From positions 1 to 62,640 of the IMG/VR virus record IMGVR_UViG_3300025652_000066: a DNA stretch of 62,640 nucleotides; one strand, written 5' to 3'. Origin of the DNA: a virus. Positions 1 through 62,640 of the stretch are shown one piece after another. The notes beneath the pieces were generated by a model that did not search any database, was not told the DNA's origin, and worked only from the letters and a program-made list of their open reading frames with translations. Every line of letters starts with the position of its first letter. Position 1 is the first letter of the stretch. Position numbers and translations under genes: made by a program.

Positions 1-182
1 AAATTGCAAAACGATATCGCGTGGTACTTGCTGTGCATGATGAGTGCGTCTTTCTGGTCCCGGATGAGGAAGTCGACGTAGCCTCAACATTCTGTCTGGA
101 TATCTTCCGTACCGCACCCGACTGGGCAGGCACCATACCACTAGATGGCGAATTAGCCATCGCTGATTACTACTCTAAATAG
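1..182 (+). CDS. polA: DNA polymerase I family A, C-terminal end (5' truncated by window)
   Basis: The reading frame is open from base 3 to the TAG at 180-182 and gives about 59 residues. It contains VLAVHDECVFLVP, the motif C of family A polymerases, whose HDE carries a catalytic carboxylate of the palm domain. Only the end of the palm and the C-terminal helices are visible, so exonuclease domains cannot be judged. It is followed within 10 bases by the next small gene on the same strand, so it is the upstream part of the left replication operon. Family call is firm from the motif; the rest of the protein lies outside the window. Confidence 0.85.
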   Translation, partial: IAKRYRVVLAVHDECVFLVPDEEVDVASTFCLDIFRTAPDWAGTIPLDGELAIADYYSK

Positions 183-190
183 GAGGATTT

Positions 191-427
191 ATGACAATAC
201 GAACCAATGATCTTATACAAGTTCTCTCTGGAGACTTCTTAACCGACCGCTACCCAGCAGACTGGGAAACGATGGAGGACTTCGAGCTAGATGAATTTAT
301 TAATGAACATGTTTGGGAGCCCTTCGAGCAATATTCTAGTAGCGAAGTAGCTTCATTAATAGCCAGCGCCGCATCCTCAGTCGTTGCGTACCTAACAGCA
401 CATGGCGTTGAAGTACGCGACTTTTGA
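191..427 (+). CDS. small acidic protein of unknown function
   Basis: 78 residues, start supported by AGGAGG directly upstream. The SD lies in the loop of a weak perfect hairpin, TAAAT-AGGAGG-ATTTA. The N-terminal half is rich in Asp/Glu and aromatics (DWETMEDFELDEF); the C-terminal half is Ala/Ser-rich and helical. I recognise no family. It sits between the polymerase end and another small gene, with 14 bases to the next start, so it is co-transcribed with the replication genes. Confidence 0.7.
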   Translation: MTIRTNDLIQVLSGDFLTDRYPADWETMEDFELDEFINEHVWEPFEQYSSSEVASLIASAASSVVAYLTAHGVEVRDF

Positions 428-441
428 GTAGGAGAACAAGA

Positions 442-654
442 ATGACACCAGTAACCATTGAGATATTAAAAGAAGAAATAGAAGTACTTCAAAACGCCTT
501 GGAATTTCACCAAGATATCGTGAATGACTACGATGACTGGGGTGGCGACGAAGCAGAAGCCATCGAGTCTCAATCACACGTTATAGAACTGACTGCAGAG
601 CTCCATAAATCACGAAGTGATTTACAAGATATGCTAGCTAAATCAACACATTAG
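442..654 (+). CDS. small coiled-coil protein of unknown function
   Basis: 70 residues from the ATG at 442, preferred over an upstream TTG because AGGAG sits at 429-433. It is nearly all helix with heptad-like Leu/Ile spacing (IEILKEEIEVLQNALEFH, then HVIELTAELHKSRSDL) and a net negative charge. No family recognised. It lies in the early + operon with short gaps on both sides. Confidence 0.65.
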   Translation: MTPVTIEILKEEIEVLQNALEFHQDIVNDYDDWGGDEAEAIESQSHVIELTAELHKSRSDLQDMLAKSTH

Positions 655-690
655 GAGTAGAATAGTCTACTCGAGATAAGGAGATTTCGT

Positions 691-1086
691 ATGGAAGCAA
701 TAACAATAGCAACACCCTCACTCGGCGCTCAGATTGACGCGCTACACACAGTACGAGATGCCATGCGGGCACTCAATAATGACCTCAAAATACTACAAGA
801 AGAGAAGACAGTTTTAGAAGCTGGCTTACTTGCAACTATGGATGCTCAAGGAATTGAGCAGTCACGTGGCGCGTCTGCGACCGCGACAGTCTCAAAGACA
901 ACTGTACCCAATGTCAATGACTGGGAAGCATTCTATAACTTCATCAAAGTTAATGATGCTTTTTATCTCTTAGATCGACGCGCTAGTGCTCCAAGCTATC
1001 GCGAGCTTTTAGAATCAAGAGACGGCGTGCCCGTTCCAGGCGTCGAGCCGTTCGAAAGAACAACAATATCACTTCGCACTCGTTAA
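691..1086 (+). CDS. phage protein with N-terminal coiled coil, unknown function
   Basis: 131 residues, SD AAGGAG upstream. Residues about 10-50 form a coiled coil; the C-terminal half has a compact segment (DWEAFYNFIKVNDAFYLLDRR) followed by PSYRELLESRDGVPVPGVEPFERTTI. The arrangement of a helical hairpin and a small basic tail recalls accessory proteins that accompany phage recombination or ssDNA-binding genes, but I cannot assign a family. It directly precedes the 245-residue cysteine-containing protein, with 23 bases between, so a joint role is likely. Confidence 0.7.
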   Translation: MEAITIATPSLGAQIDALHTVRDAMRALNNDLKILQEEKTVLEAGLLATMDAQGIEQSRGASATATVSKTTVPNVNDWEAFYNFIKVNDAFYLLDRRASAPSYRELLESRDGVPVPGVEPFERTTISLRTR

Positions 1087-1109
1087 CAAACTACTCAGGA
1101 GGAAGCCAC

Positions 1110-1847
1110 ATGGCATCCACAGAACTATCCCTTGCTCAATCTATGCAAGACATCTCAGCATCCGTCCAATCCGAATATAAGGACATTATGGATGGCATCC
1201 AAGCTAAACTCAGCGCACCTTCAGGTAACACTATCCGGCTTACTCAAAATAAGAAATTTGTGCTACCCGATGGAGTCGAAAGCAATGGGCCCCTTGATGT
1301 CGTCATCGTGGGTTTTACATCTCGTAACGTCTACTACTCGGGCCAATTTAACCCTAACAACATTACGCCTCCAGATTGCTTTGCAGAAGGTGATAACCCG
1401 TCGTTAATGGCACCCTCTGACAAAGCTGAAATGAAACAAGCTGAAGACTGTAACGAATGTCCAATGAATCAGTTTGGCTCTAACGGTAATGGTAAAGCGT
1501 GTCAGAACCAGCGCATCATCGCCGTATTACCTGTCGGTAAACCTGACGCAGAAATCATGACTATCCGCGTTTCGCCGTCTGCTATTAAAGGTTTTGATAA
1601 TTACGTATCAGGACTTAATACCAAGTACAAAGTGCCACCGTTTGCTGTAGTAACACAAGTTACATTTGACCCGTCTACCACCTATGCAAAATTGATGTTT
1701 GGTAATCCTATCCCTAACCCAGAGTTCAAAGCGTTTGCTGATAGAGCGGTAGAAACACCGCAGCATCTAGCCGCTAACTTCGTCCCTGCAGCCGCAGCAA
1801 CACTAGGCCCAGCAGGTGGTGCTGTTCGTGGTAAAGGTCGTCGCTAA
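1110..1847 (+). CDS. conserved phage protein with Cys cluster, possible ssDNA-binding/replication accessory
   Basis: 245 residues, start supported by CAGGAGGAAG upstream. The middle holds a zinc-ribbon-like cluster at about residues 109-131 (CNECPMN followed by another Cys), then a beta-rich region (RIIAVLPVGK, EIMTIRVSPSAI, FAVVTQVTFDPSTTYAKLMFG), and a low-complexity Ala/Gly tail ending GKGRR. Beta-rich core, metal site, basic flexible tail and a place between polymerase and ligase suggest a single-stranded DNA-binding or replication accessory protein. That is inference from shape and context, not a recognised family. Confidence 0.7.
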   Translation: MASTELSLAQSMQDISASVQSEYKDIMDGIQAKLSAPSGNTIRLTQNKKFVLPDGVESNGPLDVVIVGFTSRNVYYSGQFNPNNITPPDCFAEGDNPSLMAPSDKAEMKQAEDCNECPMNQFGSNGNGKACQNQRIIAVLPVGKPDAEIMTIRVSPSAIKGFDNYVSGLNTKYKVPPFAVVTQVTFDPSTTYAKLMFGNPIPNPEFKAFADRAVETPQHLAANFVPAAAATLGPAGGAVRGKGRR

Positions 1848-1912
1848 TGGCTAAAAAGAAATCAAGAATCTTCGAACGTAAGCCTTTACCAATAAACAAA
1901 GATAAGACGTAG
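1847..1912 (+). CDS. possible 21-residue basic peptide
   Basis: A tiny ORF, MAKKKSRIFERKPLPINKDKT, whose ATG overlaps the TAA of the previous gene (TAATG). The overlap suits translational re-initiation and the peptide is strongly basic, but it is too short to be certain. It ends before a stable hairpin. Confidence 0.3.
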   Translation: MAKKKSRIFERKPLPINKDKT

Positions 1913-1939
1913 CGGCGAGTTATCGTCCTCCAACCTGCC

Positions 1940-1964
1940 GCCGGACAGGTGCTACACCTCCGGC
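1940..1964 (+). terminator. stable GC-rich hairpin, attenuator or leader structure
   Basis: Arms GCCGG and CCGGC enclose arms AGGTG and CACCT with a CTA loop and a two-base AC bulge. No long T-run follows (ACTTATT), so it is as likely an RNA-stabilising or attenuating hairpin as a true terminator. It lies 23 bases before the next start codon. Confidence 0.4.
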
Positions 1965-1987
1965 ACTTATTCTATAAGGAAATAGAC

Positions 1988-2140
1988 ATGAAAGATTTAA
2001 TCGAACGAGTAAAACTACTCGAGCACACTGTCACGCGCCTTGCCGCACTTCTTGAGAAAGCAACCCTAGATAAGCACGAGCTGGAAGCAACCCTAACACG
2101 CAAAGTATTAGAGGAGATGACCCGTGTACCTAGAACCTAA
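1988..2140 (+). CDS. small coiled-coil protein
   Basis: 50 residues from the ATG at 1988, preceded by ATAAGGA. Almost entirely one amphipathic helix with Leu heptads (VKLLEHTVTRLAALLEKATL). The end overlaps the GTG start of the ligase gene by 17 bases, so the two are probably translationally coupled. Function unknown; small coiled-coil phage proteins often act as oligomeric adaptors or inhibitors. Confidence 0.6.
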   Translation: MKDLIERVKLLEHTVTRLAALLEKATLDKHELEATLTRKVLEEMTRVPRT

Positions 2141-3200
2141 GCTACTCTACAGACGTAATGCGGCAGGTGGCGGTCAGATGTGGTCCATAGAAGTTCACGA
2201 TTGGGACCTCCACATTAAGCATGGAACCATTGATGACAATAATAATCACGGAAAACTACAGCTCCAAGTCGAAGAAGTCCCTGTCGGCAAGGCTGGGCGG
2301 ACCCGGGTTGAGCAAGTCCAATCCCGCGTCGCCTCCCGGACCAACAAACAGCGCGATAAAGGCTACGTTGATAGCCTATCGGATGCTGTTAAAGGGACCA
2401 ATGGAGCCGGCTTTATTAAGCCCATGCTTGCGACACCTTTTAAAGAAGTGCCTGAGACCGACTTAAACAAAGTATATGTTCAGATGAAATACGACGGCTT
2501 ACGCTGCCTAGTCACTAAGAAAAACGGAGTACTGCATGCGTATAGTCGTAACGGTAAACCAATCAACTCTGTTGACCATATACTCAGCGAGCTACAAGAC
2601 CGCCTCGATGAAGATGCTACGCTCGACGGTGAGCTGTATGCGCATGGGCTTACTCTACAGACTATCAATTCCCTCGTACGGGGCTCTACGAAAGATACTA
2701 CCCAGATAAGGTACATGGTCTATGACACTATCAGCGACGATCCGTACACGCTTAGGATGGCCAAAATCAGGTCCACACTTAAAGGATGCAGCGCTTCGTC
2801 CTTGGTTCCTACATCGACGTTATCGTCGGATCTCGATAAAGCATTACAGGGAGCACTAGATGACGGCTTCGAAGGACTCATTCTCCGTACGTTGGACACC
2901 GGATACGAAGCCGGCAAGCGTTCTAAAAGCCTCATTAAGGTTAAGCGATTCCTTGATGACGAGTTTATCGCGTTTGACATACACAGTTCCGTCGATGGCC
3001 ACGGGATTGTCTCGCTCTTTTCAAAAAATGGATCCCCTTTCACAGTTTCTGCACCAGGTACTGCGGCAGAAAGGGCGAAATGCCTTATACATAAAAACGA
3101 ATACATCGGTAAAGCATTAACCGTTAAATACGCCAATCTGACACCAGATGGCATCCCGTTCCACCCTGTTGCAGTCGCATGGAGAGATGCAGCAGATTAG
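2124..3200 (+). CDS. ATP-dependent DNA ligase with N-terminal WGR-like domain
   Basis: 358 residues from a GTG start overlapping the preceding gene. It seals nicks in DNA by ATP-dependent adenylation. The nucleotidyltransferase motifs are visible in order: motif I KYDG with lysine at about 122 (the adenylated residue), motif III DGELY near 168, motif IV EGLILR near 250 and motif V SLIKVKRF, followed by a short OB-fold region. Residues 1-75 (MWSIEVHDWDLHIKHGTID, later NKQRDKGYV) resemble a WGR DNA-binding domain. The combination is known from other phages. Neighbours are polymerase and nuclease genes, so it likely joins Okazaki or repair fragments. Confidence 0.93.
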   Translation: MYLEPKLLYRRNAAGGGQMWSIEVHDWDLHIKHGTIDDNNNHGKLQLQVEEVPVGKAGRTRVEQVQSRVASRTNKQRDKGYVDSLSDAVKGTNGAGFIKPMLATPFKEVPETDLNKVYVQMKYDGLRCLVTKKNGVLHAYSRNGKPINSVDHILSELQDRLDEDATLDGELYAHGLTLQTINSLVRGSTKDTTQIRYMVYDTISDDPYTLRMAKIRSTLKGCSASSLVPTSTLSSDLDKALQGALDDGFEGLILRTLDTGYEAGKRSKSLIKVKRFLDDEFIAFDIHSSVDGHGIVSLFSKNGSPFTVSAPGTAAERAKCLIHKNEYIGKALTVKYANLTPDGIPFHPVAVAWRDAAD

Positions 3201-3436
3201 TTTCATGCCGAGCTTAGCGTGCTCCTTGCCCTACCGTCGTCTAGGGTAACTAAGTTGACGACCTAATGAATCTAGCATTGTTGGTGTTTTAGAACTTTTG
3301 ATCCAGAGGTCTAGATAGGATCCCCCAGTAGCAGGTGGGTAACAGCTTCAGTACATGAGCGTTTTTCCAATCCTTTGCGTGGTATGTGCCGACTAGTCGC
3401 CGTTAGCGACCCTTTATTTACTTCAAGGAAGAAGTT
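3201..3436. other. non-coding gap with hairpins ahead of 3437
   Basis: 236 bases without a credible ORF. It holds GTCGC-CGTTA-GCGAC at 3398-3412 followed by CCTTTATTT, a weak terminator-like element, and short inverted repeats around 3224-3250. The sequence TTGACG at 3254 could be a -35 box but no convincing -10 follows at the right distance. The SD hairpin of the next gene closes the gap. Confidence 0.4.
3420..3435 (+). promoter_or_regulatory. SD in loop of perfect hairpin (CsrA-type site)
   Basis: ACTTC-AAGGAA-GAAGT: a five-pair stem shows the SD AAGGAA in its loop, one base before the ATG at 3437. Loop GGA over an SD is the classic CsrA target arrangement; binding is inferred. Confidence 0.5.
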
Positions 3437-3673
3437 ATGAAAACGATAGTCCACGTGAATCAACACGTCATCAAAACTAACAGAGCCCTTGGATCACAAG
3501 CGCCTGTACTCACATGCAAGACCTACAAATCAAACGCATACGCTAGCGAAGTCGCCATCTTAGACAAAGACGGTGAAGAAGTCGGACGCTTTATATACAG
3601 TCCTGACAAGCCCCTCTCTTGCGGCGCGCACGTATGGTTTGAAACACAGAACGAAATCAAAGTCCTCAGCTAG
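3437..3673 (+). CDS. small protein of unknown function
   Basis: 78 residues, start set by the AAGGAA SD. Predicted mostly beta (KTIVHVNQHVIKT, ASEVAILDKDGEEVGRFIYS) and mildly basic. It overlaps the GTG of the nuclease gene by one base, so it is translated together with it. No family recognised. Confidence 0.65.
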   Translation: MKTIVHVNQHVIKTNRALGSQAPVLTCKTYKSNAYASEVAILDKDGEEVGRFIYSPDKPLSCGAHVWFETQNEIKVLS

Positions 3674-4089
3674 TGGCTCAAAAGCCTGAGGCCGTGTACC
3701 GCAACTCGGTACATAAGCACCTCAACAAATCACACGTTTATTACGCGCCTATGGGAGGAAGCTATGTCGCTGGTATTCCGGACATGTACTACGAAGGATC
3801 TCTCGGCTGCTTGTGGGTGGAGTGGAAAAATTTTCAAGCCCTTCCATATACTATCGACCTTACCAAACTTTCGTCTAGATCAAAGTTATCTGCTCTCCAA
3901 CAACAGTGGCTCACTCGGGCTCACAAGCATTCGGTTAAGACGGCAGTTATCTGTGGCTCACCGCTTGGTGGTGTCATCTACGAAGGATTAAATTGGCAAC
4001 ACCCGCTAACTCAAGATGAGTTTTTAGCTAAATCATTACCAAGGAAGGAAATAGCACTATGGCTAACCAATCAAGTTTCAGACGAATAG
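3673..4089 (+). CDS. VRR-NUC-type PD-(D/E)XK nuclease
   Basis: 138 residues with GTG start overlapping the stop of the upstream gene. The nuclease core is visible: a conserved Gly-containing strand, GIPDMYYEG with the metal-binding Asp near 36, then LWVEWKNF supplying the E-x-K pair near 50. This is the compact VRR-NUC layout (about 100-140 residues), common in phages and thought to cut branched or structured DNA. Being with ligase and polymerase fits replication or recombination intermediate processing. The C-terminus overlaps the next gene by 31 bases. Confidence 0.82.
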   Translation: MAQKPEAVYRNSVHKHLNKSHVYYAPMGGSYVAGIPDMYYEGSLGCLWVEWKNFQALPYTIDLTKLSSRSKLSALQQQWLTRAHKHSVKTAVICGSPLGGVIYEGLNWQHPLTQDEFLAKSLPRKEIALWLTNQVSDE

Positions 4090-4289
4090 AATTCGGCAGC
4101 TACCAGCTTTCAAAAGGGGGCAGCTCAGAAATATACACCAAAGGTGTAGAACTCCATGTAACTGCGGACGCAATCCGTATACATCCTATAACGCTACACG
4201 CTAGCAAGGCGTCAAAATCATGCTACATTTCTATCCCCAACAACTACGAGGATATACAAAGCCTCATCAAGCTCCTGGAGGAATCATGA
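4059..4289 (+). CDS. small protein of unknown function
   Basis: 76 residues, SD AAGGAAGGAAA upstream of the ATG at 4059. Beta-rich (FGSYQLSKGG, VELHVTADAIRIHPI) ending in a helix NYEDIQSLIKLLEES. Starts inside the nuclease gene and ends inside the start region of the GP88 gene (4-base ATGA-type overlap), so it is tightly coupled. No family recognised. Confidence 0.65.
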   Translation: MANQSSFRRIEFGSYQLSKGGSSEIYTKGVELHVTADAIRIHPITLHASKASKSCYISIPNNYEDIQSLIKLLEES

Positions 4290-4298
4290 TTTCCTCCA
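4276..4298 (+). promoter_or_regulatory. hairpin sequestering SD and start of GP88 gene
   Basis: TGGAGGAA pairs with TTCCTCCA (eight perfect pairs) around a seven-base loop containing the ATG at 4286. The SD is buried in the stem. Because the upstream gene is translated through it, this favours coupled translation: the ribosome would open the hairpin. Confidence 0.55.
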
Positions 4299-4909
4299 TG
4301 AAAGAAGCCACTGAGATATGTGGAACCTTAGGTAAAACCTCTAAGATGCCGGGTTACTCATTGAGTCTCCCAGCATCAGCGTGTAAGACAGGCCAAAAAC
4401 TAATGGCCATTGAAGGGAGTGTATGCAGTGACTGCTATGCGTGCAAAGGTCGTTATAAATTCAAGAACGTACAAGACGCAATGGCGCGTCGTCTTCAAGG
4501 GCTTACCCATCCTGCTTGGACGGCCGCCGTCACGTATCTTGTCACAAACTCGGTTACTATCGGCGTACCTTACTTCCGATTTTTTGATTCGGGAGATTTA
4601 CAATCCGAATCGCACTTAATGAAAATATTCGCTGTATGTAACAACGTACCAAGCGTTAGTTTCTGGTTGCCTACCCGCGAGCACGCTATTGTTAAGAACG
4701 TACTACGTAGATTCCCTGTACCGAAAAATCTTACAATTCGTGCGAGCTCTGCTATGATTGACGGTGTATCCCCTACCTATAGCCCTAACACTGCTGCTGT
4801 AGTTACTAGCGAAGCAACGTGCCCAGCTCCGAAACAAGGTGGGGAATGCGCAAATTGTAGAGCATGCTGGGATAAAAATGTAGCCCACGTTTCGTATAAG
4901 CTACATTGA
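4286..4909 (+). CDS. GP88-family phage protein
   Basis: 207 residues from the ATG at 4286 (SD GGAGGA). The N-terminal signature KTSKMPGYSLSLPASACKTG, followed by CSDCYACKGRYKF and NVQDAMARRL, is typical of the 'gene product 88' family of phages and plasmids. Further cysteines near the C-terminus (CPAPKQGGECANCRACW) suggest two metal or Fe-S sites. Molecular function of the family is not established. It is the last gene before csrA, 19 bases away. Confidence 0.75.
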   Translation: MISSMKEATEICGTLGKTSKMPGYSLSLPASACKTGQKLMAIEGSVCSDCYACKGRYKFKNVQDAMARRLQGLTHPAWTAAVTYLVTNSVTIGVPYFRFFDSGDLQSESHLMKIFAVCNNVPSVSFWLPTREHAIVKNVLRRFPVPKNLTIRASSAMIDGVSPTYSPNTAAVVTSEATCPAPKQGGECANCRACWDKNVAHVSYKLH

Positions 4910-4928
4910 AAGAAAGAGGATCATAGTC

Positions 4929-5114
4929 ATGCTTGTGTTAACGCGCAAAGAAGGCGAAGTAATTTTAGTAGGAGATAATATAAGGATAACGTTAGTGAGG
5001 TCTACTAACGGACAAGCAAAGATAGGAATCGATGCTCCAGATACCGTAACAATACTCAGGGACGAGCTAACTCATGAATCTACTAAAGATAACGACGGTC
5101 GCGGAAACATTTGA
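4929..5114 (+). CDS. csrA: CsrA-family RNA-binding translational regulator, copy 1
   Basis: 61 residues, the usual CsrA length. It begins [15 protein letters not shown], matching the CsrA N-terminus, and keeps Leu4 and Arg44 (ILRDEL), the residues that contact the GGA loop, as well as the KIGIDAP turn. CsrA dimers bind GGA-loop hairpins in mRNA leaders and block or change translation and stability. An AGAGGATC SD precedes it. Its 3' end overlaps the excisionase-like gene by 41 bases and it sits upstream of the integrase, so it may tune lysogeny genes or the host. A second copy is at 54648. Confidence 0.92.
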   Translation: MLVLTRKEGEVILVGDNIRITLVRSTNGQAKIGIDAPDTVTILRDELTHESTKDNDGRGNI

Positions 5115-5391
5115 TTGCTCCCCGCGTCATATAAGAAGACTAATCAACAAGGGTGAGATCAAGGTGGTCTCACTCGGCCCTTCACCTAAGAGCGACAGGA
5201 TTGAGCGCCTCGAACTGGAGCGTTATATCGAAAGGAATCGAGCCACACGCGCAAACCCCTCATGCCACTCCAACTTCGCAACAAAACGTACTATGTCCGC
5301 GTCAGACGCAACGGCCAAGAAATTAAACGCGCTATTGGCAACAAAAAGCCAACGCAAAAAGGGCTTAGAGAATACGAGGACCTATTGCTAG
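5074..5391 (+). CDS. xis: excisionase-like MerR/HTH DNA-binding protein
   Basis: 105 residues. Residues 5-50 (ITTVAETFDCSPRHIRRLINKGEIKVVSLG, then RIERLELERYI) are a winged helix of the excisionase/MerR type: helix-turn-helix, wing, and a C-terminal DNA-contacting stretch. Such proteins bend DNA at att sites. It overlaps csrA by 41 bases and the integrase by 130 bases, an unusually long overlap; residues after about 60 are basic and low in hydrophobics and may be partly dispensable. Place next to int and attP makes an excisionase or int regulator the best reading. Confidence 0.7.
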   Translation: MNLLKITTVAETFDCSPRHIRRLINKGEIKVVSLGPSPKSDRIERLELERYIERNRATRANPSCHSNFATKRTMSASDATAKKLNALLATKSQRKKGLENTRTYC

Positions 5392-6242
5392 CCGAACTTA
5401 CTGCCTTACCTTCACTATCTTTTTCGCTTTTTGATGCTTTTACTAAGTATATAGACGGGCGGGCCACTGAAGTAGAACACTTCGACAAGCTTATGAGTAC
5501 TATTCGCACTATAATGCCTTACGTCCAGACGGCGGCTATCACCGATGTAGTCTCTGTTGGGGAAAGTATAATAGAAGCGGGGAAGAAGCGAGGCTTAGCT
5601 AACGCGACTATCAACAAACAACTTGGCGTACTTAGACGCGTAGCCAATTTGGCCTTTAAGTGGGGGTGGATAGATGTACAACTCGGCGCTAAGATTGATA
5701 AGCTCCCTGCCTCACTAGGTAGAGAAAACTTTCTATCTCTCGCTGAAGTCGACCAACTTGCATTAGCAGAACCTGTTATATCAGATACCGTCCTGTTTCT
5801 GACATTCACCGGTATGCGATGTGGGGAAGCGTTCAAGTTAGTAGCCGCCGATCGTATCGACGCCACCCATATACTAATACCTAAAGAAATAACCAAGACT
5901 AAATCACCTAGACTATTACCTATCCCCGCTAGAATCCAGCACGTTGCTATACCCTTAACACTATCTCGTAATGTACTGAGTAATAAATTTATCTTAGCCC
6001 GCGAAGCAATAGGTCGACCAGAAGTAACGCTTCATGATTTACGTCATACGTATGCGTCGTGGATGGCCAATGCTGGCGTGGAGTTTCAAACCTTGCAAAA
6101 GCTACTAGGCCACAAATCTCCTAGCATGACAAATCGCTACTCTCATCTGATGGATTCCACCTTTGAAGCCGCAGTTGCGAAGATGGAAACTTTTCACAAA
6201 GCGGGAACAAAAGCGGGAACAGATGAAGATGGATCGGCTTGA
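5262..6242 (+). CDS. int: tyrosine site-specific integrase
   Basis: 326 residues. The C-terminal catalytic domain shows all main residues: R186 in TGMRCGEA, H258 and R261 in HDLRH, H284 in LLGHKS, and the nucleophile Y293 in NRYSHL. The N-terminal half has the arm-type (residues 1-50) and core-binding SAM-like (about 60-150) domains. It catalyses phage integration at the tRNA-Arg(CCT) site: the att core starts seven bases after its stop codon. The ATG has no clear SD and lies well inside the upstream gene, so expression is probably weak and coupled. The final residues are encoded by an att arm repeat. Confidence 0.95.
   Translation: MPLQLRNKTYYVRVRRNGQEIKRAIGNKKPTQKGLREYEDLLLAELTALPSLSFSLFDAFTKYIDGRATEVEHFDKLMSTIRTIMPYVQTAAITDVVSVGESIIEAGKKRGLANATINKQLGVLRRVANLAFKWGWIDVQLGAKIDKLPASLGRENFLSLAEVDQLALAEPVISDTVLFLTFTGMRCGEAFKLVAADRIDATHILIPKEITKTKSPRLLPIPARIQHVAIPLTLSRNVLSNKFILAREAIGRPEVTLHDLRHTYASWMANAGVEFQTLQKLLGHKSPSMTNRYSHLMDSTFEAAVAKMETFHKAGTKAGTDEDGSA
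6198..6221 (+). repeat. att arm-type direct repeat, left copy
   Basis: 24 bases made of two nearly tandem AAAGCGGGAACA units. An identical 24-base copy lies at 6371-6394, on the other side of the tRNA-derived core. Paired repeats flanking an att core are typical integrase arm-binding sites. This copy lies in the 3' end of int. Confidence 0.6.
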
Positions 6243-6248
6243 AAGGTA

Positions 6249-6290
6249 TGCCCACGGCGCGATTCGAACGCGCGACCTTCCCCTTAGGAG
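6249..6290 (-). other. attP: attP core: 3' half of a tRNA-Arg(CCT)
   Basis: Read on the - strand this is an anticodon loop CTCCTAA (anticodon CCT), a variable region AAGGTC, a perfect T-arm GCGCG-TTCGAAT-CGCGC, and an acceptor 3' strand CGTGGGC with discriminator A. The 5' half of a tRNA is absent: no GCCCACG acceptor partner lies upstream. Phages that integrate into tRNA genes carry just this half in attP so that the host tRNA is rebuilt. It starts 7 bases after int and is flanked by arm repeats. Confidence 0.85.
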
Positions 6291-6370
6291 GGCGGTTTAG
6301 GGGCTATACACCACGTAATAATGCGGCTTTACAGCCTGTTTTATCGGTCTATGTTCCCGTTATCGGACCC

Positions 6371-6394
6371 AAAGCGGGAACAAAAGCGGGAACA
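6371..6394 (+). repeat. att arm-type direct repeat, right copy
   Basis: Identical 24-base copy of the repeat at 6198-6221 (two AAAGCGGGAACA-like units). Just upstream, TGTTCCCG at 6351-6358 is an inverted half-unit. Likely integrase or Xis arm sites. Confidence 0.6.
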
Positions 6395-6413
6395 ACTGAT
6401 TAAGGATTCAAGG

Positions 6414-6653
6414 ATGAATAAAGGACAAACAAAGAAACACAGTATTTTAGAAGCGCTTACGCAAACGGCTATCGGATTCTCAGTGGGGTTAGCCTCGCAG
6501 CTTATCTTCTTTCCGATGTTTGATATTGATATATCGCTCCATCAGAATTTGCAGATCTCTGCTATATTCACAGTGATATCGATAGCTCGCGGGTATATAC
6601 TACGTCGGGGCTTTAACGCTTGGATGGTTAAGCAGATTAATAAACTAGACTAA
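6414..6653 (+). CDS. small two-TM membrane protein next to attP (DUF7220-like)
   Basis: 79 residues from the ATG at 6414. Two hydrophobic segments at about 16-35 (TAIGFSVGLASQLIFFPMF) and 43-60 (NLQISAIFTVISIARGY), then a basic tail RRGFNAWMVKQINK. It resembles small phage membrane proteins often placed near integrase genes (DUF7220-like by memory; not checked). The start lies in the hairpin ATTCA-AGGA-TGAAT (6406-6419), an AGGA-loop element seen at many genes here. Its stop overlaps the convergent Rz1 gene by four bases. Confidence 0.65.
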   Translation: MNKGQTKKHSILEALTQTAIGFSVGLASQLIFFPMFDIDISLHQNLQISAIFTVISIARGYILRRGFNAWMVKQINKLD

Positions 6654-6931
6654 GGTTCTTCAGCCCATTCTCTAAGGAGTCGCTTATCAATATTGCAAGA
6701 ATCAAGATAGCCCCGCAAGTCGAGCGCATACTCCGCAAGGTCGCGGTAAGATTCCCCCTCGAATGGCGGCTTGAGGCAGTCCTGCAGCAAGTCCTGAGGA
6801 GGAAGTAGCTTTATGGTTTCAACACGTACTGCTCTATCGCAAGAGCTTAAGGACAGCATCAGGAACACGCCGATCAAGGCAACCGTCATCGGGCGTTTCC
6901 CTGAGATCCGCCTTGAGCTTATTTCGTTCAT
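6650..6931 (-). CDS. Rz1: Rz1-like outer-membrane spanin lipoprotein
   Basis: 93 residues (an internal ATG at 6889 with SD AGGGAA would give 79). A signal sequence ending in the lipobox LSSC (ALIGVFLMLSLSSC) marks a lipoprotein; the mature part is short with Pro residues (IKLLPPQDLLQDCLKPPFEGESY), typical of Rz1. It lies in another frame overlapping the 3' part of the Rz-like gene, the hallmark of two-component spanins that fuse inner and outer membranes in the last lysis step of Gram-negative hosts. Confidence 0.8.
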   Translation of the reverse strand: MNEISSRRISGKRPMTVALIGVFLMLSLSSCDRAVRVETIKLLPPQDLLQDCLKPPFEGESYRDLAEYALDLRGYLDSCNIDKRLLREWAEEP

Positions 6932-7151
6932 GCATAACCGCCTTGGTATCGTTTTGCTTCCTTATGACGAGCTTAGCGTTGGCAACAAGCTGGTTCTGCA
7001 CTATTTCAAGAGTACGCGCTAGAGCTGCTACATTTTGCTCTGCGATGACAGCCTTGGTGTACTGCTGCTTCGCTACCAAGCCCAGCGCTATGGCGCTACT
7101 TAGTGTTAGTGCAAAGCCCACTGCAGCTGCTTTACCAAACAACGAATTCAC
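6834..7151 (-). CDS. Rz: Rz-like inner-membrane spanin
   Basis: 105 residues from a GTG whose bases overlap the stop of the holin gene (GTGA). N-terminal signal-anchor (AVGFALTLSSAIALGLVA) followed by a periplasmic coiled coil (VIAEQNVAALARTLEIVQNQLVANAKLV). This is the i-spanin architecture; the partner o-spanin gene is nested in its 3' half. It works with holin and endolysin at the end of the lytic cycle. Confidence 0.82.
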   Translation of the reverse strand: MNSLFGKAAAVGFALTLSSAIALGLVAKQQYTKAVIAEQNVAALARTLEIVQNQLVANAKLVIRKQNDTKAVMHERNKLKADLRETPDDGCLDRRVPDAVLKLLR

Positions 7152-7348
7152 TTCGGCCCTGAGCTTGTGTAGAGACCGAATACTGCAGCACTTATCCCAA
7201 CAACTGTCGATACGAACGCAGCTTGCGTTGACGTGGGGAGTGCTAGCGCCATAAACCAGAATGACACTTCATAGAGTAACCACGAGTACCCGAGGATTAA
7301 TATCCTGGGCACTACGCGGTATTTGTTAAGTAGTTCGTGGAGAGGCAT
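7148..7348 (-). CDS. holin candidate
   Basis: 66 residues with two hydrophobic segments (about 15-35 RILILGYSWLLYEVSFWFMALAL region and 44-60 FVSTVVGISAAVFGLY) and a short polar C-terminus. Size, topology and position immediately upstream of the spanins make it the best holin candidate. It overlaps the Rz gene by four bases. No clear SD; it starts two bases after the upstream stop, so it is probably translated by re-initiation. Family not recognised. Confidence 0.65.
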   Translation of the reverse strand: MPLHELLNKYRVVPRILILGYSWLLYEVSFWFMALALPTSTQAAFVSTVVGISAAVFGLYTSSGPK

Positions 7349-7350
7349 GG

Positions 7351-7953
7351 CTATAATCTAAAACCACCCCTAGATGGGGCACCAAAAGAATCCAAATACT
7401 GGGACAATGACCTTAATCCGTTATTAAGACTTAGCATATTTCTGTCTTTCCGTAGCCCTATAGTATTGTTATTCAATTGTCCTGCCGTTAGGTCTGCAGC
7501 CGTAATACCACTATTAGGTCTTGCTACCATCAAGTTATTAACTCGGTCATTAGTATTCTGAGTCACCAGCTGCTCACGTTTTTGCTGCTGCATATCAGCA
7601 ACTCGCTGATTACCCGCTACTTGCTGCTCAACGAAAGCTTCGGGGGTTTGTACTGTTTCTCCTTGGCTGACATCACTCATCCCACCCGCTACTTGCTGTT
7701 GCAAATTGGTAAAGGAGGGTACGCCATTCTGCATTGTGCTAGTAATAGGAGCAGAACCTGGGGCTTGCGAAGCGTTGAGGCCTGTAAGATCCATGCGGTT
7801 ATTACCACGCTTTTGGATATTGGCATTACCTTGCGCTACGAATGAGTTCGTTATCCCTCGGCTAGCACCAAGATTAAGACCGCTTTGACCACCCTGCGGT
7901 CTAGGCCCTAAAGAGCCAGACGTCGTCTGGTTGCCGTACGCATTAATAGCCAT
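7351..7953 (-). CDS. Gln/Asn/Gly-rich protein of unknown function in lysis/virion region
   Basis: 200 residues, SD GGAGATT upstream. Composition is low-complexity: Gly/Gln/Asn-rich N-terminus, central helical stretch (EAFVEQQVAGNQRVADMQQQKREQLV), and tail GGFRL. No family recognised. Composition resembles minor structural or internal virion proteins; position between a DUF5675 gene and the holin also allows a lysis role. Confidence 0.6.
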   Translation of the reverse strand: MAINAYGNQTTSGSLGPRPQGGQSGLNLGASRGITNSFVAQGNANIQKRGNNRMDLTGLNASQAPGSAPITSTMQNGVPSFTNLQQQVAGGMSDVSQGETVQTPEAFVEQQVAGNQRVADMQQQKREQLVTQNTNDRVNNLMVARPNSGITAADLTAGQLNNNTIGLRKDRNMLSLNNGLRSLSQYLDSFGAPSRGGFRL

Positions 7954-7954
7954 T

Positions 7955-8344
7955 CTATGTAATCTCCATATTAAACTCGTCCACTCCTGTGGTCAGCCCT
8001 GCGAACTTTTGGATCGCTAGCCTAGAACTTGTTACTGCCCATTTATTATACGCTACACCGAGGTATAGTCCTAAACCTATGCAACCATGGAGATCGTCTT
8101 TAACATTAGCGACATGGAATAGAATATGCGTTCGGCCTGGCACATCCATCACTTCGAATGTATCCCCGAACTTGGGGCTTTGCACACGCTTGCACACGTA
8201 CTTCCCTGGAGGGATACAAGAAACGAAAGGCTTATTACATTCCCAGGGTCGTTCTACGGTATATAGTGTTCTACCCTCGATAGTGAACTCACCGAAAGTA
8301 CCGACTTCGCTATGCGAAGCAAATCGTTTTAATTGCACATCCAT
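7955..8344 (-). CDS. DUF5675-family phage protein, possible lysis enzyme
   Basis: 129 residues. The sequence VGTFGEFTIEGRTLYTVERPWECNKPFVSCIPPGKYVCKRVQSPKFGDTFEV and HILFHVANVKDDLHGCIGLG matches the DUF5675 family as I know it, a small beta-rich family from phages with conserved His and Cys (FHVAN, HGCIGLG). These H/C motifs look like those of YkuD-like peptidoglycan enzymes, and no other endolysin is visible in the window, so a cell-wall role is a fair hypothesis. The start codon is inside the hairpin GCACA-TGGA-TGTGC. Confidence 0.72.
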   Translation of the reverse strand: MDVQLKRFASHSEVGTFGEFTIEGRTLYTVERPWECNKPFVSCIPPGKYVCKRVQSPKFGDTFEVMDVPGRTHILFHVANVKDDLHGCIGLGLYLGVAYNKWAVTSSRLAIQKFAGLTTGVDEFNMEIT

Positions 8345-8348
8345 GTGC
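8335..8348 (-). promoter_or_regulatory. hairpin with TGGA loop over start codon of DUF5675 gene
   Basis: On the - strand GCACA-TGGA-TGTGC, five pairs, with the initiating ATG in stem and loop. It reads ACATGGATGT, close to the CsrA core ACARGGATGT. SD AGGAG lies upstream, outside the stem. Confidence 0.4.
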
Positions 8349-8411
8349 TTTCTCCTGTTTTAAGTAACGATTACTGCTACCCACAATACACCAATACCAC
8401 CATCACGCCTT

Positions 8412-8918
8412 TTATGGAGGCGTAGGGAGCTGGGCTAATATTTCTGCAAACGTAGGCACTGGATCCCCCACAACATGGGCGTTTAATATAGACTGACCAG
8501 CTACCCAAACATTGCCTCTCCATAGTACATAGCTCTCCCCTTCTACTTGAAATGGGTTAACACTACCAGCATAAGAACAAGCAGATAAAATATTGTCGTA
8601 CCCATTAGCCACAGCCGTATCATCTAAGTAGCTCTGAATAGCCGCAGTAAGTCTTGCCACCTCTACAGCTTCTTTAGCTACTACAGCTTCATCATAAGCC
8701 TCTTGGTTGCTCACTGCCCAAGCTAGGTCATAAGATAGAACACCACCACCTATCCATAGGTCTGGCGCATCAGCAGCCACTACTTCATGGGTAGTATCTT
8801 TAATATCCAAGGCTTTAGTTCTGCCCACCACCATTCTAGAAGCATCAATATCAATAGGCTCGAAGTCTGGGAACATGTAGATAGCTTTTTTAGAAGTTAT
8901 TTCTCTTACAATTTGCAT
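8412..8918 (-). CDS. tail-fibre-associated protein, unknown function
   Basis: 168 residues. N-terminus MQIVREITSKKAIYMFPDFEPIDIDASRMVVGRTKALDI and a central helix EAYDEAVVAKEAVEVARLTAAIQSYLDD, then LPTPP. It follows the large fibre gene by five bases on the same strand. Small genes in this place often encode fibre chaperones or attachment tips; the sequence itself does not decide. Confidence 0.6.
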   Translation of the reverse strand: MQIVREITSKKAIYMFPDFEPIDIDASRMVVGRTKALDIKDTTHEVVAADAPDLWIGGGVLSYDLAWAVSNQEAYDEAVVAKEAVEVARLTAAIQSYLDDTAVANGYDNILSACSYAGSVNPFQVEGESYVLWRGNVWVAGQSILNAHVVGDPVPTFAEILAQLPTPP

Positions 8919-8923
8919 GGTAG

Positions 8924-10537
8924 TTATAACCTATCTATGTAAAGTTCAGTTGCTGAAAGTGCCTTACCAACGTACACACCCGCTAGACTATTCTCTGTCA
9001 GCGTACCAGTACCCGTCACGTAGTAGTCAGAGCCTATGGTTAAGTCTGTTTGATTTGCGTCAATGAAACCTTTAACACCCACTGATACTGTTTGGGCATC
9101 GGTTGCTGAGGCTTGGGCAATACCAATAGTGTTTGAGTTGTTTGAGGTGTCAGTTTGGTAAACTATTGCTGTGCCGAAACTAGAGTTGTCTACGTCAGCA
9201 TAAGCTATAATATTTTTAGTAGTATCCCGTGATATAGAATAATAACTTGATGAGGCACTTGCAAACACTGTGGCAGTACCAAAACTTATTGAATTTCCAG
9301 AAATCGCACCAGTAACTAGTGTGCCAAAACCCCCATTAATCTCGTCCCTGTAGGTTATTAGTATTTTGCCAGCGGTTGTGTCATAGATTGTGTCTAGATG
9401 AGATATATTCACACTGGCGAAAACCACCGCCGTGCCAAAACTAATTGTAGTACCAGAAACTGTACCTACAATAGCTTTTCCGTAATCTACAGTAGCATCA
9501 TCATCCCTGTAAGATATGGCTATTTTATTATTAGTCAGGTCGTGCATTGCGCTTGTGAGGGATGTAGCCGCACTGGAGAAAACCACTGGTGTACCAAAAC
9601 TTATAGCAGTACCAGAAACAGTACCTACTACTGCGGTACCATAGCTAGAGTTACCTAGGTCTTGGTAAGTTATAACAACTTTGTTATTAGTTGAGTCATA
9701 GACTGCTGAGGTATAGGTAGCGGAAGCTCCAAACACCACGGCAGTACCGAAACTGATGGAGGTCCCAGAAACTGTTCCTACTATAGCAGTACCTTTGCCA
9801 GTATTGCCATTATCTCTATAAGCAATGACTACTTTATTGTTGGTGTTGTCGAAAGCTGTTGAGATGTAGGGAGCACTGGCACTTTCAAACACAGCCGCAG
9901 TACCAAAACTTATAGAGGTTCCAGAAACAGTACCAACAATGGCTGTACCAAAGCTAGAGTTACCAACATTTTGATAAGCTATAACAACTTTGTTATTAAG
10001 GCTATCATAAACTAATGTTATAGAGCCTTGAGTACTAGTATTGAATACTACTGCTGTACCAAAAGTTATACTAGTGCCACTTACTGTACCTACAATGGCT
10101 GTACCATAGTTAGAGTTACCTAGGTCTTGGTAAGCTATAACCACTTTGTCATTTAGGGTATCAAAGGCGGATGAAATATTACCACTGGAACCAGCACTCT
10201 CAAACACAGTAGCAGTACCAATGGCTTCACCACCACCAGTCTGACCCACCACACTTACTGTCCCGTCACCGTTCAAAGCAACAGCCAAACCAGCCGAAGC
10301 TATAGTACCAGTAGCAACGAAGTCTTTAGAACTACCACCACCTGTTGCGCCCCCACCTACGCTTCCCCATGAAGTACCGTTGTAACCTTCAAAGGCTGAT
10401 AGTGTCCCGTTGTATCTGAAGTAACCTGCTGAGGGTGAACCATCACGTTGAGCTGTAGTTCCTGAAGGCAAACCTATTGAGCCTGTCTCGCTTGTTATTA
10501 GCCCTGATAGGTCTGCTAAGTCTCTTGCCTTACTCAT
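8924..10537 (-). CDS. tail fibre/receptor-binding protein with seven ~51-residue repeats
   Basis: 537 residues. The N-terminus (MSKARDLADLSGLI, then SAGYFRYNGTLSAFEGYNGTSW) is a common phage fibre attachment module. Residues about 105-450 consist of seven repeats of roughly 51 residues built on NNKVVIAYxDxGN and GTAIVGTVSGTSISFGTA. Seven repeats of this beta character suggest a seven-bladed propeller. The C-terminal part (about 455-537) resembles a trimerising tip. It likely recognises the cell surface. DNA repeats within it could recombine and vary copy number. Confidence 0.8.
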   Translation of the reverse strand: MSKARDLADLSGLITSETGSIGLPSGTTAQRDGSPSAGYFRYNGTLSAFEGYNGTSWGSVGGGATGGGSSKDFVATGTIASAGLAVALNGDGTVSVVGQTGGGEAIGTATVFESAGSSGNISSAFDTLNDKVVIAYQDLGNSNYGTAIVGTVSGTSITFGTAVVFNTSTQGSITLVYDSLNNKVVIAYQNVGNSSFGTAIVGTVSGTSISFGTAAVFESASAPYISTAFDNTNNKVVIAYRDNGNTGKGTAIVGTVSGTSISFGTAVVFGASATYTSAVYDSTNNKVVITYQDLGNSSYGTAVVGTVSGTAISFGTPVVFSSAATSLTSAMHDLTNNKIAISYRDDDATVDYGKAIVGTVSGTTISFGTAVVFASVNISHLDTIYDTTAGKILITYRDEINGGFGTLVTGAISGNSISFGTATVFASASSSYYSISRDTTKNIIAYADVDNSSFGTAIVYQTDTSNNSNTIGIAQASATDAQTVSVGVKGFIDANQTDLTIGSDYYVTGTGTLTENSLAGVYVGKALSATELYIDRL

Positions 10538-10797
10538 TAGGCTACTCCAATTTCTTGCTGTGCTATGAAGTCCTTACGGTTCTGAATAACTTCAGGAGTC
10601 CAAGTGAGATTAGCTAAGTCAACAATACGCTGATTAGTTACATCACCTAAGCCACGAGCAGGGTCTAATACGTTACGATGGAAGGTTGAGGTTAATTCAA
10701 CGCCATCCTCTAATATTGAAGTCTTTTCCTGTATCTGAATTTGACCATCTGCTAAGACTGTCATTTGAGATATTTCTACTTGTTTTGTAATTGCCAT
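10537..10797 (-). CDS. small tail-associated protein
   Basis: 86 residues, MAITKQVEISQMTVLADGQIQIQEKTSILEDGVELTSTFHRNVLDP, ending in QQEIGVA. Similar small proteins sit beside fibre genes in many marine phages. The stop overlaps the start of the repeat fibre gene by one base, so the two are coupled. SD AAGG. Function unknown, structural role likely. Confidence 0.65.
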   Translation of the reverse strand: MAITKQVEISQMTVLADGQIQIQEKTSILEDGVELTSTFHRNVLDPARGLGDVTNQRIVDLANLTWTPEVIQNRKDFIAQQEIGVA

Positions 10798-10801
10798 GAT
10801 T

Positions 10802-11986
10802 TTATACCTTGTACGTTATTGAGAAAAAGAGCTTTGAGCCTGCTGCAACATCACTAGGTATTAGGGGTGTTGTTCCAGCTGTTGAGTCAAATAATTTTAT
10901 TGATATAGTTGTCGTATTGCCAACACCTCGCCCCATTAATGCAAATGTGCCTGACAGGGTTAACGATGTCCCTTCAACGGGGCAAACTACAAAGCTAACA
11001 GCTGTGCCCATCGTAAACGGCAACCCCCCAAAGAATAGCGCTCCTGCCATGCCAGATGTAGTGTTTATCTCTATGTATGCGTTGCAAGTCACGATGTCAC
11101 CGCATTTAGTGTAATCGCCCTCCTGAGTAGTATAAGTATTCGTTCCCGCCGTGGAGATGCCGTAAAGTGTAGGAGTAAAAGTTCCCTCCTCGTAGTCGTC
11201 AAGGGTAGTAGCGTCTGCACTTGCATTTTGGGTTACTGGGAATTGAAGTTGTCCCTGAGTTACCTTTATAGAACCCGCCCGTGATACCCTGAGTATCTCA
11301 GTGTTTAACGTATTATCATCATTTAACGCCCTAACTAGTAAGTCTGACGTTGTTCCAGTTAGTGCCCATTTTTTAGCATCTACAGCTTGGTCAGTTTCTT
11401 CTAAAATTATCTGTGGTGCTGTTGTTGATATAAACTGAGCCGCTGTAAACGAATTAGGTAAGGCAAGCGCCGCCTTCTCAGTATCTAACTCATCTATAGC
11501 GGCTTGTACGTTTGTTGCTATTATGTTTCCTGTTGGCACGTTCACCACATTAGTGGCTGTCAATGCAGTAGAGGACAAGAAGTTAAATGAGACCATAGCT
11601 ATCTCGTCATTCAGGTCTGCACCCACTGTTAGCGTGACGGTATTCGCTACATTATCTAAAGTGTAATCCACTGCGGGTAATAATTTAGCACCGTTTAGAA
11701 ACACTAGTATTGACGCGTCAGTATCGTAGAGCAGTACAACACCATTATCATCAGCACCACTAAATAGGGTCTGACTTGCTGTTGCTGTGTAAACTAATTC
11801 CTGTGTGATTGTATCTAATACAGATGCTGAAGCACCGATCTCAACAATAGCGTCCGAGCCGTCGTTTTTCTTTGTATATAACCTACCGTCATACGTGTTT
11901 AACGCTAGCTCACCTAAATCTAAGTCAGCAACTAACGGAGCTTTCGAGGCGACCGCGCTACGTTTTAACTTTAATGTATTAGCCAT
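10802..11986 (-). CDS. tail fibre protein
   Basis: 394 residues. N-terminus MANTLKLKRSAVASKAPLVADLDLGELALNTYDGRLYTKK is the widespread fibre N-terminal module that contacts the tail and also starts the gene at 12029-12859. The middle has QELVYTATASQTLFSG, a beta-rich shaft module; the C-terminal 130 residues (GTFTPTLYGISTAGTNTYTTQEGDY onward) look like a trimeric lectin-like tip. SD AAGGAG; the ATG lies in the palindrome AGCCATATGGCT. Confidence 0.8.
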   Translation of the reverse strand: MANTLKLKRSAVASKAPLVADLDLGELALNTYDGRLYTKKNDGSDAIVEIGASASVLDTITQELVYTATASQTLFSGADDNGVVLLYDTDASILVFLNGAKLLPAVDYTLDNVANTVTLTVGADLNDEIAMVSFNFLSSTALTATNVVNVPTGNIIATNVQAAIDELDTEKAALALPNSFTAAQFISTTAPQIILEETDQAVDAKKWALTGTTSDLLVRALNDDNTLNTEILRVSRAGSIKVTQGQLQFPVTQNASADATTLDDYEEGTFTPTLYGISTAGTNTYTTQEGDYTKCGDIVTCNAYIEINTTSGMAGALFFGGLPFTMGTAVSFVVCPVEGTSLTLSGTFALMGRGVGNTTTISIKLFDSTAGTTPLIPSDVAAGSKLFFSITYKV

Positions 11987-12028
11987 ATGGCTTCTCCTTA
12001 GTGCTTATATAAGCAGAGATTAGGTTTC

Positions 12029-12859
12029 TTAGAATGTACCGCCATCAATAACCCAAGCATTCAGCCTGAGGGGTGTAACGATACGTAGGTCATCTGAGCC
12101 TGCATCGACTTCAACTTGCGTAGCTAATTCAGCAATACCTGCTACTGTTTGCGTAGCTTGAACTTCATCACCAGAGTTAGTACCAGACGTATTACCAAGT
12201 TTGGTAACCGAGGCATCTGTTAATGCGTTAGTGTCAGCATTAGATTCATACTGCGTTTTGATGCTAGCAGGTGTTAAGTTAGCCTGAACAATAGTCCAGT
12301 CAGTTTCTGCTGCAGCATTGTCAACCTGAGAAATCAGCGTGTCACCTATCTCTACATCTGCTGTAAAGAAGGTACCTGCTACCGTTACGGTGTAGGTATC
12401 ACCGGTAACCGTCGCTATTGGCGTGCTATCTAAGTTTGGAGTATCGGTTGACGCGTTGTAGTCGCCTTTGTACGCCATACCTGAAGTTACAGCTCCAGCA
12501 ACCTGGGCGGTCACGTAGGCTTTTACAGATTGCTGAGTCGGTACTTTAGATGCCGAATCCGTAGCAAAGCTATCTTCATCGATTACAAAACCTACTGCAG
12601 CAGAGGATGTGTCGCTGTTCATCACAGCACCAGCAGCGTCGACCGAGGCCGCGTCTGTTACGTCAGCGCCTGCTTCAATACCGTTTAATTTAGCTACGTA
12701 TTTCCAACCGCCGACTACTTCTTGCGACGCACCAGCAATACCGATGAATAGTTCACCGTCGCCTGTACCTGTACTTTCTGAATAAGCTAACTCACCTTGT
12801 GTGAGCCCCGTAGGAGCAGCAGAAGTACTACTGCGTTTGATCCGTATTGTATTTGCCAT
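12029..12859 (-). CDS. tail fibre protein
   Basis: 276 residues. Starts MANTIRIKRSSTSAAPTGLTQGELAYSESTG, the same attachment module as the downstream fibre. Middle has KVPTQQSVKAYVTAQVAGAVTSG, a helical fibre element known from many phage fibres, and the end LRIVTPLRLNAWVIDGGTF. Likely part of a branched or multi-fibre receptor complex with its neighbours. Confidence 0.78.
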   Translation of the reverse strand: MANTIRIKRSSTSAAPTGLTQGELAYSESTGTGDGELFIGIAGASQEVVGGWKYVAKLNGIEAGADVTDAASVDAAGAVMNSDTSSAAVGFVIDEDSFATDSASKVPTQQSVKAYVTAQVAGAVTSGMAYKGDYNASTDTPNLDSTPIATVTGDTYTVTVAGTFFTADVEIGDTLISQVDNAAAETDWTIVQANLTPASIKTQYESNADTNALTDASVTKLGNTSGTNSGDEVQATQTVAGIAELATQVEVDAGSDDLRIVTPLRLNAWVIDGGTF

Positions 12860-12870
12860 TATTAATTCCC

Positions 12871-13167
12871 TTAGAAATAGCCGCCATTAGTATCTAAGCC
12901 ACCATTATCAGCAGCTAGCTCTGTCTTATAAACTATCGGTTCCCATATACCGGATGTATACACGGAGAGAACCTGTGTACTTGTTTGAAGCCATAGTTGT
13001 CCATTGTCTGCACCTGCCGGAGCGCTCTCACTGTCGATGACTTGCCCAGATCCATTATTACCCGCTGCACCAGCTGGACCTTGAATACCGAGCGTAACTA
13101 TGTCTACCGACTTAGTCCCAGGCGATACCGTGGTTGTGTTGTTCCGTATCGTTACTGTAGTAGTCAT
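12871..13167 (-). CDS. small tail protein with collagen-like motif
   Basis: 98 residues. Contains KSVDIVTLGIQGPAGAAGNNGSG, a short Gly-X-Y stretch, then a carbohydrate-module-like segment (DNGQLWLQTSTQVLSVYTSGIWEP). The gene at 17779-18204 has the same IVTVGVQGPAG element, so both likely belong to one fibre family. Its start overlaps the end of the upstream gene. Confidence 0.68.
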   Translation of the reverse strand: MTTTVTIRNNTTTVSPGTKSVDIVTLGIQGPAGAAGNNGSGQVIDSESAPAGADNGQLWLQTSTQVLSVYTSGIWEPIVYKTELAADNGGLDTNGGYF

Positions 13168-13730
13168 TTGAACGCGTTGAAATCGAAGAGGCTAAGGAGC
13201 TTGGATTTGACATGCTCACCGAAGCTACCTGCTGTAACGTGATCCGAGGTGTTGGCGTCCCATACTGCGGTAGCGTTTTGTGCATCTGTTGGAATAGATA
13301 GAAGTTTAGCGTTCTCTGCTTCACTAAGCCCGCTGCCTGTAGAGATAACGATTACTTCTACTTGCGGTGGAATGTAGGCAATATCGACTGACGTTGCTAA
13401 TGCAAGACTAGCTTTATCAAATACCGCAATACCTTCCTGTCCATCATCTGTAATTATTGTTCCGTTTATGGTCAGTACATGTGACGTATCAAACGGCACT
13501 ATTCTTGTCCCACTTAGCAACACTGCATATCTTTCGGTGAACTTACCACCGCCTTTGCTTACGTTACCTTCTGCGTTCATAAACACATCGTAAATACGTA
13601 AGCCTTCATCTGTTCTTCTTAGCGTTCTCATCTCTTTGTAAATGTCGATTGGGTTTACAGTAGCCCCGACCGTGTCTGCGTGTAGGTATATTCTGCGGTT
13701 AGCGCCATCTATAGAAGCTATCAGCGTCAT
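13164..13730 (-). CDS. tail protein, unknown specific role
   Basis: 188 residues, MTLIASIDGANRRIYLHADTVGATVNPIDIYKEMRTLRR then a beta-rich domain. The family is frequent in marine phage tail regions beside fibre genes. Overlaps both neighbours by four bases (ATGA-type), so it is in a coupled block. Structural role inferred from context. Confidence 0.68.
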   Translation of the reverse strand: MTLIASIDGANRRIYLHADTVGATVNPIDIYKEMRTLRRTDEGLRIYDVFMNAEGNVSKGGGKFTERYAVLLSGTRIVPFDTSHVLTINGTIITDDGQEGIAVFDKASLALATSVDIAYIPPQVEVIVISTGSGLSEAENAKLLSIPTDAQNATAVWDANTSDHVTAGSFGEHVKSKLLSLFDFNAFK

Positions 13731-14029
13731 ACATGTAACCTCCCGTTGCTATCCAATGTGGCATCATGTTCAATCGCCACCCATTTCAAGGCTACCGTTG
13801 CAATCATTGCGTAAAGTTCCATACCGTCGATCATTCCATCAGCAGCATAGTCATTGACAGGTTGCTTGTAGATGTCGCTCAATCTTCGGTATATTCTGTC
13901 GAAGCCACCGATAACCTGGATTTCTTTCCCCAAGTCATCGGTTATTACTTTCTCGACATGAATACTTATAAATGGCTCACCTACAGGTATAACATCAATA
14001 CTAATTGTTCTAATTCGTAGGTAAGCCAT
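13727..14029 (-). CDS. small tail-region protein
   Basis: 100 residues, MAYLRIRTISIDVIPVGEPFISIHVEKVITDDLGKEIQVIGGFDRIYRRL and so on, start supported by AGGAG. Coupled to the following gene by a four-base overlap. No family recognised; baseplate or fibre accessory role inferred from location. Confidence 0.65.
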   Translation of the reverse strand: MAYLRIRTISIDVIPVGEPFISIHVEKVITDDLGKEIQVIGGFDRIYRRLSDIYKQPVNDYAADGMIDGMELYAMIATVALKWVAIEHDATLDSNGRLHV

Positions 14030-14037
14030 AGCAGCTC

Positions 14038-15516
14038 CTATACGTTATTTTCTGCGGCTGGTGCGCATGTGAACGCTACGGTTGTTTGTTGCGTTATGCT
14101 GTAAAGCGTTTTAGCTTGGGTAGCCCCGCCATCACCTTCACATAAGAATACGCAATCTTTATCAGTCTCAGCAGTACCGCCGACCGTATCACCCGTATAA
14201 TCGAACGGGAAGATGATCTTGTTATTACCATTGGCTGAAGAAGAAAGACCTTTAACTGCCACTGATGAAGAGTTTTCAACTGTAACTGCGCCAGCGGTGT
14301 TGTAAGCTGCAGCAAAGAAACTATGATACCAAGAGTTAACATCGCCTTTAGCAGTTGAACCGATATCCGCTTCTACTGAAACAGAGAATGAGTAAGCCTT
14401 GACAGTACCGCCATCATCGGTAAATACAACTCGTTGCTGATCGGCTGTTGGAATGTTCGTGATGTACATTCCTTCAGTAGTTGGATCAACACCAGATTTA
14501 GTTACGATTTGACCTTGAGCATTGTATGAATACCAAGTTTCAATGTCTTTACCTAAGCTACCTGTAGTTACACCAAGACCATCTGCTTCATCTGGTTGTG
14601 TTGCGAAAGCATCTAACCATGCTACACACTGGTTTAATGTAGCTGAGTTTGAGTTGATTAGTTCCCATGAGAACAATCTACTACCTGTTTCATCAGAGAA
14701 CTCAGCAGACTTAGCAGAAGGCGCGGCAATGTTGTTTAATTCCATCGTCGCCCATACACCAGTGGGGGTCGTGTAAACATCTGCAAGAGGATGAGTAGTT
14801 GTGTTAGTTGTTAAATGCACAGACTCGTTCAATGCGAAACCTGTTGAGTAACCACCTAATTCTGTGATACCCAAATCGGTAGTAGTTGCTTTTCTATCGT
14901 AGTTGTTTCCGTATGTACGGACAGACACGGCTTCATAGGTACGACTATCGAAAGACCCGTTAGACACATCACCGAATACTTGAACCGCTTCATCTATCTG
15001 ACCAACTTTAGCGAAATCCGTTGCTGTACCCTGAATGGCTAATTGATAGTAAGGTTGTGATCCAGCTTCGATGTTGGATAAACCTTTGTTACCGAAGTAG
15101 ATCCGTGTAGCTACCGCGCTTGCATCAAGCTCGTTCCAGCCGGAGCCGCGAATACCCGCTCTATCAGCATCAGTCGATGGTGTTTTAGCATTAACAAAGT
15201 TATATGCACCACCGAACTTAAAGGTACCTGAAGTCCAACGATCATACTGACGAAGCACTTCATCTGAAGCACGTTCCTGATTTTCAAAAGCGTAGATAGC
15301 CTCGAATTTCAAGCCATCTGCACGAATCAATGGATTTGGATCTGACGCACCACCACCGACGCTGGTTAAATCAACCGTTGCCAATTCATCTGCGTAGATA
15401 AATTCAATCAGGTCATTCGCTTTGTCGAAGTAGATGTTGCCATCTGGTGTTCCGGCTCGCGAGTCTGTTGATTGGACGAGTGTTGTATTGTAGTTGGATA
15501 AATCTATAAGTGCCAT
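14038..15516 (-). CDS. tail fibre/appendage protein
   Basis: 492 residues, beta-rich throughout, with NIYFDKANDLIEFIYADELATVDL near the N-terminus and IKFEAIYAFENQERASDEVLRQYDRW-like content, then YFGNKGLSNIEAG. Its family appears in marine podophage and jumbo-phage tail clusters as an appendage protein. SD GAGGAG. C-terminal ENNV. Specific role unknown. Confidence 0.7.
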   Translation of the reverse strand: MALIDLSNYNTTLVQSTDSRAGTPDGNIYFDKANDLIEFIYADELATVDLTSVGGGASDPNPLIRADGLKFEAIYAFENQERASDEVLRQYDRWTSGTFKFGGAYNFVNAKTPSTDADRAGIRGSGWNELDASAVATRIYFGNKGLSNIEAGSQPYYQLAIQGTATDFAKVGQIDEAVQVFGDVSNGSFDSRTYEAVSVRTYGNNYDRKATTTDLGITELGGYSTGFALNESVHLTTNTTTHPLADVYTTPTGVWATMELNNIAAPSAKSAEFSDETGSRLFSWELINSNSATLNQCVAWLDAFATQPDEADGLGVTTGSLGKDIETWYSYNAQGQIVTKSGVDPTTEGMYITNIPTADQQRVVFTDDGGTVKAYSFSVSVEADIGSTAKGDVNSWYHSFFAAAYNTAGAVTVENSSSVAVKGLSSSANGNNKIIFPFDYTGDTVGGTAETDKDCVFLCEGDGGATQAKTLYSITQQTTVAFTCAPAAENNV

Positions 15517-15520
15517 GTGG

Positions 15521-15859
15521 CTACTCCTCTGGTAATAAGTTTTCTAAAATAGTTGCGAGTCGTACATTTTCAATACCCAACTCATTGTTCACGCCTGCCA
15601 ACTCGTCTATCTGAGCCTTTAAATATTCGTTCTGCTTTTCTTTTTGAAAATTAATTCCTGCATTGAAAGCAATAAGTTCGTACTTCTTTGCGAAGTTAAG
15701 AATATTGAACATAAGCGCATCGTTAATTACAGGAGGGAAACTATGAATAGCCTCGCCTGTCACGTTCTTTCTTACAGTCCAATCGCTCTTAACTGCACCA
15801 TTCGTGTTCTGTGTAACGTGCGATGTTTGTAAGTCAATCAATTCAGGTTGCTCTGCCAT
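15521..15859 (-). CDS. small tail-region protein with coiled coil
   Basis: 112 residues. N-terminus MAEQPELIDLQTSHVTQNTNGAVKSDWTVRKN, then a helical region (IDELAGVNNELGIENVRLATILENLLPEE). Starts at the last base of the upstream gene. It may be a chaperone or linker for the large appendage proteins either side of it; no family recognised. Confidence 0.62.
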   Translation of the reverse strand: MAEQPELIDLQTSHVTQNTNGAVKSDWTVRKNVTGEAIHSFPPVINDALMFNILNFAKKYELIAFNAGINFQKEKQNEYLKAQIDELAGVNNELGIENVRLATILENLLPEE

Positions 15860-17499
15860 TAGTTATTAATGTCCTTTTTTAAATTTATGATGACGTTTTG
15901 ATCGCCAGCGGTTGCGGAGTAGTAAGTCACAGACTCTTCAAAGTCATTAGCTTTAGGTAATATCTGAATCGCATAGTTGGTACCATTGACAAAATCGTAA
16001 GCATAAGATTGAGATGCGTTTGTTGCGTTTTCATCCCCTTGAACTTCGTTAGCACCCGCCAAACTTCCTGTGTTGGTTACTTCATAGATGCGGTATTCGT
16101 AGTTCGTAATTGCGGGATTTAACGTGTAACCCAACGTAGACTTGTCTACCGAAACAATGAAACTTCCCAATCCTGAGTTAAATATTGTCGGAGTGGTTGC
16201 GCCAGCGACTACGTTGATGGTTAACGTAGCAGCGACTAGCATATTTATACGAATCGTTTCGTTACCTGTACTTCCGTTTATGCCTGCATAACCACTGTCA
16301 TTACTGTTCCATGTGTAGGTTTCGTCTGTTCCTGTAGAGATGTTTAACTCTACTGCGTGACCGGTGCCTGTAGACTCAAATGTAGAAAACTTTATAAAAT
16401 CCAAATCGGAAACAATAACTGCCGCAGAAGCAGGTGAGTTTCTAACCGTAGTTTTATTCAACTCGCCTGTTAGCGTGATAGCGCCGCAACCATTGAATGT
16501 ACAAGAAGCCATAGTGTTAGCGATAGCCGCTGTACCACCTGAAGTGAATACAACACCTGATATTGCTTGACCTAACTTGGTAGCTACCGTTGCGTAGTTG
16601 GAAACTGCACCGCCTGACATTGTGAAAGCAGTAGCCGCTGTCGTATCAAAGTTGTAGTCAACTAAGCCGGATGCCGATATAGATGAGTTTGTTAGTGTTG
16701 CTGTGCCTGTAACATCGAAGCCATACGTGTAAGCACCACCTAGCGTGTCAGAGAATACTAGCGTTTCACCGCTGGAAGTCATAGCTGTACCGTCGAATGA
16801 AACACTACCTTGCGTAAACACGATACCTTCCTCTATTCGCATTACACCAATAGCGGCTGTATCATCTTGTACTGTTGCCTCTGTGAATAACGCGTTTGAA
16901 TCAGTTGTACCATTAAAAGATAATCCAGCGCCTACTTCCATAGCATCGACAACAAAGTTATCAAAACGTGTAGTATTACCACCTACGTCAGTAACAAATC
17001 CTATTTCGGTGATATCGCCTAATGTAGCATTTGTACCACTATTACCGCTCGGTGTAGATGCTGTGTTTACTGCCCATTTTATGAAACCACCTGAGTATGT
17101 GTCTGACCCTGCTACGTTCCAATAAGAGGTGTTTGCGCCATCGCCTAGCGCGATTTGCATACCACCGTTAGCTTTCAGTAATGCAGAACCAGCAGCTAAG
17201 AAAGCCGCCCAGATGTAGGCGTTGCCTAGAGGGACTTTTGTTAACCCAGTACCTGTGCCGCCTGACGTAAAGTCATAGCCTAGTGCGTTTGTATAGTAAA
17301 TCTTTACTCGTTGCTTGTTAGTACGAGAGGCTCTTGCATCAGTACCCTCAGCCACTAAATCGATTGTACCTACTGAATTTAGAAGACCAGCACCACCACC
17401 AGAACCCGAGATTGTTAATGCCGCCCAACCTGTAGCGGTATCAGCATTGTCTACTCTAGTAGCTTTGTATGTGCCGCCTGTATTTATCGTTACTGGCAT
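15859..17499 (-). CDS. large tail appendage protein with beta-helix character
   Basis: 546 residues with regular short beta-strand repeats rich in Gly, Thr, Ser and Asn (ATLTNSSISASGLVDYNFDT, GVVFTSGGTAAIANTMASCTFNGCGAITL), the look of a right-handed beta-helix fibre or spike. The C-terminal 140 residues are a separate beta domain. Overlaps both neighbours by one base. Probable receptor-contacting or structural appendage. Confidence 0.7.
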   Translation of the reverse strand: MPVTINTGGTYKATRVDNADTATGWAALTISGSGGGAGLLNSVGTIDLVAEGTDARASRTNKQRVKIYYTNALGYDFTSGGTGTGLTKVPLGNAYIWAAFLAAGSALLKANGGMQIALGDGANTSYWNVAGSDTYSGGFIKWAVNTASTPSGNSGTNATLGDITEIGFVTDVGGNTTRFDNFVVDAMEVGAGLSFNGTTDSNALFTEATVQDDTAAIGVMRIEEGIVFTQGSVSFDGTAMTSSGETLVFSDTLGGAYTYGFDVTGTATLTNSSISASGLVDYNFDTTAATAFTMSGGAVSNYATVATKLGQAISGVVFTSGGTAAIANTMASCTFNGCGAITLTGELNKTTVRNSPASAAVIVSDLDFIKFSTFESTGTGHAVELNISTGTDETYTWNSNDSGYAGINGSTGNETIRINMLVAATLTINVVAGATTPTIFNSGLGSFIVSVDKSTLGYTLNPAITNYEYRIYEVTNTGSLAGANEVQGDENATNASQSYAYDFVNGTNYAIQILPKANDFEESVTYYSATAGDQNVIINLKKDINN

Positions 17500-17786
17500 T
17501 AGTTACGCTCTATCAACCTGTCAAGCTTGTCGTTCATACGATTGAAATTAGAACTCATGCTCTCCATGGCTTTGATGCTACGTTCTTCGCTGTTGTTCAT
17601 CATATTCGTGACGTTATCGATCTTGAGCTCATTAGCACTGATACGCTTATCTAACGTCGCAGCCCACGAAAACATGCTTGTAGCAAAAAGAGCCGTAATA
17701 ATCAGATGGCCTACATTCAGACGTTTGTCCAAGTGCCAATGACTAGATAGCCCGTCTTCATCGCGATGATTGAGATGCTCATGCAT
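17499..17786 (-). CDS. single-TM coiled-coil protein in tail cluster
   Basis: 95 residues. One transmembrane segment at about 27-46 (HLIITALFATSMFSWAATL) followed by a coiled coil (ISANELKIDNVTNMMNN, then SNFNRMNDKLDRLIERN). Such proteins occur in many phage tail clusters and have been suggested as holins or membrane anchors. Overlaps the upstream gene by eight bases. A second holin candidate, less likely than the one next to the spanins. Confidence 0.65.
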   Translation of the reverse strand: MHEHLNHRDEDGLSSHWHLDKRLNVGHLIITALFATSMFSWAATLDKRISANELKIDNVTNMMNNSEERSIKAMESMSSNFNRMNDKLDRLIERN

Positions 17787-18204
17787 AAGATATTCCTACT
17801 CGGTTATCCCAGACGTTATCAGCATTATCGTTGCCATCAGCTAGGGTTTCGGTGAACACGCCGGCCGGCGCTTCAATCCCACGTAAAATCATCCATGATG
17901 ATGACGCGGTGTTATTAGAATCGCTCCAGCCTTTGTAGTAGGTGTTTCCAACTTGAGCGTACTCGCGGTAGGCGTATTCAGTAGCTACGCCGCCCGTTCC
18001 TGTTCCTGCTGGGCCTTGTACACCTACCGTTACGATGTTTACTTTCTGAACGATGGGAGTAACAGACATAGCTGTAGTAGAAGCTGTAACAGATATATTT
18101 GAATTTACGAGGGATACGGTGTTTTCGACAGGCGCTAAAGCTACTGTATGTTCCTTTGGAACAACAGTGATGCTAGTTTGTAACGCTGAAGAAGAGATAG
18201 CCAT
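17779..18204 (-). CDS. fibre-type tail protein with GPAG motif
   Basis: 141 residues. N-terminal beta repeats (TVALAPVENTVSLVNSNISVTAS), then NIVTVGVQGPAGTG and a C-terminal module YAQVGNTYYKGWSDSNNTASSSWMI. The IVTVGVQGPAG element recurs in the gene at 12871-13167. Overlaps both neighbours. Likely a tail or fibre component. Confidence 0.66.
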   Translation of the reverse strand: MAISSSALQTSITVVPKEHTVALAPVENTVSLVNSNISVTASTTAMSVTPIVQKVNIVTVGVQGPAGTGTGGVATEYAYREYAQVGNTYYKGWSDSNNTASSSWMILRGIEAPAGVFTETLADGNDNADNVWDNRVGISYA

Positions 18205-18578
18205 TATCTGGTTATCTCGGTATCTATTTTGACATTGCCTTTAAGCAGGCGGGTAACCACACCAGCAGCAGAAACCATTTCGAGATCGTAGTTACCAGCA
18301 GTCCACGAGATAGCAGCGGTGTCAGTAGCAGAAATGAACAGGCGAACTTCGCCAGGGGCTGTACCAAGAATCAAACCACCGTTTTCTGTAGTTAGTTCTA
18401 GTAAGGTAGATGCAGCATCTATTGAGTCACGGATGTGTAGTCGAGCTGTGTAGTTTTCAAGTCCTGCAACAGGTGAGTTAGACTCATCACTCCATGTAAG
18501 AGGCACGTCAAACGTAGCACCCTGTTCGATGACTACATTAAGTTTGCCCGCTACCGCTTTGATTGTATCTATCGCCAT
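18204..18578 (-). CDS. small tail/baseplate-like protein
   Basis: 124 residues with a beta-rich immunoglobulin-like pattern (NVVIEQGATFDVPLTWSD, YTARLHIRDSID, EVRLFISATDTA, GNYDLEMVSAAG). This resembles BppU-type upper baseplate N-terminal domains. Its start lies inside the 3' end of the HNH gene, 41 bases in, with SD GGAG and the hairpin GCCA-AGGA-TGGC over the ATG. Confidence 0.65.
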   Translation of the reverse strand: MAIDTIKAVAGKLNVVIEQGATFDVPLTWSDESNSPVAGLENYTARLHIRDSIDAASTLLELTTENGGLILGTAPGEVRLFISATDTAAISWTAGNYDLEMVSAAGVVTRLLKGNVKIDTEITR

Positions 18579-19092
18579 CCTTGGCTCCAGTATGCTGTAC
18601 TATTTTATTGATGTGACTCAACCATTGATCTAGAGAAGCCACGCTTTTCATCTTGTTACACGTGCCGCAAGCTGGTGTTATATTACCTGCTCGGTATGCG
18701 TCGCTGCTGTCGATCCGGTCTATACCTATACCATCTATTTTATCATTACAGTAGGCACAATGCGAGTTCCACAGCTTGACAAAGTCCCCAATGGTCAGAT
18801 CCCACTTTATATCTCGACTGCGCGCACTAGACCTGTACTCGGCAAAGCGGATCGTTATGTTACTAGAGCGTTCAGCCTTAGAGCAGCACGCCGTGCATAT
18901 TTCATATTTAGTAGACTTTGGCATTACTAGAGCGCATTTCTTACAGCGAACTAAATGCGGAGACTTAATATTCAGCCGCCTAGCCCGCACACTATTTTCC
19001 GTACGATGTGGGAGTACTAGCTCAGCTATGTCGGTATTAGAATAGAAGCGGTGTTCTCGAATTAACTCTTCTTCCCACTCCTGCCACTCCAC
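18538..19092 (-). CDS. free-standing HNH homing endonuclease
   Basis: 184 residues. N-terminal helix-turn-helix-like region (DIAELVLPHRTENSVRARRLNIKS), then a four-cysteine zinc ribbon (CKKCALVMP, CTACC), then an HNH core (HCAYCNDKIDGIGIDRIDSSDAYRAGNITPACGTCNKMKS). It cuts DNA at a specific site and spreads by homing. It is wedged between the giant internal protein gene (two bases upstream) and a tail gene whose start it overlaps, a pattern expected for a recent insertion in a tight operon. Confidence 0.85.
   Translation of the reverse strand: MEWQEWEEELIREHRFYSNTDIAELVLPHRTENSVRARRLNIKSPHLVRCKKCALVMPKSTKYEICTACCSKAERSSNITIRFAEYRSSARSRDIKWDLTIGDFVKLWNSHCAYCNDKIDGIGIDRIDSSDAYRAGNITPACGTCNKMKSVASLDQWLSHINKIVQHTGAKDGDRYNQSGSGQT
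18574..18585 (-). promoter_or_regulatory. AGGA-loop hairpin over start codon
   Basis: - strand GCCA-AGGA-TGGC contains the ATG of the gene ending at 18204. The same 12 bases, with the same upstream GGAG SD, occur at 30355-30366. CsrA-type site by shape. Confidence 0.45.
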
Positions 19093-19094
19093 CC

Positions 19095-22000
19095 CTAGAG
19101 ATCCGGCATTATTTGCTGGACAGGCATTGCCTTATTAAAGTCCGGATCTAAGAACTGTTCTATTGTAGGGCCGAGTAGTGATTTACCTGGGATACTACCG
19201 TACTGGTAATCTTTATACATATCGTACGCGGTCATACCTGGAACGCCTGGAAGACCGGCTCTGAATATACCGTTTACCGTGTAGTCGTATACGCCCCAGT
19301 TAGCTTTTCGTGCGTCTTCTTCGCCGCCATTCATCACCATATCTTTTAAGAAGTCAGCGGCTACCATCACAGGTACGATCATCATGAGATTAGCCACCGA
19401 TGCTGTGTTACCGTTTTTAGCCTCGTGCCATGCACGTTTGAGAATACGATCATGGAATGAATACATGAATGATTTTAAATGGAACGCTAGCATCCAATGA
19501 GGATCTGAAGCCCACAGTGGACGTTGTGACGGATTAGGTCGTAGGATTGATTCATCCACGAATCTAACTATCGCGCTGCGTACTCTGTCGTCTCGTTGCA
19601 TCTCCTCGTACGATGCTTTCTTCCGCTCGCCCCGAGTAAGTAGTTGCAAGCTACCATCTTTGGCAAGCTTGATATCAGCTGGCGCTACATTCAACTCTTC
19701 AAAGTATCTAGCAGAATGCTTATTAGGGTTGTTTTTGTGACGCGCCAGGAACTTAAGGGCTGATGACGTCGCCATTACCCGCGTCATCCGAGTCCAGGCT
19801 TGTAGACCGGTTAGTTTGAAGAAACCCTCATTGATTTTACGAGCTGTACCTCCTAGATACACGCCCCCGTATTCCCAACCGAGTGCTTCGTTCACCACGT
19901 TGTAATCGATGATACCTAGTGATTCCGCTATCTCATGAATCATAGTAGGTTCTGCACTTATCATGCTTTTGATTCCTGACTTGAAGCCTTGCCATGCAAG
20001 GCCAAGGTCACCAGATCTTACAGCGATACCCATCGGATCTATCAATGAAGAGAAGGTAGCACCTACTAATAGGCGTACATTCTGGTACACCATCATAGTA
20101 CCCATACCTTTTTGAAGGTTGGTATTGATAGCTTTACCAGCAGCAGGAAGTGCTAGCCCTGTTTTATTAGATAACCACAAGGCGGTCTTACGACCATGCA
20201 CACCCATCGTGGCATTAACGTAATCTGTTGCTAGCTCAATATCAGCTTCCGTAGCACCTTCTTTCTTCGCTTTAGCAAGCATAGCCGGTAACCACTGCGC
20301 GTCGTTATTCTCATTACCGAAGCGTGTTGTGTACTCTGCTTTCTTAACTGCTAGTCCGATATAGCTATTAAGTACTAACCCGAGATCGTCTGACATAAGG
20401 CTCGCCACGAATGCTTTATCTTTCGTACTACCCTCAGTACGAATGAAGTCAATTAACCGGCGATTCATAAATCGATTAACTGGCGTCGCATCTACTGGAT
20501 TAGGATCATTCTCAATATTACCACCGAAAGCAGGCGTGTCAGCATAACCGTCATTCGCTACGATTCCCTCTACTATCTGGTCAGCAAATTTCTCAGGCGT
20601 AAGAGGCTTCACAGACTTAACGTCTGGGTATTTAGCAAAGATCCGCTCAGACCTAGCTTTGTTAACAATGTCTAGCTCTTTTTTTAGTGCTGCTGCAAAC
20701 TTAGGCTGTAGTATCACAGTCCTTAGCTCTGCGGCATTAGCACCATCCATCTTGTCGATGTCAAATACCCACGGGAAGTATTGCTCGCCTCGATCACCTA
20801 ACTCCACGCCTTTACCTACCATGTAGTCCCGAACCTCACGCATTATCTGGAATACACGTTTAGCGGTCCGCTGTATATCCGCTGGCGCGTTAGACAAGGT
20901 GTCTGGGTTATGTAGTACTTTAAGAACGGCTGCGCCGTGCGCTTGATCTTTATTATTAAAGATACGACGTACTTGAGCATCGAACCCACCACGTTTCATC
21001 GCTTTATCTTGATCCATCGTGTTAGCAACGTTACGTCTACCTGCTTTCACATGAAGCATGTCCGCTATTGCATTCAACGTTGGGATCTTAGTTGCTCTCA
21101 AACGTTCGTCGGAGATGAAGAAAGCACGCTTAGCCTTCCCAAGGATACCTTGAGCAGCACGTTCTTGTTTAGCGATCGCTGCGTCTACCCCTTCAAACTC
21201 TAAGGAACTCATAGCAGGTGTTTCTCTATTAAACTTCTCTCTAAGTATGCTGTCTACCACCTCGAAGCTTTTTAGATTATCGCGTTCTTTATTCTGCTTA
21301 AGTGCCGCGCCGTGCTTTCCATCCATCATAGCCTTATGAGCAGCATCTAGTATTGACTCAAAGCCCTTTTGTAGAGACTCGAAACTAGCTTGTAGTGTAG
21401 GGCCGACTTTGAGCTTACCCGCCTGCCACATTTGAAAAGCAAGCTCAGGCGTCACATCGCCTAGTTTAGAGACTTGGTTCTTGATAGCTGGACTATTCAT
21501 AGCTTGGTCAATAGCCGCGCGTGTTTTCTTGTTCACGTACTGCAGCGAGCTACCGATACCATGCCGAGATAGTTCTCCGAGCTTACGCTCGATGTTAGCT
21601 CGAGCCGCCGCATACAGTGCGAAAGCATTCTCTTTTGTCACTTCAAATACAGTGTCAGCGTCCATGTTTTTTAGCGCTGCTTCTAAGCCTTGAAGCTTTT
21701 CAGAGAATACTGAAGTGAAATCAGCAGTACTAGAAACAAGGCTTTCCGTCATGCCATAGATATTAAATCCAGGAACGCCGAGTCTTGCTGCTAGCTTTTT
21801 AAACATTTGAACAGCCGCATGGAAGAACTTCTCGACCTCTGTACGAGGTGTCGCTGTTTTATCCATCACCCATTTAGATACGTTATCCGCGAAGTATTCT
21901 TCAAAATCTAATAGGTATTTACGCGAGGCTTCTGGAAGGTCTGCAACATTCAAACCATCAAGCCCATTGACAGCGGCAAGTAACGACGCATGTGCTGTCT

Positions 22001-25000
22001 TTTTAGACCTAAGAAGTGCACCGGCAGTGCTACGTCCATGCTTAGCAGACCACGCTTTAAAGTCATTCATGATAGCTGTAGCATCTAGCTTGGAAGCGCT
22101 AAGGGCTAGGCTACGGAATACAACATGGCCAAACTCATGGGCAATGATCTCGTTACGGAGCTTACCTGTTAGACCTGGGTGGATAAACACACGGATCTTA
22201 CCATTGGTTACGCTGGTTACGAATCCGTGCAACGTGCCGTTCTGCATCTTGGCTAAGTAGTCAGTAAAGCCGTTTTGCTTAGCATAAGCCATCGCCTGCT
22301 CAACAGACATAGCTTCAACTACTGTATCGAGATTCAAGTTTTTAGCTAAGGTAGTGAGCGCTGTCTGTAGCTTATTTATTTTAGCTTTTGTATTAAGGTT
22401 CTTTAGCTGCTCAATAGTATTCGACGCTATTGCTTTGACCGCTTCGATAGAGGCAGACTGGGCTGGGGATTCTTTCGATGTGTAGCCGGCTCTAGCAGGC
22501 GCTTCCATCGCTGCTAATGCAGCTGCTGCGTGAGCGCGTTCACTTTCGATTATCTTAAAGAGCCCTGTGCCTTTAGCTTTCGCCGCGCGCGCAGTCTGTG
22601 TCTTAACTAACCGAACTAACCCACCGTCATCGCCCGCCTTTACTAGCGCAGCCACTTTTGCTTTAAACATGCTATTAACTTTATAACGGTCCAAAGCTTC
22701 CTCAGGCTGAACGTCGTCCTCTACTTTCCTAGCCTTCGCTAAATTAGCAGCTTTACTAGCAGCGGCAGTCTCGCCTTGTGCTTTTAGTCTCTCGTTATAA
22801 GCCTTGTCCTTCGCAGAGAGCGTTTTAGGCGCGTTGCCTTTAGCCACTGAGCGCTCAGTTTGCTCCGCTTTTAGCTGCTGTGCTGGCGTCTGAGGAGGGG
22901 TGGCTTTTCTTCTCGCGGCCACACTCTCTGGACTAAGATCAAGTTTACCCCTAGTTGACACTAAACGGGTTGCTTCGCGAGATGCATCTGCTGCTGCGTT
23001 AAGCTGCTCTAACTGCTCTTTGTTCTTAACTACATTAGTGGTGCCTTTATCAACCGCATTAAATAGAGGTTTGTTATACGCCTTGGTGAACTTATTCTGA
23101 AGGTTCTCAAGAGTCTGTACTTTAGTGGTTAAAGCTTTTATTTCTGTATAGCGCTGAGCGTTCTTATTAGCTGGTAAGGCTTCGTTTTTTTCTTCGAGCT
23201 TTCGAATTTTAGCTTTTAGAAACCGTAGTTCGCGTTTGTGCTTAGGAGACACCTGCTCTAAGCTGGCTTCTATTTTAGCCATCGCGTCTTTTCTTGATAT
23301 AGGGCCTGTGTTGCCATGCACTTTTTTAAACATGGCGACAGCGTCAGCAGCAAAACCAGCTGGCACTGCAAGCATTTTCTTCCTCAAATCGAGGAGCTGA
23401 AACAAACGTTTAGAAGCCTTATTCTGCTTAAAAGGATCAGGAACATCCTCGAGAATGTCAATACTAGCTCTTCGTAGGTCTATCAGATCAGTGGCGCTCT
23501 GTTTGTATTTAGTTAGCACTTCACTAGCAGACATTTTTCTTATATCGGATAGCTCTTTCTTGATATTGGCTATAGCTACGGCAGACGCAGAGTATATAGG
23601 ATCAGTCTCTTCGTGCTCGAACACGTTGGCCATATCTTCAGCCTGGGTTGGCGGAACACTGTAACCGTTAATTACTATCGGATTACGGCTTTTGATCTTA
23701 ACATCTTGGTTATTATGCTCTAACCCCTCGCCTTGGATACCGTCAGGTTTGTTTCTAAGGGGCGTGTCTATAGCTTTTCTTTGCGAAGCAACGCGTATCT
23801 CTTCCTTGGATTTCTTAGGTCTTGCTGCCCGCTCTTTTGCCGCTTTGGCCGTTGCCGCTATACGCTTTTCTTGGTCAACTAGAAGAGAGCCTGTATCCGC
23901 GTTGGCTATCGCTGCTTGTGACTTAGCAGACTTTACACCGGCAACAGCTGTCTCATTCTGCGTAATCAACCGATCCATAACTTTACTTGAAGGGCGCTTC
24001 CCTAATTCCATACCTAGGGCTTTGTCTAATGCTTCGCGCGCTTCAATAGCCTTCTCTTCTGCAAACTGTAGTTTCACCAACGCTTGAGTGTACCCGTCAG
24101 ACTCAAACAGCTCAGCGTAAGTTATATTCACGCCTTTGCCTCGATGATGGACAACAGTCGTCGGGCTAATGCTAGGTATCTTATAGCCTTGGTTTAAAAG
24201 CGTAGATAACCCTGTAAGTAGTGATACTTTCGTTTTATCGTATATATTTTTAGAGTCAAAACTAGACTCGTTCTGCATCATGCGGCGGACTAGCGCTGGC
24301 AAATAAAGGTTGAGCGTACTACCATCCTTATCCTGCACGTGAACCGATCTAGAGTTAGCCGTGTCGGTAGTAGCTGGCTTCAGGATAGCCTCTTTATCTA
24401 GGCTTGCATCTATCTCTCTGCTACGTTGCTCTAACGTTTTTGTACTGTAGTCCTTAAGCTTAAGCGCGCCTACTTCGTTTTTAAGCTGGTCTAATTGTTT
24501 TACGATGTCTCCCTGGTTTTCTCCGGCAGAACTGTATGCAGCATTCAGAAATCCAGCAAGGCTATCCTTAGCGGCGACTTCGTCGGCTGCGGCTTTTTTT
24601 TCATTTCCAAGATCGGTTATTGCAAACGACGTGCGTCTTTTAGCTCGTAGCTTCCTAGGATCAGGCGTAGCCCTAAGGTCTTCGCCTGTTAGGTCGTCTT
24701 GCTGTATCGGTGTCATAGCAGCAGGTATCTTGCCTGCTGACCGTAACATGTAAGTGCTCTGTAACCACGCGACTGGGTCGGCGGTTTCTACTCTACTCTG
24801 CTTGGCAAAGGAGGCGGCGATGCTTTGGATCTTACCTTGCAGCTGCTCACCTGAAAAACCCTGCGCTTGTAGCTCGAGTGTAGTAGCCTCAAGGCCATTT
24901 AACACGTTGTAGTCTATATCTGGATTTTGCTTACGTGCAGTACTTATAGCCGTCGTTAGAGATTTTTGGTCTTTTATAGGTAGACCCACGCTGCTTAGTA

Positions 25001-26342
25001 CGTTCTTAGCCTCATGAGTTGTAACCTCTGGGACAGCGAAATTTATGTTCATCGCGTCGGCTACTGCTGCTTCATCTACTACTTCGTCTTGCAGGTCAAT
25101 GTCTTTTACACGCTGCTCATCCTTAGCGTACGCTGATTTTAACTCTTCGCCGAATCCGCCGACGTACTCCTCTGACTCTGCTACCGAGTCATCTAGCTCT
25201 GCTTCATTAGGATCCTGCTTACTCGGTTTCGGCGAAGTGCGTACAGCTGTAGCCGCCTTAATTCTACGGAAGAGATCATCGTATACGTGAGGTTCAACCT
25301 CCCCCGTATACTTGCTACTTACTTCTACTATCGATTGATCGAGGTCGCCTCTAGTTATAAAACCTTGACTGTAATCCTCTATAGCTTGTGACAGTTCGAC
25401 ATTGATATCTGATTTAGCATCATCAGGGGTAAGTGAAGCTGCTGGAGATTCTCGGTTATACTCGTCAGGCGTTACTACAAATGGGTTTTCGGAAGGAGCT
25501 TCGGTAGAGCGGCGAGAAAAAGCACCGCCTGCGCCGCCCATAACACCACCACCTAGTGCACCTAATGCACCAGCTTCAACTAAGCGTCGAGTATTAGCAT
25601 CTCTATTCTCAGGAGCAAGTGCGTCGTAGTTAGGATCAGCAAAGTCTCTAGCACCTAATGCGATAGACTCTTGGATAACTTCTGTTCCACCTTCAACAGC
25701 ACTAGTCAATGCTGCTTTTTGTCCTATGTTAGATAGCCTTGTTCTACCACCTGTTTTACGTAGCAGGGATAAAGGACTTAATAAATCTATGCCACCTGCG
25801 GCAATACCAGCACCAAGCGCTGTACCAGGCGCTTCAATCCCACTTTCTTGTTCAATCTCTTTGAATATACCACCGGCCTGCATACCAGCATTAGGTATAG
25901 TTGCACCGACGCCAGCGCCTATTGCTAAGCCTCGTGATCTATTAGTTTGGGCAAAACCTCTACCGATTGCGCCACCCATGACGCCACCTGCTAACATCGT
26001 AGCCGCAGTAGGTACGAGCGAGCCTAAGCCGCCGAGGGCCCAATCCATTACGTCAGTTAGGTTATTGACATCGTAGATACTTTCTACGCGACCAGCTAGC
26101 TCAGGTGCGGCGGCTTCTTGATTGTTTCTGTCGTAGCCTTGATCACCGAATTGCTGGAGCTGTTCGTTACCTATCATGCTTCCAGCTAGGGAGGCGGCTC
26201 CATAGAGGTCAGCTTGCAATCCGTTACCGGCTCGCTGCACGCCTTTTTGGAACTCGTTAAGTGTTGGCCCTGCTGCATCCTCGCCGGCAGGCTGTAACCC
26301 ATTTGGGTTAGAGTAATGTACTTGACGTAGTCCTTGCGCCAT
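19095..26342 (-). CDS. giant internal virion/polyvalent protein with metallopeptidase motif and LPD38-like C-terminus
   Basis: 2415 residues. Residues about 85-275 are Gly/Ala-rich hydrophobic (TMLAGGVMGGAIGRGF, LGALGGGVMGGAGGAF), like membrane-inserting ejection proteins. The middle (about 600-1350) is charged coiled coil. A zinc-peptidase motif HEFGH is at 1402-1406, with a candidate third ligand near 1481 (FEEYFADNV). The C-terminus (about 2250-2400; WASDPHWMLAFHLKSFMYSF) looks like the LPD38 domain of phage polyvalent proteins. It is probably packaged in the head and injected with the DNA, possibly to form the conduit or process proteins in the cell. Start ATG preceded by ACC-AAGGAC-GGT. 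Confidence 0.8.
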   Translation of the reverse strand: MAQGLRQVHYSNPNGLQPAGEDAAGPTLNEFQKGVQRAGNGLQADLYGAASLAGSMIGNEQLQQFGDQGYDRNNQEAAAPELAGRVESIYDVNNLTDVMDWALGGLGSLVPTAATMLAGGVMGGAIGRGFAQTNRSRGLAIGAGVGATIPNAGMQAGGIFKEIEQESGIEAPGTALGAGIAAGGIDLLSPLSLLRKTGGRTRLSNIGQKAALTSAVEGGTEVIQESIALGARDFADPNYDALAPENRDANTRRLVEAGALGALGGGVMGGAGGAFSRRSTEAPSENPFVVTPDEYNRESPAASLTPDDAKSDINVELSQAIEDYSQGFITRGDLDQSIVEVSSKYTGEVEPHVYDDLFRRIKAATAVRTSPKPSKQDPNEAELDDSVAESEEYVGGFGEELKSAYAKDEQRVKDIDLQDEVVDEAAVADAMNINFAVPEVTTHEAKNVLSSVGLPIKDQKSLTTAISTARKQNPDIDYNVLNGLEATTLELQAQGFSGEQLQGKIQSIAASFAKQSRVETADPVAWLQSTYMLRSAGKIPAAMTPIQQDDLTGEDLRATPDPRKLRAKRRTSFAITDLGNEKKAAADEVAAKDSLAGFLNAAYSSAGENQGDIVKQLDQLKNEVGALKLKDYSTKTLEQRSREIDASLDKEAILKPATTDTANSRSVHVQDKDGSTLNLYLPALVRRMMQNESSFDSKNIYDKTKVSLLTGLSTLLNQGYKIPSISPTTVVHHRGKGVNITYAELFESDGYTQALVKLQFAEEKAIEAREALDKALGMELGKRPSSKVMDRLITQNETAVAGVKSAKSQAAIANADTGSLLVDQEKRIAATAKAAKERAARPKKSKEEIRVASQRKAIDTPLRNKPDGIQGEGLEHNNQDVKIKSRNPIVINGYSVPPTQAEDMANVFEHEETDPIYSASAVAIANIKKELSDIRKMSASEVLTKYKQSATDLIDLRRASIDILEDVPDPFKQNKASKRLFQLLDLRKKMLAVPAGFAADAVAMFKKVHGNTGPISRKDAMAKIEASLEQVSPKHKRELRFLKAKIRKLEEKNEALPANKNAQRYTEIKALTTKVQTLENLQNKFTKAYNKPLFNAVDKGTTNVVKNKEQLEQLNAAADASREATRLVSTRGKLDLSPESVAARRKATPPQTPAQQLKAEQTERSVAKGNAPKTLSAKDKAYNERLKAQGETAAASKAANLAKARKVEDDVQPEEALDRYKVNSMFKAKVAALVKAGDDGGLVRLVKTQTARAAKAKGTGLFKIIESERAHAAAALAAMEAPARAGYTSKESPAQSASIEAVKAIASNTIEQLKNLNTKAKINKLQTALTTLAKNLNLDTVVEAMSVEQAMAYAKQNGFTDYLAKMQNGTLHGFVTSVTNGKIRVFIHPGLTGKLRNEIIAHEFGHVVFRSLALSASKLDATAIMNDFKAWSAKHGRSTAGALLRSKKTAHASLLAAVNGLDGLNVADLPEASRKYLLDFEEYFADNVSKWVMDKTATPRTEVEKFFHAAVQMFKKLAARLGVPGFNIYGMTESLVSSTADFTSVFSEKLQGLEAALKNMDADTVFEVTKENAFALYAAARANIERKLGELSRHGIGSSLQYVNKKTRAAIDQAMNSPAIKNQVSKLGDVTPELAFQMWQAGKLKVGPTLQASFESLQKGFESILDAAHKAMMDGKHGAALKQNKERDNLKSFEVVDSILREKFNRETPAMSSLEFEGVDAAIAKQERAAQGILGKAKRAFFISDERLRATKIPTLNAIADMLHVKAGRRNVANTMDQDKAMKRGGFDAQVRRIFNNKDQAHGAAVLKVLHNPDTLSNAPADIQRTAKRVFQIMREVRDYMVGKGVELGDRGEQYFPWVFDIDKMDGANAAELRTVILQPKFAAALKKELDIVNKARSERIFAKYPDVKSVKPLTPEKFADQIVEGIVANDGYADTPAFGGNIENDPNPVDATPVNRFMNRRLIDFIRTEGSTKDKAFVASLMSDDLGLVLNSYIGLAVKKAEYTTRFGNENNDAQWLPAMLAKAKKEGATEADIELATDYVNATMGVHGRKTALWLSNKTGLALPAAGKAINTNLQKGMGTMMVYQNVRLLVGATFSSLIDPMGIAVRSGDLGLAWQGFKSGIKSMISAEPTMIHEIAESLGIIDYNVVNEALGWEYGGVYLGGTARKINEGFFKLTGLQAWTRMTRVMATSSALKFLARHKNNPNKHSARYFEELNVAPADIKLAKDGSLQLLTRGERKKASYEEMQRDDRVRSAIVRFVDESILRPNPSQRPLWASDPHWMLAFHLKSFMYSFHDRILKRAWHEAKNGNTASVANLMMIVPVMVAADFLKDMVMNGGEEDARKANWGVYDYTVNGIFRAGLPGVPGMTAYDMYKDYQYGSIPGKSLLGPTIEQFLDPDFNKAMPVQQIMPDL

Positions 26343-26408
26343 TTGAGACCGTCCTTGGTTTCTGTGTGCTTTGGTGGCTACCCACTAAGGGGCAGCCTTT
26401 AGAGTTAG

Positions 26409-28451
26409 CTACTGTCTAAGTGAGTTAAAACCCAACTGCCTACCTACATCGTATTCCTCAGGTGTCGTTTGGTCTTCATAGATGCGAGCACCTTTTCCAT
26501 TAGTGAGGTTGTTCCCAAAAAACGCGTTTGGTCCCCACCATTGACGCCAGCTATCGTCTTCTCTAAGGCCTTTGTGAGAGTCCGGTCCTGCAGGTAAAGA
26601 GTCAGCACTCCCATTCCCGAATAGGCCACTGGTCCAATCTATAAGGTTACCTGAGTTTTGCATTACGCGGTTAAGTGAATGCCTACTATTACTAACATCC
26701 GCTGGCGTTTGTATTCCGGCTTCTAAATTCGCCGAAGTCGCAATCGCGTTTTGTTGTCGGCCTTCAGGCGTTCGCTGTCTTTCCGAGGTCTCATCAGAGC
26801 GTTTTATACTCTCCGCATCAGATTTCTGCTGTGCCTCGAACCCATACCGCGCCATCTCCATCTGCTGTTTCTGAGCAGCCGTTGCCGCGACTGATGCAGC
26901 GATAGACTTAGACGTGTTGTTGGTTTCGATACCTTGCAGTGCGTTTATTTGCTGCTGCGTAACGTTGTTCTTCTGTTTGTCACCTATGTTGCCTGAGCGC
27001 ATAGTCTTAGCAAGCTTCATTATCTGTGCTTGCTCTGGGCTCATTCCTGTACGACCTGTGGCTACGCTTCTGCGTCCGTCTTGCATAGCGAGCTTAGATT
27101 CATAGTTCTGGCGGTTCTGCTCAGTAACGGCATCGATGCCTGCGACGTTAGAATCGATCTGCTGTTGTAATTCAGGTGTACGACCATACGGGTTAGATGC
27201 GCCTGGGCCAGTCGGGACAGCGTAGCCGCCAGAACCTTCGCCGTTAGATACCATATTAAAGTTAGGATTAGATGCTTCAGCTGACGAAGGTAAAGGTGTG
27301 CCATCAGCCCCGTTCATGTTGCCAGCTAAAATAGCTTCTGCGTTCGAACCAGGTTGTTGCCCTTCCGCAGGAGCCTGGTCACCACCACCAAACGTTGGAA
27401 GGTTCGCGCCTGGAGCGCCACTCATATCTTGTTGGGCTTGCTGTAAACCAGAAATACCAGCGATGTACTGCTCTTTGGTTATCGCACCATCGCCGAACTG
27501 TTGTTTCAAGCCTGATAAAGAGTCACGGAGTCCGCCAAGTTGCTCGTTATAGTCACTTAACCCTGTAACAGCTGACACGCCATCAACTATGTCTTCGCCA
27601 TAGTTATCGTATATCTTATCGCCTAAGTACTCTCCGGCTTTGTACGCTCCGTATTGTAGTGCGGCCGCGCCGCCAAATCTAGCGGTACCTAACCCAGCCC
27701 GTCCTACTGCATTGACGTACTTGCCGCCAGGAACTCTAGCTACTTGTTTACCAGCACTATCTAATAGGCCCGCTATTTTTCCTGGGGGCTTAGTTGTTTT
27801 AGCCTGTTTTTTAGCCTCTTTCGCAGCTTGCTTTTTATCCTTCGCTATCTTCTTTTCTTCAGCGTCAAAAACAGCTTTAGCTTTCGGGTTGTCGGCAGTA
27901 TTGATCCCTTTTACTGTCTCAGTAGGGTTTATCGCTTTGTTTGGGTTACCCTCGGCATTAAAAGAAGCCCTGCGTGTGACTCGCTCATTTGCTGCTTTTT
28001 TATCCTGTGCTGTTTTTACTACGCCCCGTAGAGCGGCGGTAGTTCCCTGACCCGCATCTTTAAGGACGCCTAAGCCTTTCTCTACTACAGGTTTGGCGAG
28101 ATTGTACCCACCCTTAACTCTCTCGACTCCTTTCTCTACTACAGGTTTGGCGTTCTCCAGCGTCTGTTTCGCGGCTTTAATACCTTGATTGATATAAGGC
28201 GTAGCGGTCTTGATAGCTTTCTTAACCTGTAAATCAGCTTTAGCTGTTGCGTCTTTGACGTCGAGCACTGTACCTTTTGACAGGTTATCCATCTGCCCTT
28301 GCAACGTAATAGAGGCTTTGCCAAGACTCCTCATAGAAGCTTCCGCCGCCTTTCTGGCTTGGCCTTTCAAGTCTTTGCTGTCTAGTCTTTCACGCAGTTT
28401 ACCCATAGCCTCGACGAGCGACTGTCTACTTCTTTCTAGTGAAATATCCAT
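26409..28451 (-). CDS. internal virion protein, Ala/Lys-rich and helical
   Basis: 680 residues. N-terminal 200 residues are amphipathic helices with a repeated KPVVEKG element (KPVVEKGVERVKGGYNLAKP, then the same again), encoded by a near-identical DNA repeat at about 28075 and 28130. The middle has a hydrophobic Gly/Ala segment (YVNAVGRAGLGTARFGGAAALQYGAYKAGEYLG), and the C-terminal third is Gln/Asn-rich. Ordered directly before the giant protein, it looks like the second of a T7 gp14/15/16-like trio of ejection proteins. Confidence 0.68.
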   Translation of the reverse strand: MDISLERSRQSLVEAMGKLRERLDSKDLKGQARKAAEASMRSLGKASITLQGQMDNLSKGTVLDVKDATAKADLQVKKAIKTATPYINQGIKAAKQTLENAKPVVEKGVERVKGGYNLAKPVVEKGLGVLKDAGQGTTAALRGVVKTAQDKKAANERVTRRASFNAEGNPNKAINPTETVKGINTADNPKAKAVFDAEEKKIAKDKKQAAKEAKKQAKTTKPPGKIAGLLDSAGKQVARVPGGKYVNAVGRAGLGTARFGGAAALQYGAYKAGEYLGDKIYDNYGEDIVDGVSAVTGLSDYNEQLGGLRDSLSGLKQQFGDGAITKEQYIAGISGLQQAQQDMSGAPGANLPTFGGGDQAPAEGQQPGSNAEAILAGNMNGADGTPLPSSAEASNPNFNMVSNGEGSGGYAVPTGPGASNPYGRTPELQQQIDSNVAGIDAVTEQNRQNYESKLAMQDGRRSVATGRTGMSPEQAQIMKLAKTMRSGNIGDKQKNNVTQQQINALQGIETNNTSKSIAASVAATAAQKQQMEMARYGFEAQQKSDAESIKRSDETSERQRTPEGRQQNAIATSANLEAGIQTPADVSNSRHSLNRVMQNSGNLIDWTSGLFGNGSADSLPAGPDSHKGLREDDSWRQWWGPNAFFGNNLTNGKGARIYEDQTTPEEYDVGRQLGFNSLRQ

Positions 28452-28454
28452 TTT

Positions 28455-30359
28455 TTATCCTGTGCTCTCAAGAGCTGCTGTAGTTATAGTGTTAGTCGCG
28501 CTAGCTGCTGAGCTAGCTAAGCCTGCCATAGCATTCGCTACGCCAACTGCTGTTGAGCCACCGGAAGCGATGCCTCGTTGCGCTATCTCTCTAATACCTA
28601 TTTCTGATTGTAGTGTTGCGCTAAGACTTGCTTTAGCGGCATCTAGATCCAGAGCGCTATGTTTGTATTTAGCATTGAAGGTGTCTAACGTTATTGCTTG
28701 GTACGCTTTGTAGGCTTCTATCCGAGCGCGATAAGCTTCGCTATCAGCACCGAATGTTGTTTTCGCAGCGTCTAGTTCTGCGCCGTAGGCGGATAGTTCA
28801 GCGCGATACTCATCTATGATGTTTTTGTTATGGTCAGAGATGGCTCGTGAATGTGCTATCTCTACGTCTGCTATAGACTTAGCAGCGTTTACTTCTTGAG
28901 CGTAAGCTTGGACTTGTGTTGAGTAGGCTCTGACTTTAGCTTCGTCCCCTCCGATAGCGGCGGTATAGACGTCAAACTCGGCTTTCTTAGCTCCGACTTG
29001 GGCAACGTAGGCTCTGACTTGCTCTCCATAGATTTCAACCTTTAGTTTCTCTAAGTTAGCTGCTGTAGACACACCTTGTAACTCGGCTACGTAGTTATCT
29101 ATCTTGGTAGATTCCGCTTTGATTAAAGCGCTGTAGACATCAACGTCGATCTTCTCAATGTTCTTACTAAGTTCTGCTGCACGTATTTCCGCCTCAAAGA
29201 TAGTGATGTCAGCTAGTGCTGCTTTTAACTGCGACTCATAGATCTGTGTTTGGATCCCCGCCAACTGCAACTCTGCTTTATAGCGTTCTAATCTAGCGTT
29301 GTACTCAGTGACTAGGGATTCAGCTAGCTGCTTACTGTATTGCAGGGATTGGCCATTGATCTGAACTAACTGCTGTGCGTATTGCACAGCTGTACCAAGT
29401 AAACCCATATGTAATGTAGAGCTTAGGTTCATAATAAACTGTGCGTGCTCTTGCTCTAGCTTGGCTCTAGCGATAGCTGTTTCAGCAGCTGTACTCGCTA
29501 AGTTTTTAGCAGTAGCTTGTTGGATCTGATTAAGCCCAGCTGATATAGCGGATGGAGGAAGTTGGTATCCTCGCTTAGACATGCCTTCAAGGAGATCTTC
29601 ACTAGCACGTTGTGCTTCTGCTTCTGTACGATCGCGGGCTCTGTCGTATATTTGTTGTTCTATAACGTCGGACATTGCTGTACCGCCGTTCATACCTGCG
29701 GCTATCTTAGCTTCAAGCTGTGACATCGCAGTTGAGTATTCAGGAGCGTATTTGCTCATCCACCCATTAACTACGTCGTCAAGAAATGCGCGCATTTGCG
29801 GAACTGCGTTGTCATATGTAGAGCGAGTTAGTGCTAGTACATCGCCTATTTCACCAGGATCAGTAGCATCAGTATCAACAGGTACGAAGTCAGGGATAGT
29901 TATATCCGGAGCATTTGGGATATTAACTTCTGATATGACAGGTGTAGCCGGTATGTTTAAGTCAGGAGCGGCAGGAATATCTAGCTCAGTATCTACCGTA
30001 GGCGCAGTTTCGCTAAAGGGCGATACATCAAAAACAGGGGTAGCTTGACTAAATAAACTCGACGTGTCTAGTGTGGCTGGCGCACTAGAAAACGTAGGTA
30101 TAGTGGGGATGTAGAGCGATTCTAGGTCAGTCAGCGACGCGTTATTAGTTGGCGCATTATAGACAGCCGAGAACACAGGTGGTGGCGCAACAGCCCCAGG
30201 TATTGGCGTACTATTTGTGAATGAAAGGTTCGCCTCGATAGCATAAGGTATATAACCACCTTGTGCTCGACTTGCAGCACTAAGTGCTTGTGCTACCGCT
30301 GAGGCTGCATACGTCTGCTGGTTGGCTATTATGCTGTTGATCTGATCAGTAATCGCCAT
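28455..30359 (-). CDS. long coiled-coil internal virion or tail-needle-type protein
   Basis: 634 residues. Residues 70-190 are Pro/Thr/Ile-rich with repeated IPxxPxxxIP patterns (DIPAAPDLNIPATPVISEVNIPNAPDI). From about 190 on it is a long alpha-helical coiled coil with repeated AYxAE/EVYxA-type heptads. The tail end is Ala/Gly/Ser-rich (ANAMAGLASSAASATNTI). It precedes the two other internal proteins. Start in hairpin GCCA-AGGA-TGGC. Ejection or tail-core role inferred. Confidence 0.68.
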   Translation of the reverse strand: MAITDQINSIIANQQTYAASAVAQALSAASRAQGGYIPYAIEANLSFTNSTPIPGAVAPPPVFSAVYNAPTNNASLTDLESLYIPTIPTFSSAPATLDTSSLFSQATPVFDVSPFSETAPTVDTELDIPAAPDLNIPATPVISEVNIPNAPDITIPDFVPVDTDATDPGEIGDVLALTRSTYDNAVPQMRAFLDDVVNGWMSKYAPEYSTAMSQLEAKIAAGMNGGTAMSDVIEQQIYDRARDRTEAEAQRASEDLLEGMSKRGYQLPPSAISAGLNQIQQATAKNLASTAAETAIARAKLEQEHAQFIMNLSSTLHMGLLGTAVQYAQQLVQINGQSLQYSKQLAESLVTEYNARLERYKAELQLAGIQTQIYESQLKAALADITIFEAEIRAAELSKNIEKIDVDVYSALIKAESTKIDNYVAELQGVSTAANLEKLKVEIYGEQVRAYVAQVGAKKAEFDVYTAAIGGDEAKVRAYSTQVQAYAQEVNAAKSIADVEIAHSRAISDHNKNIIDEYRAELSAYGAELDAAKTTFGADSEAYRARIEAYKAYQAITLDTFNAKYKHSALDLDAAKASLSATLQSEIGIREIAQRGIASGGSTAVGVANAMAGLASSAASATNTITTAALESTG

Positions 30360-30366
30360 CCTTGGC
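30355..30366 (-). promoter_or_regulatory. AGGA-loop hairpin over start codon
   Basis: - strand GCCA-AGGA-TGGC around the ATG at 30359, SD GGAG four bases upstream of the stem. Identical to the element at 18574-18585. Confidence 0.45.
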
Positions 30367-30389
30367 TCCTAGTGTTTCATATTCTCTAA

Positions 30390-32072
30390 TTATAACACGT
30401 AGAGATCGTGGGTAATATAGCCATCGGCCTTACTGTATCCCGTTTCCATAGCAATAGAGGGTGTAGGTGTTTGCACGATATTCGCATTACCGCCATTCTC
30501 CCTTCCGCCCCAAGTGCTAAGGTCCTCACTAGCGTCGGCCGTAAGGTTGTACACATCTTCGTGATTAGTTAGGGGAAGGGCCCCACCTACTACTACATCT
30601 AGCGCATACGTGGCATAATTATAAAACGGGTCAGCATAGTTAGTGTATTCCCCCGTGTTTAAATCAGGGTTAACACTTATAGCCGCCCCAGTATGATAAA
30701 ACATCATCGTGTACCACTCGAACTGGTTATTATTCTCTGGTAGTAACGGGGATAGAATATTAGTAGGTGGCGTCGCGAATCCTGCAGCAGTCACCTCATA
30801 AGAGACGTGTACATTAGGGGACAAACTAAAGTTCCACATAAACGTACTAAGCGCATTATCTCCTGAAGCCGCATCATAGTTCCTTGCAGCTAAGACCGCT
30901 AAGCCGAACCGGAGGTCTAAGCCTCGAACCATCGCTATATAATCCGCTAACCAATAAGGTGTCGGAGACGCATAGTGTCCATTCCATATACCGCCATCGT
31001 GTCGAAGTAGGGTCTTTATGGCGTGGTCAGAACCGTCACGTCTTATAACTAGCTCAGAATATATATCAGCAACTGTTGGGGCTGGGTCGTCAGGATCATT
31101 ACCTGTGTAGGTAGGAGAGTCGCCTTTAGTCGCAGGTCGGCCGTAGTTTCTAGTGCCAGCTACAACAATCTTGTCGAGCATCCCCTCGTTGTCATTCTCG
31201 GAACTATAAGAGAAATCCACACCTACTATTTTTACAGTGCTGTCCGTATATACTGTGTGCTGGGTAAAGTTAACTTTCTCTTCCTCAGCATCATAGTTAA
31301 ACTTGATATAGCGATATTCATGAACGCCCTCTGAACCGATACCCGCGTCGGCCCTTCTAACAGAATCACGTATCTCGCCACCTACGATAGCATTACCCGC
31401 TAAGTTAAACCGCCACTCAAACTGAGCGCCAGAGGGCACATTAGGTATGGGGAACGTAAGGTGTGTGTCAGCTCCTACATTCCATACGACTATATTAGAG
31501 TCTATTGTAGCTATAAATAACTTGCTTTGTGCAGGATGGGCCGACGTCGGTGACACACCGTCTGGGAAAGGAATAGCTGCTTTGCCGGACGGTACTACGA
31601 ATGCTAAAGACCACGCTTCTTTAAGTCTATCTAGTCCACCGCCGAAAAAACGCGCTTGGTAACCTTTATAGCGGGTATTAGGGAGAGAGATGTAACCCTT
31701 AGCGTACGGGATCATCTGCCCTGATTCTTCCTCAGTTCTCGGATGGATCTTAGTTACTTTAGGCGCGTTTTGCACACCATCCTCATCCTCACCGTACTGC
31801 ATTTTGTCAGGTCGTAACTTGACTGCATACTTATAGTACGAAGCCTCATCGTCAATAGTTCCTACGAATATATACTCAGGCGGCGTTCCACCACTAAGCA
31901 TTATGTAAGGTGTAGCTGCATTAACAGACGTAGCTGTGATACCCTGCGCTATTAAGGTCTTACGGGAATTGAGTATATTCCCATTACGTTTAAGCTGCTT
32001 GAGCTTGTTCTTAGCAAGCACACTAAAACGTAGTGCCCTAGCGCCACTACCGGTTTTTCTAATACCAGCCAT
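30390..32072 (-). CDS. virion structural protein, beta-rich
   Basis: 560 residues starting MAGIRKTGSGARALRFSVLAKNKLKQLKR, a basic helix, then an extended beta-rich body (TPYIMLSGGTPPEYIFVGTID, FNLAGNAIVGGEIRD, KIVGVDFSYSSEN). Overlaps the upstream tail gene by one base. No family recognised; placed between tail proteins and internal virion proteins, so a tail hub or tail wall component is likely. Confidence 0.65.
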   Translation of the reverse strand: MAGIRKTGSGARALRFSVLAKNKLKQLKRNGNILNSRKTLIAQGITATSVNAATPYIMLSGGTPPEYIFVGTIDDEASYYKYAVKLRPDKMQYGEDEDGVQNAPKVTKIHPRTEEESGQMIPYAKGYISLPNTRYKGYQARFFGGGLDRLKEAWSLAFVVPSGKAAIPFPDGVSPTSAHPAQSKLFIATIDSNIVVWNVGADTHLTFPIPNVPSGAQFEWRFNLAGNAIVGGEIRDSVRRADAGIGSEGVHEYRYIKFNYDAEEEKVNFTQHTVYTDSTVKIVGVDFSYSSENDNEGMLDKIVVAGTRNYGRPATKGDSPTYTGNDPDDPAPTVADIYSELVIRRDGSDHAIKTLLRHDGGIWNGHYASPTPYWLADYIAMVRGLDLRFGLAVLAARNYDAASGDNALSTFMWNFSLSPNVHVSYEVTAAGFATPPTNILSPLLPENNNQFEWYTMMFYHTGAAISVNPDLNTGEYTNYADPFYNYATYALDVVVGGALPLTNHEDVYNLTADASEDLSTWGGRENGGNANIVQTPTPSIAMETGYSKADGYITHDLYVL

Positions 32073-34087
32073 TACACTTTCCTGCTAAGTGCTTCGACCT
32101 TATATTCTACCGCTTCTATATCAAGCGCATCACCTGCTGTATTCGAGATACTTAAACCCCAATACCGACCTCTAGCACCACGCGGTAAAACAACGCGACG
32201 CGTATGTGTACCTACTCTATCAATAGCGACAGCAATATGTGCCCCGCCACTCACTTCGTCTGCTTTAGGTTCTACGCTTATAGTCTGATTAGCACGCCCT
32301 GCAACATAGGCGTAAGGCACTCTTTTCAGCTGCGAGGAATTAAAATCAGTTGGCGCGAGTTCGGCCTTGGCGTTGATCTCAATCCCGTTATCCGTTTCGC
32401 CCTCTAACGAGAACAGCGTGTTATTCAATACACCGTAATAAACCCCGTTGAAACGGACAAGATGATCAAACTGGTAACTAACATACTTGGATATTGCCGA
32501 GTTAGCTATGTTCATAGCATAGGCTGTATACCCAGATGGAAGCTGGAATATTGACGCTTTAATAGCTATAGCTGGAACACCGAGCTGTGCAATACCGAAT
32601 AGTGATGTTACGGCAGGTACTGCGAGTATCGCTGAGCCGTATACGCCTGGTGTTACTGTCGCTGTTAAACTAACAAGTGGTGCTGCAATAGTTGTCGTTG
32701 CTACCGCGCCGACGGTGGCTGAAGCTGTTATCGACGACTTCGGTAGTGCTAACCTAGCGTACCCACCTGAGTAGGAAACCAAAGATACGTTGAACGATAT
32801 GCTTTGATCTACCTGTGCGACGCCGCCTACTAATCCTGATGCTGTGATTGAGCTAGCAGGGACAGACGCTTTGACGCGCGCTAGACTAGGTACTGTAGCA
32901 GACGCTGTTAATACGGTTGCTGGGGCTTTAAGCTTAGCACCATTTCCTGAGAATGCCGCTAAGGTTACGAGCGGTATATCAGCGACTACACCTTGCAGAT
33001 CAGCGGGGTAGGCTGCGGCAGACATTCTGAAATCTGCTACAGGAAGTGTATGCTGGAATACGCCGTCAACTGCTACATACTCCCCGCCACGTGACGTAAA
33101 GCCAAACAACGAGGTACTTGATTCGCCGTAATTATGATCTGCGGAAATAGTATCTAGGGCTAATAAATCGCTAGCGCCTGTACCGATTTCACCAGTAAGG
33201 ACATGCCCTTTAGAAACCAGACCTACAAGAGACGCGGTAGATGATGAGATAACAGGCGCAACAAAGCCACCGTTAGACTCTGAGATTAACGTTTCAAACG
33301 TCGAGTGTGATACGGCGGCTGGATAGTTTGTAGCCCAGGTATCGAGTGGTTGTAGTGAGACAGTCGCGCCATCATTATGAAGTGGCGACATTGTGCCGGT
33401 CATACTAGTGGCTGTGCTAAACGCACCACTGAATGATCTGCGTTTATTTGCTGTACCGGCTACTGATAGACTAGCTGGGAAGGCGCCACCTAAATGATGA
33501 ACCCCGTCAACGGTTCCGTGGCTGGCCATTGTAAATGACATCGGAATAGCAGTGGCTAGTGTGTTGGTTACTGTCATCGGAGATACGACGACAGTAGGAG
33601 CCATTTTGAAAGTAGCTGCTAGCTTATACACATTATAGATAACTGCGTCAGCGATGTTATCCCCGCCTGCATAGAGCGACGAGTCAATTAGTAAAAACGA
33701 GGTGTCAGAAGGCGGCGCTATTAAGCTTGTATAAACCAGCACTTCGTCAACGTAATAGGTTATCTCAGAACCTATCCTAACTATTTTATATACTGTGGAG
33801 GTTGGAGCGGATATTACGGGTGCCGTTTTGTCGACCCCAGATTCCATAATCCGGTAACCACCATTGGAGATATAGAACCCCCACTGGATTTCTTGGTAGC
33901 TATACCCCGTATTAGCGGACGGGTCTGAAAGACCTGTTACTACCCCTACTGGCGTGCCGTCGACTTGGAACTTATATATAGCATCGCCGTCAAGCATGCC
34001 GATACTTATAGCACCTGCATTCCACCCAGCATTAGGATCGAGTATGTATGTATCCGGTAGCTGTACCGTCTCGTATACGTAAGCCAT
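32072..34087 (-). CDS. large virion/tail protein with degenerate beta repeats
   Basis: 671 residues. N-terminal 160 residues form a lectin-like beta domain (YKFQVDGTPVGVVTGLSD, PTSTVYKIVRIGSEITYYVDEVLVY). Residues about 390-520 repeat a short element, KASVPASSITASGLV, ALPKSSITASATVGAV and similar. The C-terminus (TRRVVLPRGARGRYWGLSISNTAG) is a separate beta module. One-base overlaps on both sides. Probable tail or appendage protein. Confidence 0.65.
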   Translation of the reverse strand: MAYVYETVQLPDTYILDPNAGWNAGAISIGMLDGDAIYKFQVDGTPVGVVTGLSDPSANTGYSYQEIQWGFYISNGGYRIMESGVDKTAPVISAPTSTVYKIVRIGSEITYYVDEVLVYTSLIAPPSDTSFLLIDSSLYAGGDNIADAVIYNVYKLAATFKMAPTVVVSPMTVTNTLATAIPMSFTMASHGTVDGVHHLGGAFPASLSVAGTANKRRSFSGAFSTATSMTGTMSPLHNDGATVSLQPLDTWATNYPAAVSHSTFETLISESNGGFVAPVISSSTASLVGLVSKGHVLTGEIGTGASDLLALDTISADHNYGESSTSLFGFTSRGGEYVAVDGVFQHTLPVADFRMSAAAYPADLQGVVADIPLVTLAAFSGNGAKLKAPATVLTASATVPSLARVKASVPASSITASGLVGGVAQVDQSISFNVSLVSYSGGYARLALPKSSITASATVGAVATTTIAAPLVSLTATVTPGVYGSAILAVPAVTSLFGIAQLGVPAIAIKASIFQLPSGYTAYAMNIANSAISKYVSYQFDHLVRFNGVYYGVLNNTLFSLEGETDNGIEINAKAELAPTDFNSSQLKRVPYAYVAGRANQTISVEPKADEVSGGAHIAVAIDRVGTHTRRVVLPRGARGRYWGLSISNTAGDALDIEAVEYKVEALSRKV

Positions 34088-34404
34088 TAGCGGGTTGCCC
34101 CATCGGCAAAGGAATAATCAGATACCGGTAGTTTAGAGCTAGTTACTTGAGTAAAACTGCCGTTGCTTGTAGTGTTACTAAGTGAGCAGAAGCCAGCTAC
34201 AGGTATGCCGCCGTATATTAGACACTCGTATACTGTAACAGACGCTTGTCCATCCCATGGCACTTGCCATTCATTTGCTGACGTAGAAGCAGCGTTCTGG
34301 CTATCCCCAACTATAGGATCAGGCACAAAGACGAGTACCTGCTCGGTTCCGCCAGGCACACGTTTTTGCACGAAGTCTTTAACTAATAGATTGATAGCAG
34401 CCAC
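34087..34404 (-). CDS. small virion protein
   Basis: 105 residues from a GTG with GGAG upstream, MAAINLLVKDFVQKRVPGGTEQVLVFVPDP then a beta-rich region. First of four small neighbouring genes of similar size that together look like head-tail or neck components. No family recognised. Confidence 0.6.
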   Translation of the reverse strand: MAAINLLVKDFVQKRVPGGTEQVLVFVPDPIVGDSQNAASTSANEWQVPWDGQASVTVYECLIYGGIPVAGFCSLSNTTSNGSFTQVTSSKLPVSDYSFADGATR

Positions 34405-34414
34405 AGGCTACTCC

Positions 34415-34867
34415 TTATAACGAAGGTAAGGTAACGCTATAGTAATCCACGTTCTGATCAGCACTGGCTGTCAGAGTAGTATTAGTAAAGTTCATCTCCG
34501 CATTAGCAGTAGCGATAGCGCCTTGCAATCTAGCCTCAGTTGTACTAAGTGTGCCTGTATCACCCACGGCTGTGTGGCGGTAGAAACTCGCTAGCCCTGA
34601 AGCTGCATTAGTGCCTTTCCAGCTTTCACCTGGCGCTTTAGCTAATACGCCTGATGCCGCCGCAGTATCCATATTGATGCCTGTTCCTAGCCCGTCAATA
34701 GAGATGGTACATAGTAAGGTATTCGCACCCGCTGAACCGATAGCGTTATCCGCATTGGTAGGAGCAGTTCCTGAGTATATCTTGATAAAGCCAGCCGCTA
34801 GTGTTGAAGCTAGCGAACCAGTAGCAAGTAACTTGTTACGCATCCCTGCGCTTACTTTAAGAGCCAT
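34415..34867 (-). CDS. virion protein, paralogue of the gene at 35279
   Basis: 150 residues, MALKVSAGMRNKLLATGSLASTLAAGFIKIYSG. It aligns along its length with the 153-residue protein at 35279-35740 (MAVRFSTGLRDAMLGSTGLDAALANGTIYIYSG; shared ESWKxxxA/ESTGTAGWF-type positions and a closing NTxL/TxxxVDxxxxT motif), so the two arose by duplication. SD AGGAG. Tail or neck protein by context. Confidence 0.68.
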   Translation of the reverse strand: MALKVSAGMRNKLLATGSLASTLAAGFIKIYSGTAPTNADNAIGSAGANTLLCTISIDGLGTGINMDTAAASGVLAKAPGESWKGTNAASGLASFYRHTAVGDTGTLSTTEARLQGAIATANAEMNFTNTTLTASADQNVDYYSVTLPSL

Positions 34868-34868
34868 C

Positions 34869-35279
34869 TTAGTCTCCTGTGACTGTTACTGCGCCAGTAG
34901 CGAATGAAGCTACTTCTGCGGTGTTCAATGTGACGGTTGGAATACTAACCAAGAACAATAAGTTCCCAGCAGTAGCAGCATCGTAGATCCCTAGATACAT
35001 GACGGCATAAGGAGCCGCGCCAGAGCCGTATACAACTGCTCCGTAAGTCTGGGCGTTAGTCGAAGTAGCTACGCCGCCTGAAGCTGCACCAAACGTAATT
35101 GACTGGCGGGCATAGGCTGTATCGTCGACTGTGGCACTGACTTCTGTTCCAGTATCAGCATCCGTTGGATCTGCTTTATGTAGCGATAGATAAAGCGTGG
35201 CGTTAGGTGATGTGTACCCCGTCGCTGTGAGAACGTGGTTTAGCGCCGCATTCTCTAGGTAATCACTCATCCCAGCCAT
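34869..35279 (-). CDS. conserved phage virion protein (LENAALNHVL family)
   Basis: 136 residues beginning MAGMSDYLENAALNHVLTATGYTSPNATLYLSLHKADPTD. This start is a signature I know from many marine and soil phage tail/neck genes. The rest is beta-rich with DTAYARQSITFGAASGG. Placed between the two paralogues; overlaps one by one base. Exact position in the virion not established. Confidence 0.72.
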   Translation of the reverse strand: MAGMSDYLENAALNHVLTATGYTSPNATLYLSLHKADPTDADTGTEVSATVDDTAYARQSITFGAASGGVATSTNAQTYGAVVYGSGAAPYAVMYLGIYDAATAGNLLFLVSIPTVTLNTAEVASFATGAVTVTGD

Positions 35280-35740
35280 TAGTTAGCAGCCATTGTTAAT
35301 TGGAATACATCAACTGTGCTTGGCGCGCCTCCGACAATAGCGGTATTGCTCAATGTCATATCACCGCCCGTCTTCGCTACACTACCGTCAATACGTGACA
35401 AAGTTGTGCTAGAAGTACCGTCATCATTAGGGTTGCCTGCAAAACGGAACCAGCCGGCTGTGCCTGACGTTATCCCGTTAAACTTCCAGTTCTCTGATAC
35501 TGCTTTGGCAATAGAACCTGCCGCTGCATTATCAAAGTTAATACCGTTAGTTGCTACGCCGTGTGTAAAGGCCAACGCGTCTACGGTAACCTGGCCAAGC
35601 AGAACGCCTGCCGCAGCAGAGTCAGCAGTAGCGGGTTGCGCGCCTGAGTAGATGTAGATCGTGCCGTTAGCTAAGGCGGCGTCTAAACCCGTGCTGCCTA
35701 ACATAGCGTCCCGTAATCCTGTTGAAAATCGAACTGCCAT
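35279..35740 (-). CDS. virion protein, paralogue of the gene at 34415
   Basis: 153 residues, MAVRFSTGLRDAMLGSTG onward, beta-rich with a conserved WFRFAG segment. Paralogous to the protein at 34415-34867. Co-occurrence with the LENAALNHVL protein suggests one ring or appendage complex. Confidence 0.68.
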   Translation of the reverse strand: MAVRFSTGLRDAMLGSTGLDAALANGTIYIYSGAQPATADSAAAGVLLGQVTVDALAFTHGVATNGINFDNAAAGSIAKAVSENWKFNGITSGTAGWFRFAGNPNDDGTSSTTLSRIDGSVAKTGGDMTLSNTAIVGGAPSTVDVFQLTMAAN

Positions 35741-35742
35741 AA

Positions 35743-36942
35743 TTATATCCCTATATATTTATTATTTACTGTCCCACTATCCGTAGTGGAGACTAGAAAC
35801 CTGTTATACCCGTCTTGCTCTATAAAAGCGGTGACACATCTGCCACCAGGTGCCACGCTCGCACGCGTTTGCGTAAGATTTTCAAACTCAGGTACTCTGC
35901 ATACCCCTCGATTTGTCCAGAAATAGAGCACGCCATTTGGATCTTGAGATGCTTGATTCCCTTCTGGTACGCCGTAATCCGCGAGTTTCACTAACCCGTT
36001 GCTCATGGAGTACGAGAGTATTGTCTTATCTGTGGCGATTAATACGCCGCCTGTATACGCCTCTAGCATCCTGACCTGTCCAGACACTGCTTCGTATGAT
36101 CCGAAGAGGTCAAACAACCCTAGCCAAAAAGGCTCAGAGTGGAAGATATAAGTGGCGTCTTGAGGCTGTGAATAATCTGCAACATACATCCGCCCGTCTT
36201 GGTAGGTGAGCTTAGTGGCTGACATCGGTACTGGGTAACGTTGGTGTTGCTCCTTAGCTAGCGGAACGATTAAGTTCTCTAATGCGCCATCAAGGAGAAA
36301 CGATATATTGGTTGTAGTGACCGCTTTGTATAGCGTCTCACCATTAGTAGCCGAGATATAGATAACCGTCTCGTGGTCAGCTAGTTGGGGTACTTCGATC
36401 TGAAGTCCTGAGTTAGCTGATGTATTTACAACGACAGGTGTGGGCGCAGCGCCTTCTTCTCCGAAACTATTACGGTGTGTGCACGTGACTTGGTATTGAC
36501 CTGGCGGTATTGAGCCTGCGGCTAACGTAATACTAGGTTGCATAGCGGTTGCTACGCCCCACGGTTTAAATACGTCCGAGTCTATTACGCCTGTCTTAGG
36601 ACCAAGGATGTAGATCTTATTTCCAACTTCTTCCCATTCATATACGCCTTCTGGAAAACCAGTAGCTAGAACCGTCGAGGTGAAGTCAGCTTCAATCGCG
36701 ATAAGCGATCCGTCGTCGATGGCGTACATATGTTTCTGGTCGTCTGTCGAGAACATCCCGTAGACATCCGATAGCGATAAGCGGGAGGTATATCCGTCGC
36801 GCCTATGGATAGAATCCTCGTTGTCTATATTTATATTGTCGGCAACAAGTAGTGCCCCTTTCGGAGCTTGTAGCGGGTCGAGCGTGTTTACTAAACCCAG
36901 AAACGAGTTTACTTTGAGTGGGTCTTGTTTAGGTAGGGTCAT
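35743..36942 (-). CDS. tail tube/stabilisation protein, beta-propeller-like (P22 gp10-like position)
   Basis: 399 residues. Repeating beta blades (YGMFSTDDQKHMYAIDDGSLIAIEAD, YEWEEVGNKIYILGPKTG, MLEAYTGGVLIATDKTILSYSMSNG) suggest a propeller. Order portal, scaffold, capsid, adaptor, this protein recalls P22-like podoviruses, where gp10 joins portal-tail adaptors to the tailspike/needle. Its start overlaps the adaptor gene by four bases. Family level is inference. Confidence 0.66.
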   Translation of the reverse strand: MTLPKQDPLKVNSFLGLVNTLDPLQAPKGALLVADNINIDNEDSIHRRDGYTSRLSLSDVYGMFSTDDQKHMYAIDDGSLIAIEADFTSTVLATGFPEGVYEWEEVGNKIYILGPKTGVIDSDVFKPWGVATAMQPSITLAAGSIPPGQYQVTCTHRNSFGEEGAAPTPVVVNTSANSGLQIEVPQLADHETVIYISATNGETLYKAVTTTNISFLLDGALENLIVPLAKEQHQRYPVPMSATKLTYQDGRMYVADYSQPQDATYIFHSEPFWLGLFDLFGSYEAVSGQVRMLEAYTGGVLIATDKTILSYSMSNGLVKLADYGVPEGNQASQDPNGVLYFWTNRGVCRVPEFENLTQTRASVAPGGRCVTAFIEQDGYNRFLVSTTDSGTVNNKYIGI

Positions 36943-37631
36943 AATCCACCATACTTAACCGTACCAACACGGCGTTGCTTTCTAGTCTGGCGACCCTTCA
37001 CGATCTTGCAGTATTGATAAAACTGCATTTTATATCGATCGGCTAACTGCATATTACCGGAGTCAGAGTCTTGCTTCTCATAGGCCATGGCTTTACAGAA
37101 CATCAACAAAGAGCGTTGGTGGGCTGACTCAGCTAGCTCTAGAACACTGCCGTCGTCAACAATATCGTTTACGGGTAACCGAATTACTGAGAACTGAATA
37201 GTGTCACTTGCACTAGGTATTGGAACGAGCCGTGCTTTGTTAGTCTGCTCATCAGTGACAAGAAGTCTGGGTGTACCTTTAGCCGTATCCCAGTTACCTG
37301 ACAACTGCTCGCCGTATCCACCTGTGGTGTATTCTTTGTCAAGTTCATTGAAGTTAACAATCCTCAGTGGACGAGAGCGCGAGCCTAATCTAGCACGTCG
37401 GATCTCGATGATCCGTGGATCAATATCAATCCACGGGCTGTCGATCGTAATAGCAGGCTGAGTTACAGCCGGTGTAGAGGAATCTTTAAAGTAATCGGTA
37501 AGACGTGCAAATTCTTTCTGGGCTTCATCTAGATACCAGAAGAACTCCTGGTCAGACCAGAAATACTCTTGTACTGTATCTTCCACTTCTGTGCGGAATA
37601 TACCAAGGAGATCCTCTACTAGATAAGCCAC
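36939..37631 (-). CDS. head-to-tail adaptor-like protein
   Basis: 230 residues. N-terminal helices MAYLVEDLLGIFRTEVEDTVQEYFWSDQEFFWYLDEAQKEFARLTDYF are typical of phage adaptor/connector proteins (P22 gp4-like, DUF6682-like). A central beta domain (IDIDPRIIEIRRARLGSRSRPLRIVNF) and a C-terminal helix with basic KGRQTRKQRRVG follow. It would dock under the portal ring. Overlaps the next gene by four bases. Confidence 0.65.
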   Translation of the reverse strand: MAYLVEDLLGIFRTEVEDTVQEYFWSDQEFFWYLDEAQKEFARLTDYFKDSSTPAVTQPAITIDSPWIDIDPRIIEIRRARLGSRSRPLRIVNFNELDKEYTTGGYGEQLSGNWDTAKGTPRLLVTDEQTNKARLVPIPSASDTIQFSVIRLPVNDIVDDGSVLELAESAHQRSLLMFCKAMAYEKQDSDSGNMQLADRYKMQFYQYCKIVKGRQTRKQRRVGTVKYGGL

Positions 37632-37635
37632 TATA

Positions 37636-38019
37636 CTACTCTACTGCTTCTTCGCCGATTGTAAGCCGAACGTCGGCCCACACTTCATCGCGTTCCCCAG
37701 CAAAGACTTGGAATCCTAAATCTTTTGACATGACGACTGCGTCTGGTTTACCAGACCCTGTGAAGTCACCACGCTTGTTGCGAGCGACCATAGAGCGGAT
37801 CTGTTTTGCTAAGGCTGTTGTACGTTCTGGCCCTTCAAGTTGTACAGCAATTTTTGTCTCTTCAGCATCAAGGACTTCGCCTTGTACTAAATGAGCTCCG
37901 GCAGCTAGACAATCTTTAACGGCGGCAGCAGGTACATCAACTGGGGTGTTCTTTTTAAACTCGAAAGTGTAACCAACTAGGGTTACAACGAGCTTATCTA
38001 CAGGCATTTGTAGTTTCAT
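37636..38019 (-). CDS. small head-region protein
   Basis: 127 residues, MKLQMPVDKLVVTLVGYTFEFKKNTPVDVPAAAVKDCLAAGAHLVQ, mixed alpha/beta. Position between the decoration gene and the adaptor suggests a head-completion role. No family recognised. Confidence 0.62.
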   Translation of the reverse strand: MKLQMPVDKLVVTLVGYTFEFKKNTPVDVPAAAVKDCLAAGAHLVQGEVLDAEETKIAVQLEGPERTTALAKQIRSMVARNKRGDFTGSGKPDAVVMSKDLGFQVFAGERDEVWADVRLTIGEEAVE

Positions 38020-38101
38020 TATTTATTTCCTAAAGTGAGTGGTGTCCCCGAAGGGGGAAGGGAGTGACTAAACTCCCTTCCTAGTCAACCACTGCCGGTG
38101 G
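38020..38101 (-). terminator. three consecutive hairpins between decoration and head-completion genes
   Basis: The gap holds ACCAC-TGCC-GGTGG, then GAAGGGAGT paired with ACTCCCTTC around a six-base loop (nine perfect pairs, 38057-38080), then TCCCC-GAA-GGGGG. No T-run follows on the - strand, so they may stabilise the 3' end of abundant capsid mRNA or partly terminate it. Confidence 0.5.
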
Positions 38102-38494
38102 TTAAACTGGTTGTACTTCGTTTGCACGTCCACCTACGATGTACGAAACAAGCACGTAACCATCACCGACTGTAGGCGTACCAGTGTTCGTGATGTTCAA
38201 AACAAGTGCATCTGTTACAGAGAAAGCCGCGCCTGCAGGTACTAGGTTTGTTCCACCTGCAACTTTAGCGTCAACGTTTGCTGCATACTTATCACCAGTA
38301 GTCTTGTCACCTAAGTCAAGTACAGCTGATGAAGCAGAGTCAAATGCATTTACGATTACGACTGCGCCGCCAGTTACGACTGCGCCGCCAGGGATATCAA
38401 TTAACTCTACGCTTACGCCATCAGCGTCTGCGAAGGTAAAATTGACCTTAGCTGTTAGTGGCCATTGACGACCACCATCTTTTACGATTGCCAT
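38102..38494 (-). CDS. head decoration-type protein
   Basis: 130 residues, beta-rich (TAKVNFTFADADGVSVELIDIPGGAVVTGGAVVIVNAFDSA, YVLVSYIVGGRANEVQPV). It follows the major capsid gene by 51 bases with a hairpin between, matches the size of capsid-decorating or stabilising proteins, and ends before a cluster of hairpins. Role by context. Confidence 0.62.
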   Translation of the reverse strand: MAIVKDGGRQWPLTAKVNFTFADADGVSVELIDIPGGAVVTGGAVVIVNAFDSASSAVLDLGDKTTGDKYAANVDAKVAGGTNLVPAGAAFSVTDALVLNITNTGTPTVGDGYVLVSYIVGGRANEVQPV

Positions 38495-38521
38495 GATTTA
38501 TTTCCTCTTAAGCAATATGAT

Positions 38522-38539
38522 GGGGCGGCGAACCGCCCC
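38522..38539 (-). terminator. perfect GC hairpin after capsid gene
   Basis: GGGGCGG-CGAA-CCGCCCC, seven perfect G:C-rich pairs and a GNRA-like tetraloop, just after the capsid stop. No T-run. Likely a 3' stabiliser or partial terminator setting the capsid-to-downstream expression ratio. Confidence 0.55.
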
Positions 38540-38545
38540 GTCGGA

Positions 38546-39655
38546 TTAGATAGCAGTATCGATAGCGATAACACCGAAATCTTGTTCAGTACCAGAGATC
38601 TGACTATGGAACACAGGTTTCTTCATACCGATGATTTTGCCGGTAGAAATAGCTTGTTGATTGTCATAATCGAACATCTTCTCGATCCACTCAGGTGAAC
38701 CAATATCAGCGAATGCCATAGCTTGAGCACCACACATTAGGACACGTTGGCCGTCGACGTTAGAACCTGCACCCCATTTAGATCCAGCTAGTGCACCTTT
38801 AGTGTTGTACACGTGACGGTATTCGTAGATCGCTAAGCCATCAACATAGATAACCGAAGCGCCTTTGAATAACGGGTTAGATGAGCTACGTGGTAACGCG
38901 TCTTTCCATGCAGCCATAAAGTCTGGGTCAGCTTTAAGCTTCGCAATACCTTGAGGAGTCATGAATACGTTGTACACTTCCATACCATCACCACCACGGA
39001 TTGGGCGGATGAAGTTGTCTTTAGCGTACGCTTTGGCTTCTACCAACATACGCCATGAAGGAGTATCAGTAGAGACTAACGATGCGTTAGAGGCATGGCT
39101 GAAATCTTTAGCAGTGTTGTTCCATGTAAGAACGCGATCTGTAGTTGGAGCAGATACATCACCAGAGAAATCTAAGTTTACGAAATCAGAACCAACACGA
39201 TCACGACCGTTAGTGTGCTTGCTATAAGCAACACCAGACATTGTCAAGAACGCTAATTGGTCGCAACGATCAGCAAGCCAGTAAGACAAGTTGTCGCGTG
39301 AAGTTTCGCGGAAGTTGATGATTGAACGTTGGTCAGCCATACGGCCTTCGTGGCGTGTAGCGTGACGTAGTTGATCAAGCTGAACAACCATGTCGTATGA
39401 TTTACCAGCTTCTTCATTACCTTCTAATGTGCGATCCCCTGCGATACCATCGCCTTCAAGATCTGCTACTAGGGTAATTACTGCACGAGCGCCTTTTTCG
39501 GACTTAGTCAACTCAGTGATTCGTTGAATCATTGCGTTGTTACCAGTACCCATAAAGCGGTTCATGAAAGAGTTGTTACGCGCTGCTTTCCAAAGATCTT
39601 TAGACCAGACGGTCTTTTCTTCGTTTGTAAGCAGGGCAAAGTTACTTAATGCCAT
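38546..39655 (-). CDS. major capsid protein (DUF4043/N4-gp56 family)
   Basis: 369 residues, MALSNFALLTNEEKTVWSKDLWKAARNNSFMNRFMGTG, with ARAVITLVADLEGDGIAGDRTLEGNEEAGKSY and RDNLSYWLADRCDQLAFLTMSGV, the signature of the DUF4043/N4-gp56-type HK97-fold capsid family. Hundreds of copies form the shell. It is the only virion gene here with a long private leader (245 bases): that leader has a -10 box and a row of GGA-loop hairpins, the last one holding its SD. Confidence 0.9.
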   Translation of the reverse strand: MALSNFALLTNEEKTVWSKDLWKAARNNSFMNRFMGTGNNAMIQRITELTKSEKGARAVITLVADLEGDGIAGDRTLEGNEEAGKSYDMVVQLDQLRHATRHEGRMADQRSIINFRETSRDNLSYWLADRCDQLAFLTMSGVAYSKHTNGRDRVGSDFVNLDFSGDVSAPTTDRVLTWNNTAKDFSHASNASLVSTDTPSWRMLVEAKAYAKDNFIRPIRGGDGMEVYNVFMTPQGIAKLKADPDFMAAWKDALPRSSSNPLFKGASVIYVDGLAIYEYRHVYNTKGALAGSKWGAGSNVDGQRVLMCGAQAMAFADIGSPEWIEKMFDYDNQQAISTGKIIGMKKPVFHSQISGTEQDFGVIAIDTAI

Positions 39656-39889
39656 GTCGAATATTCCTTTATTCGTCGTATTAAAATCCCAAAACTATGG
39701 GAATGATTGGTCAAACGTTCTGAACCTATCGCGTCAGATAACTTTCGCTTAATACGGTTATTTATCGAGGGTGGCGATCCTCGCTCTATCTATCGCTATA
39801 GAGGTCGAAGTATGGATCTAGCGCATCCTTGCGCATTTGATACATCCTTGTATCGCAGAACCATGTGAGCATGGTACCACAATACAAGG
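39656..39889 (-). promoter_or_regulatory. structured capsid leader with four GGA-loop hairpins (CsrA-type array)
   Basis: In 5' to 3' order on the - strand: ACCATG-CTCA-CATGGT (39860-39875), GATACA-AGGA-TGTATC (39839-39854), GCGCA-AGGA-TGCGC (39821-39834), CTCTAT/ATAGAG (39784-39803), GCGA-GGA-TCGC (39774-39784), and CGAATA-AAGGAA-TATTCG over the SD (39658-39675). The second contains ATACAAGGATGT, an exact fit to the CsrA selection consensus RUACARGGAUGU. Several GGA-loop stems in a row also resemble CsrB/RsmZ sponge RNAs. Structures are read directly; binding is inferred. Confidence 0.6.
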
Positions 39890-39909
39890 ATTATAGTCAA
39901 CTAGTTGAC
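39890..39909 (-). promoter_or_regulatory. capsid promoter -10 with overlapping perfect palindrome
   Basis: On the - strand TATAAT (39890-39895) follows directly on the 14-base perfect palindrome GTCAACTAGTTGAC (39896-39909). The -35 region is weak. The palindrome would sit in the spacer, a good place for a repressor or activator. It also spans the stop codon of the scaffold gene. Confidence 0.45.
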
Positions 39910-40749
39910 GTCACCACGCATTTTCCGCTTGGTTGATTCTGGTAACGCGTCGAACTCTTCCTCAGTCAGATCATTAACATCAGGGAGTACATCTTTTTTA
40001 CCTGAGTTATCACTATCAAACCCTACCTTATCTAAACCAGGTGGTTGCTTATTAGCGGTATCTACGTTCTTCTTCACGTCCGTTTTTCGCTTCTGGGCTG
40101 GCTCTGCAGGTTCTGCAGCTGCTACACCTTTAGGCATGACGTAACGTACCGCATCTTGTAGTGCTGTAGAAGGTGCTGTACCTGACGAGACAAACGCGCG
40201 TTGTAGACGAAGTACTTCGTCTACCGAGTCTTGGTCATAGGTATCGGAGTCAGGGTCAAGATTAGGGTACTGGGTATTCAATGCTTCGATAGTAGAATCA
40301 AGACGGATAGACTCGCGAGTAGACTCGCTCGTACGTTGCGAACGTTGTTCGTGCTCTGCATCACGTTCTGCTCGTTCCATCTGACGGATCTGCTTATTGT
40401 AGCCAGCCGCAGCTGCTGTATCACCATCTGCTCTAGCTTGCTCTAGCTTAAGGTCTAAGTCTGCATAAGGATCAGCTTCTTCTTTCTGCTCTTCCTTAGG
40501 TGACATGCTAGCACGCAACTCAGCCAGTTCACGCTCCGCTTCTCTTGCACGGTTTGCTGCTGAGTCGTAACGATGCTTTGGGATCATCCCATTAGATCGG
40601 GGTGCTTCCTCTTCTTCCTCTTCAGGCGCTTCAGCTTCTTCCTCTTCAGGCGCTTCCGCTTCTTCTAAGCCTTCTTCCTCTTCTTCTTCGACCGCTTGAT
40701 CTTCAGGCAACAAGATGTCATCTTCGTCTTCCATGGCAGTGTTTGACAT
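39901..40749 (-). CDS. scaffold-like acidic protein
   Basis: 282 residues, strongly acidic N-terminus (residues 1-50 with repeated EEEEAEAPEEE, encoded by tandem 24-base-like repeats near 40610-40670), then helical KHRYDSAANRAREAERELAELRASMSP and a charged C-terminus. Between portal and capsid genes this is the usual place and composition for a scaffolding protein that guides procapsid assembly and leaves before DNA entry. Confidence 0.78.
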   Translation of the reverse strand: MSNTAMEDEDDILLPEDQAVEEEEEEGLEEAEAPEEEEAEAPEEEEEEAPRSNGMIPKHRYDSAANRAREAERELAELRASMSPKEEQKEEADPYADLDLKLEQARADGDTAAAAGYNKQIRQMERAERDAEHEQRSQRTSESTRESIRLDSTIEALNTQYPNLDPDSDTYDQDSVDEVLRLQRAFVSSGTAPSTALQDAVRYVMPKGVAAAEPAEPAQKRKTDVKKNVDTANKQPPGLDKVGFDSDNSGKKDVLPDVNDLTEEEFDALPESTKRKMRGDVN

Positions 40750-40760
40750 TGTAAATCCTC

Positions 40761-42908
40761 CTAGGATTCTTTAGTTTTAGTTTTGGCTTTTTCTTTATCA
40801 GCTCGCTCTGCTTGTTCTCGCTTCGCTTCGCCGTCTTGGATGGTAGCCAGCATCTTTATCTTTTGCTGGCCGACTGCTTTTTCTCGTTCTAGCTGAAGCT
40901 GCATGGCTTGTTTTTCTCTCGCCATCCACAACTCTGCATCTTGCTTCTCACGTGCCATTTCCAACTCCGCTGCTATCTTAGCGTGTTGTAATCTTAGCTC
41001 GCCTTGCCCGTCATCTTGCTGGTCTTTTTGCACTTCGGCCATTTCTTTACGGGCTCTTACTGCGTTGAGCGCTGCAGTAGATGATTTAACCTGGGTATCC
41101 GCTTCTTTGTCTTTATTTTCAAGTTCGAGTTTCTGCATCTCAAGCTGCTGCATTTTTTGCTCGGCTTCAGTTGCTTCACCGCCGCCTTGTAGTTCTTTAA
41201 TGCGTGCTGCTATTTCTGTTTTACGAGACAGATGACTATTCTCAATTAACACATCGTCAGGAATAGCGATGCCTAGTTGACGTAGCTCAAGTGCTTCTTG
41301 GAACTGCGTAGTCTCGAAGTCATCTCTTGCAGGAACGTTCGTAACAACAATGCCGTATTCACCTAGCGTTAGATCATTAATTAGCTGACCTTCTGGTGTC
41401 ATCTGGTTTACAGCCATCTGCTCAGTCTGTGCTGTTAAGTCACGACCGACGACTTGGATAACACGTTCTTCTGTGTAATAAGTCTGAACTAAATTTAAGA
41501 TCCGCTTAGCCAACATGTGGCGTGTTTTGGTTAGGTTATCTAGTGGTTTCGCTAAGTTGACAGCGCCAGCAGATTGTTTTGCTTTAATCGCTTTTGCTGC
41601 TACGTCGGCTCTATCCATGCCGCGCTGTGAATCAGAGATACCTGATATTTCTTTAATGAACTCATCTGACTTATACGTTACACGATCGAGGCCAGTTGGC
41701 ACTTGGTTCGGGCTGATCTTCTCTAGATCGTTTACATCTGTTAGCTCAAACACAACACCTGTTTCAGCGCCGCGTTCTTCCAGATCTTCTACATCCATGT
41801 TCTGTAGTGAGCCGGCTTTAACTTTGTAACCACTGTTTGCTGTGGTGTTGATAATGTGTAGTTCTTGACTTGACGCTTTGTTGAGCTGGTCTTGTGGAGA
41901 AAGGAGATTCTCGACTAAGCCAATCGTCCGTCCGTTACGAAGGTATGGGAAGTAAGGCACGATAGTAAAGTAGGTGTAAGGACTCCACTCGTCGAACAGC
42001 ACAATGTCATCAGCTGTTACCGTCCAGCGGATAGATTCCGCTAAGCGCTTAACCATTGACAAGCCTGCTTTGTTAGCAACATCTTGGCGTTTTGCACTGT
42101 CCCAGTTATCTGGAACCATACGCATGTCGCCTGCTTCGATGTCTACGAACCACCACGCATTTCGGATCTTACGGTATTGTCTTTCGATAATACGCACTTT
42201 ACGGCGTGTATTATCATTCTCTCTGTCACCTTCTGGAACTTGAAACGAGCCAGCAAACGTACCGTGGTAGCGTTCGGCTGAGTCGTACCCAAACTGGAAC
42301 TCGCTAGCCACTTTGGTCTTTAGGGTATCGGCGTGCTTTTTACTATAGAGTAGCTCGATGTCATTTATCGTTAGCCACTTAGTGATGAACACTTCTTTCC
42401 AGGTATCGGGATCGTACTCGTCTGCATCAGGATCTATAACGACATTACGGGGGTTTATACGCTTAAGGCGTACCTCGCCTTGCATGTGATCGTCAAAAGC
42501 AGCACGTACATCGAAGAAGCCACGACTTGTTATGAACCCATCGTTGGAGACTTCTGATTCAATATCATCGAGCTTGTTACTGTTGGTGATCTGAATGTAA
42601 ACTTTAGTGAGCGCGTCGGCGACTTCTTGTGTGCCATCTTTCAAGGGGCGAAAGGATACGTCTGCTCTATTACGCAGTTGCTCGCCCATAACCACAGCCA
42701 TAGTAGACATGATTTTATTTATGGTGAGTACTGGCTTGCCTTGCGATTCTAGTTTCTGGCGGACAGCTTCGTCCCACTGCTCTCCAGCAAAATACTTATC
42801 GCACAGGTCAGCCTTCTTGACGAAGTCAAGGTGGCCGTTGTCTCTCGCGTATGAGTATCGTTCGAACTGTTCGCTAGCTATTTCATAATCGGTCGGCATC
42901 CTTGCCAT
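40761..42908 (-). CDS. P22-type portal protein
   Basis: 715 residues. N-terminal WDEAVRQKLESQGKPVLTINKIMSTMAVVMGEQLRNRADVSFRP and KRINPRNVVIDPDADEYDPDTW are typical of the P22 gp1/podoviral portal family, whose 12-mer forms the DNA channel at one capsid vertex. The C-terminal 150 residues are a Gln/Lys/Glu coiled coil (barrel). Length fits the family (about 700). The start region MARMP overlaps two AAGGATG hairpins. Confidence 0.9.
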   Translation of the reverse strand: MARMPTDYEIASEQFERYSYARDNGHLDFVKKADLCDKYFAGEQWDEAVRQKLESQGKPVLTINKIMSTMAVVMGEQLRNRADVSFRPLKDGTQEVADALTKVYIQITNSNKLDDIESEVSNDGFITSRGFFDVRAAFDDHMQGEVRLKRINPRNVVIDPDADEYDPDTWKEVFITKWLTINDIELLYSKKHADTLKTKVASEFQFGYDSAERYHGTFAGSFQVPEGDRENDNTRRKVRIIERQYRKIRNAWWFVDIEAGDMRMVPDNWDSAKRQDVANKAGLSMVKRLAESIRWTVTADDIVLFDEWSPYTYFTIVPYFPYLRNGRTIGLVENLLSPQDQLNKASSQELHIINTTANSGYKVKAGSLQNMDVEDLEERGAETGVVFELTDVNDLEKISPNQVPTGLDRVTYKSDEFIKEISGISDSQRGMDRADVAAKAIKAKQSAGAVNLAKPLDNLTKTRHMLAKRILNLVQTYYTEERVIQVVGRDLTAQTEQMAVNQMTPEGQLINDLTLGEYGIVVTNVPARDDFETTQFQEALELRQLGIAIPDDVLIENSHLSRKTEIAARIKELQGGGEATEAEQKMQQLEMQKLELENKDKEADTQVKSSTAALNAVRARKEMAEVQKDQQDDGQGELRLQHAKIAAELEMAREKQDAELWMAREKQAMQLQLEREKAVGQQKIKMLATIQDGEAKREQAERADKEKAKTKTKES

Positions 42909-42914
42909 CCTTGG
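42895..42914 (-). promoter_or_regulatory. double AGGA-loop hairpins over portal start
   Basis: - strand CCA-AGGA-TGG overlapping GGCA-AGGA-TGCC, placed so that both candidate ATGs (42908, 42899) lie in the hairpins. Two mutually exclusive CsrA-type loops at one start. Confidence 0.45.
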
Positions 42915-42961
42915 TAAGGTTTATTAATGGGTATGATACAGTATTTTACGTGACTGTACTA

Positions 42962-43912
42962 TCAGAACTTATATATAGTGACGCCGTGCGTCTCAGTCCA
43001 GAAATCACTAGCGGGCGCTAATACGGAGGTTAAAAAAACATTATTGCTGAAACCATACGAAACGATACCATAAACCTCATTGCCTACTGCTTTGGCGCCA
43101 GGGTCATAAGAGGGGACGTTGTCAAGCCCTGTTGACTCTATTAACCAGGATACGCCATTATCAATCGAGCTCACAATATCGTTCGTTGCTTCTCCGAATA
43201 AATAAATAGTACCATTCTCAAGTGCGACGCCATTGGAATAACTCTTGTTAGGTGCGCCGCTTTGGCTTATCCAGGCGAGGCCATCTGTGCTGGTCAACAC
43301 GACGCCTTCGTAGGAGACCAAACAAAAAACCGCACCATTATGGACAACGCAGGGCCAGTAGTCCTCGACGGGTAGGGCCGCGGCAGTCCAGCTTTTTCCA
43401 TCTGTGCTGTGTATATATGACCCATAACCGGCGGCGATATAGCGCGTTCCACTATCCGCTACGGTGTAGTAGTCACCCGTGGGGTAATTGATGGTACTAC
43501 GTGTTGTACCGTCTGTTGTCCATAAGCCGCTGGAAGAGCCTATGATAAAAGCAAAGTCGTTGGTTCGGGCTAAATGTAAGGCGTACCAATTCGGGCCTGA
43601 TGGAAGTGAAGTCGTCTGCACCCAATTTATGCCGTCGCTACTGATATCAACATTGAGGTCCAGACTGCTCCCCGCTGTAGTGGACAAATAGGTCGTGGGT
43701 AGTTTAACTACCGCACTGCCTGAGGCCGAGGTATATTCCCAAATACCAACGGGGAAATCCGAGAGCGGCATATATGAGTTCTGATCCCCACCTGTTAGGG
43801 CATATATGTAATCGCCGGCAATCGATACGCCTAAGTAGTTCCCATTATAGAGCCCGAAACCATCTGTCCCCTGGACTTCGTGTAATTCTAATATATCCAT
43901 TAGCAGTTCCAT
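42962..43912 (-). CDS. BNR/Asp-box beta-propeller protein
   Basis: 316 residues with repeated Asp-box-like motifs SSDGINWVQT, STDGKSWTAA, STDGLAWISQ, DNGVSWLIE, each at the turn of a propeller blade. Such proteins bind or cut glycans; no catalytic Arg triad of sialidases can be judged by eye. It sits between portal and terminase with two other surface-type genes, an unusual place for receptor-binding proteins. Confidence 0.72.
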   Translation of the reverse strand: MELLMDILELHEVQGTDGFGLYNGNYLGVSIAGDYIYALTGGDQNSYMPLSDFPVGIWEYTSASGSAVVKLPTTYLSTTAGSSLDLNVDISSDGINWVQTTSLPSGPNWYALHLARTNDFAFIIGSSSGLWTTDGTTRSTINYPTGDYYTVADSGTRYIAAGYGSYIHSTDGKSWTAAALPVEDYWPCVVHNGAVFCLVSYEGVVLTSTDGLAWISQSGAPNKSYSNGVALENGTIYLFGEATNDIVSSIDNGVSWLIESTGLDNVPSYDPGAKAVGNEVYGIVSYGFSNNVFLTSVLAPASDFWTETHGVTIYKF

Positions 43913-43949
43913 GCTGAAGTATTACCTAATCCTGTCCAGAATATACAAC

Positions 43950-45131
43950 TCATAATTTTATCTCGTGTACTACGACTTGAGCATAGTAGTTCCCGTCAGG
44001 GTGGTATTCATCCCCTTCAAAGGCTATGTATGTTGTGTTACCGAAACTAGTTACTTTAGGGTTCGCTATATATTCATACTCTCCAATAGAGTAAGGCGCT
44101 TCAAATATCTGCGTTTGTCGGTTAAAAAGAGATACTTTCAAACTGTATTTACTACCATTAAACTCACTGTATAACACTACGTAACTATTTCCACATGGGA
44201 AGATGCCGCTTTCCCACCCATCCATGTAGGATATATGAGGAAAGTCAGTTAGTGTTTGGATTACGCCGTCTTTCTTCCATATGTATCGTGTTACAGTTGG
44301 GTTCCCACTTAAACGTTTAGAGTTTTCTAAAGCCATCATTTCTTTATCAGTATGACTAGCTACTCCAGAAGGAAACCACTTATTGAGATTAAATTCGGTT
44401 GGAAACATCTGGGTCTTAGTCCACGTAGAACCGTTGTCATCAGAAATATATTCTTGGGATGCTGAATCGTCATTGAAGTTATTAGTAGGCTCGTTAGTAT
44501 ACAAGCGAATCTTGTTATATGGCAAAGTCTGCATACTTATTACTCTGGGGTATAAGTTACCCGCAGAAACTGGATACGGCGTAGATTTCAGCGCCCATCC
44601 TACACCGACAGTATGTTCCCATACTTCTATCCGGTGATCCGCACTAGAATCAGGAGTATAACTTACAGCAACTAGCGCTTTCCCTGCACTGTTTTGGCAC
44701 CCGGATAACTGAGACCCGACATTTATGGCAGCCCCAACTATAGTTTCGGCAGCGCTCCATGTATCACCATTGTCGCTTGATCGCCAGAACGCACTAAGTT
44801 TTCCGGCAATCGCAGTGACTGCCGTAATATATAGATCATTCCCTACAGGAAATATAAATCGATCGAAAATGCTACCATTATTATTATTTTCTATTTCTAC
44901 TGGTGTAGACCATCCACTTCCTACTTCTTTTTTAGCGTACCAAAGATCGTAGTTCTCTTCGAATATAAGATGAAGCGTTCCATCAGGAGTAGTGGTTATA
45001 TCAATATAATCATCCCATGCAGTTTCAGACGGGTTAATTATATATTTCTTGCCTAAATCGTATTGTGCTTCAGTGACAGCCTTTTCTGCTCGCCAAAAAC
45101 CACCATTCTGATTTGCCCAACACCCACTCAT
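43950..45131 (-). CDS. sialidase-like BNR beta-propeller protein
   Basis: 393 residues, MSGCWANQNGGFWRAEKAVTEAQYDLGKKYI onward, with Asp-box motifs RSSDNGDTWSAAE and ISDDNGSTWTKTQ and propeller strands (GKALVAVSYTPDSSADHRIEVWEHT). Similar fold class to its neighbour at 42962 but not a simple duplicate. Likely a virion surface carbohydrate-recognition protein. One-base overlap with the upstream gene. Confidence 0.7.
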   Translation of the reverse strand: MSGCWANQNGGFWRAEKAVTEAQYDLGKKYIINPSETAWDDYIDITTTPDGTLHLIFEENYDLWYAKKEVGSGWSTPVEIENNNNGSIFDRFIFPVGNDLYITAVTAIAGKLSAFWRSSDNGDTWSAAETIVGAAINVGSQLSGCQNSAGKALVAVSYTPDSSADHRIEVWEHTVGVGWALKSTPYPVSAGNLYPRVISMQTLPYNKIRLYTNEPTNNFNDDSASQEYISDDNGSTWTKTQMFPTEFNLNKWFPSGVASHTDKEMMALENSKRLSGNPTVTRYIWKKDGVIQTLTDFPHISYMDGWESGIFPCGNSYVVLYSEFNGSKYSLKVSLFNRQTQIFEAPYSIGEYEYIANPKVTSFGNTTYIAFEGDEYHPDGNYYAQVVVHEIKL

Positions 45132-46669
45132 CAGCTTGCCCTCGTTCCGTCGCAGCGGAGAGTCTGCGTGTTTGATCCATCGGTGACTGTGTACGTACCG
45201 TCGCTGTTAGCTGTCCAGACTAAGCCGCTAGTAAACGTAATAGTGCTCTGTCCATCTTTTAAACTCTGTGGAGCATCAGGATCATCGCTAGCAGCGTAAA
45301 ACTTACCGCCACTCATTATGATGTCGTAGTGTCCGTCTGAGGGCCAGCTTTCTTCGGTTGGTGCCGTGGCTACACAGCCTTCCTCAACTCCATGATATTC
45401 TGGGTTACATAGGTAGGCATTCGCGTTCTCTTCACCGATAGTTATATCGTCTGGTTGAGCCCCGTCGTATATATGGGTACGGGTACGCTGTACGACAGCA
45501 ACGAACTCACTAGCTAACCTTATAAATACGCAATCGTAGTATCGTGTGTACCACCCATATGCGTCGATATGTCTCGACCCGCCTTCTGGGGTCCATACTG
45601 CATAATATTCTCTAACTGCGGCTGCAGGAGTAGAGGCCTGCCCTTGTTTTAAATATGTCCCCGACGCCCGACTCCAAAACCTACCTGGAATCCAGTTAGG
45701 AATTAGTGGAGCTCCGTTCTCCCAGCCTGCCGGTACAGCTATAGTGCCGTCACAGCCTTTGAATGTAACTGTATCGCCTGACGTAGCATCAATCATTCCA
45801 GTTACGGAGCCTACTCCACCGCTGCTTGGTAATCCTGGTGAAGCGCCGTCGGATGCTTCAGCGAAGTCATTCTCACCGAAGGGTTCTGTTACCGGTAGCG
45901 GTTCGTTGTTTAGTAAATCATTAATATCATACGACGTTCCTGTCTCGTCCGTGCAGGACGTTGACGCGCCGAAGAGTGATGCGCCTCTCCAAAAGCAACT
46001 AGATACGCCGTTCACGATAAGATTACCGTCAGCATCATAGGCCGCAGTCGTTCCGCCCTGGTCTATTGAGTACCCGTCGTCAGTGGCGGTTAACGTCTCT
46101 CCGCCGCCAAGCGCTAGTGATGAATCACTCGAGCCAGGACTTGGAGCGTCAGGGTCATATTGATTAGTTTCAAAGTTGCCATTAATTAGTGCTACGTCAT
46201 AGCATGTATCTGAAGTCCACCCAGATGTATCAGTTGGTGCTACTGATGGACAGAAGGTGTCTACGTCTACGGTGCACAGTACAGTAGTAATCAGCCTGCT
46301 AGTGAGCGGCTGCCAGCCGCCAGAGAAATACTCAACCTGCACTTGTTGTCCCGAATCAACAACTCTGAATGAGTAGCCGCCAGATGCGTTCGCTTGGATA
46401 TACTCCTTGCAATCAGCCATCATTTGATGCGCATCAGCATAAGCTAGCGCTTCAGTGTGAAAATAGCTCTGCACATTAGGTGCGACCCATGTTGCGCCAT
46501 TAAATGACGCATCAGGGAACCCACTGCTAGACCCTCGCTCGCCCTGTACCCAACCATCGATGGCAGGAGGAGTGTCAGCATCTACCCAACCTTCAGGGAC
46601 TGGATAAGTTCCGTCGGTATGTAGAATAAAGCAGTTGCCATCTGCATCTTGCATAGGGATACTAGCCAT
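45131..46669 (-). CDS. surface/receptor-type protein with internal domain duplication
   Basis: 512 residues, Gly/Ser/Asp-rich, with many aromatics. Two halves share a module: CPSVAPTDTSGWTSDTCYDVALINGNF with DDGYSI and CVATAPTEESWPSDGHYDIIMSGGKF with NSDGTYTV, both including DPDAP. Each half also has a WRGASLF/WSRASG element. It directly follows TerL (one-base overlap). Probable adhesin or host-range factor. No family recognised. Confidence 0.68.
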   Translation of the reverse strand: MASIPMQDADGNCFILHTDGTYPVPEGWVDADTPPAIDGWVQGERGSSSGFPDASFNGATWVAPNVQSYFHTEALAYADAHQMMADCKEYIQANASGGYSFRVVDSGQQVQVEYFSGGWQPLTSRLITTVLCTVDVDTFCPSVAPTDTSGWTSDTCYDVALINGNFETNQYDPDAPSPGSSDSSLALGGGETLTATDDGYSIDQGGTTAAYDADGNLIVNGVSSCFWRGASLFGASTSCTDETGTSYDINDLLNNEPLPVTEPFGENDFAEASDGASPGLPSSGGVGSVTGMIDATSGDTVTFKGCDGTIAVPAGWENGAPLIPNWIPGRFWSRASGTYLKQGQASTPAAAVREYYAVWTPEGGSRHIDAYGWYTRYYDCVFIRLASEFVAVVQRTRTHIYDGAQPDDITIGEENANAYLCNPEYHGVEEGCVATAPTEESWPSDGHYDIIMSGGKFYAASDDPDAPQSLKDGQSTITFTSGLVWTANSDGTYTVTDGSNTQTLRCDGTRAS

Positions 46670-48642
46670 TAGACTGACATCGGGTCTTTAGAACCCGCGC
46701 CTTGTGTGAATGCTTTTAGTTTGTCTTTCCAGCTGGCGTGCTCTTGCGCTTTAGGCGCGCGAGGTGCAGGGAAGCGCATCGCCATACGGACGACCCATGA
46801 CAACGCATCGACGATATCGTCGTGGACACCACCAGGGAACCGCATTAACTCAAACACCGCTTGCTCAACCCACGGTTGATTGCTGGGGAAGAAGACCATG
46901 CCTTGCTGCATACGGCCTTGTAACGGGCGAGCGCGTACTGACTTATCGTTAATAGGTGTAAGTGCATCCTTGCCCTCTGCCAACGTAAAGAACGCTTTTC
47001 GTTCTTGCATACGCCGAGCCAATATAGGTTTAATAGCCATCTCGAGATGTCCTTTCTCGATACCGACTAACTGGGGTTTGTAACGCATGGCGGTATCAAT
47101 GATTGTTTCAACAATACCAAGCGCATCCCATCGTCCTCTTATTATATCAAGAACATGGATCTGGTCCAAGTAATCAACACCGATGACAGCGCCTACCGTG
47201 TAATCGTTGGTCTGTTTCTCACCGATAGCCAAATCCCAGGCGATGTATACATTGTACTTGTGACCGACAGGCGTATACGGCTCCATCCTAAACATACCTT
47301 TAGTGAAGTACACACCTTCGTCAGGGACAGGATTTTGCTGGTATAACGCAGACCAATGTCGTGGCTGCATTGAGCGCCGCATATTAAGCAGTCGTGAATA
47401 AGGGAAGCGACTCTCATGGAGTGGCTCGTCCTTCTCACGTAGCAATCGATAGCCGTCCTCAAGGTCAATGATATCTTTACCCTGAATAATTTGATGCGTC
47501 TCTAAATCTTCATACTCGTCATCAGTAGCAATCGCAGGGTAAGAAACAATCTCCCATTTATCAATAGAATCCATCTCAAATTGATATGACTTTATTTCGC
47601 CCTGTATGTTCGCCCGCTCTAGGTCGTTAGATGCAGCAGCTATCCGATCTCGTGCTTCTGCGATGAGTTCTTCCAGCTCGGCTGTCTGCTCCTGCATCTG
47701 CAGTATCATACGACCACTCAAATCATCATCGTGCCAGCGGGTCTGGATTACAAGTGTCCCACCACCAGGCGCAAGACGCGTCTTCGCAGTAGAGCCCCAC
47801 CAATCCCACGTTTTTTCGCGCATAGTTTCCGAATCAGCTTCCTCTGCATCCTTAACCGGATCGTCAATGATGAAGACGTGCGCACCTTTACCTGTGATAC
47901 CACCCCCGACGCCCGCTGCAACATACCCACCTCCTGCTGTAGTAGCCCACGCTTCTGCGGCTTGGCTAGATTTAGATAAGGTCGCTTTAGGAAAGATAGC
48001 TTTGTACGTCGGCGTCTGCATCATGTCCCGCACCTTGCGAGAGAACCCCATCGGCAGTGACACGTTGTACGAGCTTGCTATAATCTCAAACGTAGGGTGA
48101 TGCCCTAATATATACGCAGGGAAGTTCTTTGACGCTATCTCACTCTTGCCGTGACGGGGTGGCATGGCTAAGATCAACCTGGGGCTTTTCTTGTCGACCA
48201 CATCTTGTAAGAACCGTTCTAACCGGTCACATATATCTTCGTGCACCCAGCCTGGTTCATAATCCGGCTTAAACTTCTGAATAAAGTGCAGTAGCCTACG
48301 GCGTGCTAACACCCGCGACGCTAACTCTCTATCCGCCATGGTAGCGGCGGTCACCGCTTTTTTCTTCACTTCCTTCTCTTTCAGAGCAAGCCGCGCCATC
48401 CGTTTCTGGTCGTACACCTTCTGATTACGTACGCCTTGCACGACTTTACGGTGTGACTCACGCTCAGCTGCAGCGGTCGCTATCTTCTCATTCCGTCGCT
48501 TAGCGACATCCGCTGCTAGCTTATCCGTGCTCGTCGTGTCACAACTCGTACACGTTGTACTATAGGTCGCTGGGTTACGGGTGAGCTGCTGAAAGCTCTT
48601 AACCGTTCTATCCTTACTACAGACCTCACACTTCATCTTCAT
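46669..48642 (-). CDS. terL: terminase large subunit
   Basis: 657 residues from the ATG at 48642, which has GGAG four bases upstream; an alternative ATG at 48666 would add eight. ATPase motor: Walker A MPPRHGKSE near 163-170, Walker B VFIIDDP near 275. Nuclease domain: IAWDLAIGEKQTND, VGIEKGHLE and GGVHDDIVDALSW supply the acidic metal ligands. An N-terminal four-Cys element (CEVCSKD, CTSC) is a zinc ribbon less usual for TerL. It packages DNA into the procapsid through the portal. Confidence 0.95.
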   Translation of the reverse strand: MKMKCEVCSKDRTVKSFQQLTRNPATYSTTCTSCDTTSTDKLAADVAKRRNEKIATAAAERESHRKVVQGVRNQKVYDQKRMARLALKEKEVKKKAVTAATMADRELASRVLARRRLLHFIQKFKPDYEPGWVHEDICDRLERFLQDVVDKKSPRLILAMPPRHGKSEIASKNFPAYILGHHPTFEIIASSYNVSLPMGFSRKVRDMMQTPTYKAIFPKATLSKSSQAAEAWATTAGGGYVAAGVGGGITGKGAHVFIIDDPVKDAEEADSETMREKTWDWWGSTAKTRLAPGGGTLVIQTRWHDDDLSGRMILQMQEQTAELEELIAEARDRIAAASNDLERANIQGEIKSYQFEMDSIDKWEIVSYPAIATDDEYEDLETHQIIQGKDIIDLEDGYRLLREKDEPLHESRFPYSRLLNMRRSMQPRHWSALYQQNPVPDEGVYFTKGMFRMEPYTPVGHKYNVYIAWDLAIGEKQTNDYTVGAVIGVDYLDQIHVLDIIRGRWDALGIVETIIDTAMRYKPQLVGIEKGHLEMAIKPILARRMQERKAFFTLAEGKDALTPINDKSVRARPLQGRMQQGMVFFPSNQPWVEQAVFELMRFPGGVHDDIVDALSWVVRMAMRFPAPRAPKAQEHASWKDKLKAFTQGAGSKDPMSV

Positions 48643-49150
48643 CAAACTCCGCGTCGATAATCCCATTCAAATGAGATTCCTCAACTTCCAGCTCTTGTGC
48701 GGGGTTAATCTGTCCTTGTGCTTCTGTCATCGCCAACAGCTCGTCATCACTGAGCTCATTCAACCGATTAACAAAATCCTTCTGACTATTACTAAGCTCA
48801 ATCTGTGCACGCTCTATCTCATAGAAGCCACACATCTTATTAATCTCACTAGCGGCGCGTACCATCGCGTTGGCGTCGTCTGTCAGCTTTGCAACATCAA
48901 ACGCCTCCATCACCATGGCCTGTACTTTATCTCGGGTCATCTTCATTGCGGATTGATTCCTTTCAAGGCGCACATTCATCTCCGACCGCATCTTAGGATC
49001 TGCAGTCTGAAGCTCAACGTATTTACGGGGGTTTTGCGAGCCAGCTTTCTTAGCGGCTTGGGTCTTGGACATACCGAGCTCACAAAATTGCAGGTATCGC
49101 CACTGCATATCTGAGAACTGGCTTTTGTAACCCACTAAATCCTGGGGCAT
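48626..49150 (-). CDS. terS: terminase small subunit
   Basis: 174 residues. N-terminal HTH (LGMSKTQAAKKAGSQNPRKYVELQ) for DNA recognition, then an oligomerising helical region (QAMVMEAFDVAKLTDDANAMVRAASEINKMCGFYE) and an acidic C-terminus, the usual TerS layout. It overlaps TerL by 17 bases or more. Its SD lies in the AGGA-loop hairpin at 49154-49169. Confidence 0.88.
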   Translation of the reverse strand: MPQDLVGYKSQFSDMQWRYLQFCELGMSKTQAAKKAGSQNPRKYVELQTADPKMRSEMNVRLERNQSAMKMTRDKVQAMVMEAFDVAKLTDDANAMVRAASEINKMCGFYEIERAQIELSNSQKDFVNRLNELSDDELLAMTEAQGQINPAQELEVEESHLNGIIDAEFDEDEV

Positions 49151-49153
49151 GGC

Positions 49154-49169
49154 TACTCATCCTTGAGTA
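49154..49169 (-). promoter_or_regulatory. perfect AGGA-loop hairpin holding the terS SD
   Basis: - strand TACTCA-AGGA-TGAGTA: six perfect pairs and the SD in the loop, three bases before the terS ATG. Same 6-4-6 architecture as at 39839 and 58865. Confidence 0.55.
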
Positions 49170-49247
49170 ATTGACTTAGAGCATAGTATAGCAGCTTTGT
49201 AAAGCCTGTCCATGTAACGACGTGTGGACGACCATGTAGCGGCGTTG

Positions 49248-49661
49248 CTAAGAAACCGTGTACGAGTTCCCCTTTGCTGTGTTGTCAGCGTGGGATAGCG
49301 CTTGTAGGTTACTAGGTACGTGCAAGCCGCAAACTAAGAGGCCTCGTAGCGGGATAATGTGATCCATATCTTGTCCTGATACTAGCTTTGAGTACGCTTC
49401 ATAGAAGTCAGGGCCAGATACCCAACGAGGTATAACCGTCCGCTTCTTCAGCTTCTTCCAGGCGTCTTTCGCCCGAGCTCTCCCAAGACGGAGTAAACAT
49501 ACGTCCTGCTTCTTACTCACGCGATGTCGCTTTGAATAGCTCGAATTACGTACGGCGCGTCGACAACTTATGCACGAGGCATCTAGGCCGTCCTTGCTTT
49601 TCACCCTGTTACCGAACTCTGCTTTGCTGAGCGTACGCTCACACTGGCTGCATTTCTTCAT
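49248..49661 (-). CDS. HNH endonuclease with zinc ribbon
   Basis: 137 residues. N-terminal zinc ribbon (CSQCERTLS, CISCRR), then a compact HNH core DMDHIIPLRGLLVCGLHVPSNLQALSHADNTAKGN. HNH genes directly upstream of terS occur in many phages, where they can help terminase cutting or act as homing nucleases. It is the first gene after the - strand promoter at 49701. Confidence 0.85.
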   Translation of the reverse strand: MKKCSQCERTLSKAEFGNRVKSKDGLDASCISCRRAVRNSSYSKRHRVSKKQDVCLLRLGRARAKDAWKKLKKRTVIPRWVSGPDFYEAYSKLVSGQDMDHIIPLRGLLVCGLHVPSNLQALSHADNTAKGNSYTVS

Positions 49662-49695
49662 CTGCTACTTCCTTATAGCTTGCTAAGTCGGATTC

Positions 49696-49720
49696 ATTAT
49701 AGCAGCGCTGGCTATTTTTA
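49696..49720 (-). promoter_or_regulatory. - strand extended -10 promoter for the late operon
   Basis: On the - strand TGC-TATAAT (TATAAT at 49696-49701) has an extended -10 and is preceded by an A/T tract (A6T7 at about 49720-49732) like an UP element; no good -35 is seen. Same TGCTATAATG as the + strand promoter at 52581. On the + strand the same bases form a hairpin ATAGC/GCTAT followed by T5, so they could also end + transcripts. Confidence 0.5.
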
Positions 49721-49751
49721 AAAAATTTTTTTCGGCAAAAATGGGTATCTC

Positions 49752-49947
49752 AGGGGCTCAGCCTACCCTACCCCCTTACGTAGTGAGCGGGGTCGGTTCG
49801 GATTCCGATTCTCAGACTTCGGTCTGGAGTCCCACGCTCTGTGTACAGAGAAACAACTTCGTTGCTTCTCATCCTCAGCCCCTCAGCGTAGCGCAGGTTC
49901 AGTATCAAAAACAACGGCACGTTGTATTGTGAGACTAGAACCTGCGC
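49752..49947. ncRNA. candidate structured RNA in the divergent control region
   Basis: On the + strand AGGGGCT (49752-49758) can pair with AGCCCCT (49877-49883), enclosing several hairpins: CCCC-CTTAC-GTA-GTGAG-(C)-GGGG (49771-49792), TCGG/CCGA (49793-49808), CAGAC-TTCG-GTCTG (49813-49826), CTCTG-TGTA-CAGAG (49837-49850), CAAC-TTC-GTTG (49854-49864). A second domain, GCGCAGGTTC / GAACCTGCGC (49891-49900 / 49938-49947), ten perfect pairs, encloses ACAAC-GGCAC-GTTGT. Orientation unknown. The 63-codon frame through it lacks an SD. It could be an RNA, a leader, or a DNA site for packaging or replication. Confidence 0.4.
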
Positions 49948-50150
49948 AAGCTAGCTTAGTATACCACGCACAGCGACACGCAACCGCCTCTCCCCTCGTA
50001 CCACATCACGCTATAGCTACGTCTACGTGCTATAGACAACTCTGTTGGCATGTGCTAGGAGACCGGGAGCGGAGGGACAACACACTCGTAGAGAATCAGG
50101 TATGTCAATACATCATTGTATACACAGGAGTTGTTGTTTTAATACCACAC
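49948..50150. other. non-coding remainder of the divergent region, with inverted repeat
   Basis: No credible gene. Contains the inverted repeat CTATAGC-T-ACGT / ACGT-GCTATAG at 50011-50035 with a two-base centre, a good operator candidate, and a self-complementary TGTATACA at 50117-50124. I see no convincing + strand -35/-10 pair, although one must serve the genes from 50232. Confidence 0.4.
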
Positions 50151-50195
50151 ACGTGCCAGCAGAGCATGGCACTACATTGGTTTACCTATGTGTAC
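50151..50195 (+). repeat. 45-base leader repeat with covarying hairpin, copy 1
   Basis: Starts with hairpin GTGCCA-GCAGAGCA-TGGCAC, followed by a second stem, ACAT-T-GG-TTTA-CC-T-ATGT. Copy 2 at 51022-51066 is identical except for two changes, C to T and G to A, which face each other in the first stem. It ends about 37 bases before the start at 50232. Confidence 0.6.
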
Positions 50196-50231
50196 TAGGC
50201 ATCTTCGCCTCATTCATTAGGAGTACATCTC

Positions 50232-50468
50232 ATGTCAACTAACAAAGAAAACTTGGTTTCTATCGCTCGCGATTCTGTTCAAATCTCACGCACACTTGCA
50301 GGCATAACCGTTCAGCTTGCGGGTGCAGGCGTGGTCGTAGCAGGCGTAGCCATTGCGGCCGCTGGTGCTAGCGTGTCAATGGCTGGCGTTAAGATTGAAG
50401 GCGAAATGAACTTCGTTCGTCGCATGAGTAACAAGATGGAACGCATGATGGCTAAAGAAGCTCGCTAA
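50232..50468 (+). CDS. small Ala/Gly/Val-rich membrane protein
   Basis: 78 residues, SD AGGAG. One long hydrophobic stretch at about 26-52 (LAGAGVVVAGVAIAAAGASVSMAG) with amphipathic charged ends. Followed by a strong terminator, so it is transcribed as a single-gene unit. Composition recalls small pore or membrane-remodelling peptides; function unknown. Confidence 0.7.
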   Translation: MSTNKENLVSIARDSVQISRTLAGITVQLAGAGVVVAGVAIAAAGASVSMAGVKIEGEMNFVRRMSNKMERMMAKEAR

Positions 50469-50490
50469 CGTTTCGGTCGCTAGTCTCTCA

Positions 50491-50520
50491 GCCTCAACAC
50501 TTCGGTGTTGGGGCTATTTT
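50491..50520 (+). terminator. intrinsic terminator
   Basis: Ten-pair stem GCCTCAACAC / GTGTTGGGGC with TTCG tetraloop and a following TATTTT. Ends the transcript of the gene at 50232. Confidence 0.8.
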
Positions 50521-50540
50521 GGTTTACCTATGTATAAGCA
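50519..50540 (+). repeat. partial third copy of the leader element
   Basis: TTGGTTTACCTATGT followed by ATAAGC matches the second half of the 45-base repeats at 50151 and 51022. It sits directly after the terminator and 28 bases before the start at 50568. Hairpin 1 is missing here. Confidence 0.5.
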
Positions 50541-50567
50541 CTTTCGCTTAATACTAGGAGTTCTACC

Positions 50568-50711
50568 ATGTTTTCATATCGTCAGTACAAAAAACAGCAA
50601 GCTAAGAACGAAGCAGTCTTCCGCATGGAAATATGCTTCATCTGTTTCATGGCGGGCTTGTTCGCCATGGATGCCTACTTGGGCAACTTCTACCTACTTG
50701 GAGGTGTGTAA
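50568..50711 (+). CDS. small single-TM protein
   Basis: 47 residues, MFSYRQYKKQQAKNEAVFRM then a hydrophobic segment (EICFICFMAGLFAMDAYLGNF). SD AGGAG. Overlaps the next ATG (TAATG), so the two small membrane proteins are made together. Unknown function. Confidence 0.6.
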   Translation: MFSYRQYKKQQAKNEAVFRMEICFICFMAGLFAMDAYLGNFYLLGGV

Positions 50712-50983
50712 TGGATATGTTTCTCCCTGGTATCATCAGCGGCATGGGCATACTCGTTGTGCTTATGCAGTTTGACTTTCGTAAGGTCCTTGGGTACTCG
50801 CTACTCATAGATATAGCAAGCACTGGTGGCTTGGCTTGGATCTTCTTGGGAACGTTCTCAGGAATGATGAGCGGCATCTTCGGTGGGCTCACCGTGTCGC
50901 TTGTCCTTGCCTTTAGCAAAAAGCTTCTTGGTTACAAAAAGCTCACTCGTGGTGGTTGGGTCTCACATCCGGCCACTTGGTAA
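50711..50983 (+). CDS. small polytopic membrane protein
   Basis: 90 residues from the ATG at 50711. Three hydrophobic segments (LPGIISGMGILVVLMQF, YSLLIDIASTGGLAWIFL, MMSGIFGGLTVSLVLAF) and a basic C-terminus. Translationally coupled to the upstream TM protein. Topology resembles small phage membrane proteins or holin-like proteins, but it is far from the lysis cluster. Function unknown. Confidence 0.65.
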   Translation: MDMFLPGIISGMGILVVLMQFDFRKVLGYSLLIDIASTGGLAWIFLGTFSGMMSGIFGGLTVSLVLAFSKKLLGYKKLTRGGWVSHPATW

Positions 50984-50990
50984 TCAGCGT

Positions 50991-51019
50991 TTAGCCTCAG
51001 CACTCAGTGTTGGGGCTAA
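50991..51019 (+). terminator. long hairpin after membrane gene pair
   Basis: TTAGCCTCAGCAC pairs with GTGTTGGGGCTAA (13 pairs with two G:T) around TCA. Followed by A's, not T's, so termination on the + strand is uncertain. Sequence is close to the terminator at 50491. Confidence 0.5.
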
Positions 51020-51021
51020 AA

Positions 51022-51066
51022 ACGTGTCAGCAGAGCATGACACTACATTGGTTTACCTATGTGTAC
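51022..51066 (+). repeat. 45-base leader repeat with covarying hairpin, copy 2
   Basis: Hairpin GTGTCA-GCAGAGCA-TGACAC plus the same downstream element as copy 1. The two differences from copy 1 are compensatory within the stem. A third small hairpin GTACC-AACTTC-GGTAC follows, then the start at 51100. Confidence 0.6.
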
Positions 51067-51099
51067 CAACTTCGGTACTTACTATCTAAAGGATGGATT

Positions 51100-51306
51100 A
51101 TGAGCTCTCTCATACAAAGAACACACGAAGCTGTAAACAGCTACTACCGCACTCGCATGGTGGGTCTTTCAATCACACACCGTGCGCCTATTGAACAACT
51201 CCGTGTTCAAGCTTGCTTGAATCTAGGCGTTGACCCGTACTTCCAACCTGTCTTTGACGACCTAGCACTAGGCGTCCCAGCAACTATCTCAGGAGCACAC
51301 TCATGA
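51100..51306 (+). CDS. small protein of unknown function
   Basis: 68 residues from ATG 51100, SD AAAGGATGG. MSSLIQRTHEAVNSYYRTRMVGLSITHRAPIEQ, helical and basic at the N-terminus, with an acidic hydrophobic C-terminus. Overlaps the next gene by four bases. No family recognised. Confidence 0.62.
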   Translation: MSSLIQRTHEAVNSYYRTRMVGLSITHRAPIEQLRVQACLNLGVDPYFQPVFDDLALGVPATISGAHS

Positions 51307-51482
51307 GTAATCAACTATTCATCGCTCGTTCTGACGACGGTTTACAAGACACGTTCATCGATGGCGAAGAAATCGCCTCTGATGACCTTATGGACAACCC
51401 AGAGTTCATGTACTTCTACTCAGAAGTAGAAGACAACGATGAGCTGTCTCTTGAAGACGTCATCAAACTGTATCTCCTATAA
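51303..51482 (+). CDS. small acidic protein
   Basis: 59 residues, MSNQLFIARSDDGLQDTFIDGEEIASDD onward, with about one third Asp/Glu. Coupled by ATGA overlap to the basic upstream protein; the charge contrast suggests that the two may bind each other. DNA-mimic or anti-defence roles are possible but unsupported. Confidence 0.6.
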   Translation: MSNQLFIARSDDGLQDTFIDGEEIASDDLMDNPEFMYFYSEVEDNDELSLEDVIKLYLL

Positions 51483-51539
51483 CAAAAACACTAGTGCCTA
51501 GCATTTCGCTAAGCACTCATATCTAAAAGGTAACTAAAA

Positions 51540-52373
51540 ATGGCTAATTCAACTAAAACAAACAGCGTAGCTCAAGTTCAAAACTCAACGGGTAACATCC
51601 TTGATATTGAACGTATCATCGACAGCGTAGAAGGTGGTCACAATGACTTCCTTTGGGATCGCATCGCGAGCAATGGCATGCATGCATTCTCATATGCTTT
51701 CATGACAATTGAGGACATTAGCAAAGCGGCTGTACTCTCAGATGCACAGTCTACGTTCATCACTGCGCTAGAAGCTCAGCAGGCGGACGCTGTGGACTTA
51801 ATAGCTTGGGCTTACCCCAACACCACAGGGTTACGTAATGCACGCACTACGCCTGAATCACAAGCCGCCTACGAAGTAGGTGCTGTGAACAAGAAACTAG
51901 TCACTCAAGCAGATCAAGATCTGCAGTTAATCACTCAAATGATTGACGGCGACTTAAAGAACAAGTTCATTAAGGCGGACGAGGCAGAGCTTCGTAAAAT
52001 ATCAGCTCAGGCTGACTATGAAGAACAAATCGCTGGCATCAGCGAAGCGCTTACTAAGTCATCTGGCTTACAAGCTCGCCTTGCTAAGGCACTCACAGTA
52101 GCAACACAGGCTAAACAGTCAGCATTCGAGGTAACGAATGATACGCAAGCCTTCTTCATCATTGATAGCATGTACAACATCATCCGTGATGGTGCTGACT
52201 TTAACAAAGTCAAAGAGCTTCTTAAGAAGCAATCATCATCGTTCGTACGCGAACGCATCATGGTTAACCGTGTTATCTACCAAGGTGCTGTAGACTCAGT
52301 CAAAGCTATCTGGTCTAAACACAAATCAAACTACGAAGGCGCAGGTTACGCGCCTAGTAACAACATGCACTAG
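51540..52373 (+). CDS. 277-residue helical protein of unknown function
   Basis: Starts MANSTKTNSVAQVQNSTGNILDIERIID, then almost wholly helical with coiled-coil parts (EQIAGISEALTKSSGLQARLAKALTVATQAKQ). The C-terminal region has KELLKKQSSSFVRERIMVNRVIYQGAVDSVKAIWSKHKSNY. SD AAAAGG and a hairpin in its leader (51494-51518). Followed by the best terminator in the window, so a strongly expressed unit. No family recognised. Confidence 0.7.
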   Translation: MANSTKTNSVAQVQNSTGNILDIERIIDSVEGGHNDFLWDRIASNGMHAFSYAFMTIEDISKAAVLSDAQSTFITALEAQQADAVDLIAWAYPNTTGLRNARTTPESQAAYEVGAVNKKLVTQADQDLQLITQMIDGDLKNKFIKADEAELRKISAQADYEEQIAGISEALTKSSGLQARLAKALTVATQAKQSAFEVTNDTQAFFIIDSMYNIIRDGADFNKVKELLKKQSSSFVRERIMVNRVIYQGAVDSVKAIWSKHKSNYEGAGYAPSNNMH

Positions 52374-52380
52374 ATCCTAC

Positions 52381-52411
52381 AGCCCTAGCACTTCGGTGTT
52401 AGGGCTTTTTC
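52381..52411 (+). terminator. strong intrinsic terminator
   Basis: AGCCCTAGCAC / GTGTTAGGGCT (11 pairs, one G:T), TTCG loop, then TTTTTCT. Ends the 50232-52373 transcription block. Confidence 0.88.
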
Positions 52412-52442
52412 TATGTCGGTCTTACGTTGGTGGCTCCGACGA

Positions 52443-52509
52443 GTTAGAGAGCGTTACACGCCCTCTAAGACTAATAGACAAACTAACAGCGCTTAGGCGC
52501 TGTTAGTTT
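52443..52509. repeat. two consecutive inverted repeats
   Basis: First GTTAGAG-A-GCG / CGC-C-CTCTAAG around TTACA (52443-52469). Then a perfect 13-pair repeat AAACTAACAGCGC-TTAG-GCGCTGTTAGTTT (52480-52509), followed by A6. Could be a bidirectional terminator remnant or a protein-binding site at the edge of the candidate origin. Confidence 0.5.
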
Positions 52510-52540
52510 AAAAAACACTGACTTACATGGGGTTTACTCG

Positions 52541-52908
52541 ATGCCCATAGCTTAAGCGTTGGTACATATAGCTTTAGTGCTATAATGGGCAGTAAATCTC
52601 GTACTTCGACGTTTACTCCTCCCATAGGGAACTATCACTCTTTTATTTTCTCTCTCCTTTCTTATATAGAAACTCTCTTAAATGTAGTGCCCTTAGTGCC
52701 CAGTAGTGTTTATATAATAATAATATAGAGAGGTAACAAGCACTTAACTAAGAAATAAGGCGGGCAATGAAGCGGGCATTGGTCTGGGCATGCATTTTAG
52801 TGGACAGTGATATTTGCCCCTATTTAGCACCCGACAGGTTTACCCTGTTTCCACAACCCCCTTTATAACCCTACTCTAAGTAAGGGTGCTAAGCTTAAAT
52901 CACTGCCC
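52541..52908. other. candidate replication origin: GGGCA/TGCCC iterons around AT-rich DNA
   Basis: The pentamer GGGCA or its complement occurs nine times in 367 bases: 52542, 52587, 52688, 52697, 52762, 52774, 52786, 52815 and 52904. Fewer than one would be expected by chance. Several are longer matches (AGTGCCC twice in tandem 9 bases apart, GCGGGCA twice 12 apart). They flank an AT-only-like patch at 52708-52735 (TTTATATAATAATAATATAG). Iterons beside an unwinding element are typical of origins. It lies just upstream of the replication operon. Confidence 0.45.
52559..52586 (+). promoter_or_regulatory. extended -10 sigma70-type promoter
   Basis: TTGGTA (52559-52564), 16-base spacer, then TGC-TATAAT with TATAAT at 52581-52586. 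This is the best-scoring promoter I see in the window. It reads toward the + strand operon from 52955. The leader after it has the hairpin AGTAAA..TCG-TACTT-CGA..TTTACT (52591-52617). Confidence 0.72.
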
Positions 52909-52954
52909 TGGACACAACTGGCCAGTTGCCAATGACCACTCTTTGGAGCATAAA

Positions 52955-53206
52955 ATGATCACTCAAGAGAAGCTAAAAGAACTCATCTATTACAAACCTA
53001 GTCATGGGACTGTCACCTTTCTCACTAAAAGAGCACCGATGAAGCCTAACGCCTACGCTATAAACATAGTGGGGGTGTCTTACCCTATAAAGAAGCTGAT
53101 ACACCTATATATGACAGGCGAGATGCCTAAGCACCCTGTCACGCCTCTAAATGGTATCGAATCAGACAACCGCTGGGTAAACTTAGCACAGCTACCGCTT
53201 CGTTAA
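52955..53206 (+). CDS. degenerate HNH-like protein
   Basis: 83 residues from ATG 52955 (SD TTGGAG). The pattern YKPSHGTVTFLTKR, IKKLIHLYMTGEMPKHPVTPLNGIESDNRWVNLAQL is that of phage HNH nucleases of the HRLAWLYMTGxxP...DHINGxxxDNRWxNLR type. The first catalytic His is replaced: the DH of DHINGN reads VT. It is therefore probably inactive as a nuclease and kept as a DNA-binding protein, or decaying. Confidence 0.7.
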   Translation: MITQEKLKELIYYKPSHGTVTFLTKRAPMKPNAYAINIVGVSYPIKKLIHLYMTGEMPKHPVTPLNGIESDNRWVNLAQLPLR

Positions 53207-53250
53207 GAAACGTGATACTGTACTCCTCACTTTATAACCAAGGACGGGAA

Positions 53251-53412
53251 ATGAAAGCAACAATCAAACGACTTCCCCGAATCCATCCCAGCGAGCATCT
53301 TGATGCGGTGAAGGTAAGCGTCATGTACTTCCGTTGTAGGATGGCGTTCAATAAAACGTGCGTCTCAAACAGCCGCTACCGCGAGTTTAGGGAGCTAATC
53401 AAAGATGCTTAA
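53251..53412 (+). CDS. small KATIKR-family protein, copy 1
   Basis: 53 residues from ATG 53251 (SD AAGGACGGGA). Starts MKATIKRLPRIHP and ends LIKDA. First of six related ORFs that share an N-terminal (L)KAxIKRxP strand, a basic middle and, in most, a closing I(K/R)DA or KEA. Overlaps the next by eight bases through GATGCTTAA, in which ATG and TAA interlock. Confidence 0.65.
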   Translation: MKATIKRLPRIHPSEHLDAVKVSVMYFRCRMAFNKTCVSNSRYREFRELIKDA

Positions 53413-53557
53413 AGCAAAACTTAAACGCCAACCAGCCTACAACGACGACGGCATCCCGCTCCGTAAGTTCAGATTCTGGAAAGAGCAATACTACTTTGAC
53501 AAAAGGATGATAAGCGTTGGAGACAGCGTCACAGAATACTGGAGGATCCTGCAATGA
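53405..53557 (+). CDS. small KATIKR-family protein, copy 2
   Basis: 50 residues, MLKAKLKRQPAYNDDGIPLRKFRFWKEQ ending EYWRILQ. Its start is interlocked with the stop of copy 1. It keeps the N-terminal strand but its end differs, and it overlaps copy 3 by four bases (ATGA). Confidence 0.62.
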   Translation: MLKAKLKRQPAYNDDGIPLRKFRFWKEQYYFDKRMISVGDSVTEYWRILQ

Positions 53558-53772
53558 AGCAACACCGTTCGCCCTCACGCCGTATAGAAAGTAAGCTCCT
53601 TAAAGCTACAATTAAACGTATTCCACTAGACACAAGTAACAAACCAAAAGCTAAGGAGCCGTTGACTACGTATGCACGCTTCCAGTTCAGCATTCTCGAC
53701 TACCCGCCATACATAACAGTCAGCAATCAGTCGATGGTGTATAACTACACAGGAGTAATCAGAGATGCTTAA
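53554..53772 (+). CDS. small KATIKR-family protein, copy 3 with N-terminal extension
   Basis: 72 residues. A 15-residue basic extension MKQHRSPSRRIESKL precedes the family core LKATIKRIPLDTSNKP, followed by TTYARFQFSILDYPPYITVSNQSM and the end VIRDA. No ATG lies at the core start, so the extension appears real. Confidence 0.62.
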   Translation: MKQHRSPSRRIESKLLKATIKRIPLDTSNKPKAKEPLTTYARFQFSILDYPPYITVSNQSMVYNYTGVIRDA

Positions 53773-53962
53773 AGCTATAATTAAACGTATTCCATTACAA
53801 GAGCTCTTGCCTGATCAACCCAGAAGTGTAGGCCTAACAACATTCAAGCTATGTATACCTAGAACCAGACAGATGAGCATTATATGGTCCCCAGTTGCGT
53901 CCGATTTCATGTATGAAGACTCAATAGAAATACGACTGTGGAGGATACTCAGAGATGCTTAA
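53765..53962 (+). CDS. small KATIKR-family protein, copy 4
   Basis: 65 residues, MLKAIIKRIPLQELLPDQPRSVGLTTFKLCIPRTRQMSIIW ending RILRDA. Starts and ends in the same GATGCTTAA interlock as copies 1 and 5. The shared pattern is basic strand, TTFKL-type strand, variable strand, C-terminal helix. Confidence 0.65.
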   Translation: MLKAIIKRIPLQELLPDQPRSVGLTTFKLCIPRTRQMSIIWSPVASDFMYEDSIEIRLWRILRDA

Positions 53963-54152
53963 AGCCACGATCAAACGCGTCCCTGATGACACCGCCTGGA
54001 TGAACCGCTATTACCCGGGTAATAGCGGCAGTTCCCTAGGAACAACCAGATTCAGATTGACTGTATTCGCTAGCGATTACAAAGCCGTGGTATACCCCAC
54101 CCACGGGTTCTCAACTCAGCGAGCGCTAAAGGATATCCTCAAAGAGGCTTAA
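53955..54152 (+). CDS. small KATIKR-family protein, copy 5
   Basis: 65 residues, MLKATIKRVPDDTAWMNRYYPGNSGSSLGTTRFRLTVFASDYKAVVYP ending LKDILKEA. Best example of the family: three beta strands then a helix. An inverted repeat GCTATTACCCGGGTAATAGC at 54008-54027 lies within the gene. Confidence 0.65.
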   Translation: MLKATIKRVPDDTAWMNRYYPGNSGSSLGTTRFRLTVFASDYKAVVYPTHGFSTQRALKDILKEA

Positions 54153-54162
54153 AACACACAAC

Positions 54163-54182
54163 CATATTAAAGGAATAATATG
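54163..54182 (+). promoter_or_regulatory. AAGGAA-loop hairpin holding SD and start codon
   Basis: CATATTA-AAGGAA-TAATATG: seven perfect pairs with the SD in the loop and the ATG of the 54180 gene in the 3' arm. Opens only when unpaired; CsrA-type presentation. Confidence 0.55.
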
Positions 54183-54374
54183 TCAAGCAATATGTCAACA
54201 AGGACGAGCACTAGCGCTACACAAGGCTACGGACATGCAACGAATTACGAGTCATCAGGGTTAGTCTTTAGAACTATCTGCCCTGCATGCAAGACAGCGA
54301 AGAAACCGGGCACAAGCCACCCGCGCTGCTCACCGATACTAAAACGAATGCGAGCCGACGGAGAGCTAGGATGA
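54180..54374 (+). CDS. small zinc-finger-like protein
   Basis: 64 residues. N-terminal Ser/Thr-rich tail (MSSNMSTRTSTSATQGYG), then CPACKTAKKPGTSHPRCSPILKRM, a C-x2-C...H-x2-C metal-binding pattern. Interrupts the KATIKR array and overlaps copy 6 by four bases. No family recognised. Confidence 0.62.
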   Translation: MSSNMSTRTSTSATQGYGHATNYESSGLVFRTICPACKTAKKPGTSHPRCSPILKRMRADGELG

Positions 54375-54610
54375 AAGCAGTCATCAAACGATTCCCCCAA
54401 GACAGCAACTGGATGGCAGATCGCGAAAAAGATAACTCTTCCGTGTTTATGTACGGAGTCGCACGGAAAGATAACTCTTCCGTGTTTATGTACGGAGTCG
54501 CACAGGAAGAAAGCGGCGAGTATATAAGACTATTCATAACCGACACTACGTACCGAGTACATCACCACAGACTTGCTTTAATAATTAACCCCCCTGCTGT
54601 ACGCAGATAA
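54371..54610 (+). CDS. small KATIKR-family protein, copy 6, with in-frame duplication
   Basis: 79 residues from ATG 54371, [24 protein letters not shown] onward. The segment [12 protein letters not shown] is present twice in tandem by a 39-base in-frame duplication. The C-terminus [22 protein letters not shown] resembles the strand-helix part of the family. Confidence 0.62.
54431..54503 (+). repeat. 39-base tandem duplication
   Basis: Two copies starting at 54431 and 54470, identical over at least 34 bases. 39 bases is 13 codons, so the frame is kept. The identity suggests a recent event. Confidence 0.85.
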
Positions 54611-54647
54611 CACGACGCCCAATACTGGGCCGTTTAGGAGAACAGCC

Positions 54648-54827
54648 ATGCTAGTATTAACTCGAAAAGAAGGCGAAACCATCCATATTGGTAGCGATAT
54701 TGTGGTAAATGTATTACAATTACGCGGTAATCAAGTCAAGATAGGTATCGAAGCACCCAAGATAGTCGACGTGCACCGAGGCGAGATTTATGCGGCTATA
54801 AAGGCACAACTCCTAAACACACACTAA
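54648..54827 (+). CDS. csrA: CsrA-family RNA-binding translational regulator, copy 2
   Basis: 59 residues, ATG 54648 with TAGGAG upstream. [47 protein letters not shown] is closer to bacterial CsrA than copy 1 ([12 protein letters not shown] and VHRGEIY match the classic core). Leu4 and Arg44 are kept. It forms a dimer that binds GGA-loop hairpins. Set in the early + operon, it would be made before the late genes whose leaders carry such loops. Confidence 0.93.
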
Positions 54828-54834
54828 CACCAAC

Positions 54835-54848
54835 ATGCAAGGATGCGT
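54835..54848 (+). promoter_or_regulatory. AGGA-loop hairpin over SD
   Basis: ATGCA-AGGA-TGCGT (five pairs, one G:T) directly upstream of the ATG at 54850 and immediately after csrA copy 2. Confidence 0.45.
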
Positions 54849-54849
54849 A

Positions 54850-55380
54850 ATGGTAAAAACACCCTCTATCAATTCTCTAGCTCAGGCTAACGGCATCTCA
54901 AGACAAGTCTTGGCATACCGCCGAAAACTGAATCCTGACGCACCGATGAACGAGCTTGTTTACCCACCACGCAGTAGAAGCGTACGTAGCTTTAACTTCA
55001 TTGGGGACAAAGAGCAGTACACTGTCACTGAGCTGGCCAGAGCGTATAACGTGCCAAGACGCACACTTGACACACGCATTACTCGCAACCCCGATGCACT
55101 CATAGAAGACTTACTCTATCCACCTTGTGCAACACCGCACCGAGTCCTCAAGCGGTATATAGCTAAAGACCTACAACCTGAGGTAGTCAAGCCTAAAAAG
55201 CCAAGACGTAAGCCTAACCCACGACCCGATCCGCCACCCTTCTCAGAAGACTACGAGACACTCAACAGGATTCGATCGTATAGAAAAGCAGGAATGAGCG
55301 AAGACGAAATCATGTTCAAACTCAAAATGATAAGCCGCTGGGACAAAACACCCTCGCCTTATGCCGACTACTTATTCTAA
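54850..55380 (+). CDS. tandem HTH DNA-binding protein
   Basis: 176 residues from ATG 54850 (an in-frame ATG at 54835 lies inside the SD hairpin). Two copies of one HTH module: INSLAQANGISRQVLAYRRKLNPDAPMNELVYPP and VTELARAYNVPRRTLDTRITRNPDALIEDLLYPP, spaced about 58 residues apart. A Pro/Lys linker (KPKKPRRKPNPRPDPPP) and a C-terminal helix pair follow. Likely a transcription regulator or replication initiator that binds paired sites; the iterons upstream are possible targets. Confidence 0.72.
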   Translation: MVKTPSINSLAQANGISRQVLAYRRKLNPDAPMNELVYPPRSRSVRSFNFIGDKEQYTVTELARAYNVPRRTLDTRITRNPDALIEDLLYPPCATPHRVLKRYIAKDLQPEVVKPKKPRRKPNPRPDPPPFSEDYETLNRIRSYRKAGMSEDEIMFKLKMISRWDKTPSPYADYLF

Positions 55381-55388
55381 GGAGAATA
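55373..55388 (+). promoter_or_regulatory. AAGG-loop hairpin at gene junction
   Basis: TATTCT-AAGG-AGAATA: six perfect pairs spanning the stop codon of the HTH gene and the SD of the next. Confidence 0.45.
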
Positions 55389-55391
55389 CAA

Positions 55392-55535
55392 ATGATACCC
55401 GCACCTAAAGACTATAGAGCGAAAGTAGAAGCCCTTAAACTAAAACCCGAGTACAAAAAACCCATAGCTATTAAAACGACACCCACCAATATCCCAGGCC
55501 TACATCGTGTTGACCTAGACGACGTACTCCGATAA
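55392..55535 (+). CDS. small Lys/Pro-rich protein
   Basis: 47 residues, MIPAPKDYRAKVEALKLKPEYKKPIAIKTTPTNIPG ending LDDVLR. SD AAGGAG. Overlaps the next gene by one base (TAATG). No family recognised. Confidence 0.58.
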   Translation: MIPAPKDYRAKVEALKLKPEYKKPIAIKTTPTNIPGLHRVDLDDVLR

Positions 55536-55699
55536 TGACACATCAACTCGATCCCTCACCCTGTTGCGAGGCTATCATGATGGTTTATCCATCCGGCGGC
55601 TCACCTTTATTCCCCGCAATCAAGGGCTCGTACACCCAGTGCATCGAATGCATGCAGCAGTACGAGATGGATTACCAAACCGGTATATTAGCCGAATGA
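55535..55699 (+). CDS. small cysteine-containing protein
   Basis: 54 residues. Paired cysteines PCCE near the start and CIECM near residue 36-39 suggest a zinc site. Coupled to the upstream gene through TAATG. No family recognised. Confidence 0.55.
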   Translation: MTHQLDPSPCCEAIMMVYPSGGSPLFPAIKGSYTQCIECMQQYEMDYQTGILAE

Positions 55700-55897
55700 A
55701 ACATAGTTCACAGACCGCACAGACCGCACTAAGCCAAACATGCTAGAGGTGTGAACTAAAGCTTACACTGTTTTTGGAGCAGCACTTAACGTATAACCCC
55801 CAAAATAAAACCTAGTATAAGCATACAGAGTGTGTTTAGCTAAATCCCTCAAACCTCTGGCCCAGGATGGTCAGTTTACTCGTCAAGGAAGACCTTT

Positions 55898-58378
55898 ATG
55901 ACTTTAAACGTCACATTCTTAGAACCCACAGCTCATAATGCTAAAGCCTCAAAACGTTTCTTCCTTGATACGACAGGCAAGATAGACTCAGACTACATTA
56001 CGGGCGCGTTCTTCACATCCCATCAAGAAACCCATTTATCTTTAAAGGACTTCTATGTCTCAATTAAAGAGCACGCCTCCACCTTCCACGCCTTGCTTAA
56101 AGGCAACGTTACACGGCAGATCACAAATGATCGCCGACGTGGTACGACACGTACCACAGACGAAACCAACTGGATCGTCTTTGACGTGGATGGCCTTGCT
56201 GATGTGTCTTCAGCCGAAGAATTTATGAAGGACCTAGGTTATGGCGACGTTGAATACATCATCCAATACTCCGCTTCAAGTGGCGTTAACCCAGACAAAG
56301 GGCTCAGTTGCCATATTATGGCGAAGCTCGACCAGTATTACCCCGCGCCTCTTCTTAAAGAGTGGCTTAAGGACATCAATCTGTCACAGAGATCTCTACG
56401 AGCTCAAATCTCTCTTACGAAAACAAATGCTTCGCTGTCTTGGCCACTAGACATCACCACCTGTCAGAACGATAAGCTAATATTTATATCACCCCCGGAG
56501 GTAACTGAAGGTGTTGAAGACAACTTTAAAGGGCAAAGAATCATTTATCACGAGGGCACTATTCCTTTCATTACACCCGTTATCAAAGACGGGCTTACTG
56601 AACTTAATAAGTTCGCCACAGAGAAAACTATCTCCGAATTACGCGAAGGTATGGGCCTCCCGAAAAAGAGATTTAGCACTACGCTCCACTCCTCAGGTGT
56701 TGAGGTTCTCAAAGGCGTCTCAAACGCGCAGATAACAGGGGTCAAGTTCGATGGCGAATACGTACGTATTAACCTCAACGGCGGGGACTCATGGGCCTAT
56801 TACCATCCAGTTACCGACTCTTCCATACTTTTTAACTTCAAAGGCGAGGCAAACTACCTCATTAAAGAACTTGATCCGGATTATTTTACAGCCTCTCAAG
56901 CGGCGTGCTCAGAGGCAAAAAAGTCCGAGGCCATAGAGAGGCAAGACGCCTATCTCAGGGATGCCAAGCTTGGCGTAGTGCATACAGCAGTACGCGACGC
57001 GGTTACGGACAAGTACTACGCAGTCACTTGGGATCATGGCACCAAAACTTTAGAAGCTAATAAGATACTGACTAAAGATAGGATCAATGACTTTCTCCAC
57101 GACCATGAACTACCAGAAATGGAGCACGTACCGACGTGGGATATTTCGCATAATCTACAATCCGACATCCAATTTGATATTGAAAGTAGACAAGTTAACC
57201 TGTATGCGGCTCCAAAACTCTTGGTACGGGGGAACAGGCCTTTGGTCACCGCACCTCCGCCGGCGATCCACACCTTAATAAGTCACCTTATGGCGGAAGA
57301 CAAAGAATCTGTTGCTCATTTCTATAACTGGATAGCGTCAATCGTTCAGTTCCGAACCACTCCTAAAACATCATGGGTATTACATGGCACACAAGGCACT
57401 GGTAAAGGTTTATTGTTCACAGAAATCCTTGCACCTCTATTTGGTAAAGCTGCCATTAAGAAACCCTATCTTGACTTCGAAGACAAGTTCAATTCCCAGC
57501 TCGCATCCGCGCTTCTCGTCTTTGTGGATGAAGTGTCTAATGAACCGGGCTCTCGAAAAATCCTCCAGAAGCTAAAAACATACATCACCGACGAAGAGCT
57601 TTCATCGCGTGCAATGGGTATTGAATCTACGTATGCAGCAATGCATGCAGCGTTCATCTTCACGTCGAACAACTTAGACATCATGCTCTTAGAAGAAGGC
57701 GATCGCCGCTTTAATATACCGCCTAGACAAGAACGACAGCTTCAGGCGGTGTTACCAGGCAACGATACGTTTAAGTTTGTAGAACAAATCCAGCTCGAGC
57801 TTGAAGACTTCGCTAACTTCTTACACGCATATGAAGTCGATGAGCTTAAAGCCGCGCGTCCTATGGACAACGAAGCGAAAGCGACCTTAATGAGCATCAA
57901 CGAGACGACGATAAGCGCTTATTGCAATGCCATTAAGAGTGGAGATTTACCGTATCTAGCAGCCGCTATACCTATCTCCATTACAGACAGCACTAAGAAT
58001 AGTGTGCACTTTGTGGACCCATTAGAAACCAAGTATTTAAACGTAATCGAAGCCATTATGGATAGATTACCAACAACAGGATTCGATGCAGCAGGTAACA
58101 ATCTTGCTGCAGTGAAGCTAGAAAGTGATGACTTACAAAGTCTTTATAACTTTATAGCAGGCGGTAAACGCCAAACGCAAGCGAAGTTCAACAAGATGTT
58201 GGAACACCAACAGCTGTTCGTTAATCGCATGCGTATCAATGGCCCTAAACGTACGGGCCTGGAGATCAACTTTAAGTATAACGAGTTAGATATGATATCT
58301 ATCAGAAAGATGCTGCTAGGCGACTCCCAAATCAGCACGACTTATCATCGAGGACAACACTCGGCTTCGAGCCATTAA
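55898..58378 (+). CDS. replicative primase-helicase (AEP-like N-terminus, SF3/D5 helicase, DUF5906)
   Basis: 826 residues. The N-terminal third has a primase-like acidic pattern (NWIVFDVDGLADVSS, a later IIQYSASSGVNPDKGLSCHIM). The helicase part carries Walker A GTQGTGKG at 497-504, Walker B LLVFVDEVS near 545 and sensor FIFTSNN near 588, the SF3/D5 layout of DUF5906 phage primase-helicases. It would unwind and prime DNA at the origin for the family A polymerase. SD AAGGAAG. A 198-base gap before it has no clear promoter. Confidence 0.9.
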   Translation: MTLNVTFLEPTAHNAKASKRFFLDTTGKIDSDYITGAFFTSHQETHLSLKDFYVSIKEHASTFHALLKGNVTRQITNDRRRGTTRTTDETNWIVFDVDGLADVSSAEEFMKDLGYGDVEYIIQYSASSGVNPDKGLSCHIMAKLDQYYPAPLLKEWLKDINLSQRSLRAQISLTKTNASLSWPLDITTCQNDKLIFISPPEVTEGVEDNFKGQRIIYHEGTIPFITPVIKDGLTELNKFATEKTISELREGMGLPKKRFSTTLHSSGVEVLKGVSNAQITGVKFDGEYVRINLNGGDSWAYYHPVTDSSILFNFKGEANYLIKELDPDYFTASQAACSEAKKSEAIERQDAYLRDAKLGVVHTAVRDAVTDKYYAVTWDHGTKTLEANKILTKDRINDFLHDHELPEMEHVPTWDISHNLQSDIQFDIESRQVNLYAAPKLLVRGNRPLVTAPPPAIHTLISHLMAEDKESVAHFYNWIASIVQFRTTPKTSWVLHGTQGTGKGLLFTEILAPLFGKAAIKKPYLDFEDKFNSQLASALLVFVDEVSNEPGSRKILQKLKTYITDEELSSRAMGIESTYAAMHAAFIFTSNNLDIMLLEEGDRRFNIPPRQERQLQAVLPGNDTFKFVEQIQLELEDFANFLHAYEVDELKAARPMDNEAKATLMSINETTISAYCNAIKSGDLPYLAAAIPISITDSTKNSVHFVDPLETKYLNVIEAIMDRLPTTGFDAAGNNLAAVKLESDDLQSLYNFIAGGKRQTQAKFNKMLEHQQLFVNRMRINGPKRTGLEINFKYNELDMISIRKMLLGDSQISTTYHRGQHSASSH

Positions 58379-58400
58379 CTATATATATAGGATGTATTTT

Positions 58401-58559
58401 ATGACAACTGTAACTTTCACCGTGACAACTAAGCTTGACACTCGTAGCGAATTCACGGAGATAGCGCAATTACAACTAGCGTCAGACCTTATTGCTAAAA
58501 ACTTAGCCGGATTTGACGGCGATGTTGAATTTAAAATAGAACAAGCACAGTTTAACTAA
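58401..58559 (+). CDS. small protein of unknown function
   Basis: 52 residues, MTTVTFTVTTKLDTRSEFTEIAQLQLASDLIAKNL ending EQAQFN; beta-alpha-beta pattern. SD in ATATA-TAGGA-TGTAT. Between primase-helicase and the next acidic gene. No family recognised. Confidence 0.6.
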   Translation: MTTVTFTVTTKLDTRSEFTEIAQLQLASDLIAKNLAGFDGDVEFKIEQAQFN

Positions 58560-58571
58560 GGAGAATACCTC

Positions 58572-58835
58572 ATGGCACAATCAGTTACTAAAGTATCAGA
58601 CGAAGAGTTTCACTTAGAAATAACCGATAGAGACTTAGCTATCTTTTTCCGAGTGTTCGCCCAAGAGCCGAAAGAGGCAGTACGTATTGCCGCTTTATTC
58701 AACGAAGAACCTCTCTCGTTTGCTGCTATGTCAGCAGATAACCGCACTCAAATCTTAGAGCAAGTGAACAACAAAGAATTGTTCGCCTTAGTAAAAGAGA
58801 CTGAGGAACAAGCACTTGCTGAATTAGCAGACTAG
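58572..58835 (+). CDS. small acidic helical protein
   Basis: 87 residues, SD AAGGAG. Acidic and helical (DRDLAIFFRVFAQEPKEAVRIAALFNEEP, ETEEQALAELAD). Coupled by position to the nuclease gene 49 bases downstream. Possible replisome accessory; no family recognised. Confidence 0.62.
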   Translation: MAQSVTKVSDEEFHLEITDRDLAIFFRVFAQEPKEAVRIAALFNEEPLSFAAMSADNRTQILEQVNNKELFALVKETEEQALAELAD

Positions 58836-58864
58836 TGGTAAAATTGAGCTCCGCTCAAAACTAG

Positions 58865-58880
58865 TTTGCAAGGATGCAAA
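58865..58880 (+). promoter_or_regulatory. perfect AGGA-loop hairpin holding the SD
   Basis: TTTGCA-AGGA-TGCAAA: six perfect pairs, loop AGGA is the SD of the nuclease gene (ATG 58885). Same 6-4-6 architecture as at 49154 and 39839. Confidence 0.58.
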
Positions 58881-58884
58881 AAAC

Positions 58885-59619
58885 ATGGCTACACAAATCA
58901 ATGCCGGTTCCTTCTCACGCATGTCTGTCTATGCAGAATGCCCTCAACGTGCAAAATTACAGTATGTAGATAAGATCAAGGAGATGGAGCGACCTGCTCC
59001 ACCTCCTGGTCAAGAGCATGCTAACGATAGAGGATCACGAGTTCATGACGAAGCAGAAAAATATGTCAAAGACGAACGCGACGACCTTGTCATGGAATTG
59101 CTCAATTTCAAAGACGAACTGGAACACCTTAAATCCCTTTATACAGATGGAGTGGTCGAAACCGAACAACTATGGACGTTCGACGATACTTGGACGCCGT
59201 CTGATCCAGATGATTATCCCAACATCTGGCTACGAGTCATCTGCGACGGGTTGGTATTTCTCGATGATGAAACAGCTGTGGTTATTGATTATAAGACAGG
59301 CAAAAGAGTCAGAAACGAAGTAAAGCACGCACAACAAGGGCAGCTCTACATGCTGTCCACCTTCATTCGTTATCCAAAGTTACAAACAATCACCGTTGAG
59401 TTCTGGTATTTAGACCAGGATGAAATGTATCAAATGACCTATACCCGAGAACAAGGTATGCGGTTCTTCAAATTATGGAACGACAAGATGTTAAAAATGA
59501 CATCTGACGTGACCTTTGAAGCTAAACCTTCTACGTATACCTGTAGATTCTGCCCTTTCCAAGATGGCAAGAACAAGTGGCTCACCGGTACAGGTGACTG
59601 CACCAGAAACCCGACGTGA
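58885..59619 (+). CDS. Cas4/AddB-like Fe-S PD-(D/E)XK nuclease
   Basis: 244 residues. Motifs in order: SxYxxCPQRAKLQY with Cys19; RGSRVHDEAEKY with the His; ICDGLVFLDDETAVVIDYKTGK with the metal-binding D and D-x-K; QGQLYML with the QxxxY helix. C220, C223 and C239 together with C19 match a Cas4/AddB-type iron-sulfur cluster. Such phage nucleases act as 5' or 3' exonucleases in recombination or degrade DNA ends. No CRISPR genes are nearby, so replication/recombination is likely. Confidence 0.88.
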   Translation: MATQINAGSFSRMSVYAECPQRAKLQYVDKIKEMERPAPPPGQEHANDRGSRVHDEAEKYVKDERDDLVMELLNFKDELEHLKSLYTDGVVETEQLWTFDDTWTPSDPDDYPNIWLRVICDGLVFLDDETAVVIDYKTGKRVRNEVKHAQQGQLYMLSTFIRYPKLQTITVEFWYLDQDEMYQMTYTREQGMRFFKLWNDKMLKMTSDVTFEAKPSTYTCRFCPFQDGKNKWLTGTGDCTRNPT

Positions 59620-59643
59620 GTTAGACAGCACACGTCACCTTTG

Positions 59644-59675
59644 ACCCACTTGCGCTACGTAGGTGGGTATTTTTT
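59644..59675 (+). terminator. intrinsic terminator
   Basis: ACCCAC / GTGGGT stem extended by wobble/AT pairs around TGCGCTACG, then ATTTTTT. Ends the primase-nuclease transcript. Confidence 0.78.
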
Positions 59676-59697
59676 CGCATAAAATATAGGAAGTATT

Positions 59698-60012
59698 ATG
59701 CTTACCGAAAATGAAGAACACGCCCTAGCACAACACAAAGCCGACGTACTACGCCGCTTCACAACCACTATGGCCTCATACTCTGATGACGGTGAAAAAC
59801 CAGAAGAGAACACCGAAAGTGTTTACGCCATTGATGGATTTTCCGATACCTACTTTTCTATCGACGCAGCCGTGAAAGAAGCCAGCGACAGTGCCGAAGC
59901 ACACGTGGCGCATACAGGTCAATCACACACCTTCACAGTATGGCGCAAGGTAAAAACAGTCACCGCAATACCTAAATCGCTCGCAGATATAAAGGTGGAA
60001 TCCCATGGCTAA
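59698..60012 (+). CDS. small acidic protein of unknown function
   Basis: 104 residues. N-terminal helix MLTENEEHALAQHKADVLRRFTTTM, acidic Pro/Glu-rich linker, and a beta domain (VYAIDGFSDTYFSIDAA, SHTFTVWRKVKTVTAI). SD AGGAAG. Overlaps the HTH-TM gene by eight bases. No family recognised. Confidence 0.62.
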   Translation: MLTENEEHALAQHKADVLRRFTTTMASYSDDGEKPEENTESVYAIDGFSDTYFSIDAAVKEASDSAEAHVAHTGQSHTFTVWRKVKTVTAIPKSLADIKVESHG

Positions 60013-60310
60013 AAATGCAGCAAAACAAGTTTTACAAGCGAAGATGAAACGCCTCTTGGAAGCTGAATCGCCCCGTGAACTAGCTCATACATTAGGCGTC
60101 CATGAGCGCACGATTATCAACTGGACACAAGGGCGCGTGCTACCACAGCAACACTCACAACGACGTATAGACGAAGCGCTAATAAAGAGCTTCAACAAAG
60201 AGCGAACGTTCTTCGCATTACATGCACCCGCACTTCTCTTATCACTCTTAGGTCTAGCCATCGTGCTAGGCGCTTATTTACATAACAACACAACACTACA
60301 ACTGTTTTAG
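60005..60310 (+). CDS. HTH protein with C-terminal membrane anchor
   Basis: 101 residues. Residues about 20-50 (SPRELAHTLGVHERTIINWTQGRVLP) form a Cro/transposase-type helix-turn-helix; residues about 72-96 (FALHAPALLLSLLGLAIVLGAYL) are one transmembrane helix. A DNA-binding domain tethered to the membrane is unusual in a phage. It may sense the membrane, anchor phage DNA or be a regulator. Overlaps its upstream partner. Confidence 0.68.
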   Translation: MAKNAAKQVLQAKMKRLLEAESPRELAHTLGVHERTIINWTQGRVLPQQHSQRRIDEALIKSFNKERTFFALHAPALLLSLLGLAIVLGAYLHNNTTLQLF

Positions 60311-60347
60311 TACTAGGTGGGGGCAATCTGCTCCCACTCTTTTAATA

Positions 60348-60364
60348 AATAAAGGAAGTTTATT
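60348..60364 (+). promoter_or_regulatory. GGA-loop hairpin before AAA+ gene
   Basis: AATAAA-GGAAG-TTTATT: six perfect A:T pairs ending one base before the ATG at 60365, SD in the loop. Confidence 0.4.
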
Positions 60365-61339
60365 ATGAAAGCATCACACCTTATCGAGTCAATCAAATTA
60401 TTACTAGAGTACAACCTCGTACCCTACGTTCAAGGTCAACCAGGTTTAGGCAAATCCTCTGTCTTCAAGCAAGTAGCTGAAGATTTAGGCGTAGAAATTA
60501 TAGATTTCCGCCCTGCATTACATGGCGTAGAAGATCTCATTGGCCTACCTAACTTCTCATCTGACAAATTATTCAGCTCATTCGCAACCCCTAATTGGTT
60601 ACCAAAAAGCGGCAAAGGTATCTTCTTCATCGATGAGTTACCACAAGCAATGCCAGGTATGATGGCTGCGTTGTCACAGTTCATCTTAGATAGAAAGATT
60701 GGTAACTACACATTGCCTAAAGGCTGGATGATTGCCTCAGCAGGTAACCGTACCTCCGATCGCGCAGCCACACATAAACGTCCATCACACATCAATGACC
60801 GCCTAGTCATACTCGATATGGAATTCTCGTCTGTTGATTTTGATGAGTTCTGTCGAGTCAATGACGTACCGACAGTCGTTCGTGCTTTTGCTAAGTTCAA
60901 CCCTAAAGCATTGCAATCATTCGATGCGTCTTTAGAAATCAACTGCACACCACGTTCAATGATAATGGCAGGCAAATTGATTGATGCCCCTGCCCATCTA
61001 ATGCATGAACTATTAACCGGTACGATTGGCGAAGGCGTCGCTGCTGAGTTTCGTGGTTACATGAAAATCTGGAACGAGCTTCCTGATTTAGACTTAATCT
61101 TAAAATCACCTACGTCAGTCGCAGTCTCTGATAAGCCTGATATCCAATATGGGGTATCAACGTTGTTATCAGCGAACGCATCGGTTGAGAACTTTGGCAA
61201 AATGCTGCAGTACATGTCTCGCATGCCTGGTGAGTTCACAGCAGCGTTTGTGAAAGACGCACTACGAACAGATCCAGAAATCTTAGACACCCCTGAACTA
61301 GAAAGCTACTTGAAGGTCAACGCATCAATATTAGTATAA
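60365..61339 (+). CDS. MoxR-type AAA+ ATPase
   Basis: 324 residues. Walker A GQPGLGKS at 24-31, Walker B GIFFIDEL with D90/E91, sensor 1 ASAGNRTSDRA, and the MoxR-like lid. MoxR AAA+ proteins act with VWA-domain partners as chaperones that load metal or open protein complexes; the partner is encoded directly downstream, 10 bases on. The pair recurs in many phages with unknown target. Confidence 0.85.
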   Translation: MKASHLIESIKLLLEYNLVPYVQGQPGLGKSSVFKQVAEDLGVEIIDFRPALHGVEDLIGLPNFSSDKLFSSFATPNWLPKSGKGIFFIDELPQAMPGMMAALSQFILDRKIGNYTLPKGWMIASAGNRTSDRAATHKRPSHINDRLVILDMEFSSVDFDEFCRVNDVPTVVRAFAKFNPKALQSFDASLEINCTPRSMIMAGKLIDAPAHLMHELLTGTIGEGVAAEFRGYMKIWNELPDLDLILKSPTSVAVSDKPDIQYGVSTLLSANASVENFGKMLQYMSRMPGEFTAAFVKDALRTDPEILDTPELESYLKVNASILV

Positions 61340-61349
61340 GGAGCATCAC

Positions 61350-62504
61350 ATGTCAGAAGCACTAATACGAGCACGTACCAAGCTTGTCTTAACACACCCG
61401 TTCTTCGGGTGTTTGCTTTTGAGCTGCAAAATGACCGAGGACAATTCAGTCCCGACAGCAGCTACAGATGGCAAAGACTTATTTTACAACGCGAAGTTTA
61501 TCGCATCACTTAAACACGAAGAACTCATGGGCCTACTCGCACATGAAGTGGGACATAAAATGTTTATGCATATGTCTCGCAAAGGGCAACGTGACATGCG
61601 GATCTGGAACGTAGCCGCCGATTACGCCATCAATATTATCATTAAAGAAGCAGGCCTCATCCTACCGGCTGGCGCACGGTTTGATGCGCAATATGCCAAT
61701 ATGACGACGGAAGCTATTTATGACATCATCAAGCAGAAAGTTGACGACCAACGAGCTAAGAACGACGCTGGAGGTAATTCAGACGCACTCAGCCAAGCTC
61801 TTGATGACGGCGAAGACATACCCGATCATCTTAAGGAAGGCCAACAGCTCTCTGCTGCCGAGCAGTCAGAGCTTGAGGCTGATATCAAGACGCAAATCGC
61901 CCAAGCAGCTTCTATTGCAAAGCAAGCAGGCAAGCTCCCTGATTCTATTGCTCGTCTTGTCGCCAGCGTTTTAGAACCTAAAGTCGATTGGCGTAAACAG
62001 CTTCGTGAATTCGTTCTTGAAACAGCAAAGAGCGACTACACGTTTAAACGCCCTAGCCGTCGCCTAATGGCCCACGATTTATACATGCCTTCACTTACTG
62101 GTACAGAGATGCCTCCGTTCGCGTTGGCGTTTGATACCTCAGGAAGTATTTATGAAGACCAAAAAACCCTCGAAATCTTTGTCGCTGAAATTAACGGTGT
62201 CATCCAAGATTGTAGTCCTGCTTCGGTCACTGTCGTCTATGCAGACTCGAAAGTTGCTGGCTTCCAAGAACTTGAGCAAGACGAGGAGTTTGTCCCCGCG
62301 CTCAAAGGCGGCGGCGGAACTGCATTTAGCGCGACGTTCGATTGGTTGGAAGAGCACGAGACTGACTTCGCTGGGATCATATACTTTACCGACCTTGAAG
62401 TATCGGATTTCGGCTTCACCGACACACCGACCATGTGGGCCGTTCACGGTAACAGCTCACCACAAGACCCGCCATTCGGCACTGTAATTATACTGGAGGA
62501 TTAA
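61350..62504 (+). CDS. DUF2201-type VWA/metallopeptidase-like protein
   Basis: 384 residues. N-terminal HEVGH (65-69) in ELMGLLAHEVGHKMFMHMS is a zinc-binding motif of metallopeptidase type. C-terminal VWA domain: MIDAS ALAFDTSGSIYED with D262, then GGGGTAF and IIYFTDLEVSD. This is the DUF2201 arrangement (putative peptidase plus VWA_2). It is the natural partner of the MoxR-type ATPase upstream. Whether it cuts a protein or uses the zinc site structurally is not known. Confidence 0.85.
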   Translation: MSEALIRARTKLVLTHPFFGCLLLSCKMTEDNSVPTAATDGKDLFYNAKFIASLKHEELMGLLAHEVGHKMFMHMSRKGQRDMRIWNVAADYAINIIIKEAGLILPAGARFDAQYANMTTEAIYDIIKQKVDDQRAKNDAGGNSDALSQALDDGEDIPDHLKEGQQLSAAEQSELEADIKTQIAQAASIAKQAGKLPDSIARLVASVLEPKVDWRKQLREFVLETAKSDYTFKRPSRRLMAHDLYMPSLTGTEMPPFALAFDTSGSIYEDQKTLEIFVAEINGVIQDCSPASVTVVYADSKVAGFQELEQDEEFVPALKGGGGTAFSATFDWLEEHETDFAGIIYFTDLEVSDFGFTDTPTMWAVHGNSSPQDPPFGTVIILED

Positions 62505-62505
62505 T

Positions 62506-62620
62506 ATGCTAGCTAACAGCTTACAAAAACGTAGATAAAGCACTGACCAAAGCCATCAATGATTACCGAGACAGCTGGCTAGACGACCGTAATGGTTTTG
62601 AACTTAAGGAGATACCATGA
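62506..62620 (+). pseudogene. small ORF interrupted by a frameshift
   Basis: After a good SD (GGAGGA) the ATG at 62506 opens MLANSLQKRR and stops at 62536. The other frame continues without stop from the A5 run (62525-62529) to TGA at 62618: NVDKALTKAINDYRDSWLDD and so on, with no start codon of its own. Removing one A would join them into a 37-residue protein that overlaps the next ATG. Either a sequencing/assembly slip in the A-run, a real mutation, or programmed slippage. Confidence 0.45.
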
Positions 62621-62640
62621 AATTAACAAACCAAATGAAA
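62617..62640 (+). CDS. start of a gene cut by the window end
   Basis: ATG at 62617 (SD AAGGAG) overlaps the TGA of the upstream frame and opens MKLTNQMK before the window ends. Nothing more can be said. Confidence 0.5.

Follow-up and report, generated by a model that had tools for sequence, protein, structure and literature searches.

Our analysis uncovered, in an uncultured, KPP25-like phage, an array of six small genes that, judged from its sequence, is an old, translationally coupled tandem family in which a constant head is joined to a variable body. The window, that is, the whole stretch analyzed, is the 62,640-base IMG/VR record IMGVR_UViG_3300025652_000066, which a classification tool assigns to viruses. 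Its leftward genes include those coding for the terminase, portal and major head protein, and its rightward genes, from ~49.7 kb onward, code for small proteins, an HNH-like protein, CsrA, a DUF5906 primase, an exonuclease and an ATPase. By the primase, the closest cultured relatives are the Pseudomonas phages KPP25 and phiR18 (33% identity over 97%); further IMG/VR contigs, mostly fragments, encode capsid proteins 100%, 93%, 87%, 83% and 71% identical to that of the window. The array lies between the HNH gene and the phage csrA, upstream of the primase (Table 1). Promoter-like sites of the kind listed there are no more numerous than in shuffled sequences.

Table 1. Features of the array and its flanks, with positions in the window
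Feature	Position	Strand	Remarks
Promoter-like site TTGGTA-16-TATAAT, extended -10	52559..52586	+	upstream of operon; consensus match only
HNH-endonuclease-like gene, 83 aa	52955..53206	+	phrog_99, E=1e-11; first gene before array
Copy 1, 53 aa, MKATIKRLP...LIKDA	53251..53412	+	overlaps copy 2 by ATGCTTAA
Copy 2, 50 aa, MLKAKLKRQP...WRILQ	53405..53557	+	ATGA overlap with copy 3
Copy 3, 72 aa, ends VIRDA	53554..53772	+	overlaps copy 4 by ATGCTTAA
Copy 4, 65 aa, MLKAIIKRIP...ILRDA	53765..53962	+	overlaps copy 5 by ATGCTTAA
Copy 5, 65 aa, MLKATIKRVP...ILKEA	53955..54152	+	terminal GAGGCTTAA without next start
Interrupting ORF, 64 aa, CPxC...HPxC, zinc-finger-like	54180..54374	+	phrog_6887 at E=0.01 only
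Copy 6, 79 aa	54371..54610	+	ATGA overlap with zinc-finger ORF; C-terminus unrelated
39-nt in-frame tandem duplication inside copy 6	54428..54505	+	97% identical
csrA, 59 aa	54648..54827	+	directly 3' of array; NCBIfam NF002469, 87.8 bits (cut-off 73)
HTH-like gene	54835-55380		beside csrA and primase
DUF5906 primase/helicase-type replication gene	55898..58378	+	KPP25 ORF056 homologue

The region at 53251-54610 comprises six ORFs of one family, with 53, 50, 72, 65, 65 and 79 residues; an earlier note on this DNA had described a tandem array of six ORFs of 50-79 residues, a zinc-finger-like ORF breaking the series and a further duplication within copy 6, and all three were found in place. The N-terminus of every copy takes the form (M)(L)KAx[I/L]KRxP. 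In copy 3 it follows only after an extension: the copy's own ATG is mutated to CTC, its ORF starts 42 nt before that codon, and translation must begin at 53554, placing a 15-residue N-terminal extension before LKATIKRIP. The possibility that this extension is the remnant of a lost seventh copy was rejected, the resemblance of ATGAAGCAACA to ATGAAAGCAACA being non-significant (P=0.12). All six copies are basic (pI 9.5-10.1), part of the charge being due to the shared motif itself, and pI values of 4.1 to 10.4 are seen among the products of neighboring small genes. The coding score is best in the copy's own frame for five of the six. Copies 1 and 2 also occur in an independent contig, L029 (99.96% identity), which confirms them, the first without any difference; it stops at window position 53584, ~10 nt before the conserved block of copy 3, and copies 3-6 rest on one assembly.

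The copies are linked by overlaps at five of the six internal junctions, the exception being a 27-nt gap between copy 5 and the zinc-finger-like ORF. Three junctions present the same 8-nt ATGCTTAA overlap within a 9-nt sequence, GATGCTTAA (53404-53412, 53764-53772 and 53954-53962), just as had been claimed, and the copy 2/copy 3 and zinc-finger/copy 6 junctions are instead ATGA overlaps. The ATGCTTAA junctions have a Shine-Dalgarno-like site of GGAG type ~9-11 nt before the ATG, where the upstream gene still encodes its C-terminus; overlapping stop and start codons together with such a site in the upstream gene are what is expected of a translationally coupled operon. These signals belong to the next gene but sit in the upstream C-terminal codons, and hence part of the shared C-terminus is imposed by them. 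The further proposal that the unit of duplication includes the coupling signal is supported at these three junctions, and the copy 2/copy 3 junction and the end of copy 5, whose GAGGCTTAA tail has no start codon, carry altered forms.

Upstream of the array, TTGGTTTACCTATGTRTA occurs in three copies (50151-50195, 50514-50543 and 51022-51066), where 0.14 are expected. Two of these are preceded by an inverted repeat, GTGCCA..TGGCAC or GTGTCA..TGACAC, which differ by a compensating pair of changes, and the third follows a terminator-like hairpin; the repeats are possibly a phage promoter/operator or a processing site. In L029 the two versions of the inverted repeat are swapped between sites relative to the window (50156, 50169, 51027 and 51040), which suggests recombination or mis-assembly between the repeats. 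Two terminator-like hairpins with a CACTTCGGTGTT apex, at 50489-50519 and 52380-52410, are 84% identical over 31 nt.

The similarity between copies rises above chance at their ends only. Across ten residues, the six N-termini have a mean pair score of 28.3, whereas 20,000 null draws on the window's other ORFs average -8.3 and never exceed 2.0 (P<5e-5); this bears out the shared N-terminus for all six copies. The C-terminal ending that had been noted for most of the copies is borne out for copies 1, 3, 4 and 5 (score 11.2 versus a null of -10.7, P<5e-5); copy 2 retains WRIL and lacks the final DA, and copy 6 lacks the shared C-terminus. With the last three residues left out, as largely dictated by the overlap, this similarity still stands at P=0.005; the resemblance extends to copy 5, whose tail has no start. 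The middles are as strongly diverged as had been noted: their similarity is not above that of shuffled sequences, the sole hint, between copies 4 and 5, having P=0.016 in 15 tests, and copies 5 and 6 share a few residues past the motif (D..WM). DNA identity by position likewise drops to background soon after the 5' block; between copies 3 and 4 an identity of 89% extends for 35 nt and gives way to background beyond. The copies were not flagged at 1e-3 by blastp among the small ORFs of the window, a sign of how short the shared region is. The bodies would have diverged past recognition or else been replaced.

If the N-terminal block were merely a recently copied DNA element, its synonymous positions would be expected to match. 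They match no more often than at random: the codons for the invariant Ala, Arg and Pro are identical in 4, 3 and 4 of the 15 pairs, respectively, where fully saturated sites would give 4.0, 3.0 and 4.9 (pooled, 11 of 45 versus 11.9), and hence a recent DNA repeat was rejected. In the block dN is 0.06-0.45, and dS is zero for copies 3 and 4 only. The Lys codons are all AAA, above expectation, perhaps because A-rich codons are preferred early in the gene. Because the synonymous sites are saturated while the residues are invariant, it is selection on the protein that preserves the head motif; together with the retention of the block in frame in copy 3, despite the lost start codon, this points to old duplications with the motif maintained at the protein level.

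No known family could be attached to these proteins, in agreement with the earlier note. PHROGs, Pfam, NCBIfam and PDB sequences gave no match; tblastn with copies 1, 3, 5 and 6 at E<=10 against a phage collection of ~50,000 records returned only chance-level matches. DNA-pattern scans of viral and genome contigs recovered, beyond the near-identical L029, unrelated ORFs, and the motif-pattern matches in dUTPase-like and Mesorhizobium genes were discarded as such. AlphaFold2 models built with the six-row paralogue alignment reached pLDDT 57 (copy 5) and 52 (copy 4), which is too poor to read beyond the C-terminal helix in which both end, and Foldseek with the copy 5 model, not interpretable at that pLDDT, found no match at E<=0.001. 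The literature likewise yielded no report of the family.

A comparison of copy number across related phages, as the earlier note had proposed, met with no second array. Neither a profile of the six copies run against 16,623 ORFs of the loci analyzed nor an examination of ~100 related loci revealed a convincing homologue, and a scan of 306 locus-strands for runs of this kind recovered only two others, both unrelated. Between a conserved membrane-protein gene (50633-50983 in the window) and the primase, 19 of 31 loci have an interval of 1.4-4.0 kb with other small genes inside, and several more distant relatives have other replication genes there. The KPP25-like relatives that cover this interval have no ORF run with the array N-terminus, and the nearest relatives (capsid 83-93%) are fragments not reaching it. 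The Kochitakasuvirus KPP25-like phages KPP25 and phiR18 likewise have small hypothetical genes packed in upstream of their primase, but unlike in the window there is no KAxIKRxP gene and no tandem family among them. The array thus appears to be lineage-specific within the data searched, and its absence upstream of the primase in these relatives indicates that it was inserted into an accessory interval. L119, a relative that lacks the array, has csrA (7140-7322) directly upstream of the primase, and in the window csrA lies a few genes upstream of the primase; the array may hence have entered, or grown, upstream of an already existing csrA-primase block. Homologues of csrA are present in several other related loci too.

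Small ORFs with shared N-termini also occur in other contigs. Three in a related phage contig (L100, 6330-7798) begin with MTFDEWW, and in two the likeness extends through at least residue 25; the three resemble the array in having several small ORFs with a common N-terminal motif, but the motif is another one and the genes are spread over ~1.5 kb without overlapping. A 118.7-kb viral contig (L045, 12488-14539, minus strand) has three with an MTLxxLWKRR-like sequence at or near the N-terminus.

As to function, our best guess, resting on the pattern of the array and its csrA neighbor, is anti-defense or host takeover, and we hold such a host-directed role only tentatively, at somewhat short of even probability. 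Translation of the array would be coupled from gene to gene within the rightward operon on the replication side, and its products, to go by strand and operon position, would act early in infection. The head, probably a beta strand, would serve all copies as a structural or docking segment, and the choice of target would fall to the variable body, such that duplication and divergence yield a panel of related inhibitors or adaptors against host targets in defense or takeover. The proposal as a whole, that of a lineage-specific, coupled family of small basic proteins forming such a panel, we likewise favor with less than even confidence. Paralogy, coupling and fast divergence are each supported by the above results, and a nearly constant head on middles that have changed so much is as expected of fast-evolving phage accessory proteins. 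Counting against the proposal, the copies might have only their ends in common, with bodies that are non-homologous inserts. No homologue among known inhibitors turned up in the databases and phage records searched. Since phage RsmA/CsrA has been suggested to suppress CRISPR-Cas (PMC8450108), the csrA gene right after the array is compatible with an anti-defense setting and modestly helps this reading, although the array proteins themselves are not CsrA-like; it is weak evidence, because csrA also stands next to the primase without the array in L119. A parallel is offered by archaeal viruses, in which early-expressed anti-defense genes are marked by a shared regulatory sequence (PMC11065993). 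Both comprise many small diverse genes with one repeated control element, which in the archaeal viruses is a conserved regulatory sequence with a strong promoter, whereas in the array it is a repeated translation junction accompanied by codons conserved at the protein level.

Alternatively, the copies might serve the phage itself as small, basic accessory proteins that bind nucleic acid or assist replication or transcription; selection for dosage would have multiplied them, their sequences would be drifting, and the host would not be a target. Their uniform basicity and their neighbors csrA, the HTH-like gene and the primase would fit this, but dosage selection does not predict bodies diverged beyond recognition, and no DNA-binding family was matched; we regard it as a serious but unlikely contender. 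Rather unlikely, too, are modular cassettes, in which the shared junction (Shine-Dalgarno, overlapped stop/start and nine codons) serves as recombination homology for swapping unrelated small genes with no full-length paralogy. The similarity does end abruptly after codon 9, the middles are no better than chance, the Shine-Dalgarno of each next gene lies inside the C-terminal codons of the one before, and copies 3 and 4 fall to background past their 35 nt. However, saturation of the synonymous sites between most copies leaves no recently shared DNA linker, the C-terminal similarity extends past the overlap-dictated residues and is kept in copy 5 without an overlapping start, and the block persists within the start-less copy 3. 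That the array consists of decaying tandem duplicates with little function remaining is improbable: the start of copy 3, the last two residues of copy 2 and the start following copy 5 are gone, and the internal duplication of copy 6 is recent, but six frames remain open, the motif is invariant under synonymous saturation, copy 3 has a replacement start and the copy 6 duplication keeps the frame. A head fixed as a KAxIKRxP dock for one host or phage partner, to which tandemly diversified bodies bring different targets, with the junction copied per unit, is more doubtful still.

Overlapping junctions duplicated along with the gene are one way for a phage to keep diverging paralogues co-expressed. 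A nine-residue head under strong protein-level selection, with the rest diverged, makes a concrete target for mutagenesis and pull-down, and inhibitors yet to be recognized are likely to be found among tandem orphan families of very small phage genes.
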